Of a stretch of DNA of 64,000 nucleotides, positions 1 through 64,000 are shown piece after piece. How positions within the stretch are numbered: the first letter of the stretch is position 1; each line of letters starts with the position of its first letter. The DNA comes from Actinomycetospora corticicola (GTDB taxonomy: Bacteria > Actinomycetota > Actinomycetes > Mycobacteriales > Pseudonocardiaceae): contig NZ_JACCBN010000001.1 of assembly GCF_013409505.1 (NCBI RefSeq), positions 1,550,001 through 1,614,000 of the forward strand, given 5' to 3'. The position numbers and the translations under genes are program-made. Below the pieces are notes generated by a model. The model was not told the origin of the DNA. It was given only the letters and a program-made list of their open reading frames with translations, and did no database searches.

Positions 1-730
1 GCGCGCCGGGGTCTTCTCCGGCGACGGGCTCGCGACCGAGCGCGAGATGCTCGGGGCCGTCCGCGACAGCCCCGAGATGGCGGGCGCCGACCTCGCGGGC
101 GCGGTGACCACCGCCGAGCCCTACGTCGTCGCCGCCGAGGGCACCCGGCGCTTCTCCGTCGCCGCCCTCGACCTCGGCATCAAGGCCAACACCCCCCGCA
201 TGCTCGCGCAGCGCGGGATCGAGACCCGGGTGCTGCCGAGCACCACGACCCTCGACGAGCTGCTCGACGGGTCCCCCGACGGGGTGTTCCTCTCCAACGG
301 CCCGGGCGACCCGGCCACCGCCGACCACGCCGTCGAGCTCACCCGCGGCGTCCTGGAGCGCGGCGTCCCGCTGTTCGGCATCTGCTTCGGCAACCAGATC
401 CTCGGGCGCGCCCTGGGGATGGGGACGTTCAAGCTGCGCTACGGCCACCGCGGGATCAACGTGCCGGTGTACGACCACACCACGGGGACCGTCGCCATCA
501 CGAGCCAGAACCACGGGTTCGCGCTCACGGGCACGCCCGGTGAGCACGTGGACTCCCCGTTCGGCCGGGTGCACCTCTCGCACGGCTGTCCGAATGACGA
601 CGTCGTCGAGGGCGTGACCTGCACGTCGGTCCCCGCGTTCTCCGTGCAGTACCACCCGGAAGCGGCCGCGGGCCCGCACGACGCCGCCGACCTCTTCGAC
701 CGATTCGCAGCCCTGATGGGAGGGCGCTGA
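1..730 (+). CDS. carA: Carbamoyl-phosphate synthase small (glutaminase) subunit, 5' partial
   Basis: Supplies ammonia from glutamine to CarB for carbamoyl phosphate in pyrimidine and arginine synthesis. The reading frame is open from base 2 to the stop, so the N-terminal third lies outside the window. What remains is the end of the small-subunit N-domain and the class I glutamine amidotransferase domain: the nucleophile Cys in LFGICFGNQ (codon 383-385), the oxyanion region SNGPGDP, and the His-Glu pair in QYHPEA. carB starts 5 bases after the stop, so the two subunits are co-transcribed. Identification is secure; only the start is missing. Confidence 0.97.
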
Positions 731-735
731 CACTC

Positions 736-4094
<3,359 letters not shown>

Positions 4095-4098
<4 letters not shown>

Positions 4099-5036
4099 CG
4101 GCGGGGGCGAGCGCGGCGACGGGGAGGAACGCGGCGCGGGCCGCCTTCACCGACCGGCTCACCGCGGCCGTCGGCGCGCACGGCCCGCTGTGCGTGGGCA
4201 TCGACCCGCACCCGGGTCTGCTCGCGCGGTGGGGTCACGAGGACGACGCGGCGGGCGTGGAGCGCTTCGGGCGCGACGCGGTCGCGGCCCTCGCCGGGCA
4301 CGTCGCCGTGGTCAAGCCCCAGGTCGCGCTGTTCGAGGTGCACGGGAGCGGGGGAGTGCGGGCGCTCGAGCGCGTCCTCGCCGACGCGCGCGACGCCGGG
4401 CTCCTGACGATCGCCGACGCCAAGCGGGGTGACATCGGCTCGACCATGACCGCCTACGCGCGGGCCTGGCTGGCCGACACCTCCCCGCTGGCGGCGGACG
4501 CGGTGACGCTGTCGCCCTACCTCGGGGTCGGCTCGCTCACCCCGGCGCTGGACCTCGCCGCCGAGACCGGGCGGGGCGTGTTCGTCCTGGCCCGGACGTC
4601 GAACGCGGAGGCGGCGGCGGTGCAGTCGGCGCAGTCGTGGACGGCGCTGTCCGACCCGTCGAGTCCCGGCATGCGGGAGGTCGCGCAGGGCGTGGTGGAC
4701 GCGTGTGCGGCCGCCAACGCGGCGCGGGTCCGGGCGGGGGGCAGCGGGCCGGCCGGGGTCGTCGTGGGCGCCACGGGCGGCACCACGGGCCGTGCGCACG
4801 GTCTGGACCTCACCCGCCTGCACGGGCCGGTGCTGGTGCCGGGCCTCGGGGCCCAGGGGGCGACCCCGGACGACCTCGCGCGCACGTTCGCCGACGGCAC
4901 GGGACCCGTCGTCCCGTCGAGCTCGCGCGAGATCCTGTCCGCGGGCCCCGACCCGGAGGCGCTGCGCGACGCGTGTCTCGCGTTGAACGGCGCCCTGCGC
5001 GCCCTGGCCCTGCCCGCCGGGCCGATCGGCGCGTGA
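4095..5036 (+). CDS. pyrF: Orotidine 5'-phosphate decarboxylase
   Basis: Last step of UMP synthesis: OMP to UMP plus CO2. The 313-residue protein is of the long type usual in actinobacteria, with the catalytic [11 protein letters not shown] motif and the phosphate-gripping PGLGAQG segment near the end. The GTG start overlaps the carB stop codon (GTGTGA), giving translational coupling; no better start lies downstream because the substrate-binding GIDPHP motif follows at about residue 35. It closes the car-pyr operon; a hairpin follows directly. Confidence 0.96.
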
Positions 5037-5040
5037 CACG

Positions 5041-5081
5041 CGCCGACCGGCCCGTCCGGCGGGCGGGGAGCCCGGTCGGCG
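5041..5081 (+). terminator. Hairpin after pyrF
   Basis: CGCCGACCGG at 5041-5050 pairs perfectly with CCGGTCGGCG at 5072-5081 just after the pyrF stop. There is no U-tract, as is common in high-GC actinobacteria. Likely the operon terminator; function is inferred from position. Confidence 0.5.
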
Positions 5082-5228
5082 GGCCCGGCGGGGCCCGCGA
5101 CACCGTTCACACCCCGGACACCCGAGCACTGTGGACTCGCACGCCAGACGGTACGTTCGCTGGCGACGAGGGGACCCGCCGTCGGCGGGAGCCCGGAGAC
5201 CATCACAGCACTGATATCGGAGGAGACC

Positions 5229-5546
5229 GTGGCACTTCCCGAGCTGACCGAGGAGCAGCGGGCGGCCGCGCTGGAGAAGGCCGCCGCTGCCCGCCGCGCC
5301 CGGGCCGAGCTCAAGGAGCGGCTCAAGCGTGGCGGCACCACCCTCGGTGACGTGCTCGAGCAGTCCGACTCCGACGAGGTGCTCGGCAAGATGAAGGTCT
5401 CGGCGCTGCTCGAGGCCCTGCCCGGCGTCGGCAAGGTCCGCGCCCAGCAGATCATGGAGCGGCTGGAGATCGCCCCCAGCCGCCGCCTGCGCGGCCTCGG
5501 CGAGCGCCAGCGCAAGGCGCTGCTCGCGGAGTTCGACGGGGAGTGA
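5229..5546 (+). CDS. mihF: Actinobacterial integration host factor (mIHF)
   Basis: Small nucleoid-associated DNA-binding protein found only in actinobacteria; essential in mycobacteria and needed for phage L5 integration. The 105 residues have a charged N-terminal helix (rich in Ala, Glu, Arg) and a helix-two-turn-helix core with LPGVGKVRAQQIME. The GTG start is preceded by GGAGGAGACC, a strong ribosome binding site. The gene lies alone after a 192-base gap, so it probably has its own promoter; TACGTT at 5152-5157 is a plausible -10. Its stop overlaps the start of gmk, the same order as in mycobacteria. Confidence 0.96.
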   Translation: MALPELTEEQRAAALEKAAAARRARAELKERLKRGGTTLGDVLEQSDSDEVLGKMKVSALLEALPGVGKVRAQQIMERLEIAPSRRLRGLGERQRKALLAEFDGE

Positions 5547-6193
5547 CGCACGACGGTGGAGCGACGGGCGGGCGGGGACGTCTGCTCGTCCTCGCCGGCC
5601 CGTCCGGCGTCGGCAAGAGCACCGTCGTGGCGGAGCTGCGCCGGATGGCCGCGCCGCTGTGGTTCAGCGTCTCGGCCACCACCCGGGCGGCCCGCCCGGG
5701 GGAGCAGGACGGCCGCGAGTACCACTTCGTCTCCGAGTCCGACTTCGACCGCATGGTCGACGAGGGCGAGATGCTGGAGTGGGCCTCGATCCACCGTGGT
5801 CTGCACCGCTCGGGCACGCCGGCCGCCCCGGTCGAGGCGCACCTCGCCGCGGGCGAGCCGGTCCTGCTCGAGCTGGACCTCGCCGGGGCCCGCGCGGTCC
5901 GGCAGCGTCGGCCGGACGCCCTGCTGGTCTTCCTCGAACCGCCCTCGTGGGAGGTCCTGGTGGACCGGCTGACCGGCCGGGGCACCGAGCCGCAGGACGT
6001 GATCGACCGGCGCCTGGCCACCGCCCGCATCGAACTCGACGCCCGTCGGGAGTTCGACGTGGGCCTGGTGAACCACGACGTCCGGGAGACCGCACGGCGG
6101 TTGGTAGACTTGGCACACCCCTCCGACGCCGCTGCCTGCACGGACACCCGCGCGGGCGCCATCGGACCCCGATCCGCAGGAGCCAGTGAATGA
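5543..6193 (+). CDS. gmk: Guanylate kinase
   Basis: Phosphorylates GMP to GDP. P-loop GPSGVGKST sits near the N-terminus, followed by the GMP-binding [17 protein letters not shown] segment and the lid-region SGTPAAPV. At 216 residues it is slightly longer than usual because of a C-terminal tail after the last helix. The GTG start overlaps the mihF stop by 4 bases (GTGA). The tail codons contain a likely promoter for rpoZ and the stop overlaps the rpoZ start by 4 bases. Confidence 0.95.
6105..6110 (+). promoter_or_regulatory. Candidate -10 box for rpoZ inside gmk
   Basis: TAGACT lies in the last codons of gmk, about 80 bases before rpoZ. It matches the TANNNT -10 form seen elsewhere in this window. 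No convincing -35 is visible, so this is a moderate prediction of independent rpoZ transcription. Confidence 0.4.
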
Positions 6194-6474
6194 GCATCAC
6201 CACCAGTCGCGTCACCGGTGGCTTCCACGACGTGCCCGAGGGCATCACCAACCCGCCGATCGACGAGCTGCTGGAGACCGTCAGCTCGAAGTACGCACTG
6301 GTGATCTACGCCGCCAAGCGGGCCCGTCAGATCAACGACTACTACGCGCAGCTCGGCGAGGGCCTGCTCGAGTACGTCGGCCCGCTCGTGGAGCCGGGCC
6401 CGCGCGAGAAGCCGCTGTCGATCGCGATGCGCGAGATCCACTCGCACCTGCTCGAGCACACCGAGGGCGAGTAA
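6190..6474 (+). CDS. rpoZ: RNA polymerase omega subunit
   Basis: Omega chaperones the beta-prime subunit into RNA polymerase. The 94 residues include the conserved [17 protein letters not shown] and [12 protein letters not shown] segments of actinobacterial omega. The ATG overlaps the gmk stop (ATGA) and GCAGGAGCC upstream acts as ribosome binding site. It sits between gmk and coaBC, as in many bacteria. Confidence 0.97.
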
Positions 6475-6504
6475 CCACCCCCACGGAACGGGCATCGGGC
6501 CGCC

Positions 6505-7722
6505 ATGGCTGAGATCGTCCTCGGCGTCGCGGGCGGCATCGCCGCCTACAAGGCGTGCGAGTTGCTCCGCCGGCTGCGTGAGGCCGGGAACCAGGTCCAG
6601 GTGGTGGCCACCCCGAACGCCCTGCGCTTCGTCGGGGCGGCCACCTTCGAGGCCCTCTCCGGGCGCGAGGTACTCACCGAGGTCTTCGAGCACGTCCCGG
6701 ACGTCACCCACGTCGCGCTGGGCCGCCGCGCCGACCTCGTGGTCTGCGCCCCCGCCACCGCCGATCTGCTCGCGCGGATGGCGGTGGGCCGCGCCGACGA
6801 CCTGCTGACCTCAACGTTGCTCACGGCGCGGTGCCCCGTGCTCGCCGCCCCTGCGATGCACACCGAGATGTGGGACCACCCCGCGACGGTGGACAACGTC
6901 GCCACGCTCCGCCGGCGCGGCACCATCGTCCTCGAGCCCGCCTCCGGCCGGCTCACCGGCGCCGACTCCGGGCCGGGCCGTCTGCCCGAGCCCGTGGAGA
7001 TCGCGGAGTTCGCGCGGCTCCTGCTCGAGGCACCCGGCGCACTGCCCCGGGATCTGGAGGGCCGTCGGGTCGTCGTGTCCGCGGGGGGTACCGCGGAGCC
7101 GCTCGACCCGGTGCGCACCCTCGGGAACCGCTCCTCCGGTCGCCAGGGCTACGCGCTAGCCCGGGTCGCCGCCCAGCGCGGCGCCGACGTCACCCTCGTC
7201 GCGGGCACCACCGCCGACCTCGACCCGCCCGCCGCGGTCGACGTCGTGCGGGTGCGCACCACCGAGGAGATGCGCACGGCCGTGCTCGACGCCGGGAAGG
7301 GCGCCGAGGTGGTCGTCATGGCGGCCGCGGTGGCCGACTTCCGACCCGCGGACGTCGCCGGATTCAAGATCAAGAAGGGCCCGGGGGAACCGGAAGCGAT
7401 CCCTCTCACACGGAACCCCGACATCCTCGCCGAGCTCGTGGCCGAGCAGGTCCCCGGTCGGCTCGTCCTCGGGTTCGCCGCGGAGACCGGTGACGCCGAC
7501 CACGACGTCCTCTCCTTCGGCCGCGCGAAGCTCGAGCGCAAGGGTTGCGACTACCTCGTCGTGAACGCCGTCGGGGGTCCCACCGGGCACAACGCCTTCG
7601 AGGGCGCCGACAACGAGGGATGGCTGCTGGGCGCCGACGGGTCCTCCGTCGCGCTCCCGATGGGCTCGAAGGCGGCGCTCGCCGCGCGCGTCTGGGACAC
7701 GGTGGCCGACCGCCTGGCGTGA
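6505..7722 (+). CDS. coaBC: Bifunctional phosphopantothenoylcysteine decarboxylase / phosphopantothenate-cysteine ligase
   Basis: Joins cysteine to 4'-phosphopantothenate and decarboxylates the product, two steps of coenzyme A synthesis. The N-terminal CoaC flavoprotein (residues about 1-185) begins [13 protein letters not shown] and contains APAMHTEMW, the actinobacterial form of the PxMNxxMW active-site motif. The CoaB ligase follows from about residue 188 with [21 protein letters not shown] and the AAVADF segment. The length of 405 is normal. The ATG is 30 bases after rpoZ. metK follows behind its own leader region. Confidence 0.97.
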
Positions 7723-7786
7723 CCATCTGACCACGGAGCGTGTCGGAAATCGCTCCCTGGTGCCATTCCCACACTCGGTCACGCTG

Positions 7787-7801
7787 CACAACCGCGTTGT
7801 G
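7787..7801 (+). promoter_or_regulatory. Inverted repeat upstream of metK
   Basis: CACAAC-CGC-GTTGTG is a perfect 6-base inverted repeat with a 3-base spacer, about 95 bases before the metK start in a 172-base gap. It could be an operator; no known regulator is recognised. A -10-like TTACTG lies downstream near 7854. Confidence 0.35.
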
Positions 7802-7894
7802 ACCGGCTGCGCAGAAGGCCCGGTCAGAGGCCTGCCAGTTCGGCCGGATGCCGTTACTGTTGCTCCCGTCCCACTGTCGAGGCAGGGAGAAATT

Positions 7895-9088
<1,194 letters not shown>

Positions 9089-9105
9089 CCTCGCTGCACC
9101 ACGCC

Positions 9106-9141
9106 ACGGCCCGGCCGCCCCGCGAGGGGTGGTCGGGCCGT
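9106..9141 (+). terminator. Hairpin after metK
   Basis: A 16-base stem with two wobble positions (ACGGCCCGGCCGCCCC against GGGGTGGTCGGGCCGT) around a GCGA loop lies 17 bases after the metK stop. Likely intrinsic terminator without U-tract. Confidence 0.6.
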
Positions 9142-9235
9142 CGTCGTGCCCGCCCCTTCGCGGCAGTGCAGCGTCGTTGCTCGCGTCCAGGGGCAGGAAA
9201 TCCCCGTCGTCGCCCGGAGGGTCGGGGCGCTCTGG

Positions 9236-9241
9236 TAGACC
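9236..9241 (+). promoter_or_regulatory. -10 box for leaderless priA
   Basis: TAGACC ends 7 bases before the priA GTG, so the transcript should begin at or next to the start codon. No ribosome binding site is present. Confidence 0.5.
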
Positions 9242-9248
9242 GGCGCCC

Positions 9249-11354
9249 GTGAGCGGATCACCGGGCGACGAGGCGCTGCCCGGCATGCCGTCGCCGCCCC
9301 CGCCCCCGCCACCCGTCGTGGCGAGGACGCCGAAGCACAACGAGCGGCTGCCCGCGGAGCGGAACCCGGTCGCGTCGGTGGCGGTGGACGTCTCCCTGCC
9401 GCACCTCGATCGGCCGTTCGACTACCGCGTCCCCGTCCAGCTCGACGAGGCGGCCGTCGTCGGCGCACGGGTCCGCGTGCGGTTCGCCGGGCGGATGGTC
9501 GACGGCTACGTGCTGGACCGCACGGACACCACCGAGCACGAGGGCCGGCTCCAGTGGCTGGACAAGGTGGTCTCCTCCGAGCCGGTCCTGTCGCCCGAGC
9601 TCGCCACGCTGTGCCGCACGGTCGCCGACCGCTACGCCGGCACGCTCGCCGACGTCCTGCGCCTCGCCCTCCCGCCGCGGCACGCGCGGGTGGAGAAGGA
9701 GCCTCTTCCTGACGCCGGGCCGGGGCCGGTCGCCGTGCCCGGTCCCGACGCCGGGTCGGGCTGGGCCGCCTACCCCCGCGGTCCGGCGTTCCTCGAGGCG
9801 CTGGCCGGGCACCGACCGGCCCACGCGGTCTGGCAGGCGCTGCCCGGGGAGGACTGGGCCCGGCGGCTCGCGGAGGCCGCCCGCGCCACGCTCGCAGCGG
9901 ACCGGGGTGCGGTGATCGTCGTGCCGGACCGGCGCGACCTGGACCGGCTCCACGCGGCGTGCGTCGAGGTGGTGGGGGACGAGCACGTCGCCGCGCTCGC
10001 CGCCGACCTGGGGCCCGCCGAGCGGTACCGCCGCTGGCTGGCCGTCTCGCGTGGGCGCAAGCGGCTGGCCATCGGCACCCGGGCGGCCGCCTTCGCCCCG
10101 GTGCGCGACCCGGGGCTGCTCGTCGTGTGGGACGACGGGGACGACTCGCACACCGAGCCGCGCGCGCCCTACCCGCACGCCCGCGACGTCCTGATCGCCC
10201 GCGCCCACACCAGCGGCGCGGCCCTGCTGGTCGCGGGCATCACCCGCACCGCCGAGGCCGAGGTGCTGGTGCGCTCCGGGTGGGCGCACCCGGTGGTCGC
10301 CGAGCGCGCCACCGTCCGCGAGCACGCCCCGCGCGTCACCGCCATCGGCGAGGACGACCGCCAACTGCTGCGCGACCCGACCGCCCGGGCCGCCCGGGTC
10401 CCCTCGGTGGCGTTCGAGGCGGCGCGCGCCGCCCTCGCCGCCGCCCGGCCGGTGCTGGTCCAGGTGCCGCGCCGCGGGTACCTCCCGGCGATCGCGTGCG
10501 CGCAGTGCCGGGAGCCGGCCCGGTGCCGGCACTGCCACGGTCCGCTCGGCATCCCGGCCGGCACCGAGGACGTGCCCGCGCCGCCGACCTGCCGATGGTG
10601 CGGCCGCCCGGCCACGAACTACCGCTGCCCGGCCTGCGCCTCGCCGCGGCTGCGGGCCACGGCGGTCGGCGCCGGGCGGACCGCCGAGGAGCTCGGGCGG
10701 GCCTTCCCGCAGACCGTGGTGCGGAGTTCGGGCGGCGGGTCGACGATCCTGGAGACGGTCGACGCGGCCCCCGCCATCGTCGTCGCCACGCCGGGCGCGG
10801 AACCGGTCGCCGACGGCGGGTACGGCGCGGCCCTGCTGCTCGACGGCGCGGCCCTGCTCGCCCGGCCCGAGCTGCGCGCGGCCGAGGAGACGGTCCGGCG
10901 CTGGTTCGCCGCCGCGAGCCTGGTGCGGCCGGCCCCCGACGGCGGCCGCGTCGTGGTGGTGGCCGAGTCGAACCTGCCGGCGGTCCAGGCGCTGGTCCGC
11001 TGGGACCCGGCCGGGCACGCCGGGGCGGAGCTCGACGCGCGGACCGAACTGGGCCTCCCACCCGCCGTCCGGATGGCCGCCCTCGACGGCGAGCCGGCGG
11101 CGCTGCGCGACCTGGTCGAGACCGCCCACCTGCCCGACGCGGCGGACGTCCTCGGCCCCGTGGAACTCCCGCCGGGCACCCGCCTGCCCGGGGCGGAGGA
11201 ACGCACCGAGCGAGCCGAGCGCACCCTCGTCCGGGTGCCGCGACCCGTCGGTCGGGACCTCGCGCGCGCCCTGGCGCAGGCGCAGTCGATCCGCGGCGCC
11301 CGCCGCGAACGCGAGCCGGTGCGGATCCTGCTCGACCCGCACGACCCGCTCTGA
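9249..11354 (+). CDS. priA: PriA-like primosomal protein, probably without helicase activity
   Basis: Homologue of the replication restart protein N'. Seen: an N-terminal DNA-binding region beginning near VAVDVSLPHLDRPFDYRVP, and the zinc-binding insertion around residues 416-465 with four CxxC pairs (CAQC, CRHC, CRWC, CPAC). The Walker A motif GxTGSGKT and a proper DEEH box are absent; the equivalent place reads WDDGDDSH. The same loss is known in other actinobacterial PriA proteins, so helicase activity is unlikely. The 701-residue GTG start is chosen because it follows a -10 box at leaderless spacing. Confidence 0.9.
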   Translation: MSGSPGDEALPGMPSPPPPPPPVVARTPKHNERLPAERNPVASVAVDVSLPHLDRPFDYRVPVQLDEAAVVGARVRVRFAGRMVDGYVLDRTDTTEHEGRLQWLDKVVSSEPVLSPELATLCRTVADRYAGTLADVLRLALPPRHARVEKEPLPDAGPGPVAVPGPDAGSGWAAYPRGPAFLEALAGHRPAHAVWQALPGEDWARRLAEAARATLAADRGAVIVVPDRRDLDRLHAACVEVVGDEHVAALAADLGPAERYRRWLAVSRGRKRLAIGTRAAAFAPVRDPGLLVVWDDGDDSHTEPRAPYPHARDVLIARAHTSGAALLVAGITRTAEAEVLVRSGWAHPVVAERATVREHAPRVTAIGEDDRQLLRDPTARAARVPSVAFEAARAALAAARPVLVQVPRRGYLPAIACAQCREPARCRHCHGPLGIPAGTEDVPAPPTCRWCGRPATNYRCPACASPRLRATAVGAGRTAEELGRAFPQTVVRSSGGGSTILETVDAAPAIVVATPGAEPVADGGYGAALLLDGAALLARPELRAAEETVRRWFAAASLVRPAPDGGRVVVVAESNLPAVQALVRWDPAGHAGAELDARTELGLPPAVRMAALDGEPAALRDLVETAHLPDAADVLGPVELPPGTRLPGAEERTERAERTLVRVPRPVGRDLARALAQAQSIRGARREREPVRILLDPHDPL

Positions 11355-11386
11355 CTCCGCCGATCGGACCAGAATCCGGGCACGCC

Positions 11387-11392
11387 TAGACT
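11387..11392 (+). promoter_or_regulatory. -10 box for leaderless def
   Basis: TAGACT ends 8 bases before the def GTG, again placing the transcript start at the initiation codon. Confidence 0.55.
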
Positions 11393-11400
11393 GGACGACC

Positions 11401-11967
11401 GTGACCGTCCAGCCCGTTCGCTTCTTCGGCGATCCCGTCCTGCGCGAACGCGCCACCGAGGTGACGACGTTCGACAAGGAGCTCCGTCAGCTCGTCGCCG
11501 ACCTCGACGAGACGATGCGCGAGCAGGGCGGCGCCGGGCTCGCGGCGCCCCAGATCGGCGTCGGGCTGCGCGTGTTTACCTACCGCGCGGGCGAGGACAT
11601 GCACGGCCACCTGGTGAACCCCACCTGGAACGTCCTCGACGACACCGAGCAGACCGGCCCGGAGGGCTGCCTGTCCATCCCGGGGTTCCGGTGGGACTGC
11701 ACGCGCTACGACCACGTCGTCGCCACCGGCTGGGACATGCACGGCGAACCGGTGCGGGTCGAGGGGACCGCGATGCTGGCCCGCGCGATCCAGCACGAGA
11801 CCGACCACCTCGACGGCGTGCTCTTCCTCGACCGCCTCGACGCCGCGACCCGCAAGGAGGCGATGGCGGCGATCCGCCACGCCGACTGGTTCGACCCCAC
11901 GGCCCCGCCGCGCATCAAGCAGAACCCGCACGCGACCGGCAACCCGCTGTTCGGGGGCGTCCGCTAG
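11401..11967 (+). CDS. def: Peptide deformylase
   Basis: Removes the formyl group from nascent proteins; a metalloenzyme. All three motifs are present: [10 protein letters not shown] (motif 1, GxGLAAxQ), EGCLSIP (motif 2 with the metal Cys) and [12 protein letters not shown] (motif 3, HExxH). The length of 188 is normal. The GTG start follows a leaderless-type -10 box. The stop overlaps the fmt start by one base (TAGTG), so deformylase and formyltransferase are translated together. Confidence 0.97.
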
Positions 11968-12905
11968 TGCGGCTCGTGTTCGCCGGCACCCCGGAGCCCG
12001 CCGTCCCCGCGCTGCGCCGCCTGCTCGAGGGCCCGCACGAGGTCGTCGCGGTCGTCACCCGCCCCGACGCCCCGGCCGGGCGCAAGCGGCGCCTGCAGCG
12101 CTCACCGGTCGGCGTGCTCGCCGACGAGGCCGGGATCGAGGTCCTCACCCCGGCGAAGGCGTCGGACCCGGAGTTCCTCGCGCGGCTGACGGCGATCGCG
12201 CCGGACTGCGCGCCCGTCGTCGCCTACGGCAACCTGCTGCGCCCCGCCGCCCTCGCGATCCCGCCCGAGGGCTGGGTCAACCTGCACTTCTCGCTGCTGC
12301 CCGCCTGGCGCGGGGCCGCGCCCGTGCAGGCCGCGATCCGCGCCGGCGACGAGATCACCGGCGCGAGCACGTTCCGCCTCGAGGAGGGCATGGACACCGG
12401 CCCCGTGTTCGGCACCGTCACCGAGAAGATCGCCGACGACGACACCGCGGGCGCCCTGCTCGAGCGCCTCAGCCTCAGCGGCGCCGGTCTGCTCGCGGCC
12501 ACCCTCGACGGCATCGCCGACGGCTCGCTGCACCCCGTGCCCCAGCCCGCCGAGGGCGTGTCGGTCGCCCCGAAGGTCACCGTCGACGACGCCCGCGTCC
12601 GCTGGACCGACCCCCCGCTCGCGATCGACCGGCACGTCCGGTCGGTGACGCCCGCCCCCGGTGCGTGGACGGAGTTCCGGGGCGCGCGGATCAAGCTCGG
12701 GCCGGTCGCGACGACGGGCTTCGACGACCTCACCCCGGGCGAGATCGTCGTCGAGCGCAAGCGCGTCCTGGTCGGCACCGCCGCGGCACCCGTCGTCCTG
12801 AGCACCGTGCAGCCGGCCGGGAAGCCGATGATGCCCGCGGTCGACTGGAGCCGCGGCGCCCAGCCCGCCGCGGGGGAGCGCTTCGACGGGGAGGTCGCGG
12901 CATGA
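11967..12905 (+). CDS. fmt: Methionyl-tRNA formyltransferase
   Basis: Formylates initiator Met-tRNA using 10-formyltetrahydrofolate. Begins [16 protein letters not shown]; the catalytic [15 protein letters not shown] segment supplies the Asn-His pair of formyltransferases, and the C-terminal OB-like domain ends near residue 312. The GTG overlaps the def stop. The def-fmt-rsmB order matches other actinobacteria. Confidence 0.97.
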
Positions 12906-12937
12906 CCGAGGCGAGCGAAGCGACGGGGACCGGATGA
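12902..12937 (+). other. 11-codon mini-ORF bridging fmt and rsmB
   Basis: An ATG overlapping the fmt stop (ATGA) opens an 11-codon frame whose own stop overlaps the rsmB ATG in the same ATGA fashion. It could relay ribosomes between the two genes, or be chance. No peptide function is suggested. Confidence 0.25.
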
Positions 12938-14397
12938 CCGACAGCTCCGTCCCGGCGGGCGGCCACCGCTCCGGCAAGGGGCCGCGCCGCAGGCCCGACC
13001 GGCCACACCGCTCCGGCCCGCCCCGCGGGCGGTCCGGCCCGAACCGGCCACCGCAGGGCGACGTCGCCCGGGAGGCCGCCCTCGACACTCTGCGCGCGGT
13101 CCGCGAGGACGACGCGTACGCGAACCTGACGCTGCCGAAGCTGCTGCGCGAGCGGCGCGTCACCGGCCGCGACGCCGCGCTCGCCACCGACCTCACGTAC
13201 GGCGCCTGCCGGGCGCAGGGGCTGCTCGACGCCGTCCTCTCCGCCTGCGTCGACCGCCCGCTCGACCGGCTCGACGGTGTCGTCCTCGACGCCCTGCGTC
13301 TCGGCGCCCAGCAGCTGCTCCGCACCCGGATCCCGGCGCACGCCGCCGTCGGCGCCACCGTCGAGCTGGTGCGCTCGCGGGCCGGATCGAAGCCGACCGG
13401 GTTCGTCAACGCCGTCCTGCGCCGGGTGGCGGAGCGCGACGAGGCCGGCTGGATCGACGAGCTCGCGCCCGACGCCTCGACCGACCCGGTCGGCCACCTG
13501 GCCTTCCGCCACGCCCACCCGCGTTGGATCGCCGAGGTGTTCGCCGGGTCCCTGCCGGAGTCCGAGCTCGACGCGGCGCTCGCGGCCGACGACGCGCGAC
13601 CCGCCGTCCACCTCGCCGCGCGGCCGGGCGAGATCAGCGCCGAGGAGCTCGCCGCCGTCACCGGGGGCGACGAGGCGCCGTACTCGCCGTACGGCGTGCT
13701 GCTCACCGAGGGCGGCGACCCGGGCGACCTCGAACCGGTCCGCGAGGGGCTCGCCGTCGTGCAGGACGAGGGCAGCCAGCTGGTCGCCCTCGCCGCCGCC
13801 CGCGCCCCGCTCGACGGCCGCGACGAGCTGTGGCTCGACCTCTGCGCCGGCCCCGGCGGCAAGGCCGTGATGCTCGGGGCCCTGGCCGCCGTCAGCGGCG
13901 CCACCGTCGACGCGATCGACCGCGCGCCGCACCGCGCCGCGCTGGTGGAGAAGGCCACGGCGGGCCTGCCCGTCCGGGTCCACACCGGGGACGCCCGCGA
14001 GATCGCCCTCCCCGAGGCGGCCTACGACCGCGTGCTGGTCGACGCCCCCTGCACCGGGCTCGGGGCCCTGCGCCGCCGACCCGAGGCGCGGTGGCGCCGC
14101 CGGCCCGAGGACGTCGCCGACCTCACGGCCCTGCAGCGCGACCTGTTGACCCACGCCCTCGAGCGCGTCCGGCCGGGCGGCGTCGTCACCTACGCGACGT
14201 GCTCCCCGCACCCCGAGGAGACCGTCGAGGTCGTGCGCGCGGTCGCGGCCGCGACCGGGGCGGAGGTGCTCGACACCGCCGGCAGCCTGCCCGAGCTGAC
14301 CGGGTCCGACGTCGGGACGGGGCCCGGGGTGCAGCTGTGGCCGCACCGGCACGGGACGGACGCCATGTACTGCGCCACCCTGCGGCGCAGCGGCTGA
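12934..14397 (+). CDS. rsmB: 16S rRNA (cytosine-C5) methyltransferase RsmB/Sun
   Basis: Methylates a cytosine of 16S rRNA with SAM. A basic, Pro/Arg-rich tail of about 40 residues leads into a NusB-like RNA-binding domain (about 45-190), then the Rossmann methyltransferase with LDLCAGPGGKA (about 301), the catalytic APCTG segment (about 370) and YATCSPHPEE. The length of 487 is typical of the actinobacterial Fmu group. The ATG at 12934 overlaps a mini-ORF that itself overlaps fmt, so coupling to fmt is likely. Confidence 0.95.
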   Translation: MTDSSVPAGGHRSGKGPRRRPDRPHRSGPPRGRSGPNRPPQGDVAREAALDTLRAVREDDAYANLTLPKLLRERRVTGRDAALATDLTYGACRAQGLLDAVLSACVDRPLDRLDGVVLDALRLGAQQLLRTRIPAHAAVGATVELVRSRAGSKPTGFVNAVLRRVAERDEAGWIDELAPDASTDPVGHLAFRHAHPRWIAEVFAGSLPESELDAALAADDARPAVHLAARPGEISAEELAAVTGGDEAPYSPYGVLLTEGGDPGDLEPVREGLAVVQDEGSQLVALAAARAPLDGRDELWLDLCAGPGGKAVMLGALAAVSGATVDAIDRAPHRAALVEKATAGLPVRVHTGDAREIALPEAAYDRVLVDAPCTGLGALRRRPEARWRRRPEDVADLTALQRDLLTHALERVRPGGVVTYATCSPHPEETVEVVRAVAAATGAEVLDTAGSLPELTGSDVGTGPGVQLWPHRHGTDAMYCATLRRSG

Positions 14398-14409
14398 TCC
14401 CGGGTGCGA

Positions 14410-14415
14410 CAGACT
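14410..14415 (+). promoter_or_regulatory. -10 box for leaderless rpe
   Basis: CAGACT ends 6 bases before the rpe GTG; no ribosome binding site is visible. Confidence 0.45.
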
Positions 14416-14421
14416 GGGGCC

Positions 14422-15111
14422 GTGCCCGCCCCGCTCATCGCGCCCAGCATCCTGTCCGCGGACTTCGCCCGGCTCGCGGACGAGGCCGCGGCCGTCGCGG
14501 GCTCCGACTGGCTGCACGTCGACGTCATGGACGCGCACTTCGTGCCGAACCTGACGCTCGGCCTCCCGGTGGTGGAGAGCCTGCTGAAGGCGACCGACAT
14601 CCCGCTGGACTGCCACCTGATGATCGAGGACCCGGACCGCTGGGCCCCGCCGTACGCCGAGGCCGGCGCGCACAACGTGACGGTGCACGCCGAGGCCGCG
14701 CGCGACCCGCGCAAGCTCGCGAAGGACCTCCACGCCGCGGGCGCGCTCGCCGGGCTGTCCATCAAGCCGAAGACCCCGCTCGACGACTGGATCGAGGTCC
14801 TCGCGGACTACGACACGCTGCTCGTCATGAGCGTGGAGCCCGGGTTCGGCGGCCAGAGCTTCATGCCCGAGGTGCTGGACAAGGTCCGCACGGCGCGGCG
14901 CCTGGTCGACACCGGGCACCTGACGGTCCTCGTGGAGATCGACGGCGGGATCAGCGCGGACACCGTGGAGCAGGCCGCCGAGGCCGGCGTCGACTGCTTC
15001 GTCGCGGGCTCCGCGGTCTACGGCGCGGACGATCCGGCCCGCGCGGTCGCGGCCCTGCGGGAGCAGGCGGCGGCCGTGTCCCCCCACCGTTCGCTCACTA
15101 CTCGCGAGTAA
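14422..15111 (+). CDS. rpe: Ribulose-phosphate 3-epimerase
   Basis: Interconverts ribulose 5-phosphate and xylulose 5-phosphate. TIM-barrel motifs [40 protein letters not shown] and EIDGGIS are all present in 229 residues. The GTG at 14422 gives the normal N-terminus ([11 protein letters not shown]) and has a -10 box at leaderless spacing; an upstream ATG-less extension is not supported. Confidence 0.97.
15099..15110 (+). repeat. 12-base perfect palindrome at rpe stop
   Basis: TACTCGCGAGTA overlaps the rpe stop codon, about 125 bases before ribE. It may be part of the ribE control region; no FMN riboswitch core could be recognised in this gap. Confidence 0.3.
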
Positions 15112-15234
15112 CCTGGGCAGTGGCGGTTGTCACCGGGAACGGGACCGGTGCGGTGGGGCCGCGCGAGGATGATGCAGGCGAGGTCGTTCGTTCAGAGTCG
15201 AAGACGGTCGTAGTCGACGGGCAGGGAGCCGCGA

Positions 15235-15885
15235 GTGTTCACGGGGATCGTGGAGGAGGTCGGCGAGATCGTCGACGTCACCCCGCAGGCCGACTCCGCG
15301 CGGCTGCGCATCCGCGGCCCGCTGGTGGTCTCCGACGCCCGGCCCGGTGACTCGATCGCCGTGAACGGCGTCTGCCTCACCGTGGTCGACCCTGCGCCGG
15401 ACTCGTTCGCGGTCGACGTCATGGGGGAGACGCTGCGGCGCTCCAGCCTGGCCGACGCGGCCTCCGGCACCCCGGTGAACCTCGAGCGCGCCCTCGCCGC
15501 CGGCGCCCGCCTGGGCGGACACATCGTGCAGGGCCACGTCGACGGCACCGCGACGGTGTCCGGCATCGAGGCCTCCGAGCACTGGACGGCGGTGCGGTTC
15601 AGCACGCCGCGCGCCGCGGACGGCGGGGTCGGCATCGCCCGGTACATCGTCGAGAAGGGCTCGATCGCCGTGGACGGCGTGAGCCTCACCGTGACCGAGG
15701 TCGACGACGACGGGTTCGCCGTCGGGCTGATCCCCACCACCCTCGCCGAGACGACCCTCGGGTCGCGCGAGGTCGGGGCGACCGTGAACCTGGAGGTCGA
15801 CGTCGTGGCCAAGTACGTCGAACGGCTGCTGGGCACCGGAGCGTCGCCGCAGCAGCAGTCGGAACGGACGGAGTCGGGAGCATGA
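15235..15885 (+). CDS. ribE: Riboflavin synthase alpha chain
   Basis: Dismutates two 6,7-dimethyl-8-ribityllumazine molecules to riboflavin. Shows the twofold lumazine-binding repeat: [10 protein letters not shown] at the start with VNGVCLTV, and the second half with [11 protein letters not shown] and VDGVSLTV. The length of 216 is normal. The GTG start is preceded by GGCAGGGAGCC. It heads ribE-ribBA-ribH with overlapping starts and stops. Confidence 0.97.
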
Positions 15886-17147
15886 ACCACGTGGACGGCT
15901 TCGAGCACATCGAGCGGGCGATCGCCGACATCGCCGAGGGCAAGGCCGTCGTCGTGGTCGACGACGAGGACCGCGAGAACGAGGGCGACCTCATCTTCGC
16001 CGCGCAGATGGCGACGCCGGAACTGGTGTCGTTCATGGTGCGCTACACCTCCGGCTACATCTGCGTGCCGCTGACCGGCGACGCCTGCGACCGCCTGGAC
16101 CTGCCCCCCGCGCACTCCATCAACCAGGACCGGCACGGCACGGCCTACACCGTGTCGGTCGACGCCCGCGAGGGCGTCGGCACGGGCATCTCGGGGGCCG
16201 ACCGGGCGCGCACCATCAAGGTCCTCGCGAACCCGGCCTCCGCCTCCACCGACCTCTCCCGCCCCGGCCACGTCGTCCCGCTGCGGGCCCGCGACGGCGG
16301 GGTGCTGCGCCGCCCCGGCCACACCGAGGCCGCGGTGGACCTCGCCCGCCTCGCCGGGCTCGAGCCCGCCGGCGCGATCTGCGAGATCGTCTCGCAGAAG
16401 GACGACGGCGAGATGGCGCGCTACGAGGAGCTCGCGGTGTTCGCCGACGAGCACGACCTCGCGCTGATCACCATCAAGGACCTCATCGCCTACCGACGCC
16501 GCTCGGAGAAGCAGGTCGCGCAGGTCGCCCACGCGCACCTCCCGACGATCCACGGCGAGTTCGAGGCCTACGGCTACGACTCGCTGCTCGACGGCATCGA
16601 GCACCTCGCCCTCGTCTACGGCGAGCTCGGGGACGGCGAGGACGTCCTCGTCCGCGTCCACTCCGAGTGCCTCACCGGCGACGTCCTGGGCTCCCGTCGC
16701 TGCGACTGCGGGCCGCAGCTCGACGCCGCGATGGCGGCGGTGGCCGCGGAGGGCCGGGGGGTCGTGCTCTACGTGCGCGGCCACGAGGGCCGGGGGATCG
16801 GCCTGATCCACAAGCTGCAGGCCTACCAGCTGCAGGACGCCGGGGCGGACACCGTCGACGCGAACCTCGCGCTGGGCATGCCCGCCGACGCCCGCGACTA
16901 CGGCACCGGCGCCCAGATCCTCGCCGACCTCGGCGTCAAGAGCATGCGCCTGCTGACCAACAACCCGGAGAAGCGCGCGGGCCTCGAGGGCTACGGCCTG
17001 CAGATCCTCGACCGCGTCGCCCTCCCGCTCCGGGCCACCCCGGAGAACCTCCGCTACCTGCGCACCAAGCGGGACCGGATGGGCCACGACCTCGAGGGGC
17101 TCGACGTGTACGAGGCCGGCCTGGCGAGCAGCGAGTCCGGCGCATGA
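15882..17147 (+). CDS. ribBA: Bifunctional 3,4-dihydroxy-2-butanone-4-phosphate synthase / GTP cyclohydrolase II
   Basis: Supplies both precursors of the lumazine. The RibB half (about 5-205) has [11 protein letters not shown] and the substrate loop [13 protein letters not shown]; the RibA half (about 210-415) has the zinc motif [16 protein letters not shown] from about residue 261 and the GTP-binding [10 protein letters not shown]. Length 421. The ATG overlaps the ribE stop, and its stop overlaps the ribH start (both ATGA). Confidence 0.97.
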
Positions 17148-17650
17148 GCACCCAGGGCCGCCCGGAGATCGCGGCACCGGACGCGACGGGCCTGCGGCTG
17201 GGTATCGCCGCGACCCGCTGGAACGCCGAGATCGTCGAGACGATGCTGGAGCGCGCGCTCCTCGCCGCCGACCGGGCCGGGGTCGAGGCCCCCACGGTCG
17301 TCCGCGTCGCCGGCGCGATGGAGCTGCCCGTCGTCTGCCAGGGCCTCGCCGCCGGACACGACGCGGTGGTCGGGCTCGGCGTCGTCATCCGGGGCGCGAC
17401 CCCGCACTTCGACTACGTCTGCGACGCGGTGACGGCGGGGCTGCTGCGGGTCGGGCTGGACGAGCGCACCCCGGTCGGCAACGGGGTCCTGACGACGGAG
17501 AACCTCGACCAGGCCTGGGAGCGCGCGGGGACCCCGCAGTCGACCGAGGACAAGGGGTTCGAGGCGGTCGTCGCCGCCCTCGACGCCGCGCTGACGCTGA
17601 AGGACCTGCGCGACGGCGCCCACCGCAGCCCGGGCGGGTTCGCCCGATGA
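17144..17650 (+). CDS. ribH: 6,7-dimethyl-8-ribityllumazine synthase
   Basis: Condenses the RibA/RibD branch product with dihydroxybutanone phosphate. Conserved segments [17 protein letters not shown] (usually GAFELP), [13 protein letters not shown] with the catalytic His, and [11 protein letters not shown] are present; 168 residues. The ATG overlaps the ribBA stop. The riboflavin deaminase/reductase gene ribD is not in this cluster. Confidence 0.96.
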
Positions 17651-18129
17651 GTGCCGACTCCCCGGTCGTCGTCCCGCCCGAGGGCCTCGAGCTCGGGCCG
17701 GTCGAGCTGGAGATCCGCCCGCGGCGCATCCGCTGGGTCGCGTGGGTGCTGGCGGTCCTGCTGTTCGCGTTCTTCGCCACCGGCGCGCTGCTGGTGTACG
17801 TGCAGTCCGCGGGCTTCAACTTCCGGCCCGCCGACCAGGTCGCGATGGTGGTCCTCGGGCTGATCCTCGCGGGCTGCGCGCTGCTGTTCACCCGGCCCCG
17901 CGTCCGGGCCGGCTCGGGCGGGGTCGAGGTGCGCGCGACGCTGCTGACCCGCCGCGTGGCCTGGACCGACGTCGTCGGGATCAGCTTCCCCGACGGCGCC
18001 CAGTTCGCTCGCCTCGACCTGCCCGACGACGAGTACCTCGTGGTCTCCGCGATCCAGGCGGTGGACCGCGAGCACGCGGTGCGCGGCGTGCGGTCCCTGC
18101 GCGAGCTGTACGCGAAGTACGCCGGGTGA
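17647..18129 (+). CDS. PH-domain membrane protein (Rv1417-like)
   Basis: Function unknown. Two hydrophobic segments (about residues 33-55 and 65-85) are followed by a bacterial PH-like domain with the pattern [18 protein letters not shown] and [19 protein letters not shown] protein of this type follows ribH in mycobacteria too (Rv1417). The ATG overlaps the ribH stop and its stop overlaps pyrD by one base, so it travels in the rib transcript. A role in flavin biology is only a guess from position. Confidence 0.85.
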
Positions 18130-19145
18130 TGTCGCTCTACGACCAGCTCTTCCGGCACGTCGCGGTCCGGGTGCCCGCCGAGCGGACCCACCGGATCGGC
18201 CTCCGCGCCCTCGCCGCGGCCACGCCGGTGCTGCCCGAACGGGCGCCGGACCCGGCGCTCGCCGTCACCGCGATGGGGCTGACGTTCCCGTCCCCGCTGG
18301 GGGTCGCCGCGGGCTACGACAAGGACGCCGAGGGCATCCGCGGGCTCGCCCGCCTGGGCTTCGGCGCCGTGGAGATCGGCACCGTCACCGCCCGCCCGCA
18401 GCCCGGCAACCCGCGACCGCGCCTGTTCCGTCTGCCCGACGACCGCGCGCTGGTCAACCGGATGGGCTTCAACAACGCCGGCGCCGACGCCGTGGGGGAG
18501 CGGCTCGCCGAGGTCCGGGCCGCGGGACCCCTGGGCACCGTCCTCGGCGTCAACATCGGCAAGTCCAAGGCCGCGTCCGGGCCGGAGCAGACGGTCGCCG
18601 ACTACCGGTACTCCGCGCGGGCCCTCGGACCCCACGCCGACTACGTCGTCGTCAACGTGTCCTCCCCGAACACCCCGGGGCTGCGGGACCTCCAGGGCGT
18701 CGACGCCCTCGGGCCCCTGCTCGCCGCGGTCCGCGCCGAGATCGGCGCCACGCCGCTGCTCGTCAAGATCACCGCCGACCTGGACGACGACGGCGTCGAC
18801 GCGGTCGCCGACCTCGCCGTCTCCGCGGGCCTCGACGGCATCGTCGCCACCAACACGACGGTGGCGCGCACCGGCCTGCGTTCCGACCCCGCCGTCGTCG
18901 ACGCCGCGGGCACCGGCGGACTGTCCGGCGCGCCCCTGGTCGAGCCCGCCCGCGCGATCCTCGACCGGCTCGTCGCCCGCGTGGGCGGCCGCCTCACGAT
19001 CGTCTCCGTGGGCGGGATCGCCGACGCCGCGGAGGCCCGCCGCCGCCTCGAGGCCGGCGCGACGCTCGTGCAGTCCTACACCGGCTTCGTCTACGGCGGC
19101 CCGGCCTGGCCCTCGCGCGTCAACGCCGAGCTCGCCCGTTCCTGA
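18129..19145 (+). CDS. pyrD: Dihydroorotate dehydrogenase (quinone), class 2
   Basis: Oxidises dihydroorotate to orotate, passing electrons through FMN to quinone at the membrane. The N-terminal helical quinone-binding extension (about 1-45) marks class 2; then VAAGYDKDAEG, GTVTARPQPGNPRPR, NRMGFNN and the catalytic-Ser region VNVSSPNTPGLR, ending with GGIADAAEA. The ATG overlaps the previous stop (TGATG). It lies with the rib genes, apart from the car-pyr operon, so an FMN enzyme sits beside flavin synthesis. Confidence 0.97.
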   Translation: MSLYDQLFRHVAVRVPAERTHRIGLRALAAATPVLPERAPDPALAVTAMGLTFPSPLGVAAGYDKDAEGIRGLARLGFGAVEIGTVTARPQPGNPRPRLFRLPDDRALVNRMGFNNAGADAVGERLAEVRAAGPLGTVLGVNIGKSKAASGPEQTVADYRYSARALGPHADYVVVNVSSPNTPGLRDLQGVDALGPLLAAVRAEIGATPLLVKITADLDDDGVDAVADLAVSAGLDGIVATNTTVARTGLRSDPAVVDAAGTGGLSGAPLVEPARAILDRLVARVGGRLTIVSVGGIADAAEARRRLEAGATLVQSYTGFVYGGPAWPSRVNAELARS

Positions 19146-19251
19146 CGTCGGGTCGGGTCGGCTCCCGCGGCTCCGTCGCGTCCCGCAGCGCCCCGCGTCG
19201 GGCCGCTCCTCGGCGCGCCGACCTGCCGCCCACCCGGCACGATGGGCGCCC

Positions 19252-19944
19252 GTGACCGCCCCGCAGCTCGCGCCCGCCCGCCGTCCGAAGGTCGTGCTGT
19301 TCGACCTCTTCGAGACCTGCCTGCAGCTCGAGGGCCTGCGGCCTCGGTTCGTCGCGCTGGGCCGCCCGGAGCACGAGCTGGAGCTGTTCTTCGCCCGGCT
19401 GCTGCACCAGGGCATGGCCATGACGCTCGCGGGGGAGGCGCCGTCGTTCCGCACCGTTGCCACCGACATGCTGCGCCGCACCAGCGGCCGGGACCTCGAC
19501 GACGACCAGGTCGCGTCCGTGCTCGACGGGTTCCGCGAGCTGCCGGCCCACGACGACGTCCGCGAGGCCTTCACGCTGCTCCGCGACGCCGGGATCGCCG
19601 CGTACGGGTTCACCCACGGCTCGGCCGAGACCGCGAGCGCCGCCCTGCAGAACGCGGGCGTCCGGGACCTGCTCGCCGACGTCTTCTCCTGCGAGGAGAT
19701 CGGCTCGTTCAAGCCGCCGCGGCGGGTCTACGACTTCGCGGTGCAGCGGGTCGGCGGCGAGCCCGCACGCACGGCGTTGGTCGCCGTGCACTCGTGGGAC
19801 GTGCACGGCGCACTGTCCGCCGGGTTGCTGGGCGGCTACTGCGAGCGCCTCGAGGGTCGGGTCCCCGATGCCGTACTCCGGCCGCACGTCGTGGCCGAGA
19901 CCCTGGACGACGTCGTCTCCGGGTTGCTCGCCCTGCCCGAGTGA
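19252..19944 (+). CDS. HAD hydrolase, haloacid dehalogenase type II-like
   Basis: Predicted aspartate-nucleophile hydrolase. The four HAD motifs match the L-2-haloacid dehalogenase subgroup: I FDLFETC (Asp nucleophile, aromatic at +2 rather than Asp), II THGSAE, III FKPPRRVYDFA with the Lys, IV VHSWDVHGALSAG. The 230 residues fit the family. The substrate cannot be told; the same fold includes phosphatases. The GTG has CACGAT 8 bases upstream and no clear ribosome binding site, so it may be leaderless. Confidence 0.8.
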   Translation: MTAPQLAPARRPKVVLFDLFETCLQLEGLRPRFVALGRPEHELELFFARLLHQGMAMTLAGEAPSFRTVATDMLRRTSGRDLDDDQVASVLDGFRELPAHDDVREAFTLLRDAGIAAYGFTHGSAETASAALQNAGVRDLLADVFSCEEIGSFKPPRRVYDFAVQRVGGEPARTALVAVHSWDVHGALSAGLLGGYCERLEGRVPDAVLRPHVVAETLDDVVSGLLALPE

Positions 19945-20008
19945 CGGCCCCGGTAGGTTCGACCACCAGCCGCGACACCACCGCGACCCCCGACGGAGGC
20001 CACCACCC

Positions 20009-20479
20009 GTGACCATCGAGAACGCGCCCGGGACCCCCACCGGCCTGACCCGCCGTCGTGCCCTCTGCGGGCTCGTCGTCGCGCTCGCCGCGCCCGCGGC
20101 GCTCGCCGCCTGCTCGTCGGGCAGCGAGGCGCCCCCGGCGACCGGTACCGGTGGAACGGGCGCGTCCGGGGCCACCACCGCCCCGGCCGCGAGCGGCACC
20201 CCGGTGTCGCAGATCCCGGTCGGCGGCGGCGTGGTCGTGGACGGACCGAACGGGCCGGTCGTGCTCACCCAGCCCCAGGCCGGCGTCATCAAGGCCTTCG
20301 ACGCCGCCTGCCCGCACCAGGGCACCACCGTCGACCCGCCCGAGGGCGGCACCATCACCTGCCCGAACCACGGCAGCCAGTTCGACGCCACGTCCGGCGC
20401 CCTGAAGAAGGGCCCGGCCGACAGCGGGTTGACCCCCGTCACGACCACGGTCGTGAACGGGCAGGTCCAGTTCGCCTGA
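20009..20479 (+). CDS. Rieske [2Fe-2S] lipoprotein, Tat-type export signal
   Basis: Small exported iron-sulfur protein anchored by lipid. Signal: TRRRALCGL (twin arginine), a hydrophobic stretch and a lipobox LAAC with the acylated Cys at residue 35. A Ser/Thr/Ala/Gly-rich linker follows to about residue 70. Cluster ligands are C101/H103 (CPHQG) and C118/H121 (CPNHG). The 156-residue length fits single-domain Rieske proteins of actinobacteria; the redox partner is unknown. GTG start with CGGAGGC upstream; TAGGTT at 19954-19959 is a possible -10. Confidence 0.9.
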   Translation: MTIENAPGTPTGLTRRRALCGLVVALAAPAALAACSSGSEAPPATGTGGTGASGATTAPAASGTPVSQIPVGGGVVVDGPNGPVVLTQPQAGVIKAFDAACPHQGTTVDPPEGGTITCPNHGSQFDATSGALKKGPADSGLTPVTTTVVNGQVQFA

Positions 20480-20493
20480 CGGGCCCCCACCGC

Positions 20494-23400
20494 ATGCTGG
20501 CGCTGCACGCCGCGTGGTCCCCGGGCCGGGGGCTCTGCCTCTGGGCCGAGGACCCGGCGCGCCTCGCGGTAACCGCGGCCCGCAGCCGGGCGCGCGGCGC
20601 CCGGCCGCACCCGTTCGCCGCCGACCACGAGCAGCTGCGGGCGGTCGCCGCCGCGCTCGGCACGACGGGGGCCGAGGGGCAGGCGGTCCTGCACCTGCCC
20701 TCCACCGACGGTCCGGCGGGTGCCACCCGTGCCCCGGTGCCCGCGGACGCCCCCGCCGACGCCGCCGCGCTCGCCCCGTGGACCGTGCCGGTCCTGGAGC
20801 TCGAGCCCGACGTCCTGCTGCGTAGCGAGCCGCTCCCGGGAGAGGGCGCGGAGTTCGCGGTCCTGCGCACGCTCGGACGGCTCGCGGCCGACCTGGTCAC
20901 CCGCGGCCGGGTCCTCCCCGCCCCGGCCCCGGAGCACGACGACGGGCCGCTCGGCTGGCACCCCGTGCTCCAGGGCCCCGACCTCGTCGCCGCCGACGCG
21001 TTCGCCGCCGTGCTGCCGCCCGCCGTCCGCGCCGAGGCCCTCGACGGCCGCCCGGTGGCGGACGGGGTGGGGCCGGACCCGGCCGAGCTCCTCACCGAGG
21101 CGCTCACGGCCCTGGTCGACGCCGAGGCCCGCCACCGTCTCCGCGGGGAGGCGCCCGCCCCCGCGCTCCTCGACGCCGTCGCGGCCGGGGAGCTCGACGC
21201 CGGGCTCGCCCGCTGGGAGGTCGTCGGCGCCCCGCACGCCGGGCCGGCCCGCGGCACGTTCCGGCTCACCGAGATCGTGGTGGACGACCTCGGGCACGCC
21301 GTGGAGGGGGAGCCCCGGTTCTGGCTCGAGTTCTCGCTGCAGTCCGCCCAGGACGCCAGCCTGCGCGTCACCGCCGAGTCGATCTGGCGCGACGCCGGGT
21401 CGCTGCGGCGGTGGCTCGACGACCCGAGCGAGATGCTGCTCGCCGAGCTCGGACGGGCGGCCGCCCTCTACCCGGAGCTGACCGACGCGCTGCGCGTGCC
21501 CCGCCCGACGGGGATGGAGCTGGACCGCGCGGGCACCCACCACTTCCTGCTCCACGTGGCGGCCCCGCTCGACCGGGCCGGGTTCGGGGTGCTGCTGCCC
21601 AGCTGGTGGTCCGAGCCGGCGCGCCTCGGGATCACCGCGAACGCGCCGGGGGGCGCCGGACCCGAGGGCGTCGTCGCGCTCCGGGGACGGCTGCGCAAGG
21701 AGGAGCTCGTCGAGTTCTCGTGGAAGCTCGCGGTCGACGGCGAGTCGCTGTCCGAGGACGAGATGCGGGCGCTGGTCCACGCGAAGGCACCGCTCGTGTT
21801 CCTGCGCGGGCGCTGGGTCGCGGTCGACCCCGACCGGCTCCGCGCGGGCCTGGAGTTCCTCGACCGGGCGCCGACCGAGGGGACCGTCGGCGACGTCCTC
21901 ACCCTGCACTCCGCCTACCACGACGATCTGCCGCCGGAGTGGGCCGCGCCGCTCCCGGTCGAGGACGTCACGGCGGGCGGCTCGCTCGGCGCGCTGCTCT
22001 CCGGCGCCGCCGACGCGCACCTCGAGCTGCTCGACGACCCGCCCGCCCTCGAGGCGACCCTGCGGCCCTACCAGCGGCGCGGCGTCTCGTGGCTCGCGTT
22101 CCTGTCCGGGCTGCGGGTCGGCGGGGTGCTCGCCGACGACATGGGCCTCGGCAAGACGCTGCAGGTCCTCGCCCTGGAGGCCCACGAGCGGGCTCCCGAC
22201 AGCGGGGAAGCGGCGCCCACGCTGCTCGTCGCGCCCACCTCCGTCGTCGGGAACTGGCAGCGGGAGGCCGCGCGGTTCACCCCCGGCCTCCGCGTCGTCG
22301 TCCACCACGGCGCGGGCCGGACCACGGGCGACCTGGGCGCGGTGCTCGCGGCGGCCGACCTCGTCGTCACCTCGTACGGGACGCTGACCCGCGACCTCAC
22401 CGAGCTGTCCCGCCACCGCTACCACCGGCTCGTGCTCGACGAGGCGCAGCTGGTGAAGAACAACCGCTCGCGGGCCGCCCGCGCGGTGCGCGCGATCGAC
22501 GCCGAGCACCGGCTCGCCCTCACGGGCACGCCCGTGGAGAACCGGCTCGCCGAGCTCTGGTCGATCATGGATGCGGTCAACCCCGGCCTGCTCGGCACCG
22601 TCACCGCGTTCCGCGACCGCTACGCCGTGCCGATCGAGCGACACGGCCGCGGCGACGTCGCGAAGCGGCTCCAGGCGGCGGTCCGCCCGTTCCTGCTGCG
22701 GCGGGTCAAGACCGACCGGACCGTGGTCGACGACCTCCCCGACAAGATCGAGACGGTCGAGCGCTGCAGTCTCACCGCCGAGCAGGCGTCGCTGTACCAG
22801 GTGGTCGTCGACGAGATGACCGAGACGCTGTCCGGGCTGGAGACGGCGGGCCGTGAGGGCATCGAGCGGCGCGGGAAGGTCCTCGCGGCGCTGACGAAGC
22901 TCAAGCAGGTGTGCGACCACCCGGCCCTGCTGCTGCACGACGGGTCCGCGCTCGGCCGGCGCTCCGGCAAGCTCGCCCGCGTCGAGGAGATCGTCGCCGA
23001 GATCCTGGCCGCGGGGGAGAAGGCCCTGCTGTTCACGCAGTTCACCGAGTTCGGCGACGCGCTGGCCCCGCACCTGGCGCGGCGGTTCGGGGTCGAGGTG
23101 CTGTGGCTGCACGGCGGGAGCTCGCGACGGGCCCGCGACGCCATGGTCGAGGCGTTCCAGGCCGAGGACGGGAGCGGTCCGCCGCTGTTCCTGCTCTCGC
23201 TCAAGGCCGGCGGCACGGGCCTGACGCTCACCGCGGCCCAGCACGTGATCCACCTCGACCGGTGGTGGAACCCGGCCGTCGAGGACCAGGCCACCGACCG
23301 GGCCTTCCGGATCGGCCAGAAGCGCACCGTGCAGGTCCGCAAGCTGGTCTGCGGCGGCACCGTCGAGGAGCGGATCGACGACCTGATCGAGGGCAAGCGC

Positions 23401-23565
23401 ACCCTCGCCGGGCAGGTCATCGGCGACGGCGGGGACGACCCCGACTGGCTCACCGGCCTGTCCACCGACGAGCTGCGCCGCATGGTGTCGCTCGGCGCCG
23501 ACGCGACGACGGACGCCGACGACGAGGGCGACGCCGACCTGGAGGACGACGACGATGCCGCCTAG
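20494..23565 (+). CDS. SNF2-family DEAD/DEAH helicase
   Basis: ATP-dependent DNA translocase. The first 500 residues form the SNF2-associated region typical of bacterial members (DUF3670-like). The motor follows: I DDMGLGKT (about 548), Ia APTSVVGNWQ, II DEAQ (about 648), III LTGTPVENRLAELWS, V SLKAGGTGLTLT, VI QATDRAFRIGQ (about 935). The C-terminus is a run of acidic residues. The last 11 bases overlap a SWIM-domain gene, a pairing also seen in other actinobacteria. Role in repair or transcription is not shown by sequence. Confidence 0.93.
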   Translation: MLALHAAWSPGRGLCLWAEDPARLAVTAARSRARGARPHPFAADHEQLRAVAAALGTTGAEGQAVLHLPSTDGPAGATRAPVPADAPADAAALAPWTVPVLELEPDVLLRSEPLPGEGAEFAVLRTLGRLAADLVTRGRVLPAPAPEHDDGPLGWHPVLQGPDLVAADAFAAVLPPAVRAEALDGRPVADGVGPDPAELLTEALTALVDAEARHRLRGEAPAPALLDAVAAGELDAGLARWEVVGAPHAGPARGTFRLTEIVVDDLGHAVEGEPRFWLEFSLQSAQDASLRVTAESIWRDAGSLRRWLDDPSEMLLAELGRAAALYPELTDALRVPRPTGMELDRAGTHHFLLHVAAPLDRAGFGVLLPSWWSEPARLGITANAPGGAGPEGVVALRGRLRKEELVEFSWKLAVDGESLSEDEMRALVHAKAPLVFLRGRWVAVDPDRLRAGLEFLDRAPTEGTVGDVLTLHSAYHDDLPPEWAAPLPVEDVTAGGSLGALLSGAADAHLELLDDPPALEATLRPYQRRGVSWLAFLSGLRVGGVLADDMGLGKTLQVLALEAHERAPDSGEAAPTLLVAPTSVVGNWQREAARFTPGLRVVVHHGAGRTTGDLGAVLAAADLVVTSYGTLTRDLTELSRHRYHRLVLDEAQLVKNNRSRAARAVRAIDAEHRLALTGTPVENRLAELWSIMDAVNPGLLGTVTAFRDRYAVPIERHGRGDVAKRLQAAVRPFLLRRVKTDRTVVDDLPDKIETVERCSLTAEQASLYQVVVDEMTETLSGLETAGREGIERRGKVLAALTKLKQVCDHPALLLHDGSALGRRSGKLARVEEIVAEILAAGEKALLFTQFTEFGDALAPHLARRFGVEVLWLHGGSSRRARDAMVEAFQAEDGSGPPLFLLSLKAGGTGLTLTAAQHVIHLDRWWNPAVEDQATDRAFRIGQKRTVQVRKLVCGGTVEERIDDLIEGKRTLAGQVIGDGGDDPDWLTGLSTDELRRMVSLGADATTDADDEGDADLEDDDDAA

Positions 23566-24403
23566 ACGTCGCCGCTCCGCCGAGCCGTTCCGGGAGAAGT
23601 TCCCCGAGCCTCCGGCGAGTTTCTCCGAGTACGGCAGGCGCATCGCCGTCGAGGACGGGATCGCCGCGAAGAGCCGCCGCGGGGCGATCGGGGAGTCCTG
23701 GTGGTCGGGCCGGTTCCTCGCCGTGCTGGAGAAGCTCGGCGTCGGCGGACGGCTGGACCGCGGGAAGACCTACGCCCGGGCCGGGCAGGTGATCGACCTC
23801 GCGATCGACCCGGGCGAGGTGGTCGCGACGGTGCAGGGGTCGCGCTCCGAGCCCTACCGCGCGCGGATCGGGATCACGACGTTCGCCGACGAGGCCTGGG
23901 ACGCGGTCGAGGGCGCGTTCGCCGCCGACTCCTGGTTCGCCGCCTCGCTGCTCGGCGGGACGGTGCCCGACGACCTCGAGGACGTCTTCGCGCGCGTCGG
24001 GCTCTCGCTGTTCCCGACGGGGGCCCGCGAGATGCCGATGGACTGCTCCTGCCCGGACTGGTCGGTCCCGTGCAAGCACCTCGCGGCCGTCGCCTACCTG
24101 GTCGCGGAACGATTCGACGAGGATCCGTTCCTCATCCTGCGGTGGCGCGGCCGCGACCGCTCCACCCTCCTGGCGGGCATCCGCGACCGCCGCGACGACA
24201 CCGGGCCCGCCGTCACCCCGCTCGCGCAGGTCGTCGACCGGTTCTGGACGGCCGGCGGTCCGCTGCCCGAGGTGGGGCACACCGACACGGCTGCAGGGGC
24301 CTCGGAGGAGCTGCTCGACCAGATGCCGCCGCTCGGCGTGAGCGTCGACGGCGTCGACGCCCGCGAGGCACTGCGACCCCTCTACCGGCGTTTCGGGGCC
24401 TGA
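23555..24403 (+). CDS. SWIM zinc-finger protein
   Basis: Partner of the preceding SNF2 helicase. The SWIM motif CxCx(n)CxH is at C164, C166, C173 and H175 (CSCPDWSVPCKH). The N-terminal half, with WWSGRFLAVLEKLG and YARAGQVIDL, is conserved in the family. A basic, Arg-rich start follows the ATG, which overlaps the helicase end by 11 bases. SWIM domains bind DNA or protein; here it probably guides or loads the helicase (inference from linkage). Confidence 0.88.
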   Translation: MPPRRRRSAEPFREKFPEPPASFSEYGRRIAVEDGIAAKSRRGAIGESWWSGRFLAVLEKLGVGGRLDRGKTYARAGQVIDLAIDPGEVVATVQGSRSEPYRARIGITTFADEAWDAVEGAFAADSWFAASLLGGTVPDDLEDVFARVGLSLFPTGAREMPMDCSCPDWSVPCKHLAAVAYLVAERFDEDPFLILRWRGRDRSTLLAGIRDRRDDTGPAVTPLAQVVDRFWTAGGPLPEVGHTDTAAGASEELLDQMPPLGVSVDGVDAREALRPLYRRFGA

Positions 24404-24408
24404 CCCGG

Positions 24409-24414
24409 TAGAAC
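24409..24414 (+). promoter_or_regulatory. -10 box for leaderless PIG-L gene
   Basis: TAGAAC ends 7 bases before the GTG at 24422, and decides between that GTG and one 6 bases earlier. Confidence 0.45.
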
Positions 24415-24421
24415 GGTGCTC

Positions 24422-25147
24422 GTGGCTCGCATCCTCATGATCGTCGCGCATCCCGACGACATCGACTTCGGCAGCGGCGGTTCGGTGGCGAAGTGGATCG
24501 CCGAGGGCGACACCGTGGACTACTGCATCGTCACCGACGGCGACGCGGGCGGGTTCGACGAGGCCGTCGGTCGCGGGGAGATGGCGACGCTGCGTCGCAA
24601 GGAGCAGCGCGCGGCCGCCGACGTCTACGGCGTCGGCGAGATCGACTGGCTCGGCTATCCCGACGGCAGGCTCTACGTCACCCACGAGCTGCGCCGCGAC
24701 CTCTCGCGCGTGATCCGCAAGCGTCGCCCGGACCGAGCCGTCGTCCCGTCGCCCACCCGCAACCTGCGCAGCACCTACGGCAGCCACCCCGACCACATCG
24801 CCGCCGGCGAGGCGTCCATGTGCGCGATCTACCCCGACGCCCGCAACCCCTTCGCCCACCCCGAGCTCCTCGCCGACGAGGGCCTGGAGGCCTGGACCGT
24901 GCCGGAGACCTGGATCGCCAACCCCGGCGAGGGCGCCGACCGCTACCTCGACATCACCGACACGATCGACCTCAAGATCGAGGCCCTCCGCGCCCACGAG
25001 TCGCAGACCGGCCACATGACCGACCTCGCCGAGCGCATGCAGATGTGGGGCTACTCCCAGGCCAAGTCCGCGGGCTGGTGCGACGACGGCACCCCCGCCG
25101 ATCAGCGCCGCTACGCCGAGGGCTTCCTCGTCCTCGACACCAAGTAG
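24422..25147 (+). CDS. PIG-L (LmbE-like) deacetylase family protein
   Basis: Predicted zinc-dependent N-acetylglucosamine deacetylase-type hydrolase. Shows the metal and catalytic motif AHPDDIDFGSGG near the start and the second metal site GSHPDHIAAGE at about residue 120. 241 residues. The family includes MshB and Mca of mycothiol metabolism; this copy lacks clear features to assign it to either. Start chosen at the second GTG for leaderless spacing from TAGAAC. Stands alone between the SWIM gene and uvrC. Confidence 0.85.
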   Translation: MARILMIVAHPDDIDFGSGGSVAKWIAEGDTVDYCIVTDGDAGGFDEAVGRGEMATLRRKEQRAAADVYGVGEIDWLGYPDGRLYVTHELRRDLSRVIRKRRPDRAVVPSPTRNLRSTYGSHPDHIAAGEASMCAIYPDARNPFAHPELLADEGLEAWTVPETWIANPGEGADRYLDITDTIDLKIEALRAHESQTGHMTDLAERMQMWGYSQAKSAGWCDDGTPADQRRYAEGFLVLDTK

Positions 25148-25149
25148 CC

Positions 25150-25169
25150 CTTCCCGACGCCGGGTCGGG
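25150..25169 (+). repeat. 20-base hairpin repeat, copy 1
   Basis: CTTCCCGACGCCGGGTCGGG, 2 bases after the PIG-L stop, can fold as CCCGAC/GTCGGG. The same 20 bases occur at 54375. Position suggests a terminator here. Confidence 0.5.
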
Positions 25170-25315
25170 GCGGGCCCGCCGTGTGCGTCGCGCGACGGGG
25201 CGACCGAAGGCTGCGCAGGTCGCTCGAGCGGCGACGCGAGGAGTGGCAGCGGGAGGACACGTACGGCCGCTGGTGACGCAAGCCGACACACCGGTTGGCA
25301 AGTGTCTCGCGGTGG

Positions 25316-25381
25316 GACACGCCGAACGACACGCCGACACCACCCGCTTGGGTGCACGCCGACACGCTGAGGAGACACGCC
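25316..25381 (+). repeat. Iterated GACACGCC motif before uvrC
   Basis: GACACGCCGA occurs at 25316 and 25328, CACGCCGACAC near 25355 and GACACGCC at 25374, all just upstream of a -10-like TACGCT (25382-25387). It may be a regulator array or simple local duplication. It does not match the SOS LexA box or the PafBC promoter form. Confidence 0.35.
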
Positions 25382-25397
25382 TACGCTGGTGCTCGCC

Positions 25398-27416
25398 ATG
25401 GCCGATCCGAGCACCTACCGCCCCGCCCCGGGAACCATCCCGGAGGCGCCTGGCGTCTACCGGTTCTCCGACGCGAGCGGTCGCGTCATCTACGTCGGCA
25501 AGGCCAAGAGCCTCCGCAGCCGCCTGAACTCCTACTTCGCCGATCTGTCGGGGCTGCACCCGCGCACCCGCCGCATGGTCACCACCGCGGCGGCGGTCCA
25601 GTGGACCGTGGTCGGCACCGAGGTCGAGGCCCTCCAGCTCGAGTACAACTGGATCAAGGAGTACGACCCGCAGTTCAACGTCCGCTACCGGGACGACAAG
25701 ACCTACCCGGTCCTCGCGGTCACGCTGAACGAGGAGTACCCGCAGCTCAAGGTCTACCGGGGCCCCCGCCGCAAGGGCGTCCGCTACTTCGGGCCGTACG
25801 CCCACGCCTGGGCGATCCGCGAGACGCTGAAGCTGCTCACCCGCGTCTTCCCGGCCCGCGTGTGCTCACCCGGTGTCTTCAAGCGGCACGGTCAGATCGG
25901 CCGGCCCTGCATGTTCGGCTACATCGGCAAGTGCGCGGCGCCGTGCGTGGGGCGGGTCTCCGCCGAGGAGCACCGGCAGATCGTGCTCGACTTCTGCGAC
26001 TTCCTCGCGGGCCACACCGATCAGCTGATCACCCGCTTCGAGAAGGAGATGCAGGCCGCGTCGGCGGAGATGGACTTCGAGCGGGCCGCCCGCCTGCGCG
26101 ACGACGCCGGTGCGCTGCGCCGCGTCGTCGAGAAGCAGGCCGTGGTGCTCGGCGACGGGACCGACGCCGACGTCGTGGCCTTCGCGCTCGACCCGCTGGA
26201 GGCCGCCGTCCAGGTCTTCCACGTGCGCGGCGGGCGCGTGCGGGGCCAGCGCGGGTGGGTCGTGGAGCGCGGAGAGGAGGACTCGCTCGAGGTCCTCGTC
26301 GGGCAGTTCCTCTCCCAGTTCTACGGCGAGCAGGCCGCGCTGGCCGGGTCGGCCGACGACGCCGTGCAGCCGGTGCCGCGCGAGGTGCTCGTGCCGGCGC
26401 TGCCGGAGGACCACGCGACGCTGACGCAGTGGCTCACCGGTCTGCGGGGGAGCCGGGTCAGCGTCCGGGTCGCGCAGCGCGGCGACAAGCGCACGCTCGC
26501 CGAGACCGTCGAGCGGAACGCCAAGGAGTCGCTGACCCAGCACAAGCTCAAGCGCGCGGGCGACCTCACGGCGCGCAGCGCGGCCCTCGAGGAGATCCAG
26601 GAGTACCTGGAGCTCGACTCGGCGCCGCTGCGCATCGAGTGCACCGACGTCAGCCACGTGCAGGGCTCCGACGTCGTCGCGAGCCTCGTCGTCTTCGAGG
26701 ACGGGCTGCCGAAGAAGGCCGACTACCGCCGGTTCGCGATCCGTGGCGGCGCGGAGGGCGGCGACGTCGCCGCGATCGCCGAGGTCGTCCGGCGCCGCTT
26801 CCAGCGCTACCTGCGCGAGACCGCCGAGGACGCCGAGCACGACCCGACGACGACCTCCTGCTCCGGCGAGACCGCCGACGGGGCCCCGGCGACGCGCGAG
26901 ATCGACCCCGCCGAGATCGACGGCCCGCTCCCGGGCATCGACCCGACGACGGGTCGGCCACGCAAGTTCTCCTACGCGCCGAACCTGCTCGTCGTCGACG
27001 GCGGCGCCCCGCAGGTCGCCGCCGCGCAGGAGGTGCTCTCCGAGCTCGGCATCACCGACGTGGCGGTGTGCGGCCTCGCGAAGCGCCTCGAGGAGGTCTG
27101 GCTGCCGGGCGACGAGATGCCGGCGATCCTGCCGCGCACCTCCGAGGCGCTCTACCTGTTGCAGCGGATCCGCGACGAGGCGCACCGGTTCGCGATCACC
27201 TACCACCGCCAGAAGCGCTCGGCACGCATGACGGCCTCGGAGCTCGACGGCGTGCCGGGCCTCGGGTCGACGCGCAAGACCGCGCTCATCAAGCACTTCG
27301 GGTCGGTCAAGAAACTGCGGGCGGCGACCGTCGAGGAGATCACCGAGGTGCCGGGCGTCGGGAAGCGCACCGCGGAGGCGGTCCTGCAGGCACTCAACAC
27401 GGGGGAGGCGTCGTGA
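25398..27416 (+). CDS. uvrC: Excinuclease ABC subunit C
   Basis: Makes both incisions in nucleotide excision repair. Domains in order: GIY-YIG nuclease ([20 protein letters not shown], about 12-95), UVR domain binding UvrB (about 200-240), RNase H-like 3' nuclease ([11 protein letters not shown]), and tandem helix-hairpin-helix at the end ([24 protein letters not shown]). An acidic insert around residues 475-515 lies inside the second nuclease. ATG at 25398 gives [12 protein letters not shown]; a GTG 9 bases earlier is too close to the -10 box. Heads uvrC-rapZ-yvcK-whiA. Confidence 0.96.
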
Positions 27417-28303
27417 GCGGCCGGGGGGAGCACGACGGTGGCGTCGAGGTCGCCATCGTCACCGGGGTCTCGGGGGCGGGGCGCAGTACGGCGGCCAAGG
27501 TCCTCGAGGACCTGGGGTGGTTCGTCGTCGACAACCTGCCGCCCGAGCTGCTGGAGACCGTCGTCGACCTCGGCGCCCGCTCGCAGGGCCAGGTGACCCG
27601 GATCGCCGTCGTCATGGACGTGCGCAGCCGCGCGTTCACCGCCGACCTGGGCACCCAGATCAAGGAGCTCGACACCCGCGGCGCCCGTCCGCGCGTGGTC
27701 TTCCTCGACGCCGACGACAGCGTGCTGATCCGGCGCTTCGAGTCCAACCGCCGCTCGCACCCGCTGCAGGGCGACGGCCGCCTGGTCGACGGGATCGATG
27801 CGGAACGAGAGCTGCTGGCCCCGCTGCGCGACCTCGCCGACCTCGTCGTCGACACCTCCAACCGCTCGGTGCACGAGCTGCGCAAGGCGATCGAGGAGGC
27901 GTTCCACGAGAGCGCCGCCGAGGTCACCTCGAGCGTCACCGTGCTCTCGTTCGGCTACAAGCACGGGCTGCCCCAGGACGCCGACCTCGTCGTCGACGTC
28001 CGGTTCCTGCCCAACCCGCACTGGATCCCCGAGCTCCGCGAGCACGACGGTCGTGAGGCCGTGGTCAGCGACTACGTGCTCACCCAGGAGGGCGCGGCGG
28101 AGTTCGTCGACCGCTACCTCGAGCTGCTGCGCATCGTGGGCGTCGGCTATCGCCGGGAGGGCAAGCGCTACCTCACGGTCGCGGTCGGCTGCACCGGCGG
28201 GAAGCACCGCAGCGTCGCGATCGCCGAGGAGATCGCCCGCCGGATGGCCGGCGAGGACGGGGTGCGGGTGACCGTGTCGCACCGGGACGTGGGGCGCGAG
28301 TGA
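27413..28303 (+). CDS. rapZ: RNase adapter / nucleotide-binding protein RapZ (YvcJ family)
   Basis: P-loop protein with motif GVSGAGRST at residues 18-26, the [12 protein letters not shown] segment, and the C-terminal phosphosugar-sensing domain with [17 protein letters not shown] and [11 protein letters not shown]. In enterics RapZ directs RNase E to a small RNA; actinobacterial function is not settled. 296 residues, normal. GTG start overlaps the uvrC stop by 4 bases. Confidence 0.93.
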
Positions 28304-29448
28304 ACGGCAACGGCAACGGCGACGGCCCCGGCGCCCCGTTCCGCGCGACCGCCCTCGGCGGCGGCCACGGCCTGCACGCCACGCTGCGCGCGCTGCGGCG
28401 GCTCACCGACGACGTGACCGCGGTGGTGACGGTCGGGGACGACGGCGGGTCGTCCGGCCGGATCCGCCGGGAGCTCGACATCCTGCCGCTGGGCGACCTG
28501 CGGATGGCGCTCGACGCGCTCGCCGAGCGCGACCACGCGGGACCCACCGACGTCTCGGCCTGGCGACGGCTGTTCGAGCACCGGTTCGGCGGGTCGGGCG
28601 CGCTGGCCGGGCACGCCGTCGGCAACCTCGTGCTCGCAGGCCTCCTCGACGTCACCGGCGACCCCGTCGCCGCCCTCGACGAGGCGGGCAAGCTGCTCGG
28701 GCTGCGCGGCCGGGTGCTCCCGATGAGCACCGTGCCGGTCGACATCGAGGCCGACGTGACGGGCCTCGGCCTCTCGCCGTCGCAGGCCACCGACGACGAC
28801 ATCGCGCACCGCATCCGGGGGCAGGTCGCGGTCGCGACGACGCCGGGCCACGTCCGACAGGTCCGGCTGGTGCCCCGCCGCCCGAAGGCGTGCGCGGAGG
28901 CCGTCGAGGCGATCCGGACGGCGGACGTGGTGACGCTCGGGCCGGGCTCCTGGTTCACCAGCGTCATGCCGCACCTGCTCGTGCCCGAGCTGTTCACCGC
29001 GCTGTGCGAGACCGAGGCGCGGCGGGTGCTGGTGCTCAACCTGGCGCCGCAGCCGGGGGAGACCGCCGGATTCTCGCCGGAGCAGCACCTCGACGCGCTG
29101 GCCGAGCACGCCCCGCGGCTGCGGCTCGACGTCGTGATCGCCGATCCCGACGCGACGCCGGAGCCCGACCGGCTCCGCCGCGGCGCCGAGGCGTTCGGCG
29201 CGACCACCCTGTTCACCGCCGTCGGCGAACCCGACGGCGCCCCGCGCCACGATGCCGTGGCACTGGCCGGGGCCCTGCGGGAGGCGGCGGGCAGTGCCGC
29301 CTCGCGCGAGCGCGTGCCCGACGACGAGTGGGACGCGCGAGTCGAGACCTGGGGGAGAGCGGCACGGCGCCGGCTCGGAGCGGACGTGTTCTTCACGCCC
29401 ACCGACGGCGCCTACCGCCACGACGAGGAGGACCTACGGTGGCCATGA
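28300..29448 (+). CDS. yvcK: YvcK/CuvA-type gluconeogenesis factor
   Basis: Cytoplasmic UDP-sugar-binding protein that links carbon metabolism and cell-wall growth in other Gram-positives. Conserved: [40 protein letters not shown] and [17 protein letters not shown] short Asn/Gly tail precedes the fold. 382 residues. The GTG overlaps the rapZ stop; its end overlaps whiA by 10 bases. Confidence 0.94.
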
Positions 29449-30452
29449 CCGCTGCGGTGAAGGACGAACTGAGCCGGCTCGCCGTCACGAAGACCTGCTG
29501 CCGGCGGGCCGAGGTGTCGGCCCTGCTGCGGTTCGGGGGCGGGCTGCACATCGTCAACGGCCGCGTCGTGGTGGAGGCCGAGCTCGACACCGGCAACGCC
29601 GCGCGCCGCCTGCGTCGCGAGATCCACGAGCTCTACGGGCACCAGCCCGAGGTCCACGTGCTCTCCCAGGGCAACCTGCGCAAGGGCACCCGGTACGTCG
29701 TGCGCGTGGCCACCGACGGCGACTCGCTGGCCCGACAGACCGGTCTGCTCGACCCGCGTGGCCGGCCGGTGCGCGGGCTGCCGCCGCAGGTCGTCTCGGG
29801 CGGGGTGTGCGACGCCGAGGCCGCGTGGCGCGGGGCGTTCCTCGCCCACGGCTCGCTGACCGAGCCCGGCCGCTCGTCCGCGCTGGAGATCACGTGCCCC
29901 GGCATGGAGGCCGCGATGGCCCTCGTCGGCGCCGCCCGTCGGCTCGGCGTGGCCGCGAAGGCGCGCGAGGTCCGCGGGGCCGACCGCGTGGTGGTGCGCG
30001 ACGGCGACGCGATCGGCGCCCTGCTCACCCGCATCGGCGCCCACTCCTCGGTGCTGCAGTGGGAGGAGCGCCGGATGCGCCGCGAGGTGCGCGCGACGGC
30101 GAACCGCCTCGCGAACTTCGACGACGCGAACCTGCGCCGCTCGGTCAAGGCCGCCGTCACCGCCTCCGCCCGGGTGAACCGCGCCCTGGAGCTGCTCGGC
30201 GACGAGGTGCCCGACCACCTGATCACGGCGGGCCGCCTGCGCGTGCAGCACGAGCAGGCCTCCCTGGAGGAACTCGGCCAGCTCGCCGACCCGCCGATGA
30301 CCAAGGACGCCGTCGCCGGCCGCATCCGTCGGCTGCTCGCGATGGCCGACAAGAAGGCCAAGGACATGCGCGTGCCGGACACGTCCGCGGCGGTCTCCGC
30401 CGAGGACCTCGAGGACGACATGGTCGAGGTCCCCGCGGGCCGCGAGCACTGA
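29439..30452 (+). CDS. whiA: Sporulation/cell division regulator WhiA
   Basis: DNA-binding protein, co-regulator with WhiB of sporulation genes in Streptomyces. The N-terminal part is a degenerate LAGLIDADG endonuclease fold ([18 protein letters not shown]), the C-terminal part a helix-turn-helix ([29 protein letters not shown]). GTG chosen over an ATG two codons later because the family starts (M)AMTAAVKDE. 337 residues. Last gene of the uvrC operon, as in most actinobacteria. Confidence 0.96.
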
Positions 30453-30485
30453 CGCCGGAGCCGCGCGACCTGCCGTCAGGACGGG

Positions 30486-30499
30486 CGTAAGCGCTTACG
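30486..30499 (+). promoter_or_regulatory. LacI-type operator before gapA
   Basis: CGTAAGCGCTTACG is a perfect 14-base palindrome about 90 bases before the gapA start. The centre AAGCGCTT is the hallmark of LacI/GalR-family sites such as cre. A -10-like TAGGGT lies at 30542. It probably controls the glycolytic operon; the regulator is not in this window. Confidence 0.6.
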
Positions 30500-30504
30500 G
30501 GTGA

Positions 30505-31605
<1,101 letters not shown>

Positions 31606-31642
31606 TGAGGCGGGAGACGGCAGCGTTGCGGAGCTCGACCTC

Positions 31643-32851
31643 ATGAAGACCGTCGACGACCTGATCGCGGAGGGCGTGCAGGACCGCCACGTCCTGCTGC
31701 GGGCCGACTTCAACGTCCCGCTCGACGGCTACTCGATCACCGACGACGGGCGTATCCGCGCGGCGTTGCCGACGATCACCAAGCTCGTCGGGGCGGGCGC
31801 GAAGCTGCTGGTCATGGCCCACCTGGGCCGGATCAGGGATCCGGAGCCGCTGGGCCGCGACAAGCGGTCCAGCCTCGCGCCGGTCGCCGGGCGGCTCGGG
31901 CAGCTGCTCGACCAGCGCGTGTCGCTGGCCGAGGACGTCGTCGGGCAGTCGGCCCGGGACGTCGCCGGCGCGCTGACCGCCGGCGGCGTCGCGATGCTCG
32001 CCAACGTGCGGTGCGAACCCCGCGAGACGGGTTCCGGCTCCGAGCGCGACGCCCTGGCGACCGAGCTCGCCGAGCTGGTGCCCGGCGGGGCGTTCGTCTC
32101 CGACGGCTTCGGCGTGGTGCACCGCGAGCAGGCGTCGGTGTACGAGATCGCGCGCAAACTCCCGGCCTACGGCGGCGACCTGGTCGCCCGCGAGACCGAG
32201 GTGCTGCGGCGCCTGACCGGCGACCCGGCCCGCCCGTACGTGGTGATCCTCGGCGGGTCGAAGGTGTCCGACAAGCTCGCGGTGCTGCAGAACCTGCTGC
32301 CGAAGGTGGACACGCTGCTGGTCGGCGGCGCGATGTGCTTCACCTTCCTCGCCGCCGAGGGCCACGACGTGGGCGGATCGAAGCTCGAGGCCGAGCAGGT
32401 CGACACCTGCCGGCGGCTGCTCTCGGAGTACGCCGACACCCTCGTGCTGCCGGTCGACGTCGTCGTCGCGGACGCCTTCGCGGCGGACGCGAACACCCGC
32501 ACGGTGCCGGTCACGGAGATCCCGGAGGGCTGGATGGGGCTCGACGTCGGGCCGGAGACGGTCCGGCTGTTCGGCGAGAAGCTCGCCGACGCGGCGACGG
32601 TGTTCTGGAACGGCCCGATGGGCGTGTTCGAGATGGAGCCGTTCGCGGCCGGCACCACCGGGGTCGCGGAGGCCGTGGCCGACTCGCCGTCGTTCTCGGT
32701 GATCGGCGGGGGCGACTCGGCGTCGGCGATCCGCGCGGCCGGGCTCGACGAGGAGCGCTTCGGGCACATCTCCACCGGTGGGGGTGCCTCGTTGGAGTTC
32801 CTCGAGGGCAAGGACCTGCCCGGGATCGCCGTACTCGAGGAGGCCTCGTAG
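31643..32851 (+). CDS. pgk: Phosphoglycerate kinase
   Basis: Transfers phosphate from 1,3-bisphosphoglycerate to ADP. Signature [17 protein letters not shown], hinge and nucleotide motifs [20 protein letters not shown] and SVIGGGDSA are present; 402 residues. The loop after HLGR is unusual: it reads [14 protein letters not shown] where most enzymes have PKG plus a short loop, and the next basic-patch segment is MLANVRC rather than LLENVRF. The essential Arg and His residues remain. The ribosome binding site GGAG lies inside the dispersed repeat. Confidence 0.96.
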
Positions 32852-33633
32852 TGGCACGCACGCCGCTCATCGCCGGCAATTGGAAGATGAACCTGAACCA
32901 CCTCGAGGCCATCGGGGTGGTGCAGAAGCTCTACTTCGGGCTGCCGACGAAGTACTACGACCACGTCGACGTGGCCGTGTGCCCGCCGTTCACCGACCTG
33001 CGCAGCGTGCAGACCGTGATCGACGCGGACTCCATGCCGATCACCTACGGCGGGCAGGACTGCTCGCCGGAGGAGTCCGGCGCCTTCACCGGGGACGTCT
33101 CGGCGGCCATGCTCGCGAAGCTGGGCTGCACGTGGGTGGTGCTCGGGCACTCCGAGCGCCGCACGATCCACGGCGAGGACGACGCCCTGGTGGCCCGCAA
33201 GGTGGCGAAGGCCCTCGAGCACGGGTTGACCCCGATCCTCTGCCTCGGCGAGGGCGAGGACGTCCGCGAGGCCGGGAACCACGTCCCGCACTGCACGGGG
33301 CAGCTCGACGGCTCGCTCGCCGGCCTCTCCGCGGAGCAGGTCGGGCGGGTCGTGCTCGCCTACGAGCCGGTCTGGGCCATCGGTACCGGGAAGACCGCCA
33401 CCGCCCAGGACGCGCAGGAGGTCTGCCACGCCCTGCGGGCCCGCCTGCGCGAGCAGCACGGGGGTGCGGTGGCCGACGGGATCCGCATCCTCTACGGCGG
33501 GTCGGTGAAGTCCGGCAACGTCAAGGAGATCGTCGGGCAGGCCGACGTCGACGGCGCACTCGTCGGCGGCGCCTCGCTCGACCCGGAGGGTTTCGCCGAG
33601 CTGTGCGCCCTCGCGGCGGGTGGCCCGCTGTAG
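32851..33633 (+). CDS. tpiA: Triosephosphate isomerase
   Basis: Interconverts dihydroxyacetone phosphate and glyceraldehyde 3-phosphate. AGNWKMN with the catalytic Lys, GHSERR with the catalytic His, [11 protein letters not shown] with the base Glu172, and the phosphate loop LYGGSV; 260 residues. The GTG overlaps the last base of the pgk stop (TAGTG). A strong hairpin ends the operon. Confidence 0.98.
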
Positions 33634-33649
33634 GCACCCCGTTCTTCAG

Positions 33650-33694
33650 CGAAGGGCCCCTTCCGTCGGGTGGATCGACGGAAGGGGCCCTTCG
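33650..33694 (+). terminator. Terminator of gapA-pgk-tpiA
   Basis: A perfect 19-base stem (33650-33668 with 33676-33694; CGAAGGGCCCCTTCCGTCG) around a 7-base loop, 16 bases after tpiA. The 3' side runs into TTCGTCACC, not a U-tract. Outer sequence resembles the hairpin at 38284. Confidence 0.8.
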
Positions 33695-33762
33695 TTCGTC
33701 ACCGGGTCGGCGCCCGGTCGTTCCACGGAGTGACCCCGGACCGTCCGGTCGGAGGGGCCGGG

Positions 33763-33768
33763 TAGTGT
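33763..33768 (+). promoter_or_regulatory. Candidate -10 box for secG
   Basis: TAGTGT, 64 bases before secG. A small inverted repeat CCGGAC-C-GTCCGG (33736-33748) lies where an upstream regulator or -35 would be. Confidence 0.35.
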
Positions 33769-33832
33769 GACGCACGAACCCCCGCCCCGCACGACGGGGC
33801 GAGAGAACGACCTGGAGGTCACGGAGCCCGCG

Positions 33833-34069
33833 ATGCGACTGTTCCTGGAGATCCTGCTCATCGTGTCCAGCGTGCTGCTGGTGCTGCTCGTGCTGCTGCA
33901 CCGTGGCCGGGGCGGAGGTCTCTCGTCGCTGTTCGGCGGCGGTGTGCAGTCCAGCCTCGCCGGCTCAAGCGTGGTCGAGAAGAACCTCGACCGCCTCACC
34001 CTGTTCGTCGGTGCGATCTGGCTGATCGCCATCGTCGGGACGGGCCTGCTCATCAAGATCGAAGGTTGA
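33833..34069 (+). CDS. secG: Preprotein translocase subunit SecG
   Basis: Small membrane partner of SecYEG. The 78 residues have two hydrophobic helices (about 2-22 and 55-75) with the conserved loop RGGGLSSLFGGG between them. ATG chosen after ACGGAG; an upstream GTG in frame would add a soluble 22-residue leader not seen in the family. Position after tpiA is conserved in actinobacteria. Confidence 0.96.
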   Translation: MRLFLEILLIVSSVLLVLLVLLHRGRGGGLSSLFGGGVQSSLAGSSVVEKNLDRLTLFVGAIWLIAIVGTGLLIKIEG

Positions 34070-34120
34070 CCGGCCCGGACCCAGGCACCGGGCTCGTGAC
34101 GATGCGGAGGTAGTGCCGAC

Positions 34121-34465
34121 ATGGCTACTGGCAACGCGATCCGGGGTACCCGGGTCGGGTCCGGTCCGATGGGTGAGTCGGAGCGGGGCGAGAGCGCGCA
34201 GCGTGTGCTCGTCTCGTTCTGGTGCTCGAACGGCCACGAGACCAAGCCCTCGTTCGCACACGACGCCGAGCTGCCCGCCACGTGGGACTGCCCGCGCTGC
34301 GGCCTGCCCGCGAACACCGACATGAAGAACCCGCCGCCCGCGCGCCGCACCGAGCCGTACAAGACGCACCTCGCGTACGTGAAGGAGCGGCGCAGCGACG
34401 CCGACGGCGAGGCCCTGCTCGAGGAGGCGCTCGGCAAGCTCCGAGCCCGTCGCGGGGAGAACTGA
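34121..34465 (+). CDS. rbpA: RNA polymerase-binding protein RbpA
   Basis: Actinobacterial transcription factor that binds the principal sigma factor and stabilises open promoter complexes. The N-terminal tail (AIRGTRVGSGPMGE) is followed by a zinc-ribbon-like core (FWCSNGHE, WDCPRCG) and a C-terminal sigma-interacting helix region (PYKTHLAYVKERRSD). 114 residues. ATG with GCGGAGG upstream. Confidence 0.97.
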   Translation: MATGNAIRGTRVGSGPMGESERGESAQRVLVSFWCSNGHETKPSFAHDAELPATWDCPRCGLPANTDMKNPPPARRTEPYKTHLAYVKERRSDADGEALLEEALGKLRARRGEN

Positions 34466-34485
34466 TCCTCTGACAGGGTGTCCGG

Positions 34486-35766
34486 GTGACCGTGCCCGCA
34501 GAGATCACCGACACCCGCTTCTCGTTGAGCCAGGCCGAGATCCCCTCGGCCTGGTTCAACGTCGCCCCGCACCTCTCCAGCCCCCTCGACCCGCCGCTGC
34601 ACCCCGCGACGCGTGAGCCGGTCGGCCCCGACGACCTCGCCCCGCTGTTCGCGGGTGAGCTCATCGGCCAGGAGATGTCGGCCGACCCGTGGATCGACAT
34701 CCCGGGCGAGGTGCTCGACGTCCTGCGGCTGTGGAGGCCCACGCCGCTGATCCGGGCCCGCAGGCTCGAGGCGGCGCTGAAGACGCCGGCGCGCATCTAC
34801 TTCAAGGACGAGTCCGTCTCGCCCGCCGGCTCGCACAAGCCGAACTCCGCGGTGCCGCAGGCGTTCTACAACGCCCGTGAGGGCATCAAGCGGCTCTCCA
34901 CGGAGACCGGGGCGGGCCAGTGGGGCACCGCGTTGTCCTTCGCGTGCGCGCAGTACGACCTCGAGTGCGCCGTCTACATGGTGCGCAAGAGCTTCGAGCA
35001 GAAGCCGTACCGCAAGGTCATCATGGAGACCTGGGGCGGTTCGGTCGTGCCCTCGCCGATCGACGACCCGTCGAACGCGGGCTCGCTCGGCTCCGCGATC
35101 TCCGACGCGGTCGCCGACGCCATGGGCCGCGACGACACGCACTACGCGCTCGGCTCGGTGCTCAACCACGTGCTGCTGCACCAGACCGTGATCGGCCTCG
35201 AGGCCCAGCAGCAGCTCGCGCTCGCGGGCGAGACCCGCCCCGACGTCGTGATCGCGCCCTGCGGTGGCGGGTCCAACCTCGGCGGGCTCGCGCTGCCGTT
35301 CCTGCCCGACCCGTCGGTCCGGCTGCTCGCCGCGGAGCCCGCGTCGTGCCCGACGCTCACGCAGGGCACCTACGAGTACGACTTCGGCGACGTCCAGGGC
35401 CTCACGCCGATGATGAACATGTACACGCTCGGCCACGACTTCATGCCGCCCGGCATCCACGCCGGCGGCCTGCGCTACCACGGCGACTCGCCGATCATCT
35501 CCAAGCTGGTCCACGAGGGCCGGATGGAGGCCGTGGCGCACCGCCAGAAGGCCGTGTTCGAGGCGAACGTGCTGTTCGCCCGCGTCGAGGGCAAGCTGCC
35601 CGCGCCCGAGGCGGGTCACGGCATCGCCTCCGCGATCGCCGAGGCCAACGACGCGACCGAGAAGAACGAGGAGCGCGTCATCCTCTTCAACTACTGCGGC
35701 CACGGCCTGCTCGACCTCGCGGCCTACCAGGACTACCTCGCCGGTGACCTCGGCGAGGAGCCCTAA
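34486..35766 (+). CDS. TrpB-like PLP enzyme (TrpB2 group)
   Basis: Pyridoxal-phosphate enzyme related to the tryptophan synthase beta chain. The PLP lysine is K118 in AGSHKPNSA, the phosphate cup is CGGGSNLGG and the C-terminal segment YCGHGLLDL is typical of the TrpB2 (COG1350) group; 426 residues, longer than TrpB1. No trpA or other trp gene lies nearby, so it may condense indole with serine or phosphoserine, or have another beta-replacement role. GTG has CAGGGT 6 bases upstream, suggesting a leaderless transcript. Confidence 0.85.
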
Positions 35767-35775
35767 CCCCTTCCC

Positions 35776-35806
35776 GACGACGGGTGCCGGGCCGGCACCC
35801 GTCGTC
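35776..35806. terminator. Bidirectional terminator between trpB2 and lrp
   Basis: Perfect 15-base inverted repeat (GACGACGGGTGCCGG and its complement) with a 1-base centre, between convergent genes; it touches the lrp stop codon. Fits a two-way terminator. Confidence 0.75.
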
Positions 35807-36308
35807 AGGACGAGGGCGCGTCGATCCCGACCGCCCGTGGCTCGACCAGCGAGGTCTTGATCACCGAGGTGACGGTGGAGCCGCGCTCGATCCAGAGCTC
35901 GAGCACCCGGTCCAGGTCGGCGACGTCGCGTACCTGGATGCGCACCAGCAGGCAGTCCTCGCCGGTGATCCGGTGGGCCTCGACCACCTCCGGGGTGCGC
36001 GCCACGATCTGCTCGAGTGCCTTGCCCTGCCCGAGCGCGGGCCGCACCCGCACCCACGCGCCGATCGGGAAGCCGACCGCGGCGGGGTCGACGTCGAGGC
36101 GGTAGCCCCGGATCACGCCGACCCGCTCGAGGCGCTGCACCCGCTCGGTGACGGCGGGCGCGCTCATGCCCACCACGCGCCCGAGGGCGCTCATGGACAG
36201 CCGGGGATCGTCCGCGAGCGCCCGCAGGATGGCCCGGTTGACGTCGTCGAGGAGCCCCTTGTCGTTCTCCAGGTAGGAGCGGCCCCGGGGTTCGAGAGTC
36301 GAAGTCAC
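35805..36308 (-). CDS. Lrp/AsnC family transcriptional regulator
   Basis: Ligand-responsive DNA-binding protein. N-terminal helix-turn-helix (DVNRAILRALADDPRLS, MSAPAVTERVQRLERVG) after a 20-residue tail, and a C-terminal RAM ligand domain (AHRITGEDCLLVRIQV). 167 residues. GTG start has CATAGT 6 bases upstream, so leaderless. Divergent from nothing close; the MocR gene lies upstream on the same strand, 66 bases away. Ligand unknown, amino acid by family. Confidence 0.92.
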   Translation of the reverse strand: MTSTLEPRGRSYLENDKGLLDDVNRAILRALADDPRLSMSALGRVVGMSAPAVTERVQRLERVGVIRGYRLDVDPAAVGFPIGAWVRVRPALGQGKALEQIVARTPEVVEAHRITGEDCLLVRIQVRDVADLDRVLELWIERGSTVTSVIKTSLVEPRAVGIDAPSS

Positions 36309-36314
36309 GACGCC

Positions 36315-36320
36315 ACTATG
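36315..36320 (-). promoter_or_regulatory. -10 box for leaderless lrp
   Basis: CATAGT on the minus strand ends 6 bases before the GTG of lrp. Confidence 0.5.
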
Positions 36321-36373
36321 TCCGTGGATCGGCCATGTCGTCCAGCCCTGAGGTCTCGCAGGATGAAGGTGTG

Positions 36374-37849
36374 TCAGACGACGGTGGTGAGCGTGGCGGC
36401 CGAGGTGGAGCCCAGCGAGGCCCACGCGGCGGCGAGCCGTTCGACCGCGTCGTCGAGCACGTCCACCCGGTGGGTGTAGGGCACCCGCAGGAAGCCCTCG
36501 AACGCGCCGCCGATGCCGAACCGCGGCCCCGCCGCGAGGTGCAGCCCCTGGCGGGCGGCGGCGTCGACGAGGGCGCTGGAGCGGGGTGCGCCCAGGTCGA
36601 TCCAGGTGGAGAGCCCGCCCGTGGGGCTGGGCACCGTCCACTCCGGCACGGCGCGCCGCAGGGCCGCGACGAGGTGGTCGCGCTGCGCCGCGGCCGCCGC
36701 ACGGCGCTCGGGCAGCAGGTCGTCGAGGCGCGCGAGCAGCGCCGCGGCGACGAGCTGCTCGAGGACGGGCGAGGCGATGTCGTCGGAGGCCCGACTGGTG
36801 GCGATCCGGCGCAGGACGGCCCGCGGGCCCCGCATCCAGCCCATGCGCAGGCCGCCCCAGACGGTCTTGCTCATCGATCCGATGGTGAGCACGGGGGCCT
36901 CGCCGGCCGTCGTCGCCCAGGCCCCGAGCGGCGGCGGGACCGGCTCGTCGAGCCACATCTCGCGCAGGCAGTCGTCGACGACGAGAGGCACGCCGTGCCG
37001 GCGGGCCGCCGCGACGACCGCGCCGCGGGTGTCGGCGTCCATGACCGCGCCGGTCGGGTTGTGGTGGTCGGGCACCAGGTAGGCCAGCGCGGGGGAGGAC
37101 TCGCGCAGGCCCGCGGCGAAGGCGGCGACGTCCCAGCGGGTGCGCCCGTGGTGATCGCGGTCGAGCGCCATCGGGACCGGGCGGGCGGACGTGTGCCGCA
37201 CGAGGTCGACCGCACCCGGGTAGGTGGGCTGCTCGATGAGGACGCGGTCACCCGGCCGCACGAGCGCCCGGACGGCGAGCGCGTGGGCGTGCTGGGCGCC
37301 GGCGGTGACCATCACCTCGTCGGGCGCGGTCGGCAGCCCCTGGGCGGTGAGGCGCTCCGCGATCGCGGTCCGCAGCAGCCGCGTCCCCAGCAGGTCGTAG
37401 CCCGGCCCGACGAGGTGGGTGGGCAGGGCCGCGAGGGCCTCGGCGCCGGCGGCCGTCATCGCCTCGATCGGGGCGGCCGGCGCGGCGTGCGCGAGGTCGA
37501 TCACGCCCTGGGGGAGGTCGGGCGACACCGCGAAGGCGCCGCTCGGGGCGAAGGGCGCGGGGGAGGTGGTCGGGGTCCCGGACGGCAGGGCGGTCCAGGT
37601 GCCCGACCCGCGGCGCCGCAGCAGGTGGCCGCTCTCGCGCAGCTGCTCGTAGGCCGCGGCGACCGTGCCCCGCCCGATGCCCAGGGCCAGCGCCAGCTCC
37701 CGCTCGCTCGGCACCCGCGTCCCGACGGCGAGCCGGCCGTCGCCCAGCAGGGTGCGGATCCGTCCGGCCAGGGCCGCATAACCCATCGAGCCGTCGGCGA
37801 ACTCGCCGAGCTGACGGACGAGCGCGTTGCCACCGAGCTGCTGTTCCAC
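36374..37849 (-). CDS. MocR/PdxR-type GntR regulator with aminotransferase domain
   Basis: GntR winged helix (about residues 25-90, VPSERELALALGIGRGTVAAAYEQL) fused to a type I aminotransferase domain that binds PLP (LVPDHHNPTGAV, and the PLP Lys in GSMSKTVWGG). Such proteins use PLP or an amino-acid adduct as signal, often for vitamin B6 or GABA genes. 491 residues, normal. It faces a small membrane protein gene across three direct TGCCACT repeats that are likely its operator. Confidence 0.93.
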   Translation of the reverse strand: MEQQLGGNALVRQLGEFADGSMGYAALAGRIRTLLGDGRLAVGTRVPSERELALALGIGRGTVAAAYEQLRESGHLLRRRGSGTWTALPSGTPTTSPAPFAPSGAFAVSPDLPQGVIDLAHAAPAAPIEAMTAAGAEALAALPTHLVGPGYDLLGTRLLRTAIAERLTAQGLPTAPDEVMVTAGAQHAHALAVRALVRPGDRVLIEQPTYPGAVDLVRHTSARPVPMALDRDHHGRTRWDVAAFAAGLRESSPALAYLVPDHHNPTGAVMDADTRGAVVAAARRHGVPLVVDDCLREMWLDEPVPPPLGAWATTAGEAPVLTIGSMSKTVWGGLRMGWMRGPRAVLRRIATSRASDDIASPVLEQLVAAALLARLDDLLPERRAAAAAQRDHLVAALRRAVPEWTVPSPTGGLSTWIDLGAPRSSALVDAAARQGLHLAAGPRFGIGGAFEGFLRVPYTHRVDVLDDAVERLAAAWASLGSTSAATLTTVV

Positions 37850-37857
37850 CGGTCACC

Positions 37858-37885
37858 TGCCACTTCTGCCACTCAGCCTGCCACT
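37858..37885. promoter_or_regulatory. Direct repeats TGCCACT, probable MocR operator
   Basis: TGCCACT occurs three times (37858, 37867, 37879), with a related inverted GTGGCAC at 37901. Direct repeats between a MocR gene and its divergent neighbour are the usual form of MocR binding sites. Confidence 0.6.
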
Positions 37886-37965
37886 GTGGAGCCAATGGCC
37901 GTGGCACGCCTGTCAATGTCCAGCCACTCTAGAGATACCACCTCCTGACCACGAAGGAAGTCATC

Positions 37966-38274
37966 ATGTTCGAGCTGCTCACCGTCGTCCTCGTCCTCGC
38001 CGCCGTGGCGGCCCTCGTCGCCCGCTACGGCGCCGACAGCCGCTCGAACGACGGCGCGGACCACCGCGACCCCGCCCTGCCCCGGGGCCCGCAGTACGGC
38101 CACACCCCGGCCTCGGACCTGCGGCTCCTCGCCGCGTTCGCCCGCCGGGTCGCGGCCCAGCGCCAGGCGTGGGCGGCCTACGACCGGTCGCTGCGGCCGT
38201 GGGAGACGCAGCGGAGCGGAGCTCGACCCATGGGGTGGGAGACCCCGCGCAGCACCGCTCGGCCGATCGGCTGA
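37966..38274 (+). CDS. Small single-pass membrane protein, divergent from MocR gene
   Basis: No family recognised. One N-terminal hydrophobic helix (residues 2-20), then a polar, Arg/Ala-rich tail. The last 24 residues are two 12-residue copies (WETQRSGARPMG, WETPRSTARPIG) made by a 36-base tandem repeat that shares 20 bases with a dispersed repeat. ATG with GAAGGAAG upstream. Likely under MocR control from its position. 102 residues; it is not the usual YczE-type MocR partner. Confidence 0.65.
   Translation: MFELLTVVLVLAAVAALVARYGADSRSNDGADHRDPALPRGPQYGHTPASDLRLLAAFARRVAAQRQAWAAYDRSLRPWETQRSGARPMGWETPRSTARPIG
38200..38271 (+). repeat. 36-base imperfect tandem repeat ending the small gene
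   Basis: Two units, 38200-38235 and 38236-38271, encode related 12-residue blocks. Within unit 1, 38202-38221 (GGAGACGCAGCGGAGCGGAG) is identical to 51023-51042, and a looser copy is at 31612-31640. Confidence 0.6.
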
Positions 38275-38283
38275 GCCACCAGA

Positions 38284-38338
38284 ACGAACGAACGGCCCTC
38301 TCGCGCACATCGATGCTGCGAGAGGGCCGTTCGTTCGT
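38284..38338. terminator. Bidirectional terminator between small gene and pgl
   Basis: Perfect 21-base stem (38284-38304 with 38318-38338) and 13-base loop between convergent genes. Arms carry GAACGAACGG and GGGCC, like the tpiA terminator. Confidence 0.8.
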
Positions 38339-38350
38339 CCCGGGTCGGGC

Positions 38351-39130
38351 CTAGATCTGCGCTGCGGCCGCCTCGTCGAGGAGCCACAGCGTCCGCTCGG
38401 TCCCGGCGAGCCCGGCCAGCGGGATCTCGACCTCGGTCGCCCCGTGCGCGGCCTTCGCGAGGGCCTCGGCCTTGCCCTCCCCGGCGGCCACCAGCCACAC
38501 CTCACGCGCGGACCGGGCCGCGGCGAGGGTCAGGGAGACGCGGGTCGGCGGCGGCTTGGGGCAGTCGCGGACGGCCACCACCCCGGCCGCCGTCGCGTGC
38601 ACGGCGGGGGAGTCGGGGAAGACCGACAGCGTGTGGCCCTCCGGCCCGCACCCGGCGAGGAGCACGTCGAACGCCGGGATGCCGGGCACGCCCTCGCCGA
38701 GCCGGGCGGCCGCCTCGGTGAGCACCTGGGCGTAGGCCTGGGCGCCCTGGTCGGGGTCGGCGGAGTCCTCGGACTCCAGCGCCGAGGGACCCGGCGTCGA
38801 CGAGGCCATGGGGTGCACCCGGGCCGGGTCGAGCGCGACGCGGTCCAGGAGGGCCGCCCGCGCCTGGGCGTCGTTGCGGTCCTCCGAGCCGGCGGGCACG
38901 AAGCGCTCGTCGCCCCAGAACACCTCGACCTGCGACCAGTCGACGGAGTCCACGTCGGGCGAGGCCGCCACCGCCTCCAGCATCGCGATGCCGATCCCGC
39001 CGCCGGTGAGCACCACCGACGCCACGCCGCGGGCGGACTGCGCGGCGGCGAGCGCCGCGAGCAGCCGTGCCGCGCCGTCCGCCGCCACCGACCCGTCGTC
39101 CGGCAGGGTGACGATCTCCCGCTCCCTCAC
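38351..39130 (-). CDS. pgl: 6-phosphogluconolactonase
   Basis: Hydrolyses 6-phosphogluconolactone in the oxidative pentose phosphate pathway. Conserved LTGGGIGIAMLEAV, VFWGDERFVP and GCGPEGHTLSVFP; 259 residues. The GTG overlaps the opcA stop by 4 bases (GTGA). Last gene of the six-gene operon; a strong hairpin follows. Confidence 0.95.
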   Translation of the reverse strand: MREREIVTLPDDGSVAADGAARLLAALAAAQSARGVASVVLTGGGIGIAMLEAVAASPDVDSVDWSQVEVFWGDERFVPAGSEDRNDAQARAALLDRVALDPARVHPMASSTPGPSALESEDSADPDQGAQAYAQVLTEAAARLGEGVPGIPAFDVLLAGCGPEGHTLSVFPDSPAVHATAAGVVAVRDCPKPPPTRVSLTLAAARSAREVWLVAAGEGKAEALAKAAHGATEVEIPLAGLAGTERTLWLLDEAAAAQI

Positions 39131-40068
39131 GCGTCCACCGTGCCTTTCTCGGCCTCCACGCGGGGGATGGCCTCGAGCGCCTCTTCGAAGATCTCGTCGG
39201 GGTCGAGCCGGCGGAGTTCCTCCGCCAGGCAGTCCCGCGCGGTCCGGCGCGGGAGCGCCACCCGGCGGACCGGCTGACCGGGCTGGGTGAGCTTCGCCGT
39301 CTTGGAGTCCTGCCGCTTGAGCTCGACCGTGCCCGAGGGCCGCTCGAGCCGGACCGCCCCGAGATGACCTCCCGGGACGTCGACCACGCGTCGGGTCACG
39401 GGGACCCCCAGGCGCGAGGACAACCAGCCCGCCAGCAGATCCGCGGACGCGGACTCGGCGAGCCCGTCGACCTCGGCGCTGGTCACGTCGTCGTAGGGCG
39501 GCTCGTCCAGGGCCGACGTGATGAGCGCCCGCCACCCGGTGATGCGGCTCCACGCGAGGTCGGTGTCGCCCGGCCGGTAGTGGGCGCCGAGTTCGAGCAG
39601 GGTCGCGGCCGGGGTCGACGTCGTCGAGACGTCGGTGATGCGCCGTCCTGCGACCGCCCCGACCGGGTCCTCCGCCGGCGACCGCGGCGGCTCGCCCGGC
39701 CACCAGGTGACGATGGGGGCGTCGGGCAGCAGCAGCGGGACGATGATCGACCCGCCGTGCTCGGCCAGGGGCCCGTACATCCGCAGCACGATGACCTCGC
39801 TGGCGCCGGCGTCCCCGCCGATCCGGATCTGGGCGTCGAGCCGCGTGGCGGCCTCGCGCTGACCGCGCGCCAGCACGAGCACCCGGCAGGGGTGCTCGCG
39901 GGACGCGTCGTTGGCGGCCTGGATGGCCTGCTCGGCCTCCGGCCCGTCGACCGTGGCGATCACCAGGGTGAGCACCCGGCCGAGCGCGACCGCGCCTGCG
40001 GACTCCCGCAGCTGGACCATCTTGCGGTTGACCGCCGACGTGTCCGTCGAGGGCAGATCGACGATCAC
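39127..40068 (-). CDS. opcA: Glucose-6-phosphate dehydrogenase assembly protein OpcA
   Basis: Actinobacterial and cyanobacterial factor that binds and activates G6PDH oligomers. Recognised by VIVDLPSTDTSAVNRKMVQLRE at the start (first half), VTWWPGEPP, and the RVALPRRTARDCLAEELRRLDPD end; 313 residues. It lies directly behind zwf with a GTGA overlap. Confidence 0.95.
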   Translation of the reverse strand: MIVDLPSTDTSAVNRKMVQLRESAGAVALGRVLTLVIATVDGPEAEQAIQAANDASREHPCRVLVLARGQREAATRLDAQIRIGGDAGASEVIVLRMYGPLAEHGGSIIVPLLLPDAPIVTWWPGEPPRSPAEDPVGAVAGRRITDVSTTSTPAATLLELGAHYRPGDTDLAWSRITGWRALITSALDEPPYDDVTSAEVDGLAESASADLLAGWLSSRLGVPVTRRVVDVPGGHLGAVRLERPSGTVELKRQDSKTAKLTQPGQPVRRVALPRRTARDCLAEELRRLDPDEIFEEALEAIPRVEAEKGTVDA

Positions 40069-41600
40069 GGTCGCCTCCAGACCCGGCCGGTCCGCGAGAG
40101 CAGCTCGTCGGCCGACGGCGGGCCCCAGGTGCCCGCGGCGTAGTGGTCGGGGGAGCCCTCGCGGTGCCACTTCTCGATCACCGGGTCGAGGATCCGCCAG
40201 GACAGCTCGACCTCGGTGTTGGTGGGGAACAGCGACGGCTCGCCCAGCAGGACGTCGAGCAGCAGCCGCTCGTAGGCCTCGGGGGAGGCCTCGGTGAACG
40301 CGGTGCCGTACCCGAAGTCCATCGTGACGTCGCGGACCTCCATGCCCGACCCCGGCACCTTCGAGCCGAAGCGCAGCGTCACGCCCTCGTCGGGCTGCAC
40401 CCGCACCACCAGGGCGTTCTGGCCCAGCTCCTCGGTCATCGTCTGGTCGAAGGGCAGGTGCGGCGCCCGCTTGAACACGACGGCGATCTCGGTGACGCGG
40501 CGTCCGAGTCGCTTGCCCGTGCGCAGGTAGAACGGCACGCCCGCCCAGCGACGCGTGTTCACCGAGCAGGTGATCGCGGCGTAGGTCTCGGTCACCGAGT
40601 CGGTGGGGAAGCCGTCCTCCTGCTGCAGGCCCTTGACCTCGGTCGAGCCCTGCCACCCGGCGGCGTACTGGCCCCGGGCCGTCGTCTCGTCGATCGGCTC
40701 GGCGAGCTTCGTCGCGGAGAGGACCTTGATCTTCTCCTCGCGCAGGTCGTCCGGGGAGAACGACAGCGGCTCCTCCATCGCGGTGAGCGCGAGGAGCTGC
40801 AGCAGGTGGTTCTGGATCACGTCCCGTGCGGCGCCGATGCCGTCGTAGTAGCCGGCCCGGCCGCCCACCCCGATGTCCTCGGCCATCGTGATCTGCACGT
40901 GGTCGACGTGGTGGGCGTTCCAGATCGGCTCGAACAGCTCGTTGGCGAAGCGCAGGGCGAGCAGGTTCTGCACCGTCTCCTTGCCGAGGTAGTGGTCGAT
41001 GCGGAACACCGAGTCCTCGGGGAAGACGTCGTTGACGATCGCGTTCAGCTCCCGCGCCGACGCCAGGTCGTGCCCGAACGGCTTCTCGATGACGACGCGC
41101 CGCCAGGCGTCCTCGGTCGAGTCCGCGAGGCCCGCCCGGGAGAGCTGCTTGCACACCGTCGGGAAGGCATCGGGCGGGATCGACAGGTAGAACGCGTGGT
41201 TGCCGTTGGTCCCGCGCTCGCGGTCCAGGGCGGACACCGTGTCGGCGAGCCGGTCGAAGGCCGCGTCGTCGTCGAAGGTGCCCTGCACGAACCGCAGCCC
41301 CTCGGCCAGCCGGTCCCACACCTCGGAGCGGAACGGCGTGCGGGAGTGCTGCCGCACGGCGTCGTAGACGATCTCGGCGAAGTCCTCGTGCGACCAGTCC
41401 CGCCGTGCGAAGCCGACCAGCGCGAAGCCGGGCGGCAGGAGCCCCCGGTTCGCGAGGTCGTAGATCGCGGGCATCAGCTTCTTGCGCGCGAGGTCGCCGG
41501 TGATCCCGAACAGCACGAGGCCGCTCGGGCCGGCGATCCGCGGCAGACGCTTGTCCCGCTCGTCCCGCAACGGGTTGCGCCACGCGGCGGGAGCTGTCAC
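40065..41600 (-). CDS. zwf: Glucose-6-phosphate 1-dehydrogenase
   Basis: First step of the oxidative pentose phosphate pathway, reducing NADP. Dinucleotide motif FGITGDLARKKLMPA, active-site signature RIDHYLGKE, and EKPFGHDL; 511 residues. GTG start overlaps the pgi stop (GTGA). opcA overlaps its end. Confidence 0.97.
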   Translation of the reverse strand: MTAPAAWRNPLRDERDKRLPRIAGPSGLVLFGITGDLARKKLMPAIYDLANRGLLPPGFALVGFARRDWSHEDFAEIVYDAVRQHSRTPFRSEVWDRLAEGLRFVQGTFDDDAAFDRLADTVSALDRERGTNGNHAFYLSIPPDAFPTVCKQLSRAGLADSTEDAWRRVVIEKPFGHDLASARELNAIVNDVFPEDSVFRIDHYLGKETVQNLLALRFANELFEPIWNAHHVDHVQITMAEDIGVGGRAGYYDGIGAARDVIQNHLLQLLALTAMEEPLSFSPDDLREEKIKVLSATKLAEPIDETTARGQYAAGWQGSTEVKGLQQEDGFPTDSVTETYAAITCSVNTRRWAGVPFYLRTGKRLGRRVTEIAVVFKRAPHLPFDQTMTEELGQNALVVRVQPDEGVTLRFGSKVPGSGMEVRDVTMDFGYGTAFTEASPEAYERLLLDVLLGEPSLFPTNTEVELSWRILDPVIEKWHREGSPDHYAAGTWGPPSADELLSRTGRVWRRP

Positions 41601-43243
41601 CGCCGGACCTCCGCCACCGCATTCGTCAGGGCCACGAGGCCGGCCGCGCGGTCGGCCAGGTGCAGGCGCAGGACGGGACGGCCGTGCTGGGAGATCACCT
41701 GGGCGTCGCCGGCGGCCTGCGCGTGCTGCAGCTCGCCGAAGGTGAACGGCTGGTCCGGGATGGCCAGGTCGTCCGCCACCGAGCCCGTGATCTGCAGGAA
41801 CACGCCGTTCTGGTGGCCGCCCTTGTGGTACTGCCCGGTGGAGTGCAGGAACCGCGGGCCCCACCCGAAGGTGGTCTGCAGCCCGGTGTTCTTCGCGATC
41901 TCCGGACGCAGCACCTCGGCCGAGGCGTCGTCGAGCCGGTCCAGGTAGGCCTGCACGGCGACGTACCCGCCGTCGGGGGCCTCGGCGATGAGCTGCCCGA
42001 GCGCCTCGACGAGGGTCGACGGGGAGCGCAGCCACTCGCCGCGGACCTCGATCCCGCCCTCGACGAGCACCGGCGCCTCGTCGGTGCCGGTCGTGCCGTC
42101 CCCGTCGAGGAGGTCCCGCGTGGCCTGCTTCGCGGACTCGACGTCGGGCTGGTCGAACGGGTTGATGCCGATCAGGCGGCCGGCGAGGGCCACCGCGGTC
42201 TCCCAGAGCAGGAACTGCGCCCCGAGCGACCCCTCGGTCGCGATCTGCGCGTTCCCGACGGCGGGTCCGATCGTCACCGTGGTCGCATCGTGGCCGTGGT
42301 CGGCGAACCCGGGGGCGTCCGGGGACTCCACGACGACGGGCAGCAGCCCGAGGCCCTGCTTGCCGGTGGACTCGGCGATGAGCTGCTCGGCCCAGTCGCC
42401 GAAGCCGACGAGCCCGGAGCCCGAGTCGGCGAGCACGACCTTCTCCGCGCCGGCGTTGTGGGCGGCCGCGAGTGCGGAGCCCAGCTGGATCGCGGGGTTG
42501 TCGGCCGAGTCGCGCTGCAGCTCCGGGGCCGCCGCGGCGGCCTCGTCGAGCAGGCCCCCGACGTCGACGCCCGCGAGGGCGCTCGGCACGAGCCCGAAGG
42601 CGGTGAGCGCCGAGTAGCGGCCACCGACGGCCGGGTCGGCCTCGACGGTGGCGCGGTAGCCCTGCTCGGCCGCCTGGTCCCCGAGCTTCGTGCCCGGGTC
42701 GGTGACGACGACCATGCGGGAGGCCGCGTCGATGCCGTTCGCCGCGAACTGCTCGGCGAAGACCCGGCGCTGGCTGTCGGTCTCGACGGTGCCGCCGGAC
42801 TTCGAGCTGACCACCAGCACGGTGCGCGACAGGTCGCCGGCCAGGGCGTCCCGCACCTGCCCCGGGTCGGTGGTGTCGAGCACCGTGATCGGGTGCCGGC
42901 CACCGACCGCCGAGCCCGACCGGGTGTGGCAGATGACCTCGGGCGCCAGCGACGACCCGCCCATCCCGGCGAGGACGACGCGGTCGACGCCCTCGCCGTG
43001 CAGGTCGCCCCGCAGTGCGGTGAGACGCTCGACCAGCGGCTTGGACGACTCGTAGAGCGTCACCCACGACAGCCGTTTGGAGGCCTCGTCCTGCGCGTCG
43101 GGGCCCCAGAGCGTGTCGTCCTGGCGGGCCAGCTTCGAGGCGACCTCGTCGGTGACCAGCTTCTCGACGAGGGCGGACGCCGCCTCCGCGAGCTGGGGGT
43201 CCACCAGCGAGACCGTCAGCGGGGCCTCGACGGGGGCGCTCAC
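41597..43243 (-). CDS. pgi: Glucose-6-phosphate isomerase
   Basis: Interconverts glucose and fructose 6-phosphate. SIS-domain fold with [12 protein letters not shown] and [11 protein letters not shown], the two isomerase signatures; 548 residues. It is placed inside the pentose phosphate operon, between tal and zwf; in mycobacteria pgi is elsewhere. GTG overlaps the tal stop by 4 bases. Confidence 0.94.
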
Positions 43244-44361
43244 GACTGCTCCGGGCTGCGCCGGGTGAGCTGCTCGGAGATGGTCTCGAGGAGCTCGGTC
43301 CAGGCCTTCTCGAACTTGTCGACTCCCTCGTCCTCGAGGACCTGGTAGACGTCGTCGACGTCGATGCCCACGTCGGAGAGCGCGGCGAACACCTCGCCCG
43401 CGGCGTCGGCGGTGCCCGACACGGCGTCGCCGTGCAGCTCGCCGTGGTCGGCGAAGGCGTCGAGGGTGGCCTCCGGCATCGTGTTCACGGTGTCGGGCGC
43501 GACGAGCTCGGTCACGTACAGCGTGTCGGGGTACGCCTTGTTCTTCACGCCGGTCGACGCCCAGAGCGGACGCTGGACGGTGGCGCCGGCGCCCTTGAGC
43601 GTCGCCCACCGCTCGGTGGAGAACGTGTCGAGGTAGGCCTGGTAGGCCAGCCGGGCGTTGGCCACGGCGGCCGTCCCGCGCAGCGCGAGGGCCGCGTCGG
43701 TGCCGATGGCCTCGAGCCGCTTGTCCACCTCGCTGTCCACGCGCGAGACGAAGAAGGACGCGACCGAGCCCATGACCGACAGGTCGTGCCCGTTGCTGCG
43801 CGCCTGCTCCATGCCGGCGAGGAACGCGTCCATGACGGCGCGGTGGCGGTCCACCGAGAAGATCAGCGTGACGTTGACGCTGATGCCCTCCGCGAGCACG
43901 CGGGTGATCGCCGGCAGCCCCTCCGGGGTGGCCGGGATCTTGATCATCAGGTTGGGCCGGTCGACGGTCTTCCAGAGGTCGACGGCCTCGGCGACGGTCT
44001 TCTCGGTGTCGTGCGCGCTGCGCGGGTCGACCTCGAGCGAGACGCGGCCGTCCTTGCCCGCCGTCTCGGTGTAGACGTTGCGGAAGATGTCGCAGGCGTG
44101 CCGCACGTCGTCGGTGGTGATCTCGCGGACGGCGTCCTCGACCGACGCGCCCCGGCGGGCGAGGTCGTCGAGCTGCTCGGCGTAGTGGTCGGCGTCGGCG
44201 AGCGCGGCCTGGAAGATCGACGGGTTCGACGTGACCCCGACGACGTGCTTCTGCTCGATCAGCTCGGCCAGGTTCCCGCTCATGATGCGCTGGCGGGACA
44301 GGTCGTCGAGCCAGACGGAGACGCCGGCGGCCGAGAGGTCGGCCAGGGGAGTGGTGCTCAT
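43240..44361 (-). CDS. tal: Transaldolase
   Basis: Moves dihydroxyacetone units between sugar phosphates. VTSNPSIFQ, the Schiff-base Lys in [11 protein letters not shown] and [12 protein letters not shown]; 373 residues, the longer actinobacterial type. ATG start 30 bases after tkt. Confidence 0.97.
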
Positions 44362-44391
44362 GTAGTCCTCACTTCGACAGTCGCAGCGGGG

Positions 44392-46515
44392 TCACTTCGA
44401 CGCGCGCGCGATGGTGCGGCGGGCGGCGTCGACGACGGCCTCGGCGGTGAAACCGAACTTCTCGAACAGGGTCTCGTAGTCCGCGCTGGCACCGAAGTGC
44501 TCGATGGACACGGGCTCACCCGTCGTCCCGAGCAGGCGGTACCAGGGCTGCGCCACGCCGGCCTCGACGGAGACGCGGGCGGTCACGGCCGCGGGGATGA
44601 CGCTCTCCTGGTAGTCCGCGTCCTGGTTCTCGAACCAGTCGAGGCAGGGCATCGAGACCACACGGGTGGGAACGCCGTCGGCCTCGAGGGTCTTCCGCGC
44701 CTCGACCGCGAGCTGCACCTCGGAGCCGGTGGCCACGAGGATCACCTGCGGGTCGCCGGAGGCGTCCTCGAGCACGTAGCCGCCGCGCGCGACGCCCTCG
44801 GCCGAGGTGCCCTCGAGCACCGGCAGGTTCTGCCGGGTGAGCGCGAGACCGGCCGGGCCGGTCGGGTTGTCGAGGACCGCCCGGAACGCGTACGCGGTCT
44901 CGTTCGGGTCCGCGGGCCGGACGACGGACATGCGCGGGATGGCGCGCAGGCTCGCGAGCTGCTCGATCGGCTGGTGGGTCGGGCCGTCCTCGCCGAGGCC
45001 GATCGAGTCGTGGGTCCAGATGTAGGTGGTGTTGAGGTTCATCAGCGCCGCCAGGCGGACCGGGGGCCGCATGTAGTCGGAGAAGATGAGGAAGGTGCCA
45101 CCGAACACGCGGGTGCCGCCGTGCAGGGCGATGCCGTTGAGGATCGAGCCCATGGCGTGCTCGCGGACGCCGAAGTGCAGCACGCGGCCGTACTCGTTCA
45201 TCCGGCCCCAGTTGTTGGTCTCCACGCTGGAGGGACCGAACGACGGCGAGTCGGGGATCGTCGTGTTGTTGCTCTCGGCGAGGTCGGCCGAGCCGCCCCA
45301 CAGCTCCGGGAGCTCCGGGCCCACCGCACCGAGGATCTTCTGCAGCGCCTTGCGGGTGGCGAGCGGCTTGTCGTCGGTGGTCCAGGTCGGCAGCTTGTCC
45401 GCCCAGCCGGCCGGGAGCTCCCGCTTCGCCATGCGGTCGAAGAGCTCGCGGCGCTCCGGGTTGGCCTGCGCCCAGTCGTCGAACTTCTTCGTCCAGGCCT
45501 CGTGGGCCTGGTGGCCGCGGTCCTTGACCTGGCGGGCGTGCGCGAGGACCTCGTCCTCGATCTGGAACGACTTCTCCGGGTCGAAGCCGAGGATCTTCTT
45601 GACCTCGGCGACCTCGTCGTCCCCGAGTGCCGCGCCGTGCGCCGCGCCGGTGTTCATCTTCTCCGGCGCGGGATAGCCGATGACGGTGCGCAGCGCGATG
45701 AAGCTGGGGCGCCCGGTCTCGGCCTTCGCGTTCTCGATGGCCTCGCGGATGCCGACGACGTTCTCGCCGCCGCGCACCACCTGGGTGTGCCAGCCGTAGG
45801 CCTCGTAGCGGGCCACCACGTCCTCGGAGAGCGCCACCGAGGTGTCGTCCTCGATCGAGATGTGGTTGTCGTCGTAGAAGACGACGAGGTTGCCCAGCTG
45901 CTGGCGGCCGGCGATCGAGCTGGCCTCGGCGGTGACGCCCTCCTCGATGTCACCGTCGGAGGCGATGACGTAGACGAAGTGGTCGAACGGGCTCTCGCCC
46001 GGTGCCGCCTCGGGGTCCCAGAGACCACGCTCGCGGCGGGCCGCCATCGCCATGCCGACGCTCGAGGCCAGACCCTGGCCGAGCGGGCCGGTGGTGATCT
46101 CGACCCCGGTCGTGTGGCCGTGCTCGGGGTGGCCCGGAGTCCTCGAGTTCCAGGTGCGCAGCGCCTCGAGGTCGCCCATCTCCAGGCCGTAGCCGGAGAG
46201 GAACAGCTGGATGTACAGGGTCAGGCTGGAGTGCCCGGCGGAGAGCACGAAGCGGTCGCGACCCGGCCAGTTCGCGTCGGCCGGGTCATGCGTCATCGTG
46301 TGCTGGAACAGCGTGTAGGCCAGCGGCGCCAGGGACATCGCGGTGCCCGGGTGACCGTTCCCGACCTTCTGCACCGCGTCGGCGGCGAGCACGCGGACCG
46401 TGTCGACCGCGCGCTGGTCGAGGTCGGACCAGTCGTCGGGACGGTGCGGGGTGGTGAGGGCTTCGATCTCCTCGGGCGACTCGCTCGCCGGGTGGGTGCT
46501 CTCGGTCGTGGTCAC
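44392..46515 (-). CDS. tkt: Transketolase
   Basis: Thiamine-diphosphate enzyme of the non-oxidative pentose phosphate pathway. GNGHPGTAMSLAPLA, TPP motif SDGDIEEGVTAEASSI ending in DDNHISIEDD, and EDGPTHQPIEQ; 707 residues. GTG preceded by AGGGAGAGC. First gene of tkt-tal-pgi-zwf-opcA-pgl, divergent from ctaB. Confidence 0.97.
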   Translation of the reverse strand: MTTTESTHPASESPEEIEALTTPHRPDDWSDLDQRAVDTVRVLAADAVQKVGNGHPGTAMSLAPLAYTLFQHTMTHDPADANWPGRDRFVLSAGHSSLTLYIQLFLSGYGLEMGDLEALRTWNSRTPGHPEHGHTTGVEITTGPLGQGLASSVGMAMAARRERGLWDPEAAPGESPFDHFVYVIASDGDIEEGVTAEASSIAGRQQLGNLVVFYDDNHISIEDDTSVALSEDVVARYEAYGWHTQVVRGGENVVGIREAIENAKAETGRPSFIALRTVIGYPAPEKMNTGAAHGAALGDDEVAEVKKILGFDPEKSFQIEDEVLAHARQVKDRGHQAHEAWTKKFDDWAQANPERRELFDRMAKRELPAGWADKLPTWTTDDKPLATRKALQKILGAVGPELPELWGGSADLAESNNTTIPDSPSFGPSSVETNNWGRMNEYGRVLHFGVREHAMGSILNGIALHGGTRVFGGTFLIFSDYMRPPVRLAALMNLNTTYIWTHDSIGLGEDGPTHQPIEQLASLRAIPRMSVVRPADPNETAYAFRAVLDNPTGPAGLALTRQNLPVLEGTSAEGVARGGYVLEDASGDPQVILVATGSEVQLAVEARKTLEADGVPTRVVSMPCLDWFENQDADYQESVIPAAVTARVSVEAGVAQPWYRLLGTTGEPVSIEHFGASADYETLFEKFGFTAEAVVDAARRTIARASK

Positions 46516-46972
46516 GAACCTGCTCTCCCTGTGTCTCACGTCGTGAGCCGTACGCGCGTGGTAGCGGCCCTGTTGTCCGGATCCCTCCCGACGCGGCTCG
46601 GGCGCCCCGGTGGGTCCGGGTCGCACCGGTGCGATCTGGATCGATCCGGAATGTCCGTCGAGCCCATGCTGTCACGGCGGGGCGACACCACGGGAACCGT
46701 CGGGTGACCAGTCGGGCGACCAGTTGCCCGACCAGTGGCGCTAATACCCGCTGGGCGCCGCACGGACACGCCCGGGCGGGGCCCGACGAGGCACGACGTG
46801 TGGCCCTCTAGGATCGATCTCTGCGCTCGCGCGCGTGACGTGCCCCGCACCATCACCCCCCTCCGGGGGGCGGGCGAGCGCGAGGGGCGCCCGGGGTGCA
46901 GACTGCATCCACGACAGCGTGTAGGAGGCGGCCCGACGGGCCGCCGAACGCCTGAGAGGACCGGGTGATCGG
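46516..46972. promoter_or_regulatory. Divergent control region tkt/ctaB (457 bases, no gene)
   Basis: Contains palindrome GGATCGATCC (46638-46647), three tandem 12-mers (46701-46736), a -10-like TAGGAT (46809-46814) facing ctaB, and two hairpins in the ctaB leader: CCCCCC-TCC-GGGGGG (46856-46870) and GGCGGCCC-GAC-GGGCCGCC (46926-46944). The leader of about 155 bases is long for this genome. No coding frame with family support lies here. Confidence 0.5.
46701..46736 (+). repeat. Three tandem 12-base repeats
   Basis: CGGGTGACCAGT, CGGGCGACCAGT and TGCCCGACCAGT follow each other without gap; all end GACCAGT. Spacing of about one helical turn suggests a protein-binding array, though none is known. 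Confidence 0.5.
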
Positions 46973-47929
46973 GTGAGCACGGCGGTCGGTCCGACGCCGA
47001 CGGGGGCGAGGACCGGGCTCGGCGGGTACTGGGACCGCTCCGTGGCCACCGTCCGCGCGTACCTCGCGTTGACCAAGGCCCGGATCATCGAGCAGCTGCT
47101 CGTGGTCACCGTGCCGGCGATGATGCTCGCGCAGCGTGCGGTGCCCTCGCTCTGGTTGGTCCTGGCGGTGCTGCTCGGCGGCGCCATGGCCGCGGCGAGC
47201 GCCCACGCGCTGAACTGCGTGATCGACGCCGACATCGACGCCAAGATGGCCCGCACGCGGAAGCGGCCGCTGGCGCGCGACGCCGTGCCGCGCTCCCACG
47301 CCCTGGTGTTCGGCCTGGTGCTGGGGGCGATCTCGGCCGTGTGGCTGGGCCTCACCGCCAACTGGACGGCCGCGGCCCTCTCGGTCGCCGCGATCGCCTT
47401 CTACATCGTGGTCTACACGCTGGTGCTCAAGCGCCGGACCTCGCAGAACATCGTGTGGGGCGGCGCCGCCGGCTGCATGCCCGTCGTCATCGGGTGGGCG
47501 GCCGTCACCGGCAACGTCGGCTGGCCGGCCCTGGTGCTCTTCGGGATCATCTTCTTCTGGACCCCACCGCACTTCTGGGCCCTCGCGATGCGCTACCGCG
47601 ACGAGTACGCCGCCGCCGGGGTGCCGATGCTCCCCGTGGTCGCGTCCCCGCAGCGGGTCTCGCGCCAGATCGTCCTCTACTCGTGGGCGATGGTGGCCTG
47701 GTCGGTGCTCCTGGTCCCGGCCACGTCGTGGATCTACCTCGCCACCGCCGTCGTCGGCGGCACGTGGTTCCTCGTCGCCGCCCACCGGCTGGACCGGGCC
47801 GTGCACCGCGACGAGGTCGTCAACTCGATGCGCCTGTTCCACCTGTCGAACACCTACCTCACGGGTCTGTTCGTCGCGGTGGCGGTGGACTCGGCCTTCG
47901 GGTGGCCGGTCTTCGGCTGGCCCTTCTAG
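46973..47929 (+). CDS. ctaB: Protohaem IX farnesyltransferase (haem O synthase)
   Basis: Adds a farnesyl group to haem for cytochrome c oxidase. UbiA-type membrane enzyme with about eight or nine helices and the Asp-rich NCVIDADIDAKMARTRKRPL motif; second site MRYRDEY. 318 residues. GTG preceded by GAGAGGACC. ctaA lies about 2.1 kb downstream on the other strand, so the haem A pathway is nearly contiguous. Confidence 0.97.
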   Translation: MSTAVGPTPTGARTGLGGYWDRSVATVRAYLALTKARIIEQLLVVTVPAMMLAQRAVPSLWLVLAVLLGGAMAAASAHALNCVIDADIDAKMARTRKRPLARDAVPRSHALVFGLVLGAISAVWLGLTANWTAAALSVAAIAFYIVVYTLVLKRRTSQNIVWGGAAGCMPVVIGWAAVTGNVGWPALVLFGIIFFWTPPHFWALAMRYRDEYAAAGVPMLPVVASPQRVSRQIVLYSWAMVAWSVLLVPATSWIYLATAVVGGTWFLVAAHRLDRAVHRDEVVNSMRLFHLSNTYLTGLFVAVAVDSAFGWPVFGWPF

Positions 47930-47957
47930 CCCTGGCTGATCGTCCGGCCCCCCGCCG

Positions 47958-48013
47958 CGAGGTGCACATCAGGCATCTCCGGCGGCCCGGGAACCTGCAC
48001 CATGTGAATCTCG
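47958..48013 (+). repeat. 56-base hairpin repeat, copy C (diverged)
   Basis: Begins CGAGGTGCACATCAGGCA and carries GAACCTGC at the same offset as copies A and B; arms CGAGGTGCACATCAGG and CCTGCACCATGTG...CTCG can pair with small bulges. It lies 5 bases from the stop of the DUF559 gene. Confidence 0.6.
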
Positions 48014-48018
48014 TCGGA

Positions 48019-48882
48019 TCACACCGTGCAGCCGCGCAGCGCGAGGGTCTTCAGCAGGCGGCGGACGAACGCCAGCGGGAACAGCAGGTCGTCTGCCGTG
48101 CAGGGCACGACGATCCACCCGCACGATGCGAGCTCGGCGAGGCGTGACTGGTCGCGGCGCCACTGCTTGAGGTCCATCCGGTGTCCGTCGCCCTGGTACT
48201 CCGCGGCGACCTTGAACTCGTCCCAGCCGAAGTCGACGCGGGCCACGAAGAGGTACTGGGCATCACGGACCTCGAACTGCGGGGTCGGTGTCGGGACCTC
48301 GTTGCGCGCCATCGCCAGGCGCATCACCGTCTCCGGCCGGGAGCCCGACCGAGGGTCGGCAGCCTCGACCGCGGGTGCCACACGTCGGGCGCCGCGGGCT
48401 CCGGCCGGCCGGTCCAGCAACCGCGCCGGATCGAACTCGCCGACCCGGGCCAGGGCGTCGAGCGCGACCACCCCGTCGACGAAGCCGAGCCGGCGGACGA
48501 GATCCCACGCCGTCCGCTCCGTCGAGGTCACGAGGAGCCCGTCGACCTCCACGACGTCGTCCCCGGCGACGGTGTCCCGGCGGATGGACAGGCCCGGCCG
48601 TGGGCGGACGCTCCGTCGGCCCACGATCAGGTCGACCACCGCGTCCGGCGGGGCGATGTGGGCTCCGTGGACCTCGGCAGCTGCATATCCGCCCACGACC
48701 GGTGGGTCCCCACGCACATAGAGCACGGCCTCCCGCGCCCGTCCGACGAGATCGTCCGGGTCCGCGACCTGGTCCGTCAGCACCCGGACGTTGGGAAACA
48801 GACGTGTCGTCGACGGCCCGGCGAGCCGACCGCGCGTGATGTCTCCAGCTGCGAGGGCCTCGTTCGCCCGGAACGGCCCCAT
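48019..48882 (-). CDS. DUF559/Vsr-like endonuclease-domain protein
   Basis: Predicted nuclease of unknown role. N-terminal about 100 residues look like the AbiEi-like winged region often fused in this actinobacterial family (ANEALAAGDITRGRL). The C-terminal part has a Vsr-like PD-(D/E)xK core: VDFGWDEFKVAAEYQGDGH (candidate acidic residues) and the GWIVVPCTADDLL end. ATG 48882 chosen (MGPFRANEAL); a longer frame would run into a repeat. It stands between ctaB and qor, flanked by three hairpin repeats. 287 residues. Confidence 0.7.
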   Translation of the reverse strand: MGPFRANEALAAGDITRGRLAGPSTTRLFPNVRVLTDQVADPDDLVGRAREAVLYVRGDPPVVGGYAAAEVHGAHIAPPDAVVDLIVGRRSVRPRPGLSIRRDTVAGDDVVEVDGLLVTSTERTAWDLVRRLGFVDGVVALDALARVGEFDPARLLDRPAGARGARRVAPAVEAADPRSGSRPETVMRLAMARNEVPTPTPQFEVRDAQYLFVARVDFGWDEFKVAAEYQGDGHRMDLKQWRRDQSRLAELASCGWIVVPCTADDLLFPLAFVRRLLKTLALRGCTV

Positions 48883-48939
48883 GATGTGCTCCACACCAGC
48901 TTGGAGTCCGTCGACGCCCGATCGGTTCCGTCCGGTCTT

Positions 48940-48995
48940 CGAGGTGCACACCAGGCAGCCGCACGGCCGGAAGAACCTGCCTCACGTCACCCTCG
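48940..48995 (+). repeat. 56-base hairpin repeat, copy A
   Basis: Same orientation as copy B, differing at 3 of 56 positions; AGGCAG and CTGCCT inside can pair around an 18-base loop, with GAGG/CCTC at the ends. Lies 57 bases upstream of the DUF559 start. Confidence 0.75.
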
Positions 48996-49020
48996 CGTAG
49001 GCAGCTGGCCCACCGCCCGG

Positions 49021-49076
49021 CGAGGTGCACACCAGGCAGCCGCACGGCCCGCGGAACCTGCCTCACGTCACCCTCG
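49021..49076 (+). repeat. 56-base hairpin repeat, copy B
   Basis: Starts 81 bases after copy A. Its last 9 bases cover the final codons and stop of qor, so the repeat has become part of that gene's end. Confidence 0.75.
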
Positions 49077-50039
49077 GGACGGCACCAGCAGCAGCTTCCC
49101 CGACGTGGCCCGGCCCTCGAGGTCACGGTGCGCGTCGGCGGCCGCCTCGAGGGGGTAGCGGGCGCCGATCCGCACCGACAGCGACCCGTCCGCCACGGCC
49201 GCGAACACCTCGGCCGCCCGCGAGCGCAGCTCAGCAGTCGTCCGCACGTGCCACCCCAACGACGGGCGGGTGAGGTACACCGAGCCGGCCGCGTTGAGTC
49301 GCTGCGGGTCGACCGGCGGCACCGGTCCGGACGCCGCGCCGTACAGCACCAGCACGCCCCGCACGCGCAACGAGGCCAGGGAACCGTCGAACGTCGTCGC
49401 GCCCACCCCGTCGTACACGGCCGCGACGCCGTCACCCGAGGTCAGCGCGCGCACCTCCTCGGCGAACCCCTCGTAGCCCAGCACGTGCGCCGCCCCCGCG
49501 GACCGGGCCAACGAGGCCTTCTCCGCGGTCGACGTCGTCGCGACGACGGTCGCCCCCAGCGAGGACGCCATCTGGCACAGCAACAGCCCCATGCCGCCCG
49601 CCCCGGCGTGTACGAGCACGGTGTCGCCCGGGCGCACGGCGTAGGTGTCGTGCACCAGGACGTGGGCGGTCAGCCCCTGCAGCAGGACGGCCGCCGCCAC
49701 GTCGGCCGACACCCCCGGGGGCACCGGCACGCACCGCGCCGCCGGGACCGCCGCCGTCTCGGCGTAGGCCCCCGGACCGTCGCAGAACGCCACCACGTCG
49801 CCTACGGCCACGTCGGACACCGACGACCCCACCGCGCGCACGGTCCCGGCACCCTCCAGCCCGGGCACCGTCGGCAGGGTCGACGGGTACAGGCCGCTGC
49901 GCAGGTAGGTGTCGATGTAGTTCACCCCGGCGGCGGCGACGTCGACGAGCACGTCCTCCGCGCCGACGTCCGGCTCGGGCACCTCGGACGGGACCAGGAC
50001 CTCGGGCCCGCCGTGGGCCTCGACACGAACGGCACGCAT
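49068..50039 (-). CDS. Zinc-type quinone oxidoreductase (QOR family)
   Basis: NADPH:quinone reductase-like MDR protein. GroES-like N-terminus (GVNYIDTYLRSGLYP), Rossmann motif HAGAGGMGLLLCQMA, YDGVGATTFDGSL; 323 residues and no structural zinc site visible. ATG 50039 has TAGGGT 8 bases upstream. Homologous placement to qor (Rv1454c) near ctaB. Confidence 0.9.
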   Translation of the reverse strand: MRAVRVEAHGGPEVLVPSEVPEPDVGAEDVLVDVAAAGVNYIDTYLRSGLYPSTLPTVPGLEGAGTVRAVGSSVSDVAVGDVVAFCDGPGAYAETAAVPAARCVPVPPGVSADVAAAVLLQGLTAHVLVHDTYAVRPGDTVLVHAGAGGMGLLLCQMASSLGATVVATTSTAEKASLARSAGAAHVLGYEGFAEEVRALTSGDGVAAVYDGVGATTFDGSLASLRVRGVLVLYGAASGPVPPVDPQRLNAAGSVYLTRPSLGWHVRTTAELRSRAAEVFAAVADGSLSVRIGARYPLEAAADAHRDLEGRATSGKLLLVPSRG

Positions 50040-50047
50040 GCCGCCGG

Positions 50048-50053
50048 ACCCTA
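50048..50053 (-). promoter_or_regulatory. -10 box for leaderless qor
   Basis: TAGGGT on the minus strand, 8 bases before the ATG. Confidence 0.45.
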
Positions 50054-50998
50054 GGCCTGCGCCGCCACCATCTCCCGCGGGGAGCTTCCCCACGACGGGT
50101 CGGCGACCGCGGGTCGCGTCGTCCCGGCCCACAGCCACGCCGTCGCCGCGACGACGAGCATCGAGCCCAGCACGTGCAGCGCCACGAGCACCTCGGGCAC
50201 GCCGATGGCGTACTGGATGCCACCGAGCAGGCCCTGGGCCAGGGTCACCCCGACCAGCACCCGGAACCGCACCAGCACCGACCGCGGGGCGGCCACGGCG
50301 TGCAGCAGGAAGCCGAGCCCGACGAGCAGGCCGAGGAACGCGAAGAGCACGTGGGCGTGCGCCATCGCGAGGTCGGCGACCGAGAACGCGGTCAACCGGG
50401 GCGTCGCGGGGTCCCCGGCGTGCGGCCCGGCCGCCGTGACCAGCGTGCCCAGCACCACCAGCACGAACAGCACCCCGGCGCTCACCCCGACCAGCCCGCG
50501 CACGGACCGCGGCACGACCGTCTCCCGCTGCTCGGCGGCGTCCGGCAGGGCCCAGGCGTCGCGGGCCAGCAGCACCGCCAGCCACACGAGCGGCACGGAG
50601 ACGATGAAGTGCGGCGCGACGGTGTACCAGGCGAGCCCGGTGAGCACGGTGATCCCGCCGAGGACCGCCTGCGCGACCACGCCCAACGGCATGGTGCAGG
50701 CCAGCAGGAGCAGTCGGCGGCGGCGCGGGCGCACGAACAGGGCGGCGATCACGCACGCCGCGGTGACGAGTACGAGCGCGATGCCGAGCAGCCGGTTGCC
50801 GAACTCGATCCACTGGTGCAGCACGGCCACCTCGGCGTGCGCGACCGGGACCATGCTGCCCGGGAAGCACTGCGGCCAGGTCGGGCAGCCCAGGCCGGAG
50901 CCGGTGACGCGCACGGCGGCGCCGGTCACCGCGATCCCGCCCTGGCCGACCACGGCAGCGACCGCGAGCCCTCGCATCAGGGCCGGGGGAGTCCTCAC
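50051..50998 (-). CDS. ctaA: Haem A synthase (COX15/CtaA family)
   Basis: Oxidises haem O to haem A. About eight helices; a loop Cys pair CPTWPQC after the first helix; ligand His in LHQWIEFGNRLLG and in the second half AHAHVLFAF and LVALHVLG. 315 residues. GTG chosen for leaderless spacing from TAGGCT; a later ATG (residue 8) would remove only a short tail. Confidence 0.93.
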   Translation of the reverse strand: MRTPPALMRGLAVAAVVGQGGIAVTGAAVRVTGSGLGCPTWPQCFPGSMVPVAHAEVAVLHQWIEFGNRLLGIALVLVTAACVIAALFVRPRRRRLLLLACTMPLGVVAQAVLGGITVLTGLAWYTVAPHFIVSVPLVWLAVLLARDAWALPDAAEQRETVVPRSVRGLVGVSAGVLFVLVVLGTLVTAAGPHAGDPATPRLTAFSVADLAMAHAHVLFAFLGLLVGLGFLLHAVAAPRSVLVRFRVLVGVTLAQGLLGGIQYAIGVPEVLVALHVLGSMLVVAATAWLWAGTTRPAVADPSWGSSPREMVAAQA

Positions 50999-51004
50999 CG
51001 GGCC

Positions 51005-51010
51005 AGCCTA
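51005..51010 (-). promoter_or_regulatory. -10 box for leaderless ctaA
   Basis: TAGGCT on the minus strand, 6 bases before the ctaA GTG. Confidence 0.5.
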
Positions 51011-51022
51011 CGACAGGGCGTC

Positions 51023-51042
51023 GGAGACGCAGCGGAGCGGAG
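51023..51042 (+). repeat. Dispersed 20-base repeat, copy
   Basis: GGAGACGCAGCGGAGCGGAG, identical to 38202-38221. It lies between ctaA and the ABC permease end. Confidence 0.6.
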
Positions 51043-51060
51043 TGCGACCACGAGGAGGCG

Positions 51061-51840
51061 TCAGTCCCACTTCAGCGTGCGGCCCGCCACCAGCCCGGCC
51101 ACGACGCCCCACACGAGCAGCACCACGACGTGCCCGAGCCCCGGCGTCCCGCCGAGCAGCACGTCCCGCAGCCCCTCCGCGAGTGCCCCACTGGGCAGCA
51201 GCACCACGAGCGCCCCCAGCGGACCCGGCAGCTGGTCGGCCGGCACCACGATCCCGCCGACGAACAGCAGGACGAACCACACGACGTTGGCGATCACGAG
51301 CACGAGGTCGGCCCGGACCGAGCCGCCCAGCAGCAGCCCACAGGCCCCGAACGCGCCCGCGCCGATCACGACGAGCAGGAGGGCCCAGCCGAGCGACCCG
51401 GCGTCGGGACGCCATCCCAGCGCCAGCGCGACCCCGCCGAGCACGACCACCTGGATGACGACGACGGCGGCCATCCCGCCGAGCCGGCCGGTCACCACGA
51501 GCCAGCGCGGGATCGCGGTCGCCGCGAGCCGCCGCATGAGGCCGTAGCGGCGGTCGAAGCCCAGCGCGATCGCCTGCGAGGTGAAGCCGGTGGACATCAT
51601 CGCGAGCGCGAGCACGGTGCCGAGAGCGGCGTTCACCCGCGGCTCGGGGAGCTCCACGAGGCCCTGGAGCAGGGTGAGCCCGACCAGGAGCGCCAGCGGG
51701 ATGACGAGGGTCAGCAGCAGCTGCTCGGAGTGGCGCAGCGCGAGCAGCGTCTCGGTGCGCGTGTGCACGGCGAGCATGCGGCCGCGCGAGCCGACGCCGG
51801 GCTCGGGGGAGAAGGTGCCGTCCTCGAACGCCGTGCTCAC
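51061..51840 (-). CDS. ABC transporter permease (ABC-2 type)
   Basis: Membrane subunit of an exporter with the adjoining ATPase. Six hydrophobic helices in 259 residues after a 40-residue cytoplasmic start; ABC-2 fold pattern with VPADQLPGPLGALVVLLPSGALAEGLRD near the end (first part). GTG overlaps the ATPase stop (GTGA). Same place as Rv1457c; substrate unknown. Confidence 0.9.
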   Translation of the reverse strand: MSTAFEDGTFSPEPGVGSRGRMLAVHTRTETLLALRHSEQLLLTLVIPLALLVGLTLLQGLVELPEPRVNAALGTVLALAMMSTGFTSQAIALGFDRRYGLMRRLAATAIPRWLVVTGRLGGMAAVVVIQVVVLGGVALALGWRPDAGSLGWALLLVVIGAGAFGACGLLLGGSVRADLVLVIANVVWFVLLFVGGIVVPADQLPGPLGALVVLLPSGALAEGLRDVLLGGTPGLGHVVVLLVWGVVAGLVAGRTLKWD

Positions 51841-52760
51841 GAGCGCAGCTCCCGTCCGGTGAGGTCGAGGAAGACGTCCTCGAGGCTGCGGCGCCCGACG
51901 CGGACGTCGTCGGCGAGGACACCCTGGCGGGCGCACCAGGCGGTGACGGCGGCGAGCACCTGGGGGTCGATGTGACCGGAGACCGTGTAGTGCCCCGCGG
52001 GGCCCTCCTTGGCCAGGTAGCCCTCGGGCAGCACGCCCTCGAGCAGCGTGAGGTCCATGCCGCCCGGGGCGCGGAAGCGCATCGTCTCCTCGGCGCCGGC
52101 GGTGGTCAGCTCGTCCGGCGAGCCGGCGGCGACGACCCGGCCGTGGTCGACGATCACGACGTCGTCGGCCAGCGCCTCGGCCTCCTGCATGAAGTGCGTG
52201 GTCAGCAGCACGGCCACGCCGTCGGCGCGCAGGGCGCGGACGAGGTCCCACACGAGGTGGCGGCCCTGCGGGTCGAGGCTGGAGGTCGGCTCGTCGAGGA
52301 ACACGAGCTCGGGCCGCCCGACGATCGCGCAGGCCAGGCTGAGCCGCTGCTGCTGACCGCCGGAGAGCCGCTTGTAGGGCAGCTTCGCGCAGGAGTCGAG
52401 GCCGAGGGTCGAGATCAGCCAGCCGGTGTCGAGCGGGTGCGCCGAGCAGGCGGCGACGAGGTCGAGCATCTCGCGCACCCGCACCATCGGGTACGCCCCG
52501 CCGCCCTGCGGCATCACGCCCATGCGGGCCCGCAGCGCCTCCGGGGCGCCCGCCGGGTCCGCCCCGAGCACCCGCACCGCACCCGCTGTCCGGGACCGGA
52601 AGCCCTCGCACACCTCGACGGTGGTGGTCTTGCCGGCACCGTTGGGTCCGAGCAGGGCGAGGACCCGCCCGTGGTGCAGGTCGAGGTCGAGCCCGTCGAC
52701 CGCGGTCGTCGCGCCGTAGCGCACCACGAGGTCGCGCACCTCGACGGCCGGTTGACTCAC
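51837..52760 (-). CDS. ABC transporter ATP-binding protein
   Basis: Energises the adjoining permease. Walker A GPNGAGKTT, signature LSGGQQQR, Walker B LVFLDEPTSSLD, H-loop LLTTHFMQEAE; a C-terminal domain of about 90 residues follows, as in drug or glycolipid exporters of this class. 307 residues. Homologue position Rv1458c; with MptB next door an envelope role is possible. Confidence 0.94.
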   Translation of the reverse strand: MSQPAVEVRDLVVRYGATTAVDGLDLDLHHGRVLALLGPNGAGKTTTVEVCEGFRSRTAGAVRVLGADPAGAPEALRARMGVMPQGGGAYPMVRVREMLDLVAACSAHPLDTGWLISTLGLDSCAKLPYKRLSGGQQQRLSLACAIVGRPELVFLDEPTSSLDPQGRHLVWDLVRALRADGVAVLLTTHFMQEAEALADDVVIVDHGRVVAAGSPDELTTAGAEETMRFRAPGGMDLTLLEGVLPEGYLAKEGPAGHYTVSGHIDPQVLAAVTAWCARQGVLADDVRVGRRSLEDVFLDLTGRELRS

Positions 52761-52769
52761 GCCGCCAGC

Positions 52770-54353
52770 CTAGGTGGGTCCGTCGGTCCCGGTGCGGGGA
52801 GGGATCCGCGGCGTGTTCCCGCGGGCGGCGAGCAGCGGCACGATCGCGACCAGCAGCGCGGCCGTGATCGCCATCGGCAGCTGGTAGGCCCGGAAGGTGA
52901 AGTCGTTGCCGGTGGGCGGCACGAGCAGGGACACCGCGGCGCACACCGCGACCGCGCAGCCGCGGACGCGCGGGGCGGTCACCGAGCAGGCCAGCGGCAC
53001 CATCAGCCACAGCAGGTACCAGGGGTGCAGCACGGGCCCGGCGAGGAACACCGCTCCGAAGCCGTAGGCGACACCCGCCACCGGGTGCAGCCGCCCGCGC
53101 AGCACCATGAACACCAGCAGCGCGCAGACCAGCGCGGCGACGCCGAGCCCGGCCGAGCGGGTGAGGGAGAGCACGGCGTCGGTGTGGTCACCGAGGCCGA
53201 GCCAGATGCCGATCTGGCCGCCCAGCACCCCGAGGTCGGTGGTGACCGACAGCCACGAGCGCAGCAGGTTCGGTACCGACAGCGCGGTGATCCAGCCGAA
53301 GCCGAGCCCCGAGCCGACGGACACGGCCACCACGACGGCGAGCCCGGTCCCGGCCACCGCCGCGCCCCACCGGATCAACGCGACCAGCCCGTCCCGTCCG
53401 CAGGGATCCTTTCCGGCGGCCAGACAGCGCTCCCGGGCGACGTGCGCCCCGAGGAACGCGAGCGCCAGGATCGCGGGAATCTTGCCGGAGGCGCCGAGCC
53501 CGATGAGCAGCGCGCCGACGAACCAGGAGTAGCGGAAGCCGATCTCCAGGCCGAACAGGACGACGCCCATCATGATCGCGTCGTTGTGGATGCCCGAGAC
53601 CAGGTGGAAGAGCACCAGCGGGCTGACGGCGAGCCACAGCGCGGCGATCGGCTCCACCCCGGCCCGCCGGGCCAGGTGCGGTGCCGCCCAGATCACGAGA
53701 CCGAGCCCGATCAGCGCCAGGATCCGGTGCAGGTAGACGCCGAGCACGATGTTCTCGCCGGCGATCGTGGTGACCAGCCGCCCGAAGGTGAGGAATCCGG
53801 GGCCGTAGGGCGAGGGCGTCGTCCGCCAGATCGTCGGGATCGAGGCGACCAACGGGTCGTCGAGCCCGAGCGCCTGGGCCGCCCCGAAGACGTAGGGGTC
53901 GAAGCCGCGCGAGACGACCTCGGCCTGAGAGAGGTAGCCGTAGACGTCGGTGGAGAACAGGGGAGGGGCGACGGCCAGGGGCGCGCACCACATGACGAGG
54001 ATGCGCGAGAGCTGGCGGACCGTCAGCCGCACGCGCCCCGGCCAGGCCAGGCGGCCGAGCCACAGCCACGCGAGGACGACCATGCCCATGCCCACGTAGG
54101 CGAGCGCGATCGAGACGGTCGGCAGCCGCCCGGGCAGGCCGAGGACGCGCATGCCCAGCAGGGGGTTGTAGGCCGACGCCGGCGTCGCGCCGCACCCCAG
54201 CGCGCCCACGGCCATGAGCAGGGCGCCGGTGAAGCCGAACCGCCGGCAGAACCGCAGCCGCCGACGTTCGTCGACGCTCGCGGGGGCCTCGCGGGCCGAA
54301 CGCGTGCCCGACCCGTCGGGCCCGGGGGGAGCCGTCGGCGCCGTCGCGGTCAC
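52770..54353 (-). CDS. MptB-like polyprenol-phosphate mannosyltransferase
   Basis: GT-C membrane glycosyltransferase; the mycobacterial homologue (Rv1459c) elongates the mannan core of lipomannan. More than ten hydrophobic helices and a first periplasmic loop with the acidic pair in STDVYGYLSQAEVV typical of GT-C catalytic sites; then PSPYGPGFLTFGRLV. 527 residues. The second of two adjacent GTGs is chosen for spacing from TATCGT. Whether it acts in lipomannan here is inference. Confidence 0.85.
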   Translation of the reverse strand: MTATAPTAPPGPDGSGTRSAREAPASVDERRRLRFCRRFGFTGALLMAVGALGCGATPASAYNPLLGMRVLGLPGRLPTVSIALAYVGMGMVVLAWLWLGRLAWPGRVRLTVRQLSRILVMWCAPLAVAPPLFSTDVYGYLSQAEVVSRGFDPYVFGAAQALGLDDPLVASIPTIWRTTPSPYGPGFLTFGRLVTTIAGENIVLGVYLHRILALIGLGLVIWAAPHLARRAGVEPIAALWLAVSPLVLFHLVSGIHNDAIMMGVVLFGLEIGFRYSWFVGALLIGLGASGKIPAILALAFLGAHVARERCLAAGKDPCGRDGLVALIRWGAAVAGTGLAVVVAVSVGSGLGFGWITALSVPNLLRSWLSVTTDLGVLGGQIGIWLGLGDHTDAVLSLTRSAGLGVAALVCALLVFMVLRGRLHPVAGVAYGFGAVFLAGPVLHPWYLLWLMVPLACSVTAPRVRGCAVAVCAAVSLLVPPTGNDFTFRAYQLPMAITAALLVAIVPLLAARGNTPRIPPRTGTDGPT

Positions 54354-54360
54354 CACGCGA

Positions 54361-54366
54361 ACGATA
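54361..54366 (-). promoter_or_regulatory. -10 box for leaderless mptB
   Basis: TATCGT on the minus strand, 7 bases before the GTG at 54353. Confidence 0.45.
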
Positions 54367-54374
54367 CCGAGCGC

Positions 54375-54394
54375 CTTCCCGACGCCGGGTCGGG
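54375..54394 (+). repeat. 20-base hairpin repeat, copy 2
   Basis: CTTCCCGACGCCGGGTCGGG, identical to 25150-25169, here in the divergent mptB/sufR gap rather than after a gene. Confidence 0.5.
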
Positions 54395-54477
54395 CCCGCC
54401 TCGCGGGCGGGCGCGGCTCCCGTCGTCGTGACCCGTGCCACCTCGTCCGGCCCGGCTTTGCCGCCCCGGAACATATA

Positions 54478-54495
54478 GGCAAGACTGGTGTTGCC
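54478..54495 (+). promoter_or_regulatory. Probable SufR operator
   Basis: GGCAA-N8-TTGCC inverted repeat in an AT-rich patch, about 55 bases before sufR. Its right arm forms TTGCCA, a -35-like hexamer 18 bases before TCATGA (54515-54520), so binding would block the suf promoter. Confidence 0.55.
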
Positions 54496-54548
54496 AAAAG
54501 CGATGCCCGATGTGTCATGATCGGGACGACGTCGATCGGAGGTGGGAG

Positions 54549-55325
54549 ATGACGGGGACACGCCTGCAGGGCGCACACGCCGAGCACGCACGCTCCGCCG
54601 CCGACGGGCGCACGCGTGACGCGGTCGTCCGGCTCCTCCTGGAGCGCGGCCCGACCACCGCCGCCACGCTCGCCGACCAGCTGCAGCTCTCCGGCCCGGG
54701 GGTCCGGCGGCACCTCGACGCCCTGTGCACCGAGGGCACCGTCGCCACGCGGGACGCCCCCGCCTCCGGCAAGCGCGGCCGTCCGGCCCGGCAGTTCCTG
54801 CTGACCACCGACGGGCGCGCCCGTGCCGGTCGGGGTGAGCACGGACCGGCCGACCTCGCGGTCGCCGCGCTGCGCCGTCTCGGTGACGCGGCCGGCGACG
54901 AGGCCGTCCGCGCGTTCGCCCGCGACCGCGCACTGGCCATGGTCGGTGCCCACCGCGAGCACGTCGAGGCCGGCGCCGACCGCGCCGAGCGCGTGCAGCG
55001 GCTGGCCACGGCGCTCACCGCCGAGGGGTACGCGGCGTCCAGCCGCGGTGCCACCTCGACCGGCGGCGGCGAGCAGCTGTGCCAGCACCACTGCCCGGTC
55101 GCCGACGTCGCGGCCGAGTTCCCCCAGCTGTGCGAGGCGGAGGCCGAGGTCTTCGCCGAGGTGCTGGGGACCCACGTACAACGGCTCGCCACCATCGCCC
55201 GGGGCGACGCCGCGTGCACCACCCACGTGCCGGCCCAACGAGCCCAGCGGACCGACACCACCGCACGTCCCTCCGCCGTCACCACCGGCGGAGCACCCGA
55301 GGACCAGGGAAGGCAGGTCGTATGA
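54549..55325 (+). CDS. sufR: Fe-S cluster-sensing repressor SufR
   Basis: Represses the suf operon when it carries a cluster. N-terminal DeoR/ArsR-like winged helix ([21 protein letters not shown]), C-terminal cluster-binding region with C178, C182, C195 and C223 ([23 protein letters not shown]), matching the family pattern. 258 residues. ATG follows CGGAGGTGGGAG; an upstream in-frame ATG would add 38 atypical residues. Stop overlaps sufB (ATGA). Confidence 0.94.
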
Positions 55326-56755
55326 CCACCGCTCCGGAGAAGGAGACGCTGACCCAGGAGGAGACCATTGCCTCCCTGGGCAGCTACCAGTTCGGCTGGC
55401 ACGACAGCGACAGCGCCGGGGCGAGCGCCCAGCGCGGCCTGAGCGAGGCGGTCGTCCGCGACATCTCGGGCAAGAAGAACGAGCCGGACTGGATGCTGCA
55501 GCTCCGCCTCAAGGCGCTGGGCATGTTCGACAAGAAGCCGATGCCGAACTGGGGCTCGGACCTGTCGGGCATCCACTTCGACAACATCAAGTACTTCGTG
55601 CGGTCGACGGAGAAGCAGGCGGCCTCCTGGGAGGACCTGCCCGACGACATCAAGAACACCTACGACAAGCTGGGCATCCCGGAGGCCGAGAAGGCCCGCC
55701 TGGTCGCCGGTGTCGCGGCGCAGTACGAGTCCGAGGTCGTGTACCACCAGATCCGCGAGGACCTGGAGCAGCAGGGTGTCATCTTCATGGACACCGACAC
55801 CGGCCTGCGTGAGCACCCGGAGCTGTTCGAGGAGTACTTCGGCTCGGTGATCCCGGCCGGCGACAACAAGTTCTCCGCGCTGAACTCCGCGGTGTGGTCC
55901 GGCGGCTCGTTCATCTACGTGCCGAAGGGTGTCCACGTGGACATCCCGCTGCAGGCCTACTTCCGGATCAACACCGAGAACATGGGCCAGTTCGAGCGGA
56001 CGCTGATCATCGTCGACGAGGACGCCTACGTCCACTACGTCGAGGGCTGCACGGCGCCGATCTACTCGAGCGACTCGCTGCACTCCGCGGTCGTCGAGAT
56101 CGTCGTGAAGAAGGGCGGCCGCTGCCGCTACACGACCATCCAGAACTGGTCGAACAACGTCTACAACCTGGTCACCAAGCGCGCCAAGGCCGAAGAGGGC
56201 GCGACCATGGAGTGGGTCGACGGCAACATCGGCTCCAAGGTGACGATGAAGTACCCGGCCGTCTGGCTGATGGGTCCGCACGCCAAGGGCGAGGTGCTCT
56301 CGGTGGCCTTCTCCGGCGAGGGCCAGCACCAGGACGCCGGCGCCAAGATGGTGCACCTCGCGCCGCACACGTCGTCGACGATCATCTCGAAGTCGGTGGC
56401 CCGTGGCGGTGGCCGGACCTCGTACCGCGGTCTGGTGCGGGTCAACAAGGGTGCGCACCACTCGCGGTCGACGGTGAAGTGCGACGCGCTGCTGGTCGAC
56501 ACCATCAGCCGCTCGGACACCTATCCCTACGTCGACGTCCGCGAGGACGACGTCACGATGGGCCACGAGGCGACCGTCTCGAAGGTCAGCGAGGACCAGC
56601 TCTTCTACCTGATGTCCCGCGGCCTCACCGAGGACGAGGCCATGGCGATGATCGTGCGCGGGTTCGTCGAGCCCATCGCGCGTGAGCTGCCCATGGAGTA
56701 CGCGCTCGAGCTCAACCGCCTGATCGAGCTGCAGATGGAAGGAGCGGTGGGCTAG
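55322..56755 (+). CDS. sufB: Fe-S cluster assembly scaffold SufB
   Basis: Core scaffold of SufBC2[20 protein letters not shown], the cluster-related [14 protein letters not shown] and [13 protein letters not shown] segments are typical. 477 residues with no intein; the mycobacterial SufB carries one. Start overlaps sufR. Confidence 0.98.
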
Positions 56756-58044
56756 TGACCCCGCCCCAGAACGAGCCCGCGGCGCAGGTCGGTGGGGGCG
56801 TCATCAGCGCCCCCGCCGACTCGGCCGAGGAGTACGACCCCGGCATCGCGGCCGCGTCGCCCCCGGCGTCGCGGCCCGGTTCGCCGGCGCTCGCGCCGTG
56901 GGAGGAGCGTTTCACCTCCTACGACGTCGAGGCCTTCGAGGTCCCGCGCGGTCGGGAGGAGCAGTGGCGGTTCACGCCGCTGCGGCGCCTGCACGGCCTG
57001 CACGACGGGTCGGCGACCGCCGACGGCGAGCTCGCCGTCACCGTGCGCTCCGGCTTCGGTGACTCGGCCTCCGACGAGCTCGGCGGCGTCCGCGTCGAGA
57101 CCGTGGAGCGCGGCGACGGCCGCCTCGGCGACGGAGGGATCCCCTCCGACCGCGTCGCGGCCCAGGCCTGGTCCTCCTTCCCGACGGCGACGGTCATCAC
57201 CGTCGCCGAACCCCGCTCGGACGACGAGCCGCTGACCGTCCAGGTCGAGGGACCCGGCGTCGGGAAGACCGCGTACGCGCACCTGCAGATCCGCCTCGAG
57301 CGGCACGCCGAGGCCGTCGTCGTGGTCGACCACCGCGGCTCCGGCACCGTCGCCGCGAACACGGAGCTCGTCGTCGCCGACGGCGCGAAGCTCGAGATCG
57401 TCGAGGTCCACGACTGGGCGGACGACGCCGTGTTCGTCGGCGCCCAGCACCTCTCGGTCGGGCGCGACGCGACGATCCGGTACACGTCGGTGACCCTCGG
57501 CGGCGACCTCGTCCGGCTCTCCCCGGTGGTCAACTACCGGGCGACGGGCGGCGACGTCCAGCTCGACGGGCTGTACTTCGCCGACGGCGGCCAGCACCTC
57601 GAGCACCGACTGCTCGTCGACCACTCCGTGCCGAGCTGCCGCTCGAACGTGATGTACAAGGGCGCGCTGCAGGGGGCCGAGGGCGACACGGCCGCGCACA
57701 CGGTCTGGATCGGCGACGTGCTGATCCGCAAGGAGGCCGAGGCGACCGAGACCTACGAGCTCAACCGCAACCTCCTGCTCACCGACAACGCCCGGGCCGA
57801 CTCGGTGCCCAACCTCGAGATCGAGACGGGCGAGATCGTCAGCGCCGGCCACGCGAGCGCCACCGGCCGCTTCGACGACGAGCAGCTGTTCTACCTGATG
57901 GCGCGCGGGATCCCCGAGGAGCAGGCGCGGCGGCTCGTCGTGCGCGGGTTCTTCGGCGAGGTCATCCACAAGATCCGCGTGCCCGCGCTGCGCGACCGGC
58001 TCGAGGCGGCCATCGAGGCCGAGCTCGAGGTCGTCGGCGCCTGA
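56755..58044 (+). CDS. sufD: Fe-S cluster assembly protein SufD
   Basis: Partner of SufB, same beta-helix fold. RGREEQWRFTPLRRL, FVGAQHLSVGRDA and YLMARGIPEEQARRLVVRGFF; 429 residues. The N-terminal 45 residues are Pro/Ala-rich and poorly conserved. GTG overlaps the last base of the sufB stop (TAGTG). Confidence 0.96.
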   Translation: MTPPQNEPAAQVGGGVISAPADSAEEYDPGIAAASPPASRPGSPALAPWEERFTSYDVEAFEVPRGREEQWRFTPLRRLHGLHDGSATADGELAVTVRSGFGDSASDELGGVRVETVERGDGRLGDGGIPSDRVAAQAWSSFPTATVITVAEPRSDDEPLTVQVEGPGVGKTAYAHLQIRLERHAEAVVVVDHRGSGTVAANTELVVADGAKLEIVEVHDWADDAVFVGAQHLSVGRDATIRYTSVTLGGDLVRLSPVVNYRATGGDVQLDGLYFADGGQHLEHRLLVDHSVPSCRSNVMYKGALQGAEGDTAAHTVWIGDVLIRKEAEATETYELNRNLLLTDNARADSVPNLEIETGEIVSAGHASATGRFDDEQLFYLMARGIPEEQARRLVVRGFFGEVIHKIRVPALRDRLEAAIEAELEVVGA

Positions 58045-58078
58045 CGTCCACCACGTTCCGCATTCCGAAAGAGGCTTG

Positions 58079-60153
<2,075 letters not shown>

Positions 60154-60168
60154 GAGGAGGTCACCGCC

Positions 60169-60642
60169 GTGAAGCTCGAGACGATGTACCAGGAGATCAT
60201 CCTGGACCACTACAAGAACCCGCACGGCAAGGGCCTGCGCGAGCCCTACGAGGCCGAGGTCCACCACGTCAACCCGACGTGCGGCGACGAGGTCACGGTG
60301 CGGGTGCACCTGGAAGGGTCGGGCGCGGACGCGAAGGTCGTCGACCTGTCGTACGACGCGCTCGGCTGCTCCATCAGCCAGGCGGCCACCTCGGTCGCCT
60401 ACGACCTCGTGGTCGGACAGACCGTGGGCGACGCGTTCGAGGTGCTGTCGGCCTACCAGGAGATGGTCCAGGGCCGCGGCAAGGTCGAGCCCGACGAGGA
60501 CGTGCTGGACGACGCCGTGGCGTTCGCCGGTGTGGCCGCCTACCCGGCACGCGTCAAGTGCGCGCTGCTCGGGTGGTTGGCGTTCAAGGACGCGGTGGCG
60601 CAGGCTGACGCGAACGCCCCCGAGCTGGAGGGACAGGCATGA
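60169..60642 (+). CDS. sufU: SufU, zinc-dependent sulfur transfer protein
   Basis: Accepts sulfur from SufS. Ligands C38 (NPTCGDE with the Asp), C67 (LGCSIS) and C131 (RVKCALL) with the insert between second and third typical of SufU rather than IscU. 157 residues. GTG start, preceded by AGGAGGTC. Confidence 0.96.
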   Translation: MKLETMYQEIILDHYKNPHGKGLREPYEAEVHHVNPTCGDEVTVRVHLEGSGADAKVVDLSYDALGCSISQAATSVAYDLVVGQTVGDAFEVLSAYQEMVQGRGKVEPDEDVLDDAVAFAGVAAYPARVKCALLGWLAFKDAVAQADANAPELEGQA

Positions 60643-61037
60643 CCGAGACGACCGAACCGACGCGAGGCGCCGAGGGCATGCCCGAGGCCGCCCCGAAGGC
60701 GGAGACGCCCTCGATCGACGACCTCGAGGAGGCCATGCGCGACGTCGTCGACCCCGAGCTCGGGATCAACGTCGTCGACCTGGGCCTGCTCTACGGCATC
60801 GACGTGCACCACGAGGACGCCGGCACGGTCGCCACGCTGGACCTCACCCTGACGTCCGCGGCCTGCCCGCTGACCGACGTCATCGAGGACCAGTCCCGTG
60901 CCGCCCTGACCAAGGGCCCGGGCGGTGGCCTCGTCGACGACGTGCGCATCAACTGGGTCTGGATGCCCCCGTGGGGCCCGGACAAGATCACCGACGACGG
61001 TCGCGAGCAGCTCCGCGCGCTCGGGTTCACCGTCTAG
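60639..61037 (+). CDS. sufT: SUF system maturation protein SufT (MIP18/DUF59)
   Basis: Assists Fe-S cluster transfer. DUF59 core DVVDPELGINVVDLGLLY and TSAACPLTD with the conserved Cys, WMPPWGPDKI. 132 residues with a 25-residue acidic tail. Start overlaps sufU (ATGA). Last gene of the operon; a palindrome follows. Confidence 0.95.
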   Translation: MTETTEPTRGAEGMPEAAPKAETPSIDDLEEAMRDVVDPELGINVVDLGLLYGIDVHHEDAGTVATLDLTLTSAACPLTDVIEDQSRAALTKGPGGGLVDDVRINWVWMPPWGPDKITDDGREQLRALGFTV

Positions 61038-61050
61038 GTGGCTTCGCCTC

Positions 61051-61090
61051 GTGAGTACTAATCCGTGCCCTGGCACGGATTAGTACTCAC
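61051..61090. repeat. Perfect 40-base palindrome, likely two-way terminator
   Basis: Arms 61051-61069 and 61072-61090 (GTGAGTACTAATCCGTGCC and its exact complement) with a 2-base centre. It lies between convergent sufT and mrr and overlaps the mrr stop. It has more A and T than its surroundings. A terminator role fits; a mobile-element end is an alternative. Confidence 0.75.
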
Positions 61091-61926
61091 AGTTCGAAGT
61101 AATCCTCGTCGACCTTGACGACGGTGTACGTCTGTTCGATCTGGACGCCGACCCGATACTGGATCATCAGGTCGGTGAGACGTTTCCCGTCGACGAGCAC
61201 CACGGCTGCGTTGACGTGCTGGGCGTAGTCGCCCGCCTCCCTGCTGAAGCTGCTCGTCGTGATGAACACGCCCTGGTTGGCCTGCTGCCCGTGCAGTGCC
61301 CCGACGAAGCCTTGGATGGCTGGTCGTCCGACCACGTTGTCCGCCGCGTAGCGCTTCGCCTGCACGTAGATGCGGCCGAGACCCAGCGGGTCCTGGTCGA
61401 TCACGCCGTCCAGGCCGCCATCGCCGGAACCCGTGATTCGCGGCCGTTCCCCCCGCCGTCCGTATCCCATGGTCACAAGCAGGTCGACCACCGCGTGCTC
61501 GAGGAGGTCCGGGCCCGAGGACCGGAGCCGCTCCAGTAATTCGTGGGCGACGTCACCGTGGAGTCGTTCGACGCCATCGGCGATCTGCTCCTTCGGAGCC
61601 ACCTCAGGTGGTCCGTCGAGTGTGTCGAGCGGCAGTACCTCGTGGTGCGAACGAGAAGACTGTCCGCGCGCACCCCGCTCGTCGTTCAGCCGCTGCCTGT
61701 AGACGGGCAGTTCGAGGAGTTCGCGCTGTCCCAGGCCCGACGCATGGTGCCGTAGCAGTTCGCGGCCTTGCTCGGTGATGACATAGGACCCGCGTCGCGG
61801 ACGTTCGACCGCATCCGCTCGCCGCAACTCGAGGACGGCGAAGCCGATCCGGCCGCGGTATCGCTCGTCCCCGGAACTGGTGGTCTCTTGCCGTTGTTCC
61901 GGTGACAGGTCGGCCGCGTCCGCCAC
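61087..61926 (-). CDS. Mrr-type restriction endonuclease, N-terminally truncated
   Basis: Predicted modification-dependent (type IV) nuclease. The C-terminal Mrr_cat domain is intact: GDGGLDGVIDQD, VQAKRY and the following GVFITTSSFS. The N-terminal winged-helix domain is incomplete: the frame opens at the position matching about residue 35 of E. coli Mrr (ADLSPEQRQETTSSG), and a stop lies four codons upstream of the GTG. 279 residues, so roughly 35 to 40 are missing. Activity is doubtful. Flanked by palindromes on both sides. Confidence 0.75.
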   Translation of the reverse strand: MADAADLSPEQRQETTSSGDERYRGRIGFAVLELRRADAVERPRRGSYVITEQGRELLRHHASGLGQRELLELPVYRQRLNDERGARGQSSRSHHEVLPLDTLDGPPEVAPKEQIADGVERLHGDVAHELLERLRSSGPDLLEHAVVDLLVTMGYGRRGERPRITGSGDGGLDGVIDQDPLGLGRIYVQAKRYAADNVVGRPAIQGFVGALHGQQANQGVFITTSSFSREAGDYAQHVNAAVVLVDGKRLTDLMIQYRVGVQIEQTYTVVKVDEDYFEL

Positions 61927-61981
61927 TTCAGCTCCCGGTCAGCTCTTCCCCGTCGAGGTCTCTCCTGCGCTGAGTCTGAGT

Positions 61982-62056
61982 CGACCATGATCACCGGGAC
62001 GTAGCGGATGAGGTCAGTGGTCGCGGAGAGCCGCCACCGTTTGGTGATCATGGTCG
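61982..62056. repeat. 14-base inverted repeat around 47 bases
   Basis: CGACCATGATCACC (61982-61995) and its exact complement (62043-62056) enclose 47 bases that hold a small GCGG/CCGC hairpin. It lies between the truncated mrr 5' end and the adenylate cyclase stop; the rest of 61927-62130 holds no recognised gene. May be a hairpin terminator or a small palindromic element. Confidence 0.6.
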
Positions 62057-62130
62057 GCACGGGAGTGGGCCGCGACGACGATGTGGCGTTCCTGCCACCG
62101 CATGCACGCAACGACGCTCCGCTACCACGG

Positions 62131-63120
62131 TCAGCTGCTGCGGCGCACCACGTGAGGCTTGAGGTGCTTGTACCCCCGCACGTGCAGGGCGGGCACGGAC
62201 CGGAGTTCGACGTCGAGCTCGGCGGCCCGCACGGCGTCGGTCATCTCGTCGTCGAGCAGCGTCGTGCCGGGACGGGCGTGCGAGGTCAGGCGGCTCGCGA
62301 TGTTCACCGTCGGGCCGTACACGTCGCCGTAGCGGGGGAGCACGTCGCCGTAGGCCAGCCCGATGCGCAGGGCGAGGCGCCCGTCGGGGTCGGGGACCTC
62401 GTCGTGCAGGGCGAACGCGATGTCGCACGCCGCACCGACGTCGCCGCACACGAAGAGGATCTCGTCGCCGATGGTCTTGACGATGCGGCCGCCGTAGCGG
62501 GAGACGACGTCGTTCGACACGCTCTCGAACCGCTCGAGCAGAGCCCGGAGCTCGTCGGAGTCGGTCCGCCGGGACATCGAGGTGAAGCCGACGATGTCGG
62601 CGAACCCGACCGCGGCGGTCGTCCGGCCCCCGTCGTCGGCACCCTCGTCGGCGAGGGAGGACATCATCCGCCCCGCCGTGACGAGCAGGTGCCGACGCCA
62701 GGTGTAGGTCTGCAGCTTCTCGAGCAGGGGGACGAGCGACCGCACGGCGTCGACCACGGCCTCGGGGTCGTCGGCGGTGCCGCGCTCGGCGATCACCCGG
62801 CGCAGCAGGTTCGCCTGCCACTCCGCGAGGCGGGCCATGCTCTGTCCGAGGGTGCGGGCGACCGCCAGGGCCTCGTCCTCGTCGAACGCGTCCTGGGCGA
62901 GCAGGTCCTCCACGTCCGCGAGGGCGTCGAGATCGGACTCGGCGAAGGCCTCGACGTCGTCGGGCACGCGCGGGAAGCCCAGCGCGCTCCACAGCCGGCC
63001 GGTCCGCTCCAGCGGCACACCGGCCCGGTCGGCGACCTCCGCACGCCGCAGCGTGCGGTCGCCGCCGACGAGGAGGTCCTCGACCTCGTGTCGCGCCTCC
63101 GACCAGGAGGGACCGCTCAC
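62131..63120 (-). CDS. Class III adenylate cyclase with N-terminal regulatory domain
   Basis: Makes cAMP from ATP; cytosolic, no membrane segment. Residues 1-165 match the adenylate cyclase regulatory domain of Rv1264, which inhibits at high pH (HTH-like RRAEVADRAGVPLERTGRL). The catalytic domain (about 165-325) has metal Asp in FADIVGFTS, purine-specifying Lys in VKTIGDE and the transition-state Asn/Arg in VNIASRL. 329 residues. GTG overlaps the stop of the universal stress gene by 4 bases. Confidence 0.9.
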   Translation of the reverse strand: MSGPSWSEARHEVEDLLVGGDRTLRRAEVADRAGVPLERTGRLWSALGFPRVPDDVEAFAESDLDALADVEDLLAQDAFDEDEALAVARTLGQSMARLAEWQANLLRRVIAERGTADDPEAVVDAVRSLVPLLEKLQTYTWRRHLLVTAGRMMSSLADEGADDGGRTTAAVGFADIVGFTSMSRRTDSDELRALLERFESVSNDVVSRYGGRIVKTIGDEILFVCGDVGAACDIAFALHDEVPDPDGRLALRIGLAYGDVLPRYGDVYGPTVNIASRLTSHARPGTTLLDDEMTDAVRAAELDVELRSVPALHVRGYKHLKPHVVRRSS

Positions 63121-63563
63121 GTGGTGTGGACGATGAGCACGTCGGTCGGGGCCTTGCGGGAGATGCCCTGCGGCACCGAGCCGAGCAGGCGGCCGGAGAG
63201 GCTGTTCAGCCCGCGGTTGCCGATGACGAGCAGGTCGGCCTTGCGGTCGGTAACGACGGCGGTGACGACCTCGATGGGGTCGCCCTCCTTGGCCACGGTC
63301 TCGACGTCGCCCGCGCCCTTGGCCGACGCGCGCTCCTTCGCGGTGCGCAGCGCCTCCTCGGCGGGGGTCGACCCGACGACGTGGTAGGCGGCGTCCTCGC
63401 CGAGGGCCTGCTCGGCCTGGCCGGTGTTCCGCGCCGGGTGGTACGCGCTGATGATCAGCAGGGTGGCCCCCGCGTCGGCGGCGACGGTGGCCGCGCGGTC
63501 CACCGCGCGGAAGGAGGAGTCGGATCCGTCCGTGCCGACGGCGACGATCTGGTAGGCGCCCAT
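63117..63563 (-). CDS. Universal stress protein (UspA family)
   Basis: ATP-binding type: GNRGLNSLSGRLLGSVP carries the G-2x-G-9x-G-S motif, and the N-terminus is IVAVGTDGSDSS. 148 residues. ATG after CCGGAGCAG. First gene of a two-gene operon with the adenylate cyclase; some mycobacterial USPs bind cAMP, which makes the pairing suggestive. Confidence 0.93.
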   Translation of the reverse strand: MGAYQIVAVGTDGSDSSFRAVDRAATVAADAGATLLIISAYHPARNTGQAEQALGEDAAYHVVGSTPAEEALRTAKERASAKGAGDVETVAKEGDPIEVVTAVVTDRKADLLVIGNRGLNSLSGRLLGSVPQGISRKAPTDVLIVHTT

Positions 63564-63656
63564 GGTGGTCTGCTCCGGTTTCTGGCGGTCTCATCCCGCC
63601 CGTCCACGGAACGAGCGGGAGCCGCGGATGGTAACGCGGTACTCCGTTCGGACGTC

Positions 63657-64000
63657 CTATTCCCCGTCTCGTCCGGTTTGATCGCTCCCGCCACCCAGAA
63701 GTGATCCGGCGATCAGGTGACCGCGCAGACGCGGGGAGAGGTGGACGAACACCGAGAGCATCGCACGCATGGAGGCGCGGACGTCGTCGTGCGCGCCGAG
63801 GTACCCGCGCTGCGCGACCGCCGGGAGGCTGAAGAAGCGCTCGAAGAACTCGGGGACGTCCGACGGCGGCATCCGCAGCAGGACGTCGAGCCCGCGCCGC
63901 CGCATGGCGTGCACGACGCGTCCCGCCGCCGGTCGCACCGCTCGACCGGCCGCGTCGACCCGCTCTGCATGGTCGGGTCGAGTGATCAGTGCATCAGCCA
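63657..64000 (-). CDS. Lycopene cyclase-like protein, C-terminal part
   Basis: Frame is open to the window edge; the stop is at 63657-63659. The visible 114 codons resemble the helical C-terminus of CrtL/CrtY-type FAD lycopene cyclases (DVPEFFERFFSLP, MRAMLSVFVHLSPRLR). The FAD-binding part is beyond the window. Carotenoid function is likely but not proven from this piece. Confidence 0.6.
   Translation of the reverse strand, partial: ADALITRPDHAERVDAAGRAVRPAAGRVVHAMRRRGLDVLLRMPPSDVPEFFERFFSLPAVAQRGYLGAHDDVRASMRAMLSVFVHLSPRLRGHLIAGSLLGGGSDQTGRDGE

Follow-up and report, generated by a model that had tools for sequence, protein, structure and literature searches.

A DUF559/Vsr-like nuclease gene bracketed by palindromes in Actinomycetospora corticicola points to an undescribed partnership of repeat and enzyme in actinobacteria

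Introduction

The closest described system to the one reported here is the REPtron (RAYT/TnpA-REP), in which a single gene is bordered by cognate palindromes that are also dispersed between genes, and in which protein and palindrome diverge together, as described in PMC8266576 and PMC3733652. The REPtron enzyme is a Y1 transposase, and the REPtron palindrome has the foot GTAG. REP-like palindromes with no known enzyme exist as well: CGTC-tagged and untagged REPs are dispersed without a RAYT of their own, and PMC3733652 presents their origin as open. In type IV toxin-antitoxin systems, the AbiEi antitoxins recognize inverted repeats of 23 bp that come in pairs (PMC7319586). The EDxHD/Vsr-like homing endonuclease I-Bth0305I binds as a dimer to a target almost 60 bp long (PMC3943268). 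The Pfam family PF18741 is named after a Vsr-type nuclease (PMC3710099), and a Vsr-like repair protein is treated in the DUF559 literature (PMC12907096).

Here we analyze a locus of the soil bacterium Actinomycetospora corticicola, contained in a stretch of 64,000 nucleotides (positions 1,550,001 to 1,614,000 of contig NZ_JACCBN010000001.1; referred to here as the window, whose numbering is used for the locus). As in the REPtron, one gene is bordered by palindromes that are dispersed between genes, and protein and palindrome diverge together (Mantel r = 0.39). Unlike the REPtron, one genome holds several different gene-palindrome pairs, the palindrome consensus starts with CGAG, and the protein, AbiEi-like plus a Vsr-like nuclease, belongs to another superfamily. 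Because of this difference in superfamily, and because no Y1/HUH transposase match (PF01797) was found in the genome at E 0.01, in a search that was positive in 6 of 14 control genomes, we call the system REPtron-like rather than a REPtron. A candidate partner gene is present, unlike for the CGTC-tagged and untagged REPs. The AbiEi-like part, found in some members of the family, recalls the type IV systems, but no DUF1814 toxin gene adjoins, the neighbors being ctaB and qor; moreover, the protein is fused to a nuclease domain, and the repeats are dispersed. The nuclease domain may be related to that of I-Bth0305I, and the element, at 56 bp, is close in length to the target of that enzyme. Unlike in homing systems, however, no intron or intein was seen around the gene, which does not interrupt its target: whole palindromes lie on both sides of it and elsewhere in the genome. 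The elements also differ from MITEs and insertion sequences in having no target-site duplication.

Results

Three elements around a nuclease-like gene

The initial annotation of the window reported three 56-bp repeats in register and in one orientation, and all three are present: copy C (47958..48013), which lies downstream of the nuclease gene and after ctaB, copy A (48940..48995), and copy B (49021..49076), all on the plus strand, with starts 982 and 81 bases apart. Copies A and B are identical at 53 of 56 positions, as reported, while A/C and B/C identities are 38/56 and 40/56. Because 75 members of the same family were found in a 1.6-Mb genome sample, the three copies are not a chance resemblance. 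Their description as hairpin-capable was partly apt: dyad symmetry is kept, with outer arms complementary at 12, 12, and 13 of 18 positions, but DNA folding relative to shuffled sequence is modest (z = −2.55 for C, −0.51 for A, and −1.39 for B), and the variable pairs of the family do not covary. No known RNA family was found in positions 47800-49200.

The neighbors are a ctaB-like protoheme IX farnesyltransferase gene (46973..47929, plus strand) and a qor-like quinone oxidoreductase gene (49068..50039, minus strand; start placed by eye), both named after the initial annotation. One copy had been noted to form the end of qor, and this holds for copy B, whose last 9 bases are the final codons and stop of that gene: the product ends in ...LLLVPSRG, and CGA GGG TGA lies within the repeat. 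In the relative G002, where this site is empty, qor ends in ...LLLVP (by eye).

The open frame of the nuclease gene spans 48019-48951 on the minus strand. Homologs suggest that translation starts at the GTG at 48894, yielding a gene of 48019..48894 (minus strand) and a protein of 291 amino acids, the start of which probably lies outside the repeat. The designation of this protein as a DUF559/Vsr-like nuclease stands through the domain matches of its relatives, the window protein itself being below every Pfam cutoff (for DUF559, PF04480, 13.2 bits against a cutoff of 20.6). We assigned it to DUF559 because 11 of 16 family members match at E 0.01; at the same threshold, 14 match PF18741 and 6 match AbiEi_1, for which the window protein gave no match. 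The family profile matches PDB entries 3hrl (1.6e-4) and 3r3p ("Mobile intron protein"; 0.0016), the latter of which we take to be I-Bth0305I, both over the nuclease part. Across the 16 members, D221 and D248 are invariant and E188 and E232 nearly so, a set that would suit an active PD-(D/E)XK or EDxHD site. The structure model was poor (pLDDT 55) and too weak for a structure search. In a search for viral relatives, 35 stretches matched a pattern and 0 were confirmed.

Half-sites dispersed through the genome

The A. corticicola genome is a single contig of 6.17 Mb, in which a loose pattern of the palindrome arms matched 191 times, against 4 in a backwards control. The sample in which 75 elements were counted consisted of 80 pieces of 20 kb each, 1.6 Mb in all, including one piece picked for its seven-element array, and extrapolates to roughly 270 elements per genome. 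A slightly different threshold gave 77 elements in 1.664 Mb and 0 in reversed sequence. The consensus of 73 full-length copies consists of inverted half-sites, CGAG-N4-AC-N4-GGCA, flanking a variable 20-bp middle. Dyad symmetry is conserved, since positions 1 to 4, 9 to 10, and 15 to 18 pair with their mirror positions in 74 to 100% of copies. The remaining positions mostly pair in half of the copies or fewer, and no covariation of variable paired positions was detected in the 73 copies, all from this genome. Two inverted half-sites describe the element better than a hairpin does.

Among the 75 elements, 37 lie between codirectional genes, 24 between convergent genes, 9 between divergent genes, 4 in a called open reading frame, and 1 at an edge, the convergent and divergent counts being roughly in proportion to the base pairs that each class occupies. 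Target-site duplications around the 75 elements were not above those in shuffled flanks. Several familiar identities were considered for the elements and rejected: a hairpin under selection, given the lack of covariation and the modest folding; transcription terminators, given no bias toward convergent genes; a classical MITE, given no target-site duplication; and RAYT-driven REPs, given a genome without a Y1_Tnp match.

Seven elements form a tandem array with a spacing of ∼82 or 124 bp (locus L104, 12896-13568; genome positions 4752896-4753568). At two places, one near genome position 512914 (locus L004) and one in the ctaB gap of the relative G013 (locus L205), the same IS110-like end was seen by eye a few tens of bases past a palindrome copy, as if that insertion sequence favored these repeats.

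Paralogs with palindromes of their own

A search with the window protein found 12 such genes in the A. corticicola genome, itself included, and a wider profile found 14. According to the initial annotation, a repeat that was widespread and not enriched near DUF559 genes would speak against a link between the two. The repeat is indeed widespread, and it is absent within 1.5 kb of 11 of the 12 DUF559-like genes; however, the paralogs carry brackets of their own. Since 10 of those 11 genes have their own, different segments on both sides, enrichment is gene specific. When about 480 bases on each side of a gene were compared, 11 of the 12 genes shared a two-sided flank segment scoring at least 26.6, with the gene at L038 failing. 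By eye, these segments are mostly palindromic and differ from gene to gene, usually as separate families. By comparison, 9 of 388 control genes of 600 to 1,200 bp from the sample reached a score of 25 (Fisher 2e-15); these controls came from a simple gene caller with 76% coverage of the sample and were not filtered for DUF559 genes. In a control of spaced genes, drawn from this genome only and with at least 100 bp of noncoding DNA on each side, 4 of 98 passed (Fisher 4e-11). In the comparison of the 12 genes, as in that on other genera below, some long flank matches extend into coding DNA. One of the nine passing controls is an AbiEi_4 gene whose product matches the family profile, and a palindrome family with 13 copies in the sample matched the flanks of that gene only among 13 genes tested.

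The brackets are in most cases also dispersed. In a 26% sample of the genome, the arms of 9 of 11 brackets recurred away from the 12 loci above a reversed-arm control, in 3 cases through no more than 1 or 2 matches. The L032 bracket was not above control (5 matches versus 6), and the L035 bracket did not recur in this sample. De novo clustering of palindromes was noisy, with 617 palindromes against 618 in reversed sequence, counts that agree because reversal keeps palindromes; GC-rich clusters matched many loci, and only clean families were used. A family beginning AGCGTCGTTGC... has 8 copies in the sample (L062, position 11647, and seven others) and no partner among 13 AbiEi/DUF559-type genes tested.

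Another family without a partner among the tested genes, with 26 copies in the sample and 220 arm matches (control, 0), was used for a forward test. Three intervals were chosen, each flanked by two copies of this orphan family. One of the three held a new gene of the family type (L357; genome positions 1020350-1021550), encoding a protein of 319 amino acids, most of which aligns with the family profile (43.5 bits) and for which Pfam gives only a subthreshold AbiEi_4 hit. The other two intervals held unrelated genes (BrkB-like and methyltransferase). The end of the L357 gene runs into the bracketing palindrome, as that of qor does in the window. By eye, part of the nuclease site seems to be missing in the L357 protein and in an A. 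lemnae protein. Since the L357 gene is bracketed despite this seemingly incomplete site, cleavage may not be needed. The A. lemnae gene (L124, 6946-7896) lies in the ctaB-qor gap; its product is without the EYQGDxH nuclease stretch, and the palindrome close to it is a different one.

The gap between ctaB and qor in relatives

The three closest named relatives of the CtaB protein, at 94%, 86%, and 86% identity, all come from Actinomycetospora records, and ctaB was present in 18 of 18 genomes of the genus. In 15 of the 18, a DUF559-type match was present in the 1.5 kb next to ctaB, at 52% identity or more in 8 and at only 32 to 45% in 7; the latter may belong to another lineage. Among the other three genomes, G013 has an ortholog (81%) about 4.5 kb away, past an inserted stretch of IS110-like appearance, the G016 contig stops at ctaB, and G002 has a clean gap of 66 bp (by eye) between the two stop codons, with no repeat. 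Neither G002 nor G006 had a protein match genome-wide at 1e-20, a threshold that leaves room for more distant paralogs. The initial annotation had proposed comparing this gap in strains lacking the gene, with an empty site that kept all three copies counting against the idea; G002 retains none of them. Of nine gaps inspected by eye, all but that of G002 carry palindromes, in a version that differs per species, including species-specific elements in G008 at the place equivalent to copy C. G017, G004, and G001 carry the gene in the opposite orientation. Some DUF559 copies are split in two or carry an in-frame stop (L235/L243 in G007; L230 in G014).

Matches to the A. corticicola-type arms numbered 125 in G000, 118 in G013, 50 in G008, 41 in G017, 40 in G009, 37 in G005, 37 in G010 (a 59% complete genome), 20 in G002, and 0 to 3 in the other ten, counts that are low estimates for other species because the pattern is tuned to the A. 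corticicola genome. Thus G002 had 20 matches against 37 to 125 in the seven genomes that are closest by ctaB, and all three matches in G004 were at its DUF559 gene. With a pattern of the G008/G017 type, counts were 51 in G017, 34 in G008, 26 in G013, 23 in G009, and 16 each in A. corticicola and G010, against 0 to 3 per genome in the backwards control; allowing two mismatches, this pattern separates species only partly. A genus-wide motif gave 2 to 7 matches per genome and 0 to 2 in reversed sequence. At a syntenic site near 1684537, A. corticicola, G013, and G008 each carry their own version of the element and G002 carries none. Because the DNA of these relatives is about 88% identical, presence or absence at syntenic sites could reflect loss or gain, and no insertion was seen directly.

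Bracketing and co-divergence beyond the genus

With the Pfam DUF559 model, 18 of 41 Actinomycetota genomes were matched. Of 30 loci from this search, 27 entered the flank test and 1 was dropped because its flank was too short; 13 of the 26 beat the best of 20 shuffles by at least 3. In G033, which belongs to another family, the gene is flanked left and right by a near-perfect palindrome whose arms match 19 times across the genome (control, 0), and 4 of these matches fall at the gene itself; G033 is the one genome in which dispersal outside the genus was tested. The 16-member profile matched more broadly, in 50 of the 60 genomes examined in this class. With one gene per genome from 25 other genera, 20 of 28 genes passed and 8 failed the bracketing test (21 of 29 passing with A. 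corticicola included), a pass being a score that exceeded the highest of 50 shuffles by more than 3; 29 of 30 loci were testable, and L332 passed by just 0.2 points. Under the same criterion, 4 of 305 control genes passed (Fisher 5e-22), these being genes from ctaB neighborhoods (L126 to L202), unmatched for genome or orphan status.

For the 26 genes with a bracket of at most 120 bp, we compared repeat similarity with protein similarity. The two were correlated over 310 pairs labeled as different loci (r = 0.55; 0 of 5,000 permutations) and remained so after removal of pairs with homologous outer flanks (Mantel r = 0.39 over 298 pairs; 0 of 5,000 permutations), a set in which the protein score fraction exceeded 0.6 in only 3 of 298 pairs.

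Discussion

The claim with the strongest support is that gene and palindrome are cognate partners. These data establish the bracketing and its recurrence in Actinomycetota, the dispersal of many of the palindromes, specificity gene by gene, and the parallel divergence of repeat and protein. The initial annotation had proposed either a nuclease acting on a palindromic target of its own or a small mobile unit whose repeats travel with it. What we find of this is a cognate gene-repeat pair that recurs across Actinomycetota. We favor, at a probability of roughly 0.6, the reading that each AbiEi-type DUF559 gene and its bracketing palindrome form a cognate pair in which the protein reads its palindrome and works on it as a nuclease, a REPtron-like unit with an unrelated enzyme. 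Each protein likely binds its own palindrome. The AbiEi-like N-terminal part would read one inverted half-site, probably with two monomers per palindrome, and the C-terminal Vsr-like/EDxHD nuclease domain would nick or cut there, or cut the same DNA when single-stranded. A 56-bp target of two half-sites is plausible because AbiEi proteins use pairs of 23-bp repeats and the I-Bth0305I dimer covers about 60 bp. We hypothesize that the nuclease drives the spread of the palindromes: its activity may copy or move them into new intergenic places and may also keep them alike.

The alternative that survives best, though we consider it unlikely, is that the palindromes are operators through which the AbiEi-like domain regulates its own gene and a regulon, with the nuclease serving elsewhere and the copies kept by selection. 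AbiEi proteins autoregulate via inverted repeats (PMC7319586), dyad half-sites without covariation are what such binding sites would look like, and the L357 gene is bracketed although the nuclease site of its product looks incomplete. Operators would not, however, be expected on both sides of a gene and in tandem arrays, nor would they lie between divergent (9 of 75) and convergent (24 of 75) genes at close to base-pair shares, and their number would hardly vary among relatives as greatly as the arm counts do, even with a pattern tuned to A. corticicola.

It is improbable that the gene is a guest, inserted into or caught between palindromes that spread by other means, for example as terminators or as a MITE mobilized by an unknown transposase. 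Elements also adjoin unrelated genes, and IS110-like stretches (by eye) lie next to one palindrome copy in A. corticicola and one in the G013 gap, as this reading would have it, but most tested genes have a palindrome of their own and repeat similarity tracks protein similarity; the convergent-gene bias expected of terminators is absent, and the search for a transposase, limited to the Y1_Tnp type, found no match. Similarly improbable is a homing-type selfish gene, the nuclease of which would cut palindromes in gene-free DNA so that recombination via the flanking palindromes copies the gene in: the EDxHD-like domain, the empty site in G002, and the variable orientation of the gene at one site would agree with it, but the target survives insertion because the brackets leave palindromes beside the gene, and 15 of 18 species have a DUF559-type gene no more than 1.5 kb from ctaB, albeit with 32 to 45% identity in 7 of them.

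Beyond the pairing itself, we suggest tentatively, at somewhat short of even odds, that Actinomycetota hold a large unrecognized class of replicators, each an AbiEi-type reader with a Vsr/EDxHD cutter that keeps up and spreads a private palindrome along the chromosome, with about a dozen independent pairs in the one genome and joint change of protein and palindrome giving rise to new specificities. We found no earlier description of the gene-palindrome pairing in the open-licence literature, where the papers naming DUF559 do not deal with repeats, judging by title or the opening of the abstract; one may exist elsewhere. The evidence points to a partnership of repeat and enzyme of a kind not described before, shared by this soil bacterium with many other actinobacteria. 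A nuclease-like family of unassigned function thereby gains a testable substrate for each member, readable from the flanks of its gene, and the pairs make up a natural library of proteins and sites that would be useful for learning how such nucleases choose their sequence.
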